From a virus: DNA of 33,302 nt. Shown here piece after piece: positions 1 to 33,302 of this stretch (the first letter of the stretch is position 1; every line of letters starts with the position of its first letter). The notes beneath the pieces are model-generated. The model did not search any database, was not told the origin of the DNA, and saw nothing but the letters and a program-made list of their open reading frames with translations. The stretch is taken from positions 1 to 33,302 of the IMG/VR virus record IMGVR_UViG_3300009481_000050; one strand, 5' to 3'. The position numbers and the translations under genes were made by a program.

Positions 1-1
1 A

Positions 2-304
2 ATGATAATAAATAATATGAAAAGTAATAAAGGAAGAACAGTACCTAATCAATATGTAATGCGATTAAATAATTGTAATGTGTTTCAATCTTATGAAACT
101 GTTATAGCTATTCATGATTATAAAGAGAACGTAGTATATTTGAATGAAGATTATTACGATTACTCAAGAACTACAGCAAGGTATCGTAATAAATTTTTTG
201 ATTTAACAACAAAAGAAATAAAAGAGAAGATAAAAGAAAAACAATTTCTTTTAACACCTCATAAAGAAATGGAATCTAGATTTAAATTCGTATTAACTCA
301 GTAA
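2..304 (+). CDS. Unknown early protein, start uncertain
   Basis: I do not recognise this 100-residue protein. It is charged, with Tyr-rich stretches around residues 35-60 (YKENVVYLNEDYYDYSR) and a lysine/glutamate-rich helix-like stretch near residues 70-85. The first ATG falls at base 2 and a second in-frame ATG at 17; neither has a visible Shine-Dalgarno site, and the frame touches the window edge, so the true start may lie outside. It ends 21 nt before the next small gene, which has a strong ribosome site, so it looks like part of the same early plus-strand operon. Function unknown; coding status is supported by length, AT-rich codon use like its neighbours, and packing. Confidence 0.55.
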   Translation: MIINNMKSNKGRTVPNQYVMRLNNCNVFQSYETVIAIHDYKENVVYLNEDYYDYSRTTARYRNKFFDLTTKEIKEKIKEKQFLLTPHKEMESRFKFVLTQ

Positions 305-325
305 ATATAAAGGAGGATAAAGACA

Positions 326-493
326 ATGGGTAGAATGTCAGACTTACACATTGAAGTACAAGAAACTGGTGATTCATGGCAAGAGGTTATGGATAGAGCA
401 GTTAAAAAAATAAAGGAGGATAAAGAACATGCCTACAAAAAAAGAAAAACAACACATAGAACTAGAAGAACAAGCAATGATACCGATATATGA
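326..493 (+). CDS. Small unknown early protein (55 aa)
   Basis: A 55-codon gene with a strong Shine-Dalgarno site (AAAGGAGG at 310-317) about 8 nt before ATG. The N-terminal half is acidic and ordered-looking (SDLHIEVQETGDSWQEVMDR), whereas the C-terminal third is strongly basic (KKRKTTHRTRRTS) because it overlaps the first 65 nt of the next gene in another frame. I do not recognise a family. The context is a string of tiny overlapping early genes, the kind of region where phages carry host-takeover or anti-defence peptides, but nothing in the sequence shows such a role. The same translation-start block (ATAAAGGAGGATAAAGA) recurs 104 nt downstream before the next gene. Confidence 0.55.
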   Translation: MGRMSDLHIEVQETGDSWQEVMDRAVKKIKEDKEHAYKKRKTTHRTRRTSNDTDI

Positions 494-656
494 ATTAGAA
501 ATAGAGGTTGATAAAGCACAAAGAAAACTTAGTACGTTATTAAATTACTCATTAAAAGCAGAGAGTTTATCTGAAGATATACTTAAACAATCAGCAGATG
601 TAGTAAGAATAACTCATAAATTACAACAAATGAAAAAGATAAAGGGGGTTAGTTAA
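429..656 (+). CDS. Small unknown helical protein (75 aa)
   Basis: A 75-residue, highly charged, almost wholly helical protein; heptad-like spacing of Leu/Ile from about residue 10 to 60 suggests a short coiled coil (IYELEIEVDKAQRKL, then LKAESLSEDILKQS). It has a strong Shine-Dalgarno site (AAAGGAGG) 9 nt before ATG, nearly identical to that of the previous gene, which it overlaps by 65 nt. It ends with TAA directly abutting the next ATG at 657, so the next gene is probably translated by coupling. No family recognised and no function proposed. Confidence 0.6.
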   Translation: MPTKKEKQHIELEEQAMIPIYELEIEVDKAQRKLSTLLNYSLKAESLSEDILKQSADVVRITHKLQQMKKIKGVS

Positions 657-827
657 ATGGTAGGTGGAACAATTATAATAGAAGTGCCAGTATATTATAA
701 GGTGTGTGATAAAGGGCATGTAACTATAATGGAAGAAGCATCTATCTCTAGGTTTAAAGATGAGATGAGAACTAAGAAACCAGCAATAGAAAAGATGGAA
801 AGGAATTCTAAGTATGTTAAACTCTGA
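657..827 (+). CDS. Small unknown protein (56 aa)
   Basis: A 56-codon gene starting immediately after the preceding stop codon, with a G-rich ribosome site (AAAGGGGGTT) inside the end of the preceding gene. The product begins with a beta-like hydrophobic stretch (VGGTIIIEVPVYYKVCDKG) and ends in a basic helix (RFKDEMRTKKPAIEKMER). I do not recognise it. It overlaps the next gene by 14 nt in another frame. Tight packing, ribosome site and codon use support it as a real gene; there is no evidence of function. Confidence 0.55.
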   Translation: MVGGTIIIEVPVYYKVCDKGHVTIMEEASISRFKDEMRTKKPAIEKMERNSKYVKL

Positions 828-1152
828 GCTTGAAATACCATCATGCTTAATTAAAAATAAAGAAAGGAATCTTGCTGAGTGGGCTCCCAAAAAAGCCAGA
901 CGAAGGAAGATTCCTTACAAGAAAAACTTTATTAAAAATTTACCTAAGCTATGGGCCAAAGCAAATGTAACTATGATTAATATATACTGGGCAACTAGAG
1001 GAGATTGTGGTTACAGAATGGTAGCATATAGAACTATAAGTAGAGGTAAACATAAAGGTAAGATAGCTTATAGATCTAACACTAATAACTCTACGTTCTA
1101 TGTAATACCAGAAGTCTTTTATAAATTTAAACAAGAGGAGATTACGTTATGA
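814..1152 (+). CDS. Unknown basic early protein (112 aa)
   Basis: A 112-residue, strongly basic protein. Residues 20-45 are rich in Lys/Arg (APKKARRRKIPYKK), followed by a compact region with beta-like segments (VTMINIYWATRGDCGYRMVAYR) and a C-terminal aromatic stretch. The basic character would suit nucleic-acid binding, but I see no recognisable domain. The start is supported by GGAAAGGAA 8 nt upstream, inside the end of the preceding gene. Its stop overlaps the ATG of the anti-restriction gene by 4 nt (ATGA), so the two are probably translationally coupled and may be co-expressed very early. Confidence 0.6.
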   Translation: MLNSELEIPSCLIKNKERNLAEWAPKKARRRKIPYKKNFIKNLPKLWAKANVTMINIYWATRGDCGYRMVAYRTISRGKHKGKIAYRSNTNNSTFYVIPEVFYKFKQEEITL

Positions 1153-2045
1153 AACCTGATGAAGTAATTAAAATTATAGTAGATGAACTTAAAGAATTAG
1201 ATAAGTGTATTAAAGAAGGTAAACCTAAAGACAGTTGGGTAATGCCATTCGCTTTAACTAGTTCTTTACCTAAAAATAAAATAACAGATACAAGATACAA
1301 AGGTTTTAATCTTTATATGTTATACAAAATAGGTAAGTCAAAAGGATATACAATGCCAGAGTGGGCAGGTTGGAATCAATGGATTAACAATGGTGAACGT
1401 ATAAGATTTGATGAAAGAAAAAAAGGTTCAACAATATTAGTACCTCATCTTAAAGAAATAGAGAAAAGTGATGGTAGTAAAACAAAAGAAATGTTTTTTC
1501 TTAGAAAGAATGTATTTAATATAGAACAAACAGAAGGTTATGATTACCATGCTAAGCTACCTAAAAGAAAAGATATAGATACTGTGTTAATACACAAACA
1601 AATACAACATCTTAAAAAAGAATGGAATCTAAATATTAAGACAGGTACATCAGCTTACTATGATAGTAACCAAACAATATCATTACCTCCTATATTAAAG
1701 TTTAAAGGTAATGATAAACAAAAACATAATGATTACTATAGTGTATTGTTCCATGAATTAATACATTGGACTGGGCACAGCGCAAGATTAAATAGAAAAG
1801 TATATCACTCATATCAAAAAGATAAAAATGCCAGGTCTAAAGAAGAATTAATAGCAGAGATAGGTAGTGCGTTGATGTGTAATCACTATGGATTAGAGGT
1901 AAACATAAGACAAGATCATACTAAATACATACACAGTTGGGCTGAGTATCTAACAGACAAACCTAATGCTTTAATTACTTGTACTAACCAAGCACACAAA
2001 GCATATGAATATTTAATAGGTGAGTTGACATGCAAAGATGTGTAA
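1149..2045 (+). CDS. ArdC-like anti-restriction protein with zincin domain
   Basis: A two-domain protein of the ArdC/TraC-primase-N type. Residues ~1-125 resemble the ssDNA-binding ArdC N-terminal domain (DUF1738): a helical start, then PF...LTSSLPKN, KGFNLYMLY and the W-rich segment MPEWAGWNQWINNG, then a charged G-x-V-P-like strand. Residues ~140-285 look like the polyvalent zincin-type metallopeptidase domain, with the zinc site HELIH at 202-206 in the context FHELIHWTGHSARLNR and the helper stretch KEELIAEIGSAL at 231-242. In known ArdC proteins the N domain binds ssDNA and the protein protects incoming DNA from restriction; the protease-like domain's substrate is unknown. It starts with ATGA coupling to the previous gene (ribosome site AGAGGAG) and overlaps the next gene by 16 nt. 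A role early after DNA entry is inferred. Confidence 0.8.
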   Translation: MKPDEVIKIIVDELKELDKCIKEGKPKDSWVMPFALTSSLPKNKITDTRYKGFNLYMLYKIGKSKGYTMPEWAGWNQWINNGERIRFDERKKGSTILVPHLKEIEKSDGSKTKEMFFLRKNVFNIEQTEGYDYHAKLPKRKDIDTVLIHKQIQHLKKEWNLNIKTGTSAYYDSNQTISLPPILKFKGNDKQKHNDYYSVLFHELIHWTGHSARLNRKVYHSYQKDKNARSKEELIAEIGSALMCNHYGLEVNIRQDHTKYIHSWAEYLTDKPNALITCTNQAHKAYEYLIGELTCKDV

Positions 2046-2500
2046 GAAAAGCAAACATAGGAGATGCTATAAGACTAGCACCTAAATTAAGATTAGAAGA
2101 TGTATGGGAAATAAAATCTTCACATAATGTTACTGCATTAGAAGGATTACTCTATCCTTTTTCACAAAAAAATCATAAAACTTATGCTATTATTGGTGAT
2201 GAAGAAGAAGGTACTATAGGTATGTTTGGTGTAGTACCATCAGAAGATAAAGAGTATGGTGTAGCATGGTTACTATCTAGTTTAGAATTAATGAATCATA
2301 TAAAACAATTCTTAAAAGAATGTCCATATTGGATTGAAGAAATGGAAAAAGATTATAAGTATTTATTTAATTATGTTCATGAAAAAAATAAAATGTCTAT
2401 TCGGTGGTTGAAATATTTTGGATTTAAATATATATCAGAAGGTGCTTATGGTGTACGAGGAGATAATTTTTATTATATGTTAAAGGAGAAAGTAAAATGA
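2030..2500 (+). CDS. GNAT-fold protein of the T7 gp13 (DUF2833) family, early copy
   Basis: A 156-residue protein resembling the family of T7 gp13, a GNAT-fold phage protein. Visible marks are a first strand and helix (VRKANIGDAIRLAPKLR), a central strand pair around GMFGVVPSEDKEYGVAWLLSS (the V-P...W-L-L-S block typical of the family), and the C-terminal block N-x-x-S-I-R-W-L-K-Y-F-G-F, which corresponds to the acetyl-CoA-fold end of GNATs. A second gene of the same type sits next to the capsid gene (27404-27856, minus), and the two share the V-V-P, W-x-L-S and L-G-F-like blocks. T7 gp13 acts in virion morphogenesis, so a copy among early genes suggests a different role, such as acetylating a host or phage protein, but that is inference. 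Start by AGGTGAG; overlaps the ArdC-like gene by 16 nt. Confidence 0.65.
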   Translation: MQRCVRKANIGDAIRLAPKLRLEDVWEIKSSHNVTALEGLLYPFSQKNHKTYAIIGDEEEGTIGMFGVVPSEDKEYGVAWLLSSLELMNHIKQFLKECPYWIEEMEKDYKYLFNYVHEKNKMSIRWLKYFGFKYISEGAYGVRGDNFYYMLKEKVK

Positions 2501-2658
2501 AAAAATTAAAAGAGTTAGTTGATGATATGTTTTGGGAGTATGATAGGTTGTCATCTTCTGGACAAAAAACATTAGATAAGATTGCTAAGTTAATTGGTGT
2601 TCCAACTAATGATGAGATGAAAGAAAAAGAAAATGAAATTAAAAACACAATTAAATAA
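2497..2658 (+). CDS. Small unknown helical protein (53 aa)
   Basis: A 53-codon gene whose ATG overlaps the stop of the GNAT-like gene (ATGA) and is preceded by AAAGGAGAAAG, a good ribosome site. The product is acidic/basic and helical (KELVDDMFWEYDRL, then KTLDKIAKLIGVPT), with a C-terminal run of Lys/Glu. The middle, T-L-D-K-I-A-K-L-I-G-V-P, looks like the first helices of a small HTH fold, but it is too short to call. Overlaps the next gene by 26 nt. Function unknown. Confidence 0.5.
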   Translation: MKKLKELVDDMFWEYDRLSSSGQKTLDKIAKLIGVPTNDEMKEKENEIKNTIK

Positions 2659-2866
2659 TTTAGATGCAACATTTATTAAGATCAGTAAAGTCTTGCATGT
2701 TAATGTAAAGCAACAAGAAACTATAGATAATATAATAGAATATTGTAAACCAATAGCTGATGCAAATCCAGATGCAGTTGTTAAACAGATAGGTATTACT
2801 AAGGGCCAAGCTATGAGTAGAAAATTATTAGCACAAAAATTACTAGACATTATTAATAGAACATAA
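2633..2866 (+). CDS. Unknown small protein (77 aa)
   Basis: A 77-residue helical protein with the sequence ETIDNIIEYCKPIADANPD in the middle and GITKGQAMSRKLLAQKLLD near the end. The last part could be a helix-turn-helix (I-x-K-G-Q-A-M-S-R), but I cannot place it in a family. The ribosome site is weak (A-rich AAAGAAAAAGAA), and the start lies in the end of the preceding gene, so translation may depend on coupling. It is one of a series of small genes leading to the replication module. Coding status is supported by packing and codon use only. Confidence 0.5.
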   Translation: MKLKTQLNNLDATFIKISKVLHVNVKQQETIDNIIEYCKPIADANPDAVVKQIGITKGQAMSRKLLAQKLLDIINRT

Positions 2867-2879
2867 CATACTTGCAAAC

Positions 2880-3056
2880 ATGATTACTTATTTAGAACAA
2901 TTAAACAAGTTGGCATCTACTAAGGATATAAAATTAAGATATGCTTTTAGAATGTGCGGCATACATGACAGCACATATCATAGATTAATTAAAAACCAAA
3001 CTAAACTTAGAGAAGATACAGCTAGGAAAGTTTGGGATTGGATAAATGGAATCTAA
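2880..3056 (+). CDS. Small HTH DNA-binding protein (58 aa)
   Basis: A 58-codon gene. The product reads as a compact helix-turn-helix protein: YLEQLNKLASTKDIKLRYAF, then CGIHDSTYHRLIKNQTKLRED, then ARKVWDWIN, i.e. helix, turn with Gly, recognition helix with S-T-Y-x-R-L-I, and a closing helix ending in Trp. This layout is common in small phage Cro-like or excisionase-sized regulators. No clear Shine-Dalgarno site is visible before the ATG at 2880, so the start or expression level is uncertain. It overlaps the next (XRE-like) gene by 11 nt, giving two adjacent small DNA-binding proteins; this suggests control of early transcription or replication, which is inferred. Confidence 0.6.
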   Translation: MITYLEQLNKLASTKDIKLRYAFRMCGIHDSTYHRLIKNQTKLREDTARKVWDWINGI

Positions 3057-3282
3057 TGTTCCACCAATAAAAAATATACCTTATAAAAATGTAGTCGTTG
3101 CAATGGTAGATGCAAGAAAGAAAAAAAAATTTACTCAAGCACAAGTAGATTATGCAATAGGTTGTGCTGATGGGTTAGTAAGTAAATGGGAATGTGGAGA
3201 TAGAATACCATCATTCTTTATGTTAGTATGTTGGAGTGAAGTATTAGACGTAGAAATAAAAGTCATGCCAAAACAAAAGTAA
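3046..3282 (+). CDS. XRE-family HTH regulator (78 aa)
   Basis: A Cro/C1-type (XRE) helix-turn-helix protein. Residues ~20-70 carry the usual pattern: VDARKKKKFTQAQVDYAIG (helices 1-2, with the T-Q pair), CADGLVSKWECGDRIPSF (recognition helix with S-K-W-E-x-G-x-R-x-P), then helices 4-5 (LVCWSEVLDVEIKV). No effector domain is present. No integrase is seen in the window, so a lysogeny role is not supported; control of early genes is more likely. In the -1 frame, from before the end of this gene, an open frame continues into a Cys/His-rich segment (see 3243-3434), which may be a frameshift extension. Confidence 0.7.
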   Translation: MESNVPPIKNIPYKNVVVAMVDARKKKKFTQAQVDYAIGCADGLVSKWECGDRIPSFFMLVCWSEVLDVEIKVMPKQK

Positions 3283-3434
3283 ATGGTTGGTGGTGGCATC
3301 AGTTAAGTAGAGAAGAACAAGAGAAAAGAAAGGTTTGTAAAATATGTGGAGCTTATTGTTATGAAACACACGACTGGTACGAAACGTGGCTCTGTCCAAT
3401 CCACGCAAAAATCGAAAGGCAAAAGAAAAAATAA
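3243..3434 (+). other. Open -1 frame with a zinc-knuckle signature, no standard start
   Basis: This frame is open from 3240 to the stop at 3432-3434. It encodes a Trp-rich stretch (NGWWWHQLSREEQEKR) followed by a candidate zinc site: C-K-I-C, about 16 residues later C-P-I-H, then a basic tail (AKIERQKKK). It has no in-frame ATG, GTG or TTG; ATT at 3243 is the only weak candidate. Relative to the XRE-like gene ending at 3282 the frame is -1, with about 40 nt of shared open frame, so frameshifting in A-rich sequence (such as CCAAAACAAAAG) or an indel could join them. The 3' part overlaps the DUF1064 gene in another frame. It may also be chance; the ordered CxxC...CxxH spacing is why it is listed. 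Confidence 0.3.
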
Positions 3435-3810
3435 GTATAATGCTCAGGGTATTTACTTAGACTGGCATGGTGAAAAAAAATTTTTTCATAGTAAAGCTGA
3501 AGGTGAAAGAGCTAAACAATTACAATTACTATGGGTTGCAGGAAAAATTACTAACTTAAAATTACAGCCAAAGTTTGATTGTATAGTTAATAATGTAAAG
3601 GTATGTCAGTACCGAGCAGACTTTGAATACGATACTGTCTTAGAAAATAAAGCTATAGGCAATAGAGTTATAGAAGATGTTAAAGGACAAGTAACTGATA
3701 TATATAAGATTAAAAAAAAATTAGTAGAGTCTTTATATGGGATAAAGATAATTGAAATACCAAGCAGGGATATAGAAAAATGGGAGCAGAAAATACCAAA
3801 CACTTATTAA
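3361..3810 (+). CDS. DUF1064 phage nuclease, PD-(D/E)xK-like
   Basis: A protein of the DUF1064 family found beside phage recombination and replication genes and thought to be an endonuclease, possibly a Holliday-junction resolvase. Visible marks, in order: N-K-Y-N-A-Q-G-I-Y-L-D (family start), a strand plus F-H-S-K-A-E-G-E-R-A-K-Q-L-Q-L-L, then KITNLKLQPKFD, YRADFEYD and the nuclease block V-I-E-D-V-K-G followed by YKIKKKLVESLYGI. The D of ADFEYD and the E and K of EDVK match the PD-(D/E)xK catalytic layout. I start at ATG 3361, not the upstream GTG at 3346, because GGAG (3348-3351) lies 9 nt before it. It overlaps the initiator gene by 31 nt. Role inferred: branch resolution together with the exonuclease/ERF set. 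Confidence 0.75.
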   Translation: MKHTTGTKRGSVQSTQKSKGKRKNKYNAQGIYLDWHGEKKFFHSKAEGERAKQLQLLWVAGKITNLKLQPKFDCIVNNVKVCQYRADFEYDTVLENKAIGNRVIEDVKGQVTDIYKIKKKLVESLYGIKIIEIPSRDIEKWEQKIPNTY

Positions 3811-4556
3811 GACCTATCAAGATAGATAAACCTATAAGAAATACAGATGATTTCAATGGAAGTAAGATAGATCTTATTGAGCATTGTAATAACATTACAT
3901 TTTATATTGGTTGCATAGGGTACATGCAAAAAGAATATCATCTTACAGAACAACAGATATTAAGTGCAAGACGTAGTAACAAAGAGATGTTACAGATTAG
4001 AATGTTTATCTGTTGGTTAGTCAAACGTAACAGTACTATGAAAGATACATTATTATCTAGGCTTATGAATGTAGATAGGACTAGCTGTATATATTTATAC
4101 AATAACTTTCAACACGAATTCACATTATTAACACAAGCTGAACAACAATATTGGCTAGACATAGAAAAAGAAATATACGATACTGTAGAATCACATGGCA
4201 AAATTCAACAATCTGTAGCTCCAGCTATAAAGAAAAGAATACCAAGAAGTTATGTGCCGACAAAAGAAACAGAAAAATATATTAAATCTAATTATAAGGA
4301 GATAGATTATGAATATGAAGTTAAACAATTTAGAGATTACTACCTCTCCACTGGTGACGTACGGTATGACTGGGATTCCAGCTTCCGTTACTGGATCAGA
4401 AGATCTTTTAAAATGGACACAAACATTCAAACGAGAAGGACTAATAGTAAAACCTCCAGAGTGGTTGCAACTAACGATCAACGAATCAGAGAATATAGTG
4501 ATAGACACAATCTGGAGAGCATTCCCTCAACAACTAAACTTATTAATAAAGAATAG
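3780..4556 (+). CDS. Replication initiator with DnaA-domain-IV-like HTH and O/DnaT-type C-terminal motif
   Basis: A 258-residue protein that I read as the origin-binding initiator. Residues ~55-112 resemble the DNA-binding C-terminal domain of DnaA: QQILSARRSNKEMLQIRMF aligns with the helix that begins with the Ser-Arg-Lys motif, and MNVDRTSCIYLYNNF sits where DnaA has its signature GGRDHTT helix, although the GGRDH residues are not conserved. Residues ~178-210 match the C-terminal block of phage O-like and DnaT-like replisome organisers (FRDYYLSTGDVRYDWDSSF followed by RYWIRR). It has no ATPase domain, so it is not a full DnaA. Its last 248 nt also encode the start of the next gene in another frame. 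Lack of any phage polymerase or helicase fits recruitment of the host replisome. Confidence 0.65.
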   Translation: MGAENTKHLLRPIKIDKPIRNTDDFNGSKIDLIEHCNNITFYIGCIGYMQKEYHLTEQQILSARRSNKEMLQIRMFICWLVKRNSTMKDTLLSRLMNVDRTSCIYLYNNFQHEFTLLTQAEQQYWLDIEKEIYDTVESHGKIQQSVAPAIKKRIPRSYVPTKETEKYIKSNYKEIDYEYEVKQFRDYYLSTGDVRYDWDSSFRYWIRRSFKMDTNIQTRRTNSKTSRVVATNDQRIREYSDRHNLESIPSTTKLINKE

Positions 4557-4899
4557 TCATATGACAAATGATCTTAAACAAAAAATAGATAGCATCATTT
4601 TAGAAATAGAAAAGAAAATATTACCAGCATCTAAAGAAGATATAGTTAAAGCATGTGATATACTTGCTAAGTTATTCTCATGTGAGTTGCCAGCAGGTCA
4701 AGGTCTTGATGTATTGGTAAGAGCATTAGAAGAAATACCTTCACCTTTATTTAAGATGTCTTGTTCAGAAGTTACAAGAACATGGAAATATTTAAAGTTC
4801 CCACCACCAGCTACATTCTTGGAAGCTATACAGTATGATACTAATAGTGGAACAAGATACCTTATTAGCTTAAAAGAAGTATCCCATAGGTTAAGCTAA
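4309..4899 (+). CDS. Replication-module protein, candidate helicase loader, overprinted on the initiator gene
   Basis: A 196-residue protein with a strong ribosome site (AAGGAG, 7 nt before ATG), so the start is secure even though it lies 248 nt inside the initiator gene. N-terminal half: polar with a W-x-x-x-F-K-R-E-G-L motif, then PPEWLQ. Middle: helical, K/E-rich (residues ~88-115). C-terminal: a Trp-containing segment followed by KFPPPATFLEAI, reminiscent of the proline-rich W...P-x-P-x-x-F block of lambda P-type helicase loaders. By position (after an O-like initiator) and that motif, a helicase loader is plausible, but the family is not recognised with confidence. Its stop codon falls at the base of the long hairpin 4897-4960, linking its translation to that structure. 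Confidence 0.6.
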   Translation: MNMKLNNLEITTSPLVTYGMTGIPASVTGSEDLLKWTQTFKREGLIVKPPEWLQLTINESENIVIDTIWRAFPQQLNLLIKNSHMTNDLKQKIDSIILEIEKKILPASKEDIVKACDILAKLFSCELPAGQGLDVLVRALEEIPSPLFKMSCSEVTRTWKYLKFPPPATFLEAIQYDTNSGTRYLISLKEVSHRLS

Positions 4900-4960
4900 T
4901 ACTATCCTCCTAGTTATAAGCTCCCCTTAATCCCTCTATAACTAGGAGGATAAAGTATTA
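4897..4960 (+). promoter_or_regulatory. Long hairpin burying a Shine-Dalgarno site between the replication and recombination genes
   Basis: The arms TATCCTCCTAGTTATA (4903-4918) and TATAACTAGGAGGATA (4937-4952) are perfect complements over 16 bp. Outside them TAATACT (4897-4903) pairs with AGTATTA (4954-4960) if a short bulge is allowed, giving a stem of about 22 bp with an 18-nt C-rich loop. The stop codon TAA of the preceding gene is at the stem base, and the right arm contains AGGAGG followed by ATAAAG, the same block used as ribosome site at 313 and 417. There is no U-run after the stem, so it is not a classical terminator. Likely roles are an RNA switch, an RNase III-type processing site or an origin element. 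Confidence 0.7.
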
Positions 4961-4962
4961 TT

Positions 4963-5022
4963 ATGCTTGATTGCATTGCTAAAATGCAGTACAATATATA
5001 TGAAAGGAAAAAATTTTTATGA
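4963..5022 (+). CDS. Candidate 19-aa leader peptide coupled to the exonuclease
   Basis: A 19-codon ORF (begins MLDCIAKMQ, ends ERKKFL) that follows the AGGAGG held in the hairpin's right arm, with a rather long spacer of about 13 nt. Its TGA overlaps the ATG of the exonuclease gene (ATGA), the usual sign of translational coupling. Translation would therefore depend on the hairpin being open. Against it: the spacer is long, the sigma70-like promoter at 4967-4995 overlaps it, and transcripts from that promoter would lack it. It may serve only on read-through transcripts from upstream. Confidence 0.35.
   Translation: MLDCIAKMQYNIYERKKFL
4967..4995 (+). promoter_or_regulatory. Sigma70-type promoter for the recombination cassette
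   Basis: TTGATT (4967-4972) and TACAAT (4990-4995) are separated by exactly 17 nt, matching 4 of 6 and 5 of 6 consensus positions. Transcription would start near 5002, directly before the GAAAGGA ribosome site (5002-5008) and the ATG at 5019. It sits just after the hairpin, in the only gap of more than 100 nt in the plus-strand region. The host sigma70 holoenzyme would use it, in line with the absence of a phage RNA polymerase. Confidence 0.6.
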
Positions 5023-5867
5023 AATATTTAGATAGCAAATTATCTGTTATGGATAAAAGACACTTAGGTATAGGAGGAAGTGATGCTAATATTTTATGGA
5101 GAAATCATGAAGATTCTGTTTATAATTTATATAAAATTAAAACACTACAAGAAACTCCAGAAGATTTAAGCCATGTCTTTCCAGTACAACTAGGAATATT
5201 AAGTGAAGAACTAAACATACAATGGTTTGAGTATTCACATTTAAGAACAGTAGAGAGAGGAGGTTGCTATGCTAACCTTACTGATTATAAAGATTATCCA
5301 CACTACACCCATACTGATGGCATTGTTTTAGATGACTATACTAGTAACCAAGAAACATTTATAGAATGTAAACACACTAATCCATTTGGTAGTATGAAAG
5401 ATAAAGTTATATCTTATCTACCACAACTACAATTTTATATGATGCACTTACAAGTAGATTACTGTTACCTATCTGTAATAAGAGGTAATACAGAACCAAA
5501 TGTATTTGAGATACAAGCAGATAAAAAGTTTCAAGAACAGCTACATAAATTGTGTACTAAGTTTTGGAAATCTATAGAAGAAAAGAAATTTATATTAGAA
5601 GCTAATGATAAAAAAGATTTAGAAAACAATCCTATAATAGATGGACTAAAAGATTATAATATGTCTGATACAGAATGGGATAAAATATCTGATACATTAG
5701 ATCAAACGTCTGGTGCAGTAGATATATTTGAAAGCAATAAAAAGAAATTAAAATCTTTAATGCCAGCAGATGCAAAGACTGCTACTACTAATAAATCTAA
5801 TTGGATAGCTACAAGATCAAAGAACAATAGAGTTTCAATAAAACAAAAAGCAAAGGAAGTTGCATAA
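5019..5867 (+). CDS. YqaJ-type (lambda exonuclease fold) recombination exonuclease
   Basis: A 282-residue nuclease of the YqaJ/lambda-exonuclease family, which resects DNA 5'-3' to make ssDNA for an annealing protein. Motifs in order: GIGGSDA near residue 17-23, G-x-L-x-E-E at 59-64, Y-x-H-T-D-G at 96-101 (metal-binding Asp100), E-C-K at 116-118 (catalytic E-x-K) and the helix L-P-Q-L-Q-F-Y-M at 134-141, the Q...Y motif of the fold. Residues ~200-282 are an extra helical, Lys-rich tail. It starts the cassette exonuclease - small gene - ERF - SSB. GAAAGGA gives the ribosome site, and the stop overlaps the next ATG by one base (TAATG). Confidence 0.85.
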   Translation: MKYLDSKLSVMDKRHLGIGGSDANILWRNHEDSVYNLYKIKTLQETPEDLSHVFPVQLGILSEELNIQWFEYSHLRTVERGGCYANLTDYKDYPHYTHTDGIVLDDYTSNQETFIECKHTNPFGSMKDKVISYLPQLQFYMMHLQVDYCYLSVIRGNTEPNVFEIQADKKFQEQLHKLCTKFWKSIEEKKFILEANDKKDLENNPIIDGLKDYNMSDTEWDKISDTLDQTSGAVDIFESNKKKLKSLMPADAKTATTNKSNWIATRSKNNRVSIKQKAKEVA

Positions 5868-6070
5868 TGGTAATACCAGAATTAATAGATGACACAATAT
5901 GTAATCATTTATTGTCAGAAGATAAAATATATCATTTGAGAATATCTGAATTAGATAAAGGTTTATGTAAAAAAATATTACATGCCTATAAACAAAAGTC
6001 GTATATAGATAGAGATGAAATTAATACTATTCGTAATCTATATGTTACTATTAACAATGCCAAAACATAA
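5867..6070 (+). CDS. Unknown small protein within the recombination cassette (67 aa)
   Basis: A 67-residue protein between the exonuclease and ERF genes, coupled to the former through TAATG. It is helical (LIDDTICNHLLSEDKIYHL, then LCKKILHAYKQKSY) and ends DRDEINTIRNLYVTIN. No family recognised. Its position suggests a helper of the exonuclease or annealing protein, but that is only context. Confidence 0.55.
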   Translation: MVIPELIDDTICNHLLSEDKIYHLRISELDKGLCKKILHAYKQKSYIDRDEINTIRNLYVTINNAKT

Positions 6071-6082
6071 AGGAGAAATAAA

Positions 6083-6643
6083 ATGGCAGATGATTTAATA
6101 TACCCACAGTTAGTTAAAGCTTTAAGTGATATGACTAACCCAAAGAAGAGTGCAACTAATCCATTCTTTAAAAGTAAATATGCTACACTAGAAGATAGTT
6201 TAAACATAGCTACTAAGACATTAGCTAAATATGATTTAGGTGTTATGCAATTAAATGTTACTAGAGAAGATGGATCTTGTTTAGTTACAAGAATCATTCA
6301 TAAGTCTGGGCAGTTCATAGAAGATGGAGGAGTACCTTTAAAACTTAAAGATCCGAATGATGCACAAAAATTAGGTAGTGCTATTACTTATGCTAGACGT
6401 TATGGCTTACAAGCTATGCTAGGCATGATAGGAGAAGAAGATGATGATGGTAACACAGCAGTTAATTCTACACGCAAAAAAACTTTTGCAGATAGGTTAA
6501 AAGAAACTAAAGAACTAGATGAATTACAATTACTTTGGGACAATAATCAACACAAGATAAACAAATTAACATCAGCACAACAAAGCATATTAACTGCAAC
6601 ATTTAATCAAAAGAAAGAGGAGTTTGATAATGAGGACATATAA
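6083..6643 (+). CDS. erf: ERF-family single-strand annealing protein
   Basis: A 186-residue ERF-family recombinase that anneals complementary ssDNA. Family marks: an N-terminal L-x-K-A-L-x-D-M, then a spacer with FKSKYATLED, G-V-M-Q-L, the strand LVTRIIHKSGQF, and the signature AQKLGSAITYARRYGLQAML followed by G-x-x-G-E-E-D-D-D-G-N. The C-terminal ~55 residues are a charged helical tail. A strong AAAGGAG lies before the ATG. Together with the YqaJ exonuclease upstream and SSB downstream it forms a complete exonuclease-annealase pair, likely needed for recombination-dependent replication or genome end processing. Its 3' end overlaps the SSB gene by 14 nt. Confidence 0.9.
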   Translation: MADDLIYPQLVKALSDMTNPKKSATNPFFKSKYATLEDSLNIATKTLAKYDLGVMQLNVTREDGSCLVTRIIHKSGQFIEDGGVPLKLKDPNDAQKLGSAITYARRYGLQAMLGMIGEEDDDGNTAVNSTRKKTFADRLKETKELDELQLLWDNNQHKINKLTSAQQSILTATFNQKKEEFDNEDI

Positions 6644-7013
6644 TAAAATTAATATATTAGGACATGCAACTAGAGATCCAGAAGAATTTGGAGAAGGTAA
6701 AGGTTGGTGCAAGTTAGGAGTAACTACTAACAGTGGTTGGGGAGATAATTCTAAACCACAACATCATAACATAACTGTATTTGATGACCATAAGACTAGC
6801 TTTATAATGCAATACATAAAGAAAGGAAGTATAGTATTCGTAAGTGGTGAGGTACAATACAATAAAGGCAAAGACGATAAATGGTATACTGCTATAATTG
6901 TAGGTAAGTTTGATAGTGCAGTAGAGTTATGTGAAAGAAAAGGATCTGCACCTGCAATGGCTGATGATCCAATACCACAAAACAAAGGAGATGATATTGA
7001 TATTCCCTTCTAA
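6630..7013 (+). CDS. ssb: Single-stranded DNA-binding protein
   Basis: A 127-residue OB-fold SSB. Visible marks: R-T-Y-N-K-I-N-I-L-G-H-A-T-R-D-P-E at the start, a strand with CKLGVTTNSG, then HHNITVFDD, a K-x-G-S-I-V-F-V-S-G-E-V-Q-Y core (the classical G-x-x-V-x-V-x-G block), and an acidic C-terminal tail ending D-D-I-D-I-P-F, like the D-x-D-x-P-F tail by which SSBs bind partner proteins. I use ATG 6630 because GAGGAG lies 7 nt upstream; an in-frame TTG at 6624 is too close to that site. Protects ssDNA made by the exonuclease and may attract host replication proteins through its tail. Confidence 0.9.
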   Translation: MRTYNKINILGHATRDPEEFGEGKGWCKLGVTTNSGWGDNSKPQHHNITVFDDHKTSFIMQYIKKGSIVFVSGEVQYNKGKDDKWYTAIIVGKFDSAVELCERKGSAPAMADDPIPQNKGDDIDIPF

Positions 7014-7323
7014 GACATGGACTAAAATATTAAAAAAACATAGAGCAAGAACTAATATGTCTTTGGTTAAGCTTAGTAACTTAACTGGTATAAGTAAGAA
7101 TACTCTTATTAATATAGAGAAAGGAGATACTACTATACAGTTTAAGACATTAGAAAAATTAGAAATGTATTTTGCTCCACAAATTATGTTTGAAGAGTTA
7201 GAGTCTATATCAAAAATGTATGGTAAAAAACCAGAGATAAAAGATTTTTACTATAAAGAAGGAGCAGACTCTAACGTATTGTATTTAAAGAATTGCCTAC
7301 CAAAGATGGCTGAAGAGAAATAA
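6997..7323 (+). CDS. XRE-like HTH protein closing the early operon
   Basis: A Cro/C1-type HTH protein of about 108 residues. The HTH lies near residues 13-45: KHRARTNMSLVKLSNLTGIS, then KNTLINIEKGDTTIQFKTLE, matching the R...S-x-x-x-L-S...G-I-S...I-x-x-x-E-x-G pattern. The C-terminal half (residues ~60-108) is charged and of unknown role. Start: AAAGGAG at 6984-6990 is 6 nt before TTG 6997, better spaced than ATG 6991; longer starts (GTG 6931) would run far into the SSB gene and are disfavoured. As the last gene before the convergent terminator it may feed back on early transcription; its target is unknown. Confidence 0.65.
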   Translation: MIFPSKTWTKILKKHRARTNMSLVKLSNLTGISKNTLINIEKGDTTIQFKTLEKLEMYFAPQIMFEELESISKMYGKKPEIKDFYYKEGADSNVLYLKNCLPKMAEEK

Positions 7324-7412
7324 GGTTTCTGTTTTTCTTTCCTTTATTCTTTTAAATAATCTTTGGATAGATAGCTAATGAGATTCTCCTTTCATCAAAG
7401 AGCTATCAAGAT

Positions 7413-7448
7413 TATAGTAGGAGTAGTTTTATTCCTTCTCCTACTATA
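7413..7448. terminator. Convergent terminator hairpin between early and late operons
   Basis: TATAGTAGGAG (7413-7423) and CTCCTACTATA (7438-7448) form a perfect 11-bp stem with a 14-nt T-rich loop. It lies in the 120-nt gap where the plus-strand early operon (ending 7323) meets the minus-strand late operon (ending 7444, stop codon inside the stem). A moderate T-rich tract follows on the plus strand (CTTACTTCTTTTCC); the minus side lacks one. A weaker inverted repeat (GATAGCT at 7370-7376, AGCTATC at 7401-7407) precedes it. Probably bidirectional. Confidence 0.7.
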
Positions 7449-8493
7449 GCTTACTTCTTTTCCATGTAAGATATTCAGCTGATTCTTTTACATCAGCAAA
7501 CATTTGAATAGATGCAGGGCCTTCTACATCTGGATCAAAAATAGCTACAACACTAGCACCATGCTCTTGTTCTTCTAAGCCTAATACATTAGCATAGTTA
7601 TCAAAATATTTATACCCTCTTGCTCTACTTGCCCAATATGTTTTCTTATTGTCTGCATCTTCTACATGATACAAACCCCAATTATGTTTATGACCTGCAA
7701 CATATACATCTGCTTGACCAGTAAACTTACCTTTCTTCATAGGCCCATGCAAAGGATTATATATAGAATGACCATGAAAATCATGAGCTACCCATACTTT
7801 AAACTCTTTTTTATTAGGGCATACAATTCTAAATCTTGCTTGCCAATCTTGCATAGGTACTGCACCTTTATACATAAACTCTAGTACATCATCATTACCA
7901 GACCATACATCATGGTTACCTTTAATAAGTAAGAACCAATCAACAGATTTAAAAAACCAATCAACTAACTTCCATGTCTGTGGTCTAGTAGTTTCTTCTA
8001 ATGGGGCCATGTTTTGTGCTAACCTACCTGCCCAATTATTAGTATAGTCGCCCATACCGATACCATATAAGCCATCAGTATTATTAACAATATTAATATG
8101 CTCTCTAAGTAATTTAACATTACAGCCTTCATCTCCTATATGTGGATCGCCAAAGAAACATAAACCAAATGGCCCTGCTTGTTTCATCTTATAAGGAAAC
8201 CAAGTAATACTTTCTTTCTTTTTATGTAATCTATCAAATCTTTTTTCTGCTCTATCTAATAAAGATTCTACATCTAATTCAGAAGAAAGAATTTCTGGTG
8301 GTTCATAAGATTTATTTTTTTTTACATAAGGTATAGGTACATAACCCAGACTTCTCCAATTATATATACTATATTTAGGTATATTTAATTTTTCTGCTAT
8401 TTCTTTTACTGAAATGTTTTGTTCTAATAATGCAGTTACATCTTCTAGTAACTGTTGTTTAGGTTTTTCTCTAGGCATCACATAACTTTTCAT
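7444..8493 (-). CDS. Metallophosphoesterase with N-terminal HTH
   Basis: A 349-residue calcineurin-like phosphoesterase. Residues ~15-50 look like a homeodomain-type HTH (LLEQNISVKEIAEKLNIPKY, then S-I-Y-N-W-R). The metal-binding motifs follow in order: FFGDPHIGD (D-x-H), GIGMGDYTNN (G-D-x-x-x-x), LLIKGNHDVWSG (G-N-H-D), VWVAHDFHGH, and VYVAGHKHNWG (G-H-x-H). Such phage enzymes may be nucleases or phosphodiesterases; the substrate cannot be read here. It is the last late gene. Two starts are possible, 8493 and an in-frame ATG at 8478 that overlaps the upstream stop by 8 nt; neither has a clear ribosome site. A perfect 7-bp inverted repeat (8492-8509) overlaps the first start. Confidence 0.8.
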   Translation of the reverse strand: MKSYVMPREKPKQQLLEDVTALLEQNISVKEIAEKLNIPKYSIYNWRSLGYVPIPYVKKNKSYEPPEILSSELDVESLLDRAEKRFDRLHKKKESITWFPYKMKQAGPFGLCFFGDPHIGDEGCNVKLLREHINIVNNTDGLYGIGMGDYTNNWAGRLAQNMAPLEETTRPQTWKLVDWFFKSVDWFLLIKGNHDVWSGNDDVLEFMYKGAVPMQDWQARFRIVCPNKKEFKVWVAHDFHGHSIYNPLHGPMKKGKFTGQADVYVAGHKHNWGLYHVEDADNKKTYWASRARGYKYFDNYANVLGLEEQEHGASVVAIFDPDVEGPASIQMFADVKESAEYLTWKRSKL

Positions 8494-8686
8494 ACACAGT
8501 ATTGTGTATTAATAAATCTTTAGAAAGATTATCGCTTATAACATCAACATCACCTTCATCTAATAGAATAGGTGATGCTATGTTACAATAATTATTTCCT
8601 GATATACTTCCGCAACTTACTACGAGTAGACTTGTTGCTATTACTATCAAGATTTTCTTTAACCATCTTAGCAAGGTGTATGTCAT
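8471..8686 (-). CDS. Outer-membrane lipoprotein, Rz1/o-spanin-like
   Basis: A 71-residue lipoprotein. A basic N-terminus (LLRWLKK) and hydrophobic core (ILIVIATSLLVV) lead to the lipobox V-V-S-C (Cys about residue 25), so the mature protein is lipid-anchored. The mature part contains NNYCNIASPILLD, an acidic D-x-D-x-I-S-D-N-L stretch, then LLIHNTVYEKLC, the Y-C-x-I...P-I...N...W/Y...L-C layout seen in small phage spanin-like lipoproteins. Spanins fuse inner and outer membranes in the last step of lysis of Gram-negative hosts. The first 95 nt lie inside the preceding gene in another frame, as Rz1 genes lie in Rz genes. Confidence 0.65.
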   Translation of the reverse strand: MTYTLLRWLKKILIVIATSLLVVSCGSISGNNYCNIASPILLDEGDVDVISDNLSKDLLIHNTVYEKLCDA

Positions 8687-8795
8687 CTAACTGGTCTTTC
8701 ATTATATCTCTTTCTACACTTTTCTTCACAATTAAATACCCAGCTATCTTGCTAAATACTTTTAATATAGTAGAAAAAGCAGATAAGAAACCCAT
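8592..8795 (-). CDS. Small membrane-associated lysis-cassette protein, candidate i-spanin
   Basis: A 67-residue protein with a hydrophobic N-terminus (FLSAFSTILKVFSKIAGYLIV) interrupted by two lysines, followed by a charged helical part (ERDIMKDQLDDIHLAKMVKE) and a basic end (RSKLRKYIRK). The lipoprotein gene starts inside it, the Rz/Rz1 arrangement, so an inner-membrane spanin partner is the first guess, but the hydrophobic segment is weak and the protein short; a small holin-type protein is also possible. Coupled to the upstream gene through TAATG. Confidence 0.5.
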   Translation of the reverse strand: MGFLSAFSTILKVFSKIAGYLIVKKSVERDIMKDQLDDIHLAKMVKENLDSNSNKSTRSKLRKYIRK

Positions 8796-9001
8796 TAATC
8801 GTCTGCGTTTTTATTCTTTAGAACATTACCAGCTAATATATTTAAAACTTTAAGCAGCATGTTTACAATTTTATTGTCTGCTTTTGTAGGAGTTAAAGCT
8901 GTAACAGCAGTCGCTCCACCAACCACAGAAAGCAACGCACTTACCCATGCAGGATAGTTGTTTATAATTCCCATGATTAAACTAGGTGTTTGATCTTCCA
9001 T
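8795..9001 (-). CDS. Small membrane protein, candidate holin (68 aa)
   Basis: A 68-residue protein with one clear hydrophobic helix (AWVSALLSVVGGATAVTAL, residues ~18-36) followed by T-P-T-K-A-D-N-K-I-V and a second hydrophobic helix (MLLKVLNILAGNVL), ending with a short polar tail. The A-L-T-P-T-K...L-N-x-L-A-G-N pattern occurs in small phage membrane proteins found in lysis regions. Size, one or two membrane spans and position beside the lipoprotein support a holin, which times lysis by opening the inner membrane. Ribosome site AAGGATAATC is visible before the ATG. Which of the several membrane proteins here is the true holin cannot be decided. Confidence 0.55.
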   Translation of the reverse strand: MEDQTPSLIMGIINNYPAWVSALLSVVGGATAVTALTPTKADNKIVNMLLKVLNILAGNVLKNKNADD

Positions 9002-9049
9002 AAGATTATCCTTAGTTAGTTAAAAAAAATTACTACGTTAAATATAACT

Positions 9050-9274
9050 TCATATATATGGTTTGACAAGTAATAATAGAACACTTAACCCTACACCAGA
9101 TATTAGAAACCATGCTACTCTTTCCCACCTAATAGAATGATTATCTAATTTTTCTTTAATATGTTTTAATTCTACTGTAGCTTCTGACCATCTCTGACTA
9201 CAATCTTTCTCATGTCGTTCTATTTTTTTTAATGCTTCAATAGCAATTTGGGTAGGAGTCATCTTATCTTTCAT
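9050..9274 (-). CDS. XhlA-like protein with C-terminal membrane anchor (74 aa)
   Basis: A 74-residue protein: a charged N-terminal coiled-coil-like part (residues 8-48, with IERHEKDCSQRWSEA and LKHIKEKLDNH) and one C-terminal membrane segment (VAWFLISGVGLSVLLLLV) before a KPYI end. That layout is typical of haemolysin XhlA-like phage proteins and of small proteins that work with holins. Its start overlaps the preceding gene's stop by one base (TAATG), and it is part of the chain of small membrane proteins. A 48-nt gap follows before the holin candidate. Confidence 0.6.
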   Translation of the reverse strand: MKDKMTPTQIAIEALKKIERHEKDCSQRWSEATVELKHIKEKLDNHSIRWERVAWFLISGVGLSVLLLLVKPYI

Positions 9275-9672
9275 TAGTGTAATCCATTCCCATTTTTTCT
9301 AACTTTTTCTTTTAGTTGTTCTACATCTTCTTGTATCTTTTCTACTTGTCCATGTAAGAATTGTAAGTTTACTTTATTGTGCATACCATCTTCTAATAAT
9401 TTTTCATGTTTAGTAGTAACACTTGTTAAATGTTCTATTAACATAAATTGTTTAGCATCATCAGGTAAAGAACCTAGTTCACCTCTCGGCCAAAGAATTC
9501 TAAAGTTAGTATTTTTTTCTATATCAGAATTAACAAGTTTATAATTTGTTTCTATATTGTTAAGACGTTCTACAATACCAAAATATGCCCATACTGCTAC
9601 AGCAACAGCTATAACAATACTTAAAATATTTCTAATACTAAGATCAACTCCAGTATCTTCTCTTATTTTCAT
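9274..9672 (-). CDS. Membrane-anchored coiled-coil protein (132 aa)
   Basis: A 132-residue protein with an N-terminal membrane segment (ILSIVIAVAVAVWAYFGIV, residues ~16-34) and a long polar, helix-rich body. Residues ~90-128 carry heptad-like hydrophobics (LEDGMHNKVNLQFLHGQVEK then IQEDVEQLKEKV), suggesting a coiled coil outside the membrane. One N-terminal span plus coiled coil is the topology of Rz-type inner-membrane spanins, so this is the alternative spanin candidate, although it is not nested with the lipoprotein gene. The middle segment with RILWPRGELGSLPDDAKQ looks like a small conserved domain that I cannot name. Junctions on both sides are overlapping (TGATG, TAATG). Confidence 0.6.
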   Translation of the reverse strand: MKIREDTGVDLSIRNILSIVIAVAVAVWAYFGIVERLNNIETNYKLVNSDIEKNTNFRILWPRGELGSLPDDAKQFMLIEHLTSVTTKHEKLLEDGMHNKVNLQFLHGQVEKIQEDVEQLKEKVRKNGNGLH

Positions 9673-9914
9673 CAGATAGTTCCTTCAACAGTAGGTGGTG
9701 TATAGCCATATCTATTTTCCCATACCTCTTTTTGCACACATAACATATGCCATTTAGCATCATCTGGTCTACCTGCTTTAGTAGATTCATATATGCTTAC
9801 TAATGTTTCATAACATTTTTCTATAGGGATTGGTTCAGAAACTTTGTATTCAATGTTATCAGGAGATGTGCAAGTAAGAGAAAGACAATACATTATGATA
9901 GCTAAGTATTCCAT
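9672..9914 (-). CDS. Small exported protein of unknown function (80 aa)
   Basis: An 80-residue protein with a signal-peptide-like start (YLAIIMYCLSLTC) and a polar mature part with three further cysteines or cysteine-adjacent aromatic motifs (IEKCYETLVSIYES, KWHMLCVQKEVW). Two Cys in the mature part could form a disulfide in the periplasm. The layout resembles small periplasmic proteins of phage lysis regions, but no family is recognised. ATG overlaps the stop of the upstream 37-codon gene (TAATG). Confidence 0.55.
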   Translation of the reverse strand: MEYLAIIMYCLSLTCTSPDNIEYKVSEPIPIEKCYETLVSIYESTKAGRPDDAKWHMLCVQKEVWENRYGYTPPTVEGTI

Positions 9915-10027
9915 TAGAAAACTAAACTATATAAAGTATAAAAAACACAAATAACAAATAAAATTTTAGTTATTAATTTTCCTAAATGTGCAGTTTTACT
10001 TCCACATTTACAAAACAATCTTTCCAT
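9914..10027 (-). CDS. 37-aa single-span membrane peptide with Cys pair
   Basis: A 37-codon gene between the fibre genes and the membrane-protein cassette. It has the strongest ribosome site in the window (AGGAGGTAACT directly before ATG) and couples to the next gene by TAATG, so it is very likely translated. The product has a short Cys-containing head (MERLFCKCGSKTAH) and one membrane span (ILFVICVFYTLYSLVF) at the very C-terminus. Known pinholins and antiholins are small single-span proteins, and the position fits, but there is no homology evidence. Confidence 0.65.
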   Translation of the reverse strand: MERLFCKCGSKTAHLGKLITKILFVICVFYTLYSLVF

Positions 10028-10036
10028 AGTTACCTC

Positions 10037-11428
10037 CTAATAATTTAAAGATGCACCGTCTAGTCTTGTTTCTTTAGTACCAGATTGATTAGCCCATTCT
10101 ACTTTGTATTTCATTTGAGTACCAGTATTAGATATAGTTACTTTGTCTGATACTGCTACTTTAATTCCAGTTGAAAAAGTAGGACCAGCAGATAAAGTTA
10201 CTTGTGTCCAATTAGAACCATTGTCAGCACTTACATAACCTTTTAAATCTGTATTAAGTGTAGCTGTTCCAGCATTATCAGCATATGTTAATACTAAAGA
10301 TGCAGAAGATACTGTACCACTAGCTGTACTTGCAGTTGATATTAAACTACCTGTTGCACTTGGAGTTGCCGCTTCATAGTAAGCCCAAATTCTTATTGTC
10401 CAATTTGTTCCACCATCTATCCAACCTTGTCCAGCATGGTATAAGCCAGTAGAAGTTAATGTTGTAGAATCCCAAGACGCATTTTTAGTCATGCCTTGGT
10501 CTGAACCCCAAGAATCACTATTACTATCTCTTTTAAAAGATGTAATAGTATTTTCATCTGATGCTGGGTCATAAATAATTTTACATTGTTTACCTACACC
10601 TCTAAAACCAGAGTTAAATGATGCTGATGCACCAGCCCATTTTGCGTTCATGGGATAATTAGTATTAACATTATCATTTTTATTAAAACCATAACGCCAA
10701 TTTGGACCACTAGATGTATTGTTAGTTATAATCTCTTGTATGATTGTATGCCTACCACCATTTTGATATGTAGTATCAGCATCAAGCGCCCACCAACCAG
10801 AACCAGTAGCAGATGTTGTCCAATCAGCATAAGCATAACTAGTACCTCCAGAATCATATGCTCCAGAACCAGTTGTATTTGTAAATGTTAAAGTTGCACC
10901 ATTATCTTGACCAGCAGTATGTGGTCTATAATATGTAGCTGAACCATAAGTAGGAGTACATTTAACAAATTCACCAACTTGTCTAGCAGTATTAGTAGCT
11001 GTACCAATACCAGAAGAATCTTGGAAGGTATCTATAAAACTATTATTAAGATTGTAAGCATTTAAATTTTCAGTAACACTATCTCTTAAAGCTAGTATAG
11101 CTACTGCTTTAGTAAGAGGATTTAAATCTGTTGTTGCTGGAGGAGCAACAGTAGTCCATGTTGGAGCAGATGCACCACCATTCATTTGTAAAGTTTGACC
11201 AGCAGTACCTTTAGCTAACTTAACTAATGTAGTAGCACCACTAGCATATAATAAATCACCAGCAGTAAAACCAGTTAATCCAGTACCACCACTTGCTACT
11301 CCTAATCCACTAGCTACTGTAAGTGTAACTCCACTAGGCAATGATATTGTATCACCACTATCTCCTATTTGTGTAGTGTTTGCTGAACCATCAGCAGGAG
11401 ATATTTTATCTACTTTTACTTCACTCAT
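10037..11428 (-). CDS. Tail fibre/receptor-binding protein 4 (463 aa)
   Basis: A fibre-type protein. The N-terminus (EVKVDKISPADGS then GDSGDTISLPSGVTLTVASG) is the short beta-repeat module seen also at the start of the 12650-13285 gene; next comes G-G-T-G-L-T-G-F-T-A-G-D-L-L-Y-A, a segment common in phage fibres. The large middle (residues ~110-345) is rich in Trp, Tyr and Asn with no family recognised, probably the tip or receptor-binding part. The C-terminal ~100 residues repeat Ser/Thr/Ala-rich beta segments with NTGTQMKYKVEWANQSG near the end. It is the last of four fibre-like genes; host recognition role inferred. Confidence 0.65.
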   Translation of the reverse strand: MSEVKVDKISPADGSANTTQIGDSGDTISLPSGVTLTVASGLGVASGGTGLTGFTAGDLLYASGATTLVKLAKGTAGQTLQMNGGASAPTWTTVAPPATTDLNPLTKAVAILALRDSVTENLNAYNLNNSFIDTFQDSSGIGTATNTARQVGEFVKCTPTYGSATYYRPHTAGQDNGATLTFTNTTGSGAYDSGGTSYAYADWTTSATGSGWWALDADTTYQNGGRHTIIQEIITNNTSSGPNWRYGFNKNDNVNTNYPMNAKWAGASASFNSGFRGVGKQCKIIYDPASDENTITSFKRDSNSDSWGSDQGMTKNASWDSTTLTSTGLYHAGQGWIDGGTNWTIRIWAYYEAATPSATGSLISTASTASGTVSSASLVLTYADNAGTATLNTDLKGYVSADNGSNWTQVTLSAGPTFSTGIKVAVSDKVTISNTGTQMKYKVEWANQSGTKETRLDGASLNY

Positions 11429-11437
11429 TATTTACTC

Positions 11438-11782
11438 CTATGGTTTAGTAGGAAATGCAAACCCATCTGCTTCCATGTCTTGATGTGTTTTAGTTATATC
11501 TCTTAGCTCTTGTCTATAAGTTTTCATTTCATCAGACATAGTTACATCTGATAAAGCATAAAAATCTGTTTCTGCTAATAAAATATTTCTTTGCCACCTT
11601 AATTCTTGTAGCTTTTGTTCAGCAGTTTTACTAGGTGGAGTATCTTCTTTCCACGTTAGCCCTTCTGCTTTTTTAGTGTCGTCATTCCAAACGTTAAACC
11701 AATTTCGAGGAGCTGTTCTTCCATCGGAATACTTAAATCCTTTGCTTGTATCTACGTCTGAACCGTCTAATTGCCATGCCAT
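11438..11782 (-). CDS. Tail fibre assembly/chaperone-like protein (114 aa)
   Basis: A 114-residue protein whose C-terminal half matches the small XkdW/fibre-assembly type: L-R-W-Q-R-N-I-L-L-A-E-T-D-F then DVTMSDEMKTYRQELRDIT, i.e. the R-x-x-R-N-x-L-L-x-x-T-D...Y-R-Q-x-L-R-D-I pattern. The N-terminal half (WQLDGSDVDTSKGFKYSD) looks like a short beta module. It lies between two fibre genes, where such chaperones are usual. The role, helping the fibre trimer fold or attach, is known for the family type but not shown here. Confidence 0.65.
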   Translation of the reverse strand: MAWQLDGSDVDTSKGFKYSDGRTAPRNWFNVWNDDTKKAEGLTWKEDTPPSKTAEQKLQELRWQRNILLAETDFYALSDVTMSDEMKTYRQELRDITKTHQDMEADGFAFPTKP

Positions 11783-11792
11783 AATTTTACTC

Positions 11793-12641
11793 CTATGTTG
11801 TTATGCCAGTTATTGGGAATACACTTGTATCTGTTGATAATGCAAAATTAGAATCCCCACCATTCCAATTAGAAAGTGAACCACTATTGTGAGAACTATC
11901 TGTAGCACTATTATGTGTTTTACTTGCAGTTGTACCATTAGCACCAAACAACCAAATACCATTAGCTTCACTAGCATTTTCTGGATTTGCTCTTTGTGTA
12001 TCTAATACTGTTCCACTACCATCTATATCCATAAAGTCTATAGGTGTTCCATCTGAATTAATAAATTCACTTATTGTTCCCGGACTTTCCCCAGTTACTA
12101 CTGCAAATTGAGCAACATAAGTTGGCCCTTTTTGTGACCATGAAGGACTACCAGTTAAACTACTTATATTACTGTCCCAACCAGAATGATAACCCCAATA
12201 ACCAGAAAAAATATCTGTGTAATCATTTTCAGCATGGTCTAACATTTTTGTACCATCTATATAAACTTTAATATTAGCATTGCCTGGACTTATCATACAA
12301 AAATGATGCCAAGTATTAGTTGCTCTTTGTGCTGTACTTAATTGACTAGATGATTTTACATTGTGATACATACCATTATTATATTTTACCCAATGATAAA
12401 CATATCCATCTCCACCTACCCACATTCCAGTATGGTCTTGACTACCATGAAAATTACCCCACATCATAGTACCAATAGTATTGGCGTAATCATTTCTATA
12501 CCAAAAAGATATAGTACATCTTTTATTTAAATAATAACTAACAGCAAAATGTCCTCTACCATTACTACTAGCACTGTATATTCCAGCATCTAAAAATCCT
12601 CCTGCAGATGATGCACCTAATATACCTCCGTTACTTATCAT
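11793..12641 (-). CDS. Fibre protein with concanavalin/LamG-like lectin domain
   Basis: A 282-residue protein that reads as a concanavalin A-like (LamG-type) beta-sandwich: a strand with CTISFWYRND near residue 42, WHHFCMISPGNANIKVYIDG near residues 112-131 (the W-H-H-x-x...V-Y-I-D-G signature), and the strand YVAQFAVVTGES near residue 172. The tail (residues ~205-282) has GSGTVLDT and Ser/Asn-rich segments ending in ITGITT. Lectin-like folds in fibres bind host-surface sugars. The N-terminus (SNGGILGASSAGGFLDAG) probably docks or joins it to the other fibre proteins. One gene of a four-part fibre set. Confidence 0.65.
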   Translation of the reverse strand: MISNGGILGASSAGGFLDAGIYSASSNGRGHFAVSYYLNKRCTISFWYRNDYANTIGTMMWGNFHGSQDHTGMWVGGDGYVYHWVKYNNGMYHNVKSSSQLSTAQRATNTWHHFCMISPGNANIKVYIDGTKMLDHAENDYTDIFSGYWGYHSGWDSNISSLTGSPSWSQKGPTYVAQFAVVTGESPGTISEFINSDGTPIDFMDIDGSGTVLDTQRANPENASEANGIWLFGANGTTASKTHNSATDSSHNSGSLSNWNGGDSNFALSTDTSVFPITGITT

Positions 12642-12649
12642 ATTTTTTC

Positions 12650-13285
12650 CTAACTAAAATCTGCTTGAGGAGCTAAAAGAAGTACAGAATTATCTGCTTT
12701 TACAACATACCCTACAACATCATATTTTGAATTAGTAGCTGTTAAAGCTATACCACCACCAGCAGGACTTTCATAATCAGTACCTAAAGTAAGAGTTGCC
12801 GCACTTCCAGAAGAAGGCTGAATAAATATTATCCAACCAGTTTGTCCTACTTGTGATGCTTCTGTTGATGGATTAGCTAACGAATTTGCACCAGCAGATA
12901 ATGTAATTATAAAGTTTTGATATGTATCAAAGTCTAAAGTTAATCCAGTACCAGTATATGTTGATGCTATTTGCGATTTTGTAAATGTTTGTTGAACATC
13001 TGTTTTAGCTGTATCAGAATCAAAAGCTTGAATATCACTGCCTATTGCAACACCGAGAGCTGTCCTTGCCGCACTTGCTGACGTTGAACCAGTACCACCT
13101 TTAGCTACTGCTATAGTATCACCAGAACTTACTAATCCAGTTGCAGTTCCAGCTACATTTATTGTTGCTCCAGAAGGAACAGATATTGTAGCACCACTTG
13201 GAACAGTAACAGTATCTCCACTTACTCCTAAATTCATAGCATTACCAGTTCTTGCTATGACATCATCTACTTTTAATGTACCCAT
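12650..13285 (-). CDS. Tail fibre protein 2, beta-repeat type (211 aa)
   Basis: A 211-residue fibre-type protein. Residues ~1-50 are short repeats: SGDTVTVPSGATISVPSGAT, then I-N-V-A-G-T-A-T-G-L. Next comes VAKGGTGSTSASAARTALGV, the widespread G-G-T-G-x-x-x-A-x-x-A-R-x-x-L-G fibre motif, and a compact C-terminal domain (residues ~105-211) with DFDTYQNFIITLSAGANS and GQTGWIIFIQPSSGS, common in phage fibre tips. Its first 40 residues are related to the start of the 10037-11428 gene. Probably part of the receptor-binding apparatus. Confidence 0.65.
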   Translation of the reverse strand: MGTLKVDDVIARTGNAMNLGVSGDTVTVPSGATISVPSGATINVAGTATGLVSSGDTIAVAKGGTGSTSASAARTALGVAIGSDIQAFDSDTAKTDVQQTFTKSQIASTYTGTGLTLDFDTYQNFIITLSAGANSLANPSTEASQVGQTGWIIFIQPSSGSAATLTLGTDYESPAGGGIALTATNSKYDVVGYVVKADNSVLLLAPQADFS

Positions 13286-13294
13286 GTTTTACTC

Positions 13295-15196
13295 CTAAAG
13301 TACGACTAGTGTGCCTTGCACATCTAGAACTGTTGAACCAGCTACAGCTAATGGCCCTGCTACTAAACCATTTTCTGTACTAGCTAAAGTTAAAGTACCA
13401 GAATAACTTAACGTAGCACTATGTACTCTTATAATATCATTGGCATCACTACCTACTTCTCCGTCATTACCTAAGTAATTTCCTCCACCAGCTACTTCAC
13501 TAAAAGATATAACTCCAGAACCATTAGTTACTAAAGCCTCTCCAGAATTACCATCTGCTGTTGGCATACTTAATCCATCTAATACTACTTTACCAGAACC
13601 ATTAGGTGTTATTGCTATATTACCATTAGATACAGATACTATACTATTACCATTAACATCTAAATTTCCCCCTAATTGAGGGCTTCCGTCTTGTACTACA
13701 TCTGTTAATGAACCTGCTACTATAGATTGCCAAGCAGAGCCATCATAATACTTTAAAGCATTAGCAGTAGTATTAAATGCTAAATCTCCTTCATCTAAAG
13801 ATGATGATGGGTCAGAACTATCTACTCTATATCTTTCTGCAAAACTATTTACTCCAGCTATATTAGTAGCTACTGTTCCTATATTAGTATTAGCACCTGC
13901 TACTGTGTTAATATTTGTTGCATTTCCAGCAACAGCATTAATGTTTGTTGCATTACCAGCTACAGCAGTTATGTTACTGTTAGCTCCTGCAACTGTACTT
14001 ATATTACTATTATTACCAGCAACAGTAGCTATATTTCCTACAACACCACTTGCTCCAAGTGTTGCCATATTGGTAACATTAGCAGAAGTACCGAGAATAT
14101 TTAGGTCAGTAACTATATCGCTTGTTGCTAAAGTGTTTAAATCAGAAACTATATCAGAAGTAGCTAAAGTATTAATATCGCTTACTATGTCTGAAGTAGC
14201 TAGTGTATTTAAGTCAGTAACTATATCACTTGTAGCAAGAGTATTAAGGTCGCTTACAATATCTGTTGTTGCTAAGATTGCCATATCAGCAATAACATCA
14301 GCATTACCAAGCAGAGCCATATCAGCAATAACATCAGCATTACCTAATAAACCCATATCCGTTACAACAGCACTTGTGCCTAGTAATCCCATAGCAGTTA
14401 CATTAGCAGAAGTACCTAAATGTCCCATAGCTGTTACGTTAGCAGAAGTTGCTAATAAGTCCATGTCAGTTACGATTGCTGAAGTACCTAATATTGCTAA
14501 ATCTGCAACAGCATCAGAAGTACCTAATCGACCAATTTCTGTAGCTTTTCCAGCAACAACACCTATGTCAGTACCATCATTAGCCACAGTAGTTACATTA
14601 GAAGCAATTCCAGCAACAGTAGTTACATTACTTGCTATAGCTGTTACAGCAGTTACATCACTTGCTATTCCTGCTATTGTTGTTACATCTGTACTAGCTA
14701 CTGTAGTTTCTACATTTCCACTAGTAGCATTAAAAGATAATACTTTGCCTTTTCTCGCATCTTTTAAAGGTAATGTTAAAGTAGCACTAGCATCTTCATC
14801 TGTTTGACGAATTGATCTAGCAATCTCATCTTCTCTTTCACCCATCATAGCTACTTGTTTATCTAAATCTGTATTTAAACTAGCAATATTAAATGGCCCA
14901 GAACTAGGAAAGTCAGTAGTTCTTTTAACAGCTATATCTCTTACTATAGTTATTGTATCACCACTAGAAGCTCCACCAGAGCCAAGTGTTATATTACCCC
15001 CACCAGTTACCCCAGCATTACTTACAGAGTACTGTGTGCCACCTGAAGGGCTACTAGCATAGGTTAATAGTGTACTTCCGTTATATACTTTAACATCTGT
15101 TACATCAAATATTTCAAACGAATAAGCAAAAACAGTCTGCCCACTTGTAGCAGTGTATTGATTTCTAGGTGTTGTATCATTTACAAGTATAGCCAT
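13295..15196 (-). CDS. Main tail fibre, T7 gp17-like N-terminal domain with tandem repeats
   Basis: A 633-residue fibre. Residues ~1-140 match the T7 gp17-type tail-attachment domain: YTATSGQTVFAYSFEIFDVT, DVKVYNG, NITLGSGGASSGDTITIVRD, then TTDFPSSGPFNIASLNTDLD and a helical linker with RSIRQTDEDASATLTLPL. Residues ~168-207 and ~388-446 are 10-residue repeats (e.g. VTTVAGIASN and NINAVAGNAT), and ~224-380 are about thirteen 12-residue repeats (LATSDIVSDLNT, LGTSANVTAMGL), suggesting a trimeric shaft. The C-terminal part has the DEGDLAFNTTANALKYYDGS block and the repeats common to phage fibre stems, and ends in a short beta domain. First of the fibre genes; attaches to the tail tube. The ribosome site (AAAAGGGGG) is spaced about 15 nt from ATG, which is long. 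Confidence 0.85.
   Translation of the reverse strand: MAILVNDTTPRNQYTATSGQTVFAYSFEIFDVTDVKVYNGSTLLTYASSPSGGTQYSVSNAGVTGGGNITLGSGGASSGDTITIVRDIAVKRTTDFPSSGPFNIASLNTDLDKQVAMMGEREDEIARSIRQTDEDASATLTLPLKDARKGKVLSFNATSGNVETTVASTDVTTIAGIASDVTAVTAIASNVTTVAGIASNVTTVANDGTDIGVVAGKATEIGRLGTSDAVADLAILGTSAIVTDMDLLATSANVTAMGHLGTSANVTAMGLLGTSAVVTDMGLLGNADVIADMALLGNADVIADMAILATTDIVSDLNTLATSDIVTDLNTLATSDIVSDINTLATSDIVSDLNTLATSDIVTDLNILGTSANVTNMATLGASGVVGNIATVAGNNSNISTVAGANSNITAVAGNATNINAVAGNATNINTVAGANTNIGTVATNIAGVNSFAERYRVDSSDPSSSLDEGDLAFNTTANALKYYDGSAWQSIVAGSLTDVVQDGSPQLGGNLDVNGNSIVSVSNGNIAITPNGSGKVVLDGLSMPTADGNSGEALVTNGSGVISFSEVAGGGNYLGNDGEVGSDANDIIRVHSATLSYSGTLTLASTENGLVAGPLAVAGSTVLDVQGTLVVL
14057..14527 (-). 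repeat. 36-nt tandem repeats inside the main fibre gene
   Basis: About thirteen diverged copies of a 36-nt unit encoding 12 residues such as LATSDIVTDLNT or LGTSAVVTDMGL. Arrays of 30-nt units (10 residues, e.g. NITAVAGNAT) flank it at about 14576-14693 and 13859-14032. The periods are multiples of three and the units code for a repeated shaft, so slippage or recombination would change fibre length without breaking the frame. The copies are diverged at third positions, with the most similar ones near 14110-14260. Confidence 0.8.
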
Positions 15197-15242
15197 AATC
15201 TGTATTTAAACCCCCTTTTTATTTATAATGCTACGCACACAA

Positions 15243-18200
15243 CTAGTTAAAATTCATTATGTTTCGTTGTGCACCTTTAAATAGCCAATCAGCATAAAAC
15301 AAGTTATTATAAGGTATTAATCTTCTCATTATAGAAGCTCGTCTATTAGAAGATAAATTAGGATCTGATAACATTTTAACTACATCAGCAGTTATATTAC
15401 CTAAAGGCCCAAATGGTTCTCCTATTCTATCTCCTAAATCATCTGCAAATAAATTACCACCACCAACACTAGGTCTAATACCAAATTTATTATCACTCAT
15501 AATTTCTAAAGAATTGTTAATATCTAGCCAATAAGAAGTTAATCCTGAATATTCTACACCTTTTATTATTTTTTCTTCTAAAGGTTTTTGATTCCAATAA
15601 GAAGGATTTCTCATATAATCAGACATAAATCCTAATCCTAACATAGCTAACATACCTGACATTTGTCCTTTATGTCTGCCTTGTAAAGATGACATTATAA
15701 TTTTATTGTTTGCCGCAAATGCCCATGCCATAAATTGTATAGGCATTTTAAATATTTGATGTTGTCTTTGTTGATCTCCTCTTCCTATTACTCCATAAGA
15801 TAATAATGGTTTGTCAGCACCAGTTGGAGTAACAATAGTATTAATTTGGTCTGCTCTAATAGCTCTTATATATCTTGCTGTTAATTCTGGATCTACGTCT
15901 GTCCATTCTTGCACATTAGAATAATAAATTTCTTTTCCTTTATGTGTTTTTTCTCCACCAGCTTTTGCCCAAGCTTTATGTATATTTATTAAATCTCTTT
16001 GTGATAAACCATATTGTCTTAATATAGACAAGTCATGTTGTAATGATTTGTTAGCTTGTTGAGTTGATTTAAATTTTTTCTTTTGTTTTTTAAATTCTTT
16101 TAAAGCTAAATCATTCATTAAATTTTCATTTTTAGCTATATCAAAATTTGGTTCATTTACTCTAGGATTTTTTGAGTGCATAATTTCATGTAATAAAACA
16201 AAATCTGCCCATTCATCAGGTGTATCAAACAAACCATCTTCTAAAGGTTTAACACCTTTTACTTTAGGATTTAACCATGCCTTTTGTTTAAATTTACTTT
16301 TAACAGCATCTTCATCTATAAATATTATTCGATCATTATAATTTGTAAAAGCTACTCTTCCATCTGTACTTTTACCATAGACTATAGAATAATTTGTTTT
16401 GGGTAATTTTACATGAAACGAATTTTTAGATAACCAAGCACCACTATATAAAATTCTATCAGCAGATATAACACCTACCCATTGTTTTAATTTATCAGTC
16501 CAAGGGTTTAGTCCATTAGCATTATAAAAACTGTTTGAAGCATCATCTATCATTCCTAATGCTTTATCTCCAAATCTACCTAATTTTCTTGTTTGTTGAG
16601 ATCCAACAGATTCTGACATAACTACACGATTTTTGTTTGCATTACTAAGACCACCTAATGACTCTCCAGTTACTTCTATATCTCTTGCCGCCATTCCATA
16701 CATAGTTCTTTCGTTTAAATCAGTTCCCCATGTTTTTAAATATTTTCCAAAAACATCTTTTAATCCTCTTGAAAGAATAATCTTACCAGAATCAGCAAAA
16801 CTAGCTATCATTGCTTTTCCTAGCATAGTTATTTGACCTATTTGCATACCAGCTCTAATTAATTGATTACTAAGACTTCCTGAATCTGCGTTACCTAATC
16901 TTTGTAAAGCAATATCTCTAGCTAAATTTAATTCATTCTCTTGTTTTGTTAATTTTTTTTGAAATGCTTTACTACCTTTAGTATTGATTTCGTCAGCATA
17001 TCTTAAAGCAACATCATGTACTGCTTCTCTTATAGCTCTTTCTCCTAATCTATCTCCTTGAAATAATTTTGCCATTTCTATACTAGGCCCAAATTTCATA
17101 TGATAAGTATTTGAAATTGATCTTATATCTGTTTCTATAAAATCAGCTATACCATTATGTTCTTTTAATAATTGATAGTTAGGCATGTCTAGTTCTCTTT
17201 TTAAGAAAAATCTAGCTTGACCTTTACCAGCTATATTGTCGTAATTACCATCTGCTACATCATTAATAATTTTATTTGCTTGTTTTTTAGCTTGAGCAAT
17301 AACAGCATTTTCTTTTTCTATATCTAATTGTTCTATTTGTTCTCTTGTAGCATTAGGTTTTAATTGTTCATTAAGTTTTTGTCTAAGCTTACCTCTAGGG
17401 TTTTTAGTAAAATGAGGTACTAATATAGCAGATACAAAAGCATCATAGTTATCTCTTATAGAACCTTCTGACCAAGACCTCATTAAATAATGAGCTTCAT
17501 TAGGTGGCATTAAACTACCTTTTGTAAAATGTGTATCTGTAATTGTTTTTTGTAAATTTTTTAAATATAAACTTTGTGCTTCTGTAGCTGGAGTTTTTAA
17601 TTTATTTAATAGATCTTTCATATATTTTTCTTTAGCTACACTTGCTGGTGCATTTAATTGATCTTTTAAATCTTTTAATAATTGTTCTTGTTTTGCAGTA
17701 CCTTTACCTTTAGTTGTAGCTTTAGTAACATCTTGTAATCCATAAGCTTCAAATAATCTTTTTATTAAAACATTTCTATATTCTAATTGGTTTTGAGTTA
17801 ATCCAATAGTATGATAGTCAGCATCTAATTGAGCTAACACTTCTTTATTATTTTGCAAACTTTCTTCTATATGTTTTTCTATTGAATCAATTTTATTTTG
17901 AACACCTAATTTTATACTATTGTATTTTTTAAAATTCTTTTCTTTTTGTTCTATAATAGTATCTAAAATTTCTTCCATTTTAGCACTAGCACCTTCTTTC
18001 TTTTGTTGCCTTAAAAGAATAAAAAGTTCTTTATCTTCCATATCATTTAATAAAGTTAATAAATTTTTCTCTTCTAAATTCATCATAAAAATATCGTGAG
18101 GTGTTTTGTTTGTTTTCTTTTTTAGCTCTATATACGGAAAGTAATAACGATTATATTCATTTAAATCATTTTTAAATTCTGTTTCAATACCATCTTCTGT

Positions 18201-19538
18201 TCTCCATATACCAGCTTCTTCTCCTGCTTTACTAGCTTCTTCCATTTTGCTATTTACTAATTTAGCTGTATTTTCTACTTGTGGTATTTCATGTACTATT
18301 GCTCCTTGTGGAACAGATTGACCATTAATTACTCTAGTATTATCTGAAGCATCTACTATAGCTTTTGTAACTTCTCTTGCAAAATCATCTTCACTTATTT
18401 TATCAGACTTACTAAGTTTGTTTTTTATTTTTATACCTATTTTACTAATAGGAACATTAACTATCTTAGAAGGTTCTCCAGTTAAATCACCAGCATATCT
18501 TGCATATTCATCATTAATAGTACGAATTATAACTTGATTATTAAACAACCATTTTGAATCATTTGTTATAACACTTCCTTCTTTCATATTTATTTCACCA
18601 GCTTTAGTAGCTCTACTTACTCTAGTATAATCACCAAGAAATTTATTTACAGTTATGCCACTTAAAGGAGCTTTAAATCTATTACTAACTGTACCAACAA
18701 CAGATATGTTTTCCATTTTATCAAACCTAGCAAAAACTGGTGATGTGTTTTGGCTATCATCTAATTTACCTAATGCGTTTTCTTTTAAGTTTCTAACATT
18801 TTTAGGTCTTTCTTGATTTAATAGTTCTGATATTTTAATAGGAGATTTAATATCTGGTTCTTCTATAGGTGTTTCTAAACCACGAACTTTTGTTCTTTTA
18901 GTTTTTATTTTACTAGTAGGATTTCCTTCATCATATAATTGTGCTTGATTATATGTATCACCTATTTTACCTACATTCATTCCTCTAGTTAAATGCCCTA
19001 TTGTTCCACTTAATAAACCACCAAAAAAAGCACTACCAGATATAGCATATACAGACTCTTCAAAAGTATGTGTTGGATCTCTTTCTGCTCTCCATACTTC
19101 TTGCACTGCTGATAAACCTGCTATTGAAGGTATAGCTCTTGTTGCTCCTTTAACAAATCCCATACCAAATGCTCCGGGAATTGGTACTAAATTAATAGGA
19201 TCTAAAATTCCTGCCATTAACATAGATGTTATAGAATTATTAATAGACAAACTTTCTCTAATCTTTGTCATTTCTGTGTGCATATATCCTATGTTATCAA
19301 ATTCAGCTTGGCTTCTTGCTCTCATTAAATCACTATACACATTAGTAGGATAAGCAGATAACATATCACTAGTAACTCTAAAATTAGAATCAGGTCTAAA
19401 TGACCAATTTTCTAATTTGTTTGCTAAAGGTTTATATACTAAAGATAAATTACTAGATACATCTCCCCACCATGAAGGAGCTTCTTCAAATTTTTTAGGA
19501 GAAAAACTCCATAATGGACTATTGTTTATTCCAGCCAT
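15243..19538 (-). CDS. Large internal virion (core) protein, gp16-like, with zincin-type HExxH motif
   Basis: A 1431-residue protein in the place of T7 gp16, the largest of the core proteins ejected to form a channel through the cell envelope. Residues ~100-170 contain hydrophobic and Gly-rich stretches (SITSMLMAGILDPINLVPIP; GSAFFGGLLSGTIGHLTRG), candidate membrane-inserting parts. The middle (~470-870) is highly charged and helical. Residues ~1050-1160 form an inserted domain with strands then LLHEIMHSKNPR: HEIMH begins at residue ~1117, followed by N-E-N-L-M-N-D-L-A-L, which looks like a minimal zincin peptidase. The C-terminal part includes RQHQIFKMPIQFMAWAFAAN, seen in core proteins. No lysozyme motif at its N-terminus, unlike T7 gp16. 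Peptidase activity unproven. Confidence 0.75.
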   Translation of the reverse strand: MAGINNSPLWSFSPKKFEEAPSWWGDVSSNLSLVYKPLANKLENWSFRPDSNFRVTSDMLSAYPTNVYSDLMRARSQAEFDNIGYMHTEMTKIRESLSINNSITSMLMAGILDPINLVPIPGAFGMGFVKGATRAIPSIAGLSAVQEVWRAERDPTHTFEESVYAISGSAFFGGLLSGTIGHLTRGMNVGKIGDTYNQAQLYDEGNPTSKIKTKRTKVRGLETPIEEPDIKSPIKISELLNQERPKNVRNLKENALGKLDDSQNTSPVFARFDKMENISVVGTVSNRFKAPLSGITVNKFLGDYTRVSRATKAGEINMKEGSVITNDSKWLFNNQVIIRTINDEYARYAGDLTGEPSKIVNVPISKIGIKIKNKLSKSDKISEDDFAREVTKAIVDASDNTRVINGQSVPQGAIVHEIPQVENTAKLVNSKMEEASKAGEEAGIWRTEDGIETEFKNDLNEYNRYYFPYIELKKKTNKTPHDIFMMNLEEKNLLTLLNDMEDKELFILLRQQKKEGASAKMEEILDTIIEQKEKNFKKYNSIKLGVQNKIDSIEKHIEESLQNNKEVLAQLDADYHTIGLTQNQLEYRNVLIKRLFEAYGLQDVTKATTKGKGTAKQEQLLKDLKDQLNAPASVAKEKYMKDLLNKLKTPATEAQSLYLKNLQKTITDTHFTKGSLMPPNEAHYLMRSWSEGSIRDNYDAFVSAILVPHFTKNPRGKLRQKLNEQLKPNATREQIEQLDIEKENAVIAQAKKQANKIINDVADGNYDNIAGKGQARFFLKRELDMPNYQLLKEHNGIADFIETDIRSISNTYHMKFGPSIEMAKLFQGDRLGERAIREAVHDVALRYADEINTKGSKAFQKKLTKQENELNLARDIALQRLGNADSGSLSNQLIRAGMQIGQITMLGKAMIASFADSGKIILSRGLKDVFGKYLKTWGTDLNERTMYGMAARDIEVTGESLGGLSNANKNRVVMSESVGSQQTRKLGRFGDKALGMIDDASNSFYNANGLNPWTDKLKQWVGVISADRILYSGAWLSKNSFHVKLPKTNYSIVYGKSTDGRVAFTNYNDRIIFIDEDAVKSKFKQKAWLNPKVKGVKPLEDGLFDTPDEWADFVLLHEIMHSKNPRVNEPNFDIAKNENLMNDLALKEFKKQKKKFKSTQQANKSLQHDLSILRQYGLSQRDLINIHKAWAKAGGEKTHKGKEIYYSNVQEWTDVDPELTARYIRAIRADQINTIVTPTGADKPLLSYGVIGRGDQQRQHQIFKMPIQFMAWAFAANNKIIMSSLQGRHKGQMSGMLAMLGLGFMSDYMRNPSYWNQKPLEEKIIKGVEYSGLTSYWLDINNSLEIMSDNKFGIRPSVGGGNLFADDLGDRIGEPFGPLGNITADVVKMLSDPNLSSNRRASIMRRLIPYNNLFYADWLFKGAQRNIMNFN

Positions 19539-22500
19539 TAAATAACTTGCCCTTGTTTTTTAGGAAGATACATAATATTCATTCGTTCTTTTATAAGATC
19601 AGATAAGGCATCATTAAATTCATCGTCTTGTAATCTTTTTATATAATTATCTGGACTTCCTTTACTTGCTCCTTTCTTAGTATTGTAATTAGTAGCATAA
19701 GATTGAGCTCTTCCTTTATCTCCTTTAACAAAAGAAGAAGAAGGTCTACCATCAAACAAAGCATAGTGTAATCTAGCTACTGAAGCACTAATTAAAGGTA
19801 TAGCTAAATCTTCTCTGGTCATATTAATAAATTTAAAATTTAGATTAGGAATTGTATCGTTAATTAATTGCTCTAAAACTTTTGCATTAGTTACTAATTT
19901 TCCATCTTTTACATTACTATTAGGGTAACCTCTTTTAAATAACTCTTGTTTTAAATTACCCATTGATTCTTGATTTTGCCAAATACCATAATCAGAACTT
20001 CTTGAAAAAGCTGTATAGTTAGATCCTTGTTTTATAGTACCAAAATTACTTTCTACCCATGCTGTTTCTATTAAATGTCTTTTAACATTAGCATAATTAC
20101 CTGCTGGTAATGCACTAGCTACTAACTCTGCTGAATCATGTACTGTTGCCGCTCCTTTTCCTTCAAATCTACTAACAATAGATGCTGTAGTATTATTATC
20201 GTGCATAGGTACTTCTGTTACAAAAGATATATTTCTAAATAAAGTACCATCAGGATCTACTTCTTGACCTTCTTGGTCTTTTTTAATTTTATCCATATCG
20301 TTTAACAATTTAATAATTTTGTTATTAGAATCTTTCATTATAGATTCTGTATCTATATCTTCATTTTGCACTCCACTAGATAAATCAGTTGTTACTGCTT
20401 TTTGTTTATCTGTTATGTCATTTACTTCTTTTGCAAATGCTCGCCATTTTTGATATTCATTTATTTCTGATTGCTTTCCACTTTTTAAAGATTGTAAATC
20501 TAATTCTATTAGTGTTCCATTAGCATCTTCAGCTATACCTAATATATTTGTAGTTGGCCCTCCTTCATCATCTATTAAAACTATATTGTATGTGCCATTA
20601 TCATTTTTTCCTAAAGTATAAGTTACTCCTAAAACCATTATTGCTTCTTGTTGAACACCATCTGCATCTTTATAAAGAACAGTATTACCTTCATACATTT
20701 TTGAATCATACCCTTTATCTGTTTCTATCATAGTACCAAGATAATCCATTTCGTTACTTATACTCCTCTTATATAATTCTTTACTACTTCTAGTATTTTC
20801 TGCATTAAAATTACTTAATCTGTATGTTTGTTCTTGATCTAAAGGATTATCTAAAATGCCATTTAATGCTCTAGCTACTGCATAATCTACATAAACATTT
20901 TTTATATCTCCACCAACTGCATCAATATTATCTGCTAAATTTTTTATGGTTTTATTTTGGTCTGTGTTATTAAAAAGAGTAAGATTTTCATGTATTTCGT
21001 GATTATAAAAACCTAAGTTATCTTCTTTTTTATGTTTAGGCCCTATATAACCTCCATCTGTTTCTATATTTTTTGTTACACTTTTAGCAACATCTATAAT
21101 AATTTGATCTAATTCATCTATAGTAGGTTTAGAATCTGATAATGCTGTTCTACTAGTTAAATATTGTTGGACTTCATCTAAGATTTGTATTTTATGTTCT
21201 GGTGTTATAACCATTGCATTAACATCTAGCTTATCATTATGTATAGCTAATACAGTAGTCATATAATCAAATACATTTGTTTTAGCTATTCGTTTAGTAC
21301 CATCAAATTTACCATCATCATCTGCTAAAATTAAATTATTTAAATTTTCTACTTGTTCTTTGTTATAAGCCATTTTAACTTTAGGAAGTATATCATTAAT
21401 TATTTCAGCATTTCTTTCTGGACTTTCATTTAGACCTATAACACTAGATAATGTTGCATATATACCTTTAATTCTAGGATCTATATTAGATGTAGCCCAC
21501 AATTCTTTTAAATTCTTATCACGTTGTATAGCATGATAAGCACCTAAATGAAATTTACCTATATCTTCTGCACTAGCAGTATTAATGCCTTCAAACATTC
21601 TTTGCAAACTACTAGGAAAAATATCAAATTCTTTTACAACACCAAGTAATTCTACAATTTTTGTTGCATTAACATCTTGATTACTTCCTAAATTATTAAC
21701 AAAATTACTTATATCATAATTTTCATTAATTAAATAATCCATAAATTTAACATTTTCTGCATCTGTAAATTCAGAAATTATACCAGAAATTTTTGGATTA
21801 GATTGAATAGTTAACCATCTAGCATAATTTTTTGAAAACTCTGTTTGAGTGTTTTGACCAGCAAGATAATTAGCTCTATTGTCTAATTGTATTCCTATTT
21901 TATTTCTTAAATCTAAATTAGGAACTAGTTTATCAATAGTTTCTTTTGTATAAATTTGAATGTTACCATCTTGATCTACAAGCTCTACTGCTGTTTCATC
22001 ATGTCCTCTAAACATTTGACCTATTTTTTCAAAATCTTCTACATCATTTATTAAACCACCTTCATCATCTCTTAAATTTAATATAGTTTTTAATGAATCA
22101 TAATTAACAAAATACTGAATATATCTTCTTTCTTCTTCTGCTTGATCTGGGTGTATTAAACCTAATTTAATTCTTTCATTTAAGTTTTCAGATAAAGCTT
22201 CATTAGCAGATAAAATATCATTTTGGCTTGTAGCTACTAACCTTTTATCTACTAACGGATCCCATTGAGAATTTAAATTATCTACATTCATATTATATAT
22301 TTGATGAACTTTAGCTTTTCTTGATCTTTCTAAATAACTATTTTTAATTTGTGTGCCAACATTCATCATTGTTGTTTGATGTTCTGGAGAAATATTTTCT
22401 ATAATAGAGCTTAAACTATTATCAAATAAGCTTTCCATTTTTTCAGGCTCATAAAAAGTATCAGTAAATATTTGAGATAAACGAGTTTCAATATCAGTTT

Positions 22501-22822
22501 TAATTTCTCTTTTATACATATTATTTACTACTGATTGATAATTTTTATTGTAAACACTACCACCTTCTGTCATAGGAGGAGGCATAACTGTTAAACCAGT
22601 TTCATCTTTTGCAAACTCTATACCTTCTGCATCTATAATTGCTTGATGTTTAGCATCTTCTAACGCATATTTAGCAAACTGTGAATATAATTTGCCACTA
22701 GATTGAGCTACTTGTCCCCATGCTTGAGCTTCAGCATTATTAACTTTTACGTTAGCTGGTGTAACTGTTCTAAAATTACCTAACTGCCTTCTTTGTATTG
22801 ATTTACTATATCTCTCTGCCAT
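19538..22822 (-). CDS. Internal virion (core) protein, gp15-like, with C-terminal lysozyme/transglycosylase-like domain
   Basis: A 1094-residue core protein in the position of T7 gp15. It starts with a polar segment and a QAWGQVAQSSGKLYSQFAKY helix typical of virion core proteins, followed by a very long acidic, helical body. Residues ~900-1060 look like a lysozyme-fold muralytic domain: HLIETAWVESNFGTIKQGS with Glu in the catalytic position, then SSDYGIWQNQES (the Y-G-x-W-Q motif of transglycosylases), and R-A-Q-S-Y-A-T-N-Y-N near the end. This would cut peptidoglycan during DNA entry. In T7 the transglycosylase is on gp16, so here it has moved to the neighbouring protein. Junctions on both sides are TAATG. 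Confidence 0.8.
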   Translation of the reverse strand: MAERYSKSIQRRQLGNFRTVTPANVKVNNAEAQAWGQVAQSSGKLYSQFAKYALEDAKHQAIIDAEGIEFAKDETGLTVMPPPMTEGGSVYNKNYQSVVNNMYKREIKTDIETRLSQIFTDTFYEPEKMESLFDNSLSSIIENISPEHQTTMMNVGTQIKNSYLERSRKAKVHQIYNMNVDNLNSQWDPLVDKRLVATSQNDILSANEALSENLNERIKLGLIHPDQAEEERRYIQYFVNYDSLKTILNLRDDEGGLINDVEDFEKIGQMFRGHDETAVELVDQDGNIQIYTKETIDKLVPNLDLRNKIGIQLDNRANYLAGQNTQTEFSKNYARWLTIQSNPKISGIISEFTDAENVKFMDYLINENYDISNFVNNLGSNQDVNATKIVELLGVVKEFDIFPSSLQRMFEGINTASAEDIGKFHLGAYHAIQRDKNLKELWATSNIDPRIKGIYATLSSVIGLNESPERNAEIINDILPKVKMAYNKEQVENLNNLILADDDGKFDGTKRIAKTNVFDYMTTVLAIHNDKLDVNAMVITPEHKIQILDEVQQYLTSRTALSDSKPTIDELDQIIIDVAKSVTKNIETDGGYIGPKHKKEDNLGFYNHEIHENLTLFNNTDQNKTIKNLADNIDAVGGDIKNVYVDYAVARALNGILDNPLDQEQTYRLSNFNAENTRSSKELYKRSISNEMDYLGTMIETDKGYDSKMYEGNTVLYKDADGVQQEAIMVLGVTYTLGKNDNGTYNIVLIDDEGGPTTNILGIAEDANGTLIELDLQSLKSGKQSEINEYQKWRAFAKEVNDITDKQKAVTTDLSSGVQNEDIDTESIMKDSNNKIIKLLNDMDKIKKDQEGQEVDPDGTLFRNISFVTEVPMHDNNTTASIVSRFEGKGAATVHDSAELVASALPAGNYANVKRHLIETAWVESNFGTIKQGSNYTAFSRSSDYGIWQNQESMGNLKQELFKRGYPNSNVKDGKLVTNAKVLEQLINDTIPNLNFKFINMTREDLAIPLISASVARLHYALFDGRPSSSFVKGDKGRAQSYATNYNTKKGASKGSPDNYIKRLQDDEFNDALSDLIKERMNIMYLPKKQGQVI

Positions 22823-23340
22823 TATAATATTGCCTTTTCATTTGAAGAAGGAATTTTTGCTTCTTGATAAGTAGCACCAGCACCTAATAAAGTAGATCCT
22901 GCACTAAACATTCCTGCTTTTCTTACTGCACTTGCACCATACCCTGCATTAGATACTGAAGTTTTATTAATAGCTATTTGAGATGCTATACGACTTTGTC
23001 CTATACCAGCTCCTAAACGTATTTGACTTACATCAAACTTATAAGCTTCTTTATCTGCATTAGCCATAGCTAAATAACTTGCACTATCCCTTCCTCTATT
23101 CATAGCTCTCATAGTAGATAAACTTTCGTTTAATCTTTTACGTCTTTCCATTTCTTCATCATGTGCTCTTATTCTTTCAAGTGCCGCTTCTTCTTCTAGC
23201 TGTTGATTTCTTATTTCAGCATTTCTTCTATCGACTGCCGCTTGAGCTTCCATAGCATTTGCTTGTGCTTGGGATTGTTGGTATTGACCATAGGCACTAA
23301 CACCTGCTGATATTAACATTAATGTTGTTGCTTCGCACAT
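22822..23340 (-). CDS. Internal virion protein, gp14-like
   Basis: A 172-residue protein with the layout of T7-type gp14 core proteins: a hydrophobic start (MLISAGVSAYGQYQQSQAQA), a long Ala/Glu/Arg-rich helix (residues ~30-80, e.g. AAVDRRNAEIRNQQLEEEAA), then S-M-R-A-M-N-R-G-R, a segment common in such proteins, and a Gly/Ala/Ser-rich C-terminal half (GAGIGQSRIASQIAI; SAGSTLLGAGATYQ). gp14 is ejected with gp15 and gp16 and sits at the outer membrane in T7. The Ala-rich helices with a Cys near residue 2 fit. Directly follows the tail nozzle gene through TAATG. Confidence 0.75.
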   Translation of the reverse strand: MCEATTLMLISAGVSAYGQYQQSQAQANAMEAQAAVDRRNAEIRNQQLEEEAALERIRAHDEEMERRKRLNESLSTMRAMNRGRDSASYLAMANADKEAYKFDVSQIRLGAGIGQSRIASQIAINKTSVSNAGYGASAVRKAGMFSAGSTLLGAGATYQEAKIPSSNEKAIL

Positions 23341-25529
23341 TAGAATCCGTACTCCATGACTAAACCAGTAATCCTCATAGGTAAAGGATCTGATTGTGTT
23401 ATTGTAATAGTTCTATCTTTACCATAACCTAATACATAGAACTCTTTAAGTCCAGTAAAGGAACTAGGTGCAATAGAAAAGTCATCTGTTACTTGACGTA
23501 ATGTAATTTGGCTACCTTCTAAAGAAGATGCTAAAGAACTATCTAATCCCATTATAACTCTTGATACTCTTTTAGGTTGACCTCTTAAACTACCACTAGA
23601 TAATACTGCTTCTACTGGCATAGTTTCTGCTGTAACTGAATAATCATATCCTACTGTTATTGTATCACATTCCATACCAGCACTTAATGTTAATACACCA
23701 GAACCACTTACAGTAAATTCACCTAAATAATAATCACCAGTACGAACTTTAACTGTTTTATTATTATAGTCTGTTAATCCAGTAAATGTTAATCCAGCAC
23801 TTCCTATAGTATATGTTTTAGAATGATCTAAAGTATTTGATTCATCTCCTAATTCTTCTAAAAAATAATCACTTCCTCTTAATACTGTAAAGAAACATCT
23901 TGTACCTACAGCTTCTACACTTTTAAAACTAGCTCCAGTCTGCGACCAATGTGTCCACCCTGCTATTTTTTCTGTTCTTACAGAATGAAAGTTTGCTATA
24001 GTTCCATCATTATTTACAAACAAAGCATATTGTTCTGGTCTATTAGCAGATCCATTAAACACAGCTAAATCTATTGGTGTTAATATTAAATGAGAAGATA
24101 ACAAAGATAAACTGTTTGCTGAATAAGATAACTCTGTATCTGTAAATAATAATTCTCTTACTGTTCTTCCACTTTTTTGAACAAACATTGTTCCACCATC
24201 AAAAGCTTTAGCATTTACAAAATTAGAACCATATGTTGTTTGCCTTCTTATATTAAAATTTTCAGGTGTTAAAACAGAAGTTTCACTTTGAGGGCAATAA
24301 AATTCTGCATTAGCAGTAAACACTTGTAAATGTCTGTTAGATATTAAATGACGTATATCTGCTACTCTATCCATACCAATAGAACTTTGTATGCTTTCAT
24401 CATCTTCACCTTCTCCAACATCAAAGTTAAAATATCCATCTACTTTAGATGACCATAACCAATCAGGTTGTGATTTAGAACCACCAAACCATAATCTCCC
24501 ATCATGGAATGTAACACTTGCAGGGTATCCTCTTTCAGCAGAAAAACTTTGTTCTTTCCATTCTGTATTAGTAGAATTAGCACCACTTACTTTAATCATT
24601 GGGCCACCACCAGCAGTAGTTTGATTAGCATTATTACTGCCACCTACTGTAAATTGATATGTGTCTGCATTATTAACAGTAATAGTATGTGAAGTATTAA
24701 TATCGGCGGCTAATATAGTTGCTATAGTATTAGCTCCACTTACAGTTATAGTAGCTCCATCAACATATCCATGAAGAGGATCTTGAACAACAAGAGTTTT
24801 ACTGCCAGTTGTAGAAGTAAAAGCATTTTCTATTAATGACTTTTCTAATACACCAAATATAGTAGCTGTTGCAGAAGTAGCACTTCCTACTGCTGTAATT
24901 TTTAAAGAGGTATCATTAATTTTTAAATATGTATTAATATGATTAGAAGTAAATTGATCGGCACTAGATGTAACTGTTACTGAACCAGTAGAACTATTAC
25001 AAGATAATGTTGTAGCACTATCAGCAAATTTGTAATAAGGTTGGAATACATTTTCATCATCACCATCAAATTCATAATTACTTACAGTAAACGTAGTTAA
25101 TCCAGTTCTTAACAATACTTGTGTAATCATATCTGGGTGGCAGATAATCATAGTATCGCCTGATTGTGCAACATTTAATTGGAATATTGTACTAGTAGTC
25201 CAAGGGCAACTAGTAACACTAGCTACTATTGCATTAGTTTCTAAATAATAAACATCTAATCTTTGATGACCAAAAGCTATTATATATTGTTCATTATCAT
25301 CAAAATCAAAAGCTATTAATCTAGCATTACCAGTAAGACCTACTAGTCTTTTTGTTCCTGCTCTTCTATAAACTCCACCTTGAGGTAAAATATTTAAATT
25401 TTTTAATTGTTTTGCACCATTAGCATAAGCGGCAACATCACTTCTCATATTCATTAATGGATCTAACTCGCCACTAGCAAAACTAGTTTTATGCTGACGT
25501 AGTTTATTTACACTACTTTTTAAAGCCAA
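23340..25529 (-). CDS. Tail tubular protein B / tail nozzle (gp12-like)
   Basis: A 729-residue protein matching T7-type gp12, the nozzle at the end of the short tail. The start KTSFASGELDPLMNMRSDVA followed by YANGAKQLKNLNILPQGGVY and R-R-A-G-T is the family's most conserved part. Further marks: the FDFDDNEQYIIAFGHQRLDVY beta-blade stretch (in two pieces), HDGRLWFGGSKSQPDWLWSS near residue 345, and a beta-rich C-terminus with ITGLVMEYGF. It follows directly on the gp11-like gene. Assembles onto gp11 and binds fibre and core. Family assignment is firm; an exact fold boundary cannot be read. Confidence 0.85.
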   Translation of the reverse strand: MALKSSVNKLRQHKTSFASGELDPLMNMRSDVAAYANGAKQLKNLNILPQGGVYRRAGTKRLVGLTGNARLIAFDFDDNEQYIIAFGHQRLDVYYLETNAIVASVTSCPWTTSTIFQLNVAQSGDTMIICHPDMITQVLLRTGLTTFTVSNYEFDGDDENVFQPYYKFADSATTLSCNSSTGSVTVTSSADQFTSNHINTYLKINDTSLKITAVGSATSATATIFGVLEKSLIENAFTSTTGSKTLVVQDPLHGYVDGATITVSGANTIATILAADINTSHTITVNNADTYQFTVGGSNNANQTTAGGGPMIKVSGANSTNTEWKEQSFSAERGYPASVTFHDGRLWFGGSKSQPDWLWSSKVDGYFNFDVGEGEDDESIQSSIGMDRVADIRHLISNRHLQVFTANAEFYCPQSETSVLTPENFNIRRQTTYGSNFVNAKAFDGGTMFVQKSGRTVRELLFTDTELSYSANSLSLLSSHLILTPIDLAVFNGSANRPEQYALFVNNDGTIANFHSVRTEKIAGWTHWSQTGASFKSVEAVGTRCFFTVLRGSDYFLEELGDESNTLDHSKTYTIGSAGLTFTGLTDYNNKTVKVRTGDYYLGEFTVSGSGVLTLSAGMECDTITVGYDYSVTAETMPVEAVLSSGSLRGQPKRVSRVIMGLDSSLASSLEGSQITLRQVTDDFSIAPSSFTGLKEFYVLGYGKDRTITITQSDPLPMRITGLVMEYGF

Positions 25530-26156
25530 CTATTCCTCCACTATGCCTTCAAGCTGTGAAGAGCTCTTACTATTCCTTGCGTTAATAAATCTTGATGTTA
25601 CAAATTTTTTGGTAGTATTTTGTTGACTATCCATATTTCTAGCAAAAGCTAATTGTCTACCTGCTTTTTGTTCTAATGCTACACTTAACTCTGTATTTTG
25701 TGCTACAGCAAAAGCAAACAAAGAAGCTAAAGTTAATTCTGCTGTATATATAAAATATGCTGGAAAAAATATAGCAGGATTAGTAGCACCTTCATCATAA
25801 TAAGTATAATCAGCATAAACTTTATCAGTAGATGTTGCATTGCAATATGCCATATCACCATATCTATTATATTTAATAGGTTTATCATTAACTATAATAG
25901 TATGTAAACTTAACATATCACTAGGTAATTGATAAGCACTATCCCATATAGCATCTGGAGCATCTGTTAATCTGGATAATTGTGATTGTTTACTAGCAAA
26001 TCTCCAACGATAACTAGATATTAAATTTTTAATTGTATCAGTATATAAATTAGAAGATACTTTACTTTCGGTAGTTCCGTCTGCAAAACTTGTTATTGGC
26101 TCTGCACCTATCATTATTAATGCTCTTGCACATATATCAATGTCGGTTGTTGCCAT
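25530..26156 (-). CDS. Tail tubular protein A / adaptor (gp11-like)
   Basis: A 208-residue protein of the T7 gp11 family, the ring connecting the portal to the nozzle. Marks: D-I-D-I-C-A-R-A-L-I-M-I-G-A-E-P-I-T-S-F (conserved N-terminal helix and loop), a helix with KNLISSYRWRFASKQSQLSR, W-x-S-A-Y-Q-L-P-S-D-M-L (the Y-x-L-P-x-D motif), and a C-terminal helix pair with LALASSLFA-like and AGRQLAFARNMDSQQN segments. It is the first gene after the hairpin 26173-26204, with AAGGAA as ribosome site. Confidence 0.8.
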   Translation of the reverse strand: MATTDIDICARALIMIGAEPITSFADGTTESKVSSNLYTDTIKNLISSYRWRFASKQSQLSRLTDAPDAIWDSAYQLPSDMLSLHTIIVNDKPIKYNRYGDMAYCNATSTDKVYADYTYYDEGATNPAIFFPAYFIYTAELTLASLFAFAVAQNTELSVALEQKAGRQLAFARNMDSQQNTTKKFVTSRFINARNSKSSSQLEGIVEE

Positions 26157-26172
26157 TTTAATTCCTTAGAAA

Positions 26173-26204
26173 TATAGGGAGAAAGATTACTCCTCCTCCC
26201 TATA
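26173..26204 (-). terminator. Hairpin between small virion gene and tail genes (T-phi position)
   Basis: TATAGGGAG (26173-26181) and CTCCCTATA (26196-26204) form a perfect 9-bp stem with a 14-nt loop, in the 55-nt gap between the capsid/small virion genes and the tail genes. On the minus strand the stem is followed by TATTTCT, a weak U-run, so partial termination is likely. T7 has its terminator T-phi at the same place, after gene 10 and before gene 11. This would give more capsid than tail mRNA. Confidence 0.65.
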
Positions 26205-26211
26205 ATTAGTG

Positions 26212-26457
26212 TTAAGCTAGTACTGCTACAGTTACAGTTGCCGCGCCAGTTGCAGATGTTACAGTTGCAAGGTCAATGGCAGGTGCACCACCAGTTGCAC
26301 TTACAATAGCTATTACATCAAACTGTTTTAATTCATTAGTTACATCATTAAAGTAACCAGAATTGTCAATGTCGCCAACAGCTTCTGTAGATTGGTATAT
26401 CCACATTGCAGGATTAGCTCCACCAACTTTGTATAATTTAGTTCTATCTAAAGCCAT
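26212..26457 (-). CDS. Small virion protein next to capsid, candidate decoration protein
   Basis: An 81-residue protein beside the major capsid gene. The N-terminal half (YKVGGANPAMWIYQSTEAVG, then I-D-N-S-G-Y-F-N-D-V) and Q-F-D-V-I-A-I-V match a layout found in many phages: W-x-Y-x-x-x-D/E...G-Y-F...L...D-x-I-x-V. The C-terminus is Ala/Thr/Val-rich (VTSATGAATVTVAVLA), as in beta-rich capsid proteins. Probably a capsid decoration or head-surface protein, inferred from context. It shares the capsid's high-expression position before the hairpin. Confidence 0.6.
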   Translation of the reverse strand: MALDRTKLYKVGGANPAMWIYQSTEAVGDIDNSGYFNDVTNELKQFDVIAIVSATGGAPAIDLATVTSATGAATVTVAVLA

Positions 26458-26462
26458 GTTAC

Positions 26463-27284
26463 TTACTCCGCAATTTGTACTTCATATACAGCAGTGTCAT
26501 CAATTAAGACAGCACCCATGCTCATATATGCAGTAATTAAGTTAGATACTCTTTCAGGGATATAATTAATCTCTGTGCGAACATCGCTACCTACAGCTAA
26601 ACCTGCACCAGTTCTATGGTAGGCAAAGCATTGACGTTTTCCGCCAGTTGAAGGTAATCCAGAGAAAGTTATCCAAAGGAATCCTAGCCACCTTTTGGCA
26701 ACCATTCCGCCTTTATATGGAAGATCATCTGGCCCAACAAAGTCTGCATCTGAGAAAGCAGAAATTGCTAGAAGATCTATCCACCCATCAGGAGATACTA
26801 CGAATACTCTATCTCCGTCATCAGGTACATCATTTTCACCAAAGTGAGCAAACACAGTATTGATTTTTGATTGAATCAATCCGTCTGAACCACTTTCAGT
26901 AACAGTATTAGAAGTACCATCAAGAGCAGTTGTTATAATTTCGTCAGCTTTTCTACCCAATGCACCAGCAGATGATTGAGCTACGACTGACCTTTCGTCA
27001 ATATTGGTCTTTAGTTCGTCAAGACTATCAACATAATCAGCAGAATAATAATCAGATAATGTTACATCTACATTAGTGTGATCTAAATTCATAACTGGTA
27101 CTTGACCATGTCTTGATTTTTGAACAGCAGAACCTTTACCGACCTTTTGGAAACGAGCTTGGCTTCCTTGTACGTTTGGCTTTACACGAATAGTTCCTTG
27201 AAGTTTTGATCCCATGCGTTGATACGCAACATGAACATCACTCTCGAACTGTTTAATGAAAGCTTGGTCTATTGATAAAGACAT
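26463..27284 (-). CDS. Major capsid protein
   Basis: A 273-residue major capsid protein of the type found in small marine podoviruses. Features: an N-terminal helix (IDQAFIKQFESDVHVAYQRM), the strand-rich region with G-T-I-R-V-K, VPVMNLDHTNVDVTLSDYYS followed by ADYVDSLDELKT (the spine helix region of HK97-type capsids), R-V-F-V-V-S-P-D-G-W (conserved P-domain strand), FVGPDDLPYKGGMVAKRW and F-A-Y-H-R-T-G-A-G-L-A-V near the end. Strong ribosome site (GGAGG, 6-7 nt before ATG). Its position between scaffold/GNAT genes and the tail genes fits. Exact subfamily not determined. Confidence 0.85.
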   Translation of the reverse strand: MSLSIDQAFIKQFESDVHVAYQRMGSKLQGTIRVKPNVQGSQARFQKVGKGSAVQKSRHGQVPVMNLDHTNVDVTLSDYYSADYVDSLDELKTNIDERSVVAQSSAGALGRKADEIITTALDGTSNTVTESGSDGLIQSKINTVFAHFGENDVPDDGDRVFVVSPDGWIDLLAISAFSDADFVGPDDLPYKGGMVAKRWLGFLWITFSGLPSTGGKRQCFAYHRTGAGLAVGSDVRTEINYIPERVSNLITAYMSMGAVLIDDTAVYEVQIAE

Positions 27285-27376
27285 ACTTGTCCTCCATTGT
27301 TAATATTATTATGAACGAGATTATCAAGTTCTCTCGCTGTAAAGTTATCCATAAGGGCTCTACTTGATTTAAACTT

Positions 27377-27398
27377 GGTCTACATTACAGATGTAACC
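27377..27398 (-). promoter_or_regulatory. Small hairpin in the capsid leader
   Basis: GGTTACAT and ATGTAGACC (minus strand, 27398 to 27377) form an 8-bp stem with one bulged base and a 5-nt loop, just after the stop of the GNAT-like gene. It opens a 119-nt leader (27285-27403) before the capsid gene, the longest gap in this part. No U-run follows; an RNA-processing or stabilising hairpin is more likely than a terminator. The rest of the leader holds the capsid ribosome site and a 27-codon ORF (27269-27352) that I do not call as a gene. I see no convincing promoter in it. Confidence 0.4.
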
Positions 27399-27403
27399 GA
27401 ATT

Positions 27404-27856
27404 TTACTGCGTATTTCTACGCACAAAGTAATAAAAACTTGTGTTATTTACATGAATAACTTTAGGATTTATATAAAAACCTAGTAAAATCAATAGGTTA
27501 ATAGCTTTTTTATTCTCAATCCATACTAAATTATGTACTTTTTCGTAAGGAGTTGCTACATAATTTACCCATTTTACAGCCATTTTCCCTATAGTTACTG
27601 GATTATTAAAAGCTTTTTCTGTAGATAATACCCATATTGTGGCTACTTTAGAGGATTCAGGTACAACACCACCTATTAATAATGGTTCATTATCTTTATA
27701 TAATGTAAGTGTTTGATTCTTTTTCATAAGCATTGCTGTATTAATTGCTTGTAATGGAGTTTTATTAAACACTTTACATTCAACAACATCAGCATGTCGC
27801 ATATGTTTTGCTATATGTATGGCATCTTTAGGAACAGATGGTAATACAGAATACAA
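27404..27856 (-). CDS. GNAT-fold protein of the T7 gp13 (DUF2833) family, late copy
   Basis: A 150-residue GNAT-like protein in the structural operon. Marks: DAIHIAKHMRHADVVEC (first helix), LLIGGVVPESSKVATIWVLS (central strands with V-V-P...W-V-L-S), VKWVNYVATPYEKVHNLVWI, then N-K-K-A-I-N-L-L-I-L-L-G-F-Y near the end. T7 gp13 is encoded between tail and core genes and affects virion assembly; here the gene lies between scaffold and capsid. It is a diverged paralogue of the early gene 2030-2500. The conserved acetyl-CoA-binding loop R/Q-x-x-G-x-G/A is not visible, so catalysis is doubtful, and a structural use of the fold is possible. Confidence 0.7.
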   Translation of the reverse strand: MYSVLPSVPKDAIHIAKHMRHADVVECKVFNKTPLQAINTAMLMKKNQTLTLYKDNEPLLIGGVVPESSKVATIWVLSTEKAFNNPVTIGKMAVKWVNYVATPYEKVHNLVWIENKKAINLLILLGFYINPKVIHVNNTSFYYFVRRNTQ

Positions 27857-27858
27857 AC

Positions 27859-28608
27859 TTATCCAAACATTTTGGAGAAGGCTTCATCTATTTGTTTAAC
27901 GTATGCTTCATCTCTTTTATTAGGATTCGAATAACGAGGATCTAACATCATCTCTTCTAAATCTTTTCTAGTTTTTCTAGTAGAAGATAATTCATTTCCT
28001 CTTCCAATATTAACTTTTTGTGCTTCCATCATTCGTTCTAATGCTTTAACACCATCTGCTGTAACAATCATATTCTCTAAAGCTTTACCTTCTTCTGGAG
28101 TAAAATTTTTATTTACCCATAATCCAACAGCTTCCGTTCTTTGTTTAGCATTTTCACCTAATTTATTAAACTCTTCATCAACATCAGGGCCATTATTCAT
28201 TCCGTTTTTCATAAACATTTCTATACCAGAATTAAATCCTTCTTGATCTATTCCATTATTATGACAATAATCTTTCCAACTATCCATTAAAGGATTGTCT
28301 GCGTTAACACCTTCTGGCATTTCAGGTATAACATAATCACTAGGTTTTTCTGGTAATTCTTCAGCTACTTCTTTTTCAAGCTTTGCAATAATTTCTGCTT
28401 CCATATCTTCAGATTTTTTACCAACAAAAGCTTCAAGTTCGTTATAGGATTTTGCCATGCCTTGATAGTCGGCTTCTCCGTTTTCTGACCAGAACTTTTC
28501 TGGTAACCACTCTGGCCTTTCAGTAACTTCAATTTCCTCTTCTGTTCCAACGTCAACACTTGGCTCGGTACTTTCTTCATTAAGATTTACTTCGTTCATG
28601 TTCACCAC
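27859..28608 (-). CDS. Capsid assembly scaffolding protein
   Basis: A 249-residue, very acidic protein between portal and capsid. The start is Glu-rich (NEVNLNEESTEPSVDVGTEE), followed by R-P-E-W-L-P-E-K-F-W (the P-x-W-L-P-x-K-F-W motif found in scaffold proteins of T7-like phages), then EADYQGMAKSYNELE and a long helical region. The C-terminus (SSTRKTRKDLEEMMLDPRYS followed by a helical K/D-rich tail) also matches scaffolds, where a basic or amphipathic end binds capsid. Overlaps the Bbp19-like gene by 29 nt. Not part of the mature head. Confidence 0.85.
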   Translation of the reverse strand: MVNMNEVNLNEESTEPSVDVGTEEEIEVTERPEWLPEKFWSENGEADYQGMAKSYNELEAFVGKKSEDMEAEIIAKLEKEVAEELPEKPSDYVIPEMPEGVNADNPLMDSWKDYCHNNGIDQEGFNSGIEMFMKNGMNNGPDVDEEFNKLGENAKQRTEAVGLWVNKNFTPEEGKALENMIVTADGVKALERMMEAQKVNIGRGNELSSTRKTRKDLEEMMLDPRYSNPNKRDEAYVKQIDEAFSKMFG

Positions 28609-28852
28609 CTTTGATTCTTGTTTCTATTAAACCAACAACAAATCTCATACCTTCTCTATGTCTTAATTCAGAGTCGGTTATATTAGGCCCTGCTACACTT
28701 TCTATAGTAATACTTCTAAGATAACTAAGAACTTTTTTACCAGAAGGAGATGCAAAAGTAGATAAAAAATGTAAGTTAATTTCTTTTTCTACATCTGAAG
28801 ATCTTACTGATCCATCTACACTAGCTACTTTTTTATCCTTGTTGTCCACCAT
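28580..28852 (-). CDS. Bbp19-like phage protein (90 aa)
   Basis: A 90-residue protein resembling Bordetella phage Bbp19: FLSTFASPSGKKVLSYLRSI (the F...F-x-x-x-x-G-x-x-V-L-x-x-L motif) followed, near residue 65-80, by L-R-H-R-E-G-M-R-F-V-V-G-L-I (E-G-x-R-x-V-V-x-x-I). The family lies beside portal and scaffold genes in many podoviruses; its role is unknown. Starts 20 nt inside the end of the portal gene. Confidence 0.7.
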   Translation of the reverse strand: MVDNKDKKVASVDGSVRSSDVEKEINLHFLSTFASPSGKKVLSYLRSITIESVAGPNITDSELRHREGMRFVVGLIETRIKGGEHERSKS

Positions 28853-30401
28853 CAGGCATTTGTCCTTGAGCTTGTTGCATCTTTAGCATTTGCTCTACTA
28901 TCTGCTGTTGTTCTTCTGGTGTCCTTACTAACTTTTCAGGAATACCAAACTTCTTAGCAAGATACTGCGTTGCTTCGTTTGTGTCAACTAATCCGTTAAT
29001 TAATTGTGGGCCGAAGCGAGCTTGGACAAGTTCTAAGAATCTATTAAATGCAGATACATCTTGATTAGCTTGTGCTTGTGCTAATGGAGATGTTGATTGT
29101 ATTTTAATTTCTTGACCATTAATTGTTGGTAAAGTAATACGACCTTGTTTCTTTAATATATATACTACTCTTTGTAAAACTGGTTGTACCATTTCAGCTT
29201 GTAGTCTACCAAAAGCACTACCTATTTGCCTAGATAGATCTGCCATACGTTCAGCTACTTCTGTTGCAGACATAGGAGTTTTATTAGGATCTCCTAATGA
29301 TTCATTGTATAATGCTTTACGAATATTATTACGCATATCTTTTAATACTAGATCAGCTACATTAAAATTACCTGAAGGTGCTACTGGTTCTAATCCACGA
29401 CTACCTGCCGCTCTTGGAATAATCGTTCCGGGTAAGAGTTGTATTGTATCTACATTAACAATACCATCATCTTCTAATTGATACATACCAGATATTGCCA
29501 TCTGTGCGTTTTCTAATATTAATTCAATTACAAGATTAGTAGTCTTAACTGCTGGCATTGTGTTTAGTAATGGGCCTCTTCCCCATATTTCACCAGAACT
29601 TTTACCCCATCTAAATACTACATAAGGATTACTACCTTGTCCTTCAAATCTTTTTTGTAATAAGATATGTTTATGTTTTACAGAAAATACAGTATAGATA
29701 TAAGCTTCTACATTAGGATCACTATAATCTCTGTGGACACCTTCTGTTAAATGACAGAACATATCATTGCCTTTTGTCAACTCTCTTTTAATATCTAGTG
29801 GTAAATCTGCATCAGCATAAGCTATCATAATATTAGAAGCTCTAATATTTCTATCACGATATACACAATCTATTTGGTCATTAGGGCCAACATCTAAACT
29901 TAAATGTGGTAATGGCACAGCAGTAAACCTAATAGGATTAATTGCATCTCCTTCTTCTATTAATAAACCACCAGTACCTACTGCAAGATCTAAAAATGAC
30001 TCATGTATTTCTTGTGAGAAATTAGAGTTTTGTAATACTTCAAATATATAACTAGTTATATTATCTAGTTGTGCATTGACTTCAGCTCTTTCTTCTTCTG
30101 GTATATCTGTTCCTGCAACAAAGTCTGCCCATCTTGCATAGTTAGGAACTATACCTGCTTGTAAACGAGAAGCAAACTCTTGTACTCCAGTTACAGCAGT
30201 TTCATCAAAGATTTTATCAGTACGATTACTACCAGCAGAGGTAGCATAAAAGCTTTCTCTTGATGGCATTGCATATTCATAACACTCTTCAAAGACTGGT
30301 CGCCATTGTTCCTTAATAGTATTGGCACGTTTATATTTCTCAATCATTCTCTCAATGGGTTCTCCAGTAAGAGAGATTGGGTTAGGCATCATTATAGGCA
30401 T
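28833..30401 (-). CDS. Portal (head-tail connector) protein, gp8-like
   Basis: A 522-residue portal protein of the T7 gp8 family, the dodecamer through which DNA is packaged. Marks: WRPVFEECYEYAMPSRESFY, KIFDETAVTGVQEFASRLQA followed by G-I-V-P-N-Y-A-R-W (the R-L...P-x-x-x-W motif), PNDQIDCVYRDRNIRASNIM, then YVVFRWGKSSGEIWGRGPLL and N-T-M-P-A-V-K-T-x-N (W-x-R-x-x-G-E-x-Y/W-G-R-G-P), and MSATEVAERMADLSRQIGSA (T-A-T-E-V-x-x-R...G). The C-terminus is Gln-rich (QQQIVEQMLKMQQAQGQMPD). Located between TerL and scaffold as expected. Confidence 0.9.
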   Translation of the reverse strand: MPIMMPNPISLTGEPIERMIEKYKRANTIKEQWRPVFEECYEYAMPSRESFYATSAGSNRTDKIFDETAVTGVQEFASRLQAGIVPNYARWADFVAGTDIPEEERAEVNAQLDNITSYIFEVLQNSNFSQEIHESFLDLAVGTGGLLIEEGDAINPIRFTAVPLPHLSLDVGPNDQIDCVYRDRNIRASNIMIAYADADLPLDIKRELTKGNDMFCHLTEGVHRDYSDPNVEAYIYTVFSVKHKHILLQKRFEGQGSNPYVVFRWGKSSGEIWGRGPLLNTMPAVKTTNLVIELILENAQMAISGMYQLEDDGIVNVDTIQLLPGTIIPRAAGSRGLEPVAPSGNFNVADLVLKDMRNNIRKALYNESLGDPNKTPMSATEVAERMADLSRQIGSAFGRLQAEMVQPVLQRVVYILKKQGRITLPTINGQEIKIQSTSPLAQAQANQDVSAFNRFLELVQARFGPQLINGLVDTNEATQYLAKKFGIPEKLVRTPEEQQQIVEQMLKMQQAQGQMPDGGQQG

Positions 30402-30404
30402 ATA

Positions 30405-30635
30405 TTAATCTCCTAGTGTTGGCTTTTGCCCTGCTCCTAAGAATCCTGCACCACTTGATGAAATTAATTTTCTTTTACTACCACTCATACCATAAGCAAC
30501 TTGTTTTCTTTTTTGAACGTCTGCTGCTTGATTAGATAATTTTTGACTAGCTTGTTCATCTTCTCTATTAGAGATAGCTGGATTTGGTGGTGGTGCTGGT
30601 GGTGGTGGGGGACTACTTCTTGCTCCTAAACACAT
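30405..30635 (-). CDS. Small proline-rich virion-operon protein (76 aa)
   Basis: A 76-residue protein with a Cys-Leu-Gly start, a proline run (SSPPPPPAPPPNPAI, residues ~7-21), then a charged helical middle (REDEQASQKLSNQAADVQKR) and a Ser/Gly-rich end. Proteins with this polyproline layout occur just before the portal gene in several marine T7-like phages; the role is unknown. The ribosome site GGAGTTAAAAT precedes ATG. Its upstream neighbour is the PqqA-like gene, 10 nt away. Confidence 0.6.
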   Translation of the reverse strand: MCLGARSSPPPPPAPPPNPAISNREDEQASQKLSNQAADVQKRKQVAYGMSGSKRKLISSSGAGFLGAGQKPTLGD

Positions 30636-30645
30636 ATTTTAACTC

Positions 30646-30720
30646 CTATATTTCTGCACATGAATAACAGTTAATTTCTAAACCAACTGATACTTCTTTA
30701 ATTATTGGCGATTTCCACAT
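30646..30720 (-). CDS. pqqA: PqqA-like precursor peptide (24 aa)
   Basis: A 24-codon gene in the gap between large terminase and the proline-rich protein. A ribosome site AAAGG lies 7 nt before ATG. The peptide reads MWKSPIIKEVSVGLE followed by INCYSCAEI. This matches the PqqA signature M-(K)-W-x-x-P-x-x-x-E/D-x-x-x-G-x-E-x-x-x-Y, with Glu15 and Tyr19 at the spacing E-x3-Y that PqqE cross-links and the same positions as in Klebsiella PqqA; the ending A-E-I also occurs in methylotroph alphaproteobacterial PqqA, from memory. PqqA supplies the Glu and Tyr carbons of the cofactor PQQ after processing by PqqD, PqqE, PqqB and PqqC. None of these is in the window, so host enzymes would be needed. 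A chance match is possible for so short a peptide, though five or more signature positions coincide. Confidence 0.75.
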   Translation of the reverse strand: MWKSPIIKEVSVGLEINCYSCAEI

Positions 30721-30737
30721 AATAATGCCTTTCTAAG

Positions 30738-32288
30738 TTAGAATATACCATTTCTACGTTGAAAAATACTAGCTCGTCTACGCACAACTTTACGAGGTTC
30801 TCTTGTAAATACATCAAAATCTCTTTTAGCTTGTACTACTTTTTGTTCTTTTCCTTGTGTAAGAGCTTTACCTTCTCCTGCTCCTAGTAATAAATATTGT
30901 AAAGCATCATGTATATGTGAGTAATGATTCTTGTCTGGTTTATCAGCATACCTTTCACCAGACACATTCATACGTCTGTATTGATACCCACCCTCAAACC
31001 CTTTGATTAAATGCTTGCAACGATAATCTACAAGCATACCACTTAACCCTTCAATCATTCTACCTAGAGGAGCTCGGACACTTTCTAAACGTAATGATAC
31101 ATCATTACTTGGTGCTGGTTGAGCATAAATGCCAGCTCCTCTAAGTATTTGAAATGGTGTGCTTTCATCTGTTTGAGCTCTAAAATCCCCAGCAGGATCA
31201 CCATATATTCTAGCAAGAGGAAGATTAATAAATTTACCTTGCATCTCTTGTCTTAATACTTCTGCAAATCTAACCATACCCATATCTTGTGCTACAATCT
31301 CATGTAGTATTAACCATCTTCCTCTAATCTGCTGAGCAAATACACAAGCAGGAGTTAAACCAAAGTCTATACCTACATAGTAAGGTACTCCTTCTGCTGG
31401 TATTAATCCTTCTTTTGCAACATGCACTTCTTTAGAAAAATCTTTATAAATAGGTTTGCCATCTTCTATACTACCTAACTTATTCATTACATAAACATCA
31501 ATCCAAGATTTAGTTTTACCTCTTATAATGTTTTGATAATAATCAGATGTTAAATTTTTTACATTCTCTGCTTCTTTATTTATTTCATATCTTTCTACTT
31601 CTCCATCATTATTTCTTGTTTCAATCATTCCTGCTGGTTGTGTAAAGAATTTCCAGTTATCAGGTTTAACTAACATAAGAGTTTCTTCTCTAGTAAAATG
31701 TTCTGGTACTGGTGCATCACCAGACATAACACTCCACCAATGATCTTCGTCTGGTGCATTAGTATCAGCTATAACCCCATACCATGTAGGGCCACCATCT
31801 TTCATAGAAGGATATCTTCCTACTCTCATAGTACCTGCATCTATAATTTGTTTAGGTATTTCACGACTCTCATTAAAAAATATATAAGTTAATTCTAATG
31901 ACAATAATTTCTTTACATCATCTGGTCTATCTAATGCTAGAAAGATAACTTCTAAATCTATCTCTCCTCTTTTTATATGATGTGTATAAGGTGGCGACCA
32001 ATTCATTTTTCCCCAATCTTTTTCAGGAAACCAATCTAACCATGTTTTAATTGTTGTTGTTCTTAATTGTGGATTAGTATTTCTTACAACAGCTACTCTT
32101 GTTTTGCGTACTCCATGTGCATCTTTCTCTTGTTGTAATGCTCTTCTTAATATTTCTATACAACAAGCAACAGACTTACCAGAACCAACTGGCCCTCTTA
32201 CTCCTCTAAAGAAAGTATTGTCTGATAAAAATTCTCTTAGTATAGAACCTTCAGGTTTATAATTAAGTTCAATCAACTTTACCTGCAT
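30738..32288 (-). CDS. terL: Terminase large subunit
   Basis: A 516-residue packaging motor. ATPase: FFRGVRGPVGSGKSVACCIE holds Walker A (G-x-V-G-S-G-K-S, Lys38), R-V-A-V-V-R-N-T follows, and L-E-L-T-Y-I-F-F-N-E (residues 131-140) is Walker B with the catalytic Glu. Nuclease: Y-Y-V-G-I-D-F-G-L-T-P-A (metal Asp), LARIYGDPAGDFRAQTD (second Asp) and H-I-H-D-A-L-Q-Y (third Asp). Start after AATTAAGTT with overlap of 20 nt with the previous gene. No obvious small terminase is found next to it. The ends of the phage DNA cannot be predicted from this sequence alone. Confidence 0.93.
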   Translation of the reverse strand: MQVKLIELNYKPEGSILREFLSDNTFFRGVRGPVGSGKSVACCIEILRRALQQEKDAHGVRKTRVAVVRNTNPQLRTTTIKTWLDWFPEKDWGKMNWSPPYTHHIKRGEIDLEVIFLALDRPDDVKKLLSLELTYIFFNESREIPKQIIDAGTMRVGRYPSMKDGGPTWYGVIADTNAPDEDHWWSVMSGDAPVPEHFTREETLMLVKPDNWKFFTQPAGMIETRNNDGEVERYEINKEAENVKNLTSDYYQNIIRGKTKSWIDVYVMNKLGSIEDGKPIYKDFSKEVHVAKEGLIPAEGVPYYVGIDFGLTPACVFAQQIRGRWLILHEIVAQDMGMVRFAEVLRQEMQGKFINLPLARIYGDPAGDFRAQTDESTPFQILRGAGIYAQPAPSNDVSLRLESVRAPLGRMIEGLSGMLVDYRCKHLIKGFEGGYQYRRMNVSGERYADKPDKNHYSHIHDALQYLLLGAGEGKALTQGKEQKVVQAKRDFDVFTREPRKVVRRRASIFQRRNGIF

Positions 32289-32460
32289 CTACAAATTGTT
32301 TAATCATATTACCAGCAACCTCAGGGCCTAAAGCATCTATGAATTTATCTATCTCATAAGGAGTAAGATACCCCTTAGGATAAAATTTTAATTGCACATT
32401 AGCAACTATTTTTCTTAACCTATTTAAATCTTGTGGATTTAATTGGTTGGTAAAACTCAT
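32269..32460 (-). CDS. Unknown small protein beside terminase (63 aa)
   Basis: A 63-residue protein whose sequence looks compact and conserved: N-P-Q-D-L-N-R-L-R-K-I-V-A-N-V, then YPKGYLTPYEIDKFIDALGP and MIKQFVDAGKVD. A helical protein with a Y-P...T-P-x-E-x-D motif is often found next to TerL in small podoviruses. It is a candidate small terminase only by position; the size is half the usual and no HTH is seen. Coupled to TerL by a 20-nt overlap and to the previous gene by TAATG. Confidence 0.6.
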   Translation of the reverse strand: MSFTNQLNPQDLNRLRKIVANVQLKFYPKGYLTPYEIDKFIDALGPEVAGNMIKQFVDAGKVD

Positions 32461-32825
32461 TATCTTCTATAGCTAGGTAAAGCATTAGTAAGTTTATTTT
32501 TCTTTGCTTTACGAAGTTTAGGAGCAATATAGTTTACACCTCTATGTGGTATAGATGTTCCGCTTGATTTTTTGTTTTTACCTTTTACATTAACATAATT
32601 TGTTTTATTAGAACTAGATGCAGGTTTACCTCTAGGAGTGTAAACTTCTCCACCCATTCTATTACTACGAGCAGATGGAGTATTTGAACTAATTAATCCT
32701 CCAGTATTACGAGAACCAACAATAACATTAGCATTTTTATTTTTAGCTGTTAACCCTCCGTCATCTCTAGTTCTTTTCTTCTTACGAGCCATTGCTGACT
32801 TAATTACTGCATGTGATAGTGGCAT
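32460..32825 (-). CDS. Basic disordered protein (121 aa)
   Basis: A 121-residue, Lys/Arg/Ser/Asn-rich protein, likely unstructured over most of its length: a basic start (MARKKKRTRDDGGLTAKNKN after 11 residues), a middle rich in Gly/Asn/Ser (GSRNTGGLISSNTPSARSNR) and a basic end (PKLRKAKKNKLTNALPSYRR). An ATG at codon 12 is an alternative, but the first one has TAATG coupling to the previous gene. Probably binds nucleic acid or the capsid, which is inference from charge. No family recognised. Confidence 0.55.
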   Translation of the reverse strand: MPLSHAVIKSAMARKKKRTRDDGGLTAKNKNANVIVGSRNTGGLISSNTPSARSNRMGGEVYTPRGKPASSSNKTNYVNVKGKNKKSSGTSIPHRGVNYIAPKLRKAKKNKLTNALPSYRR

Positions 32826-33115
32826 TATATATTTTCCTTCTCTTTCATTGCTAGACTTAATATTGAATAACCAGCCATGTCCAGCAGATGATCTGGATTA
32901 TCTTTATCACCTTCACTTATACGTGCTACCTTTAATAAGCACATCATAACACAAACATCTTCTTTTGTTATCTTTGTGTCAAGGTACATACCCCAATAAT
33001 CAGCAATAAGCTGAAAACTCTCTTCTGCATTACCATGTGTTTGATTACGGTCATTTGTTAATATGTCTTGTAGTCTAGTAATAATACCATTCACATATGC
33101 GTTAAAGTTTGCCAT
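32825..33115 (-). CDS. DUF6378-like phage protein (96 aa)
   Basis: A 96-residue protein with the pattern of the DUF6378 family, found in many tailed phages: NDRNQTHGNAEESFQLIADY (R-x-x-x-Y/H-G-x-x-x-x-x-F-x-x-I-A) then W-G-M-Y-L, T-K-E-D-V-C-V-M-M-C-L-L-K-V-A-R, and NPDHLLDMAGYSILSLAM (D-x-L-x-D-x-A-G-Y). The acidic positions in a helical bundle recall MazG/NTP-PPase-like folds, but no activity has been shown for the family as far as I know. Head of the visible late operon; coupled on both sides by TAATG. Confidence 0.7.
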   Translation of the reverse strand: MANFNAYVNGIITRLQDILTNDRNQTHGNAEESFQLIADYWGMYLDTKITKEDVCVMMCLLKVARISEGDKDNPDHLLDMAGYSILSLAMKEKENI

Positions 33116-33249
33116 TATGTATTCTTAAAACCTTTTTTCATATTTGCATATGCTTTATCTGATATAGTAGAATCTTTTTTACTTCTACTTGTTTTATTCT
33201 TTTTCCTTTTGTTCATATAATAATACAAACCTTTTTTAGTTTTAGCCAT
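33115..33249 (-). CDS. Small basic conserved phage protein (44 aa)
   Basis: A 44-codon gene. The product is very basic: K-K-G-L-Y-Y-Y-M-N-K-R-K, then K-T-S-R-S-K-K-D-S-T-I-S, then D-K-A-Y-A-N-M-K-K-G-F. The pattern G-L-Y-x-x-I/M-x-x-K-R...S-R...A-x-A-Y-x-x-M is found in small proteins of many T7-like phages, function unknown. Ribosome site GAAGAG before ATG; overlaps the next gene by one base (TAATG). Too short for routine ORF calls but well supported by context. Confidence 0.6.
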   Translation of the reverse strand: MAKTKKGLYYYMNKRKKNKTSRSKKDSTISDKAYANMKKGFKNT

Positions 33250-33251
33250 AG

Positions 33252-33302
33252 TTAACTCTTCTTATGTGTTTGACAAAATTTACTTGCACTAGCTTTACTA
33301 CC
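33252..33302 (-). CDS. C-terminal end of an unknown late gene (partial)
   Basis: The last 16 codons of a minus-strand gene that continues beyond the right edge, ending K-F-C-Q-T-H-K-K-S and a TAA that lies 2 nt before the next ATG. The C-x-x-H pair close to the C-terminus could be half of a zinc site. The frame is open to the window edge. Nothing else can be said. Confidence 0.5.
   Translation of the reverse strand, partial: GSKASASKFCQTHKKS

Follow-up and report, generated by a model that had tools for sequence, protein, structure and literature searches.

Solo pqqA in a small marine podovirus as part of a broad, overlooked pattern of precursor-only pqqA in phages

The window, i.e., the whole 33,302-base stretch analyzed here, is an IMG/VR-type virus record from an ocean virus of bacteria, a small marine podovirus. 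On its minus strand, the genes run from 33.1 kb downwards in the order small genes, terL, pqqA, a proline-rich gene, the head-tail adaptor gene and more structural genes. The pqqA frame comprises 24 codons with an ATG start and a TAG stop, and its product, MWKSPIIKEVSVGLEINCYSCAEI, contains W2, P5, G13, E15 and Y19; it starts 17 nt past the terL stop and occupies the gap between that stop (30738) and the start of the proline-rich gene (30635). The features of the locus are as follows:

30738..32288, minus strand: terL, terminase large subunit, preceding pqqA (PHROG phrog_2, E 3.6e-21)
30728..30732, minus strand: Shine-Dalgarno-like AAAGG, 7 nt 5' of the pqqA ATG (from sequence)
30646..30720, minus strand: pqqA, predicted 24-aa PQQ precursor peptide MWKSPIIKEVSVGLEINCYSCAEI (PF08042, TIGR02107), with E15 and Y19 as cross-link residues
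30643..30647, minus strand: Shine-Dalgarno-like AGGAG of the proline-rich gene, overlapping the pqqA stop codon (from sequence)
30405..30635, minus strand: proline-rich 76-aa gene, following pqqA (phrog_13568, unknown function, E 3e-4)
28833..30401, minus strand: head-tail adaptor (portal/connector; phrog_332, E 6e-92)

Closely flanked by terL and the head-tail adaptor gene, pqqA is a gene cassette with its own ribosome site amid phage genes. A preliminary description of this DNA had placed a 24-codon gene with a ribosome site in the gap between terL and the proline-rich gene, which is confirmed by the AAAGG 7 nt before the ATG, and the five residues that it had named as PqqA positions (W2, P5, G13, E15 and Y19) were all correct. 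The terL gene of the window shares 73% nucleotide identity with that of Pelagibacter phage Hodr across 1.4 kb. No tRNA genes were found in the window, and no informative promoter was found near pqqA.

The peptide belongs to the PqqA family according to two curated models: the NCBIfam equivalog TIGR02107 (PQQ precursor peptide PqqA) gives 27.4 bits (cut-off 20, E 2.2e-6), and Pfam PF08042 gives 24.8 bits (cut-off 21.1, E 2.3e-5). Both cut-offs being exceeded, the PqqA identity put forward in the preliminary description was upheld. A six-frame search of the whole record with PF08042 returned the 30646-30720 ORF as the only match, and, of the small-ORF starts, 1 of 482 in the window itself fits the PqqA motif, as against none of 18,189 in shuffled windows. 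Both the W-x2-P leader involved in recognition (W2 and P5) and the E-x3-Y cross-link pair after G-x (positions 15 and 19) are present. Thus, judged by its sequence, this ORF is a real gene and its predicted product a PqqA peptide. Length, W-x2-P leader, G13, E15, Y19 and the possession of an own ribosome site are all shared with bacterial PqqA (PF08042/TIGR02107); however, bacterial genes for PqqA of the same type lie immediately 5' of pqqBCDE in marine Alphaproteobacteria, whereas the window pqqA is a solo gene within a structural operon of the phage. The window ORF matched no PHROGs family, its peptide matched no PDB chain, and tblastn of the peptide against phage records returned nothing, 24 aa being too short and the sequence too distant from the methylophage type; type-specific queries were needed to search the phage records for pqqA.

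In contigs closely related to the window, the gene is patchily distributed. At the same site, pqqA is present in the sister contig L002, which is identical, and in L003, a relative with 90% identity in terL; in the latter, the product is MWKSPIVKEVLVGLEINCYACAEI, with 3 amino-acid and 3 silent changes with respect to the window allele, which are too few for a selection test on the window allele itself. Conversely, three contigs close in both terL and portal (L562, L563 and L564) display only a short gap at the site and lack the gene, so that the expectation of a conserved frame in the homologous gaps held for the former two relatives and failed for the latter three. The proline-rich gene also occurs in relatives without pqqA. 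Of 162 loci examined, corresponding to terL and portal relatives plus stretches of Hodr and MEP301, three contained pqqA of the window motif: L002, L003 and L565, the last from the same contig as L002. Since some close relatives have no pqqA at the site, this gene constitutes an accessory cassette and not a core gene. Among cultured phages, the nearest is Pelagibacter phage Hodr (SAR11 host), which has no pqqA; MEP301 (OM43 host) comes next at a greater distance, and its pqqA encodes another peptide type and lies at a different genome place than the window pqqA.

IMG/VR, whose contigs are computed virus calls, was then scanned with two DNA patterns built on the PqqA motif, with E and Y required. 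At least 353 viral loci were recovered in which pqqA stands alone, and these encode at least 196 distinct peptides; part of these loci are overlapping stretches of the same contig, and the counts are lower bounds that give no prevalence. Nearly every pattern match listed corresponded to a short ORF that has the length expected for PqqA and is preceded by a ribosome site, and among the matches listed at least 142 loci encode the alphaproteobacterial (window-like) type and at least 211 the beta/gammaproteobacterial type. Very large viral contigs with pqqA were also observed, namely L117 (356,312 bases) and L270 (265,895 bases), the PqqA of the latter being of the Methylobacterium type with a DTFN tail (MKWSAPIVQEVCVGMEVTSYDSAEIDTFN).

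Two further patterns, in which codons 15 and 19 were left free, yielded 109 and 86 distinct alleles among the matches listed. E15 and Y19 were kept in all 195 of these alleles, as had been proposed for a genuine PqqA, with both GAA/GAG and TAT/TAC in use at the invariant positions, and allele length was always exactly 23 or 24 codons (195/195); a Shine-Dalgarno-like site preceded pqqA in 243 of the 244 loci of these sets. Across all codons, pN/pS was 0.125 and 0.208 in the two sets, and at codons 15 and 19 themselves it was 0, whereas the unconstrained codons 4 and 6 showed free variation, again among the matches listed. Because other residues are fixed by the patterns, selection is fairly judged from the values at the free codons. 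The viral pqqA copies are under strong purifying selection.

With queries from L343, no match to PqqB, PqqC, PqqD or PqqE was obtained in 392 viral loci (3.18 Mb), and the same queries matched 32-43 of 57 bacterial control pqqA loci. Likewise, neither a PQQ alcohol dehydrogenase nor a PqqE above cut-off was found in 50 whole viral records (0/50 in both cases). The neighbors of sampled viral pqqA genes match terminases, DNA polymerases, exonucleases, head proteins and endolysins. Bacterial contamination as the source of the viral matches was rejected on these grounds, i.e., the absence of pqqB-E from all 392 loci and the phage-gene neighbors. The pqqA phages contribute the PQQ precursor only.

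These data bear on two explanations in which the gene would have no role. A chance likeness to PqqA might be suspected in an ORF just 24 codons long; this reading is refuted by the two curated cut-offs that the peptide surpasses, by the absence of the motif from 18,189 shuffled ORF starts, by the sister phage L003, which retains the gene in place with 3 silent changes, and by hundreds of viral homologues, leaving it a negligible probability. A host pqqA fragment gained by chance and carried as passive cargo, with no benefit to the phage, would accord with the patchy presence of pqqA among the near relatives of the window phage, yet the strong purifying selection on viral pqqA, its exact length, the presence of a dedicated ribosome site before almost every copy, and its repeated occurrence in numerous unrelated phages, never together with pqqB-E, make this very improbable.

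When 50,697 phage records were searched with a methylophage-type query, pqqA was found in Venkman, P19250A, MEP301, MEP401, MEP402 and four Melnitz phages, and also in one uncultured podovirus; NCBI lists further methylophage names (MEP431-434), and this result holds for the methylophages named here rather than for all. The peptides of the six cultured Methylophilales phages tested (Venkman, P19250A, MEP301, MEP401, MEP402 and Melnitz) were all above the family cut-off, and no PqqA match was obtained in the seven pelagiphages tested (Hodr and six HTVC010P-like phages). Like the window phage, the cultured Methylophilales phages carry a solo pqqA of 23-24 codons with a ribosome site, and their hosts are PQQ-dependent methylotrophs; unlike it, they encode the betaproteobacterial PqqA type, at other genome positions and without annotation. 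In Venkman and MEP301, pqqA lies near replication and recombination genes, in contrast to the packaging/structural context in the window. When MEP402 or Venkman is compared with the other methylophage groups, to which they are otherwise unrelated, pqqA is nearly the sole DNA match (about 60-140 bp, 79-84% identity).

The pqqA site bears no annotated feature in five isolates, and in Melnitz and the uncultured podovirus a hypothetical gene on the opposite strand overlaps pqqA. The predicted invisibility of the gene to standard gene callers holds, and the copies in cultured phages are mostly unannotated. The public records with an unannotated or hidden pqqA (L533, L534, L535, L536 [Melnitz, 2492-2566], L537, L538 [2119-2187] and L647) could be corrected. 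The papers on the MEP phages, which discuss phage genes, do not mention PQQ. A PqqA-like frame was also observed in CAKLQF020000010.1 (108204-108275) and CAKLQH020000055.1 (413-484), records named Acinetobacter phage MD-2021a.

Regarding the hosts, a genome scan for the window-type PqqA core gave 57 loci, whose labels are nearly all Alphaproteobacteria. Small-genome marine Alphaproteobacteria (1.0-1.7 Mb) encode a 24-aa PqqA, e.g., MWKSPVVREVAVGLEINCYACAEI, immediately 5' of PqqB/C/D/E-like ORFs, which were assigned by ORF size and sequence; the public labels of this group comprise Rhodospirillaceae single cells, 'Pelagibacterales' MAGs, MarineAlpha9, TMED93 and TMED109. Within the candidate host family, pqqA is present in 25 of 28 genomes, and PQQ alcohol dehydrogenases are encoded in 14 of the 17 candidate host genomes examined. 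Two PqqA peptides are identical between phages and candidate hosts, their silent sites differing. When terL was used to look for a link between the window phage and a host, the 385 genomes examined from the host class yielded distant matches only, at no more than about 50% identity. Because pqqABCDE, PQQ dehydrogenases and phage-identical PqqA peptides are found in this group, the small-genome PQQ-making marine Alphaproteobacteria appear to be the best candidate hosts of the window phage, which does not amount to proof; plausible hosts with the biosynthetic genes, as the preliminary description had anticipated, do exist. Several candidate host genomes have a second, solo pqqA, with one or two pqqA genes per host. 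Among the small-genome marine Alphaproteobacteria, solo copies away from pqqBCDE were observed in L327 (3497-3610), L328, L332, L335, L336 and L380, the copy in L327 being preceded by a LysR-type regulator gene and followed by an MFS-like transporter gene on the opposite strand. Two host names were considered and not assigned: HIMB59/AEGEAN-169, as the AEGEAN-169 paper does not include PQQ, and TMED127, whose paper describes small-genome PQQ methylotrophs and does not name in its text the genomes found here.

Viral PqqA was described before this work, contrary to the preliminary description, which knew of no such phage gene. In the Lake Baikal methylotroph virus VP_266, both PqqA and a methanol dehydrogenase were reported by Coutinho et al. 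(2020), who proposed that this PqqA boosts PQQ and methanol oxidation in the host (PMC7678222); a 2026 survey includes pqqA, pqqD and pqqE among virus-encoded genes (PMC13188868). VP_266 is a T4-like Methylophilaceae virus with a methanol dehydrogenase, whereas the window corresponds to a small podovirus with an alphaproteobacterial-type PqqA, in which no PQQ enzyme was found. In the open-licence literature, we found no papers on the spread of viral pqqA or on its presence in cultured methylophages. Since a viral PqqA was published in 2020, the window represents a widespread overlooked variant rather than the first case; the novelty resides in a precursor-only pqqA of alphaproteobacterial type in a small podovirus, as part of a broad overlooked pattern.

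The Glu and Tyr residues of PqqA are linked by PqqE together with PqqD, and each PQQ made consumes one copy of the peptide; a phage could therefore raise the flux with a 24-codon substrate alone. On the basis of the sequence comparisons, we consider it probable (roughly 0.8) that pqqA is a functional, very small auxiliary metabolic gene, from whose product host PqqB-E would make PQQ, sustaining alcohol oxidation. The phage pqqA would be translated during infection, inside the packaging-gene transcription unit, and its peptide would be accepted by the host enzymes as ordinary PqqA, with PqqD binding it and PqqE cross-linking E15 to Y19; a protease, PqqB and PqqC would then complete PQQ, and the added cofactor may keep the PQQ-dependent alcohol dehydrogenases of the host charged, providing energy during virion production. 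The supply of precursor to host PqqB-E, as suggested in the preliminary description, is thus a supported idea, and we infer the rise of PQQ during infection, as well as expression, maturation by host enzymes and benefit to the phage.

Some published observations accord with this proposal. A passage of PMC7936290 cites an increase of PQQ in Gluconobacter oxydans upon overexpression of single pqq genes, including pqqA, and passages of PMC9851590 cite the conversion of added PqqA into PQQ by cell extract and describe one methylotroph with five pqqA copies, three of them solo. Such extra copies resemble the phage gene in being precursor genes away from pqqBCDE, and differ from it in being chromosomal.

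Other functions were weighed against this precursor supply. With its leader recognition residues intact, the phage peptide could compete with host PqqA, acting as a decoy that occupies PqqD/PqqE and lowers host PQQ, e.g., by blocking a PQQ-dependent process; for this the leader would suffice and the product residues would be unneeded, yet E15 and Y19 are invariant in the 195 alleles listed, with synonymous change free. Moreover, some phage peptides are exactly those of the host, and therefore would be processed as a normal substrate. Competition with the host peptide, which the preliminary description had offered as an alternative, is accordingly disfavored, and we regard a decoy as quite unlikely. 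It is somewhat easier to conceive, though still unlikely, that the peptide is modified by host PqqE for a use other than PQQ, e.g., in regulation or signaling, or as another kind of RiPP, given that the candidate hosts already own one or two pqqA genes and that the function of phage PqqA is deduced from its sequence. Nevertheless, the phage sequences track the host PqqA type (betaproteobacterial in methylophages, alphaproteobacterial elsewhere), to the point of identical peptides, and no other modifying gene was found adjoining pqqA.

Beyond the window, we consider it likely that solo pqqA is widespread among phages that infect PQQ-making bacteria and was acquired convergently, that it provides a host-matched copy of the consumed precursor only, as the cheapest cofactor boost, and that it has been missed because it falls below the size limits of gene callers. 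If so, the presence of pqqA in a phage would be a marker for a PQQ-making host, and a gene of some 70 bases would commonly let phages of methanol oxidizers and other PQQ users control a cofactor central to energy metabolism. It would rank among the smallest auxiliary metabolic genes, with a pathway controlled through its consumed substrate instead of an enzyme, and in whole phage groups annotation would have missed what may be the most telling gene for the metabolism of the host. The proposal is directly testable, because cultured phage-host pairs (e.g., Venkman on OM43 strain H5P1) carry pqqA.

Elsewhere in the window, a tail-fiber-like gene (13295-15196) contains many repeats of units like ATSDIVSDLNTL, and a 300-aa open frame on the opposite strand (13905-14807) is probably a by-product of these repeats. 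Two small acetyltransferase-like proteins (GNAT-like by eye) are encoded at 2030-2500 and 27404-27856, one in each half of the genome.
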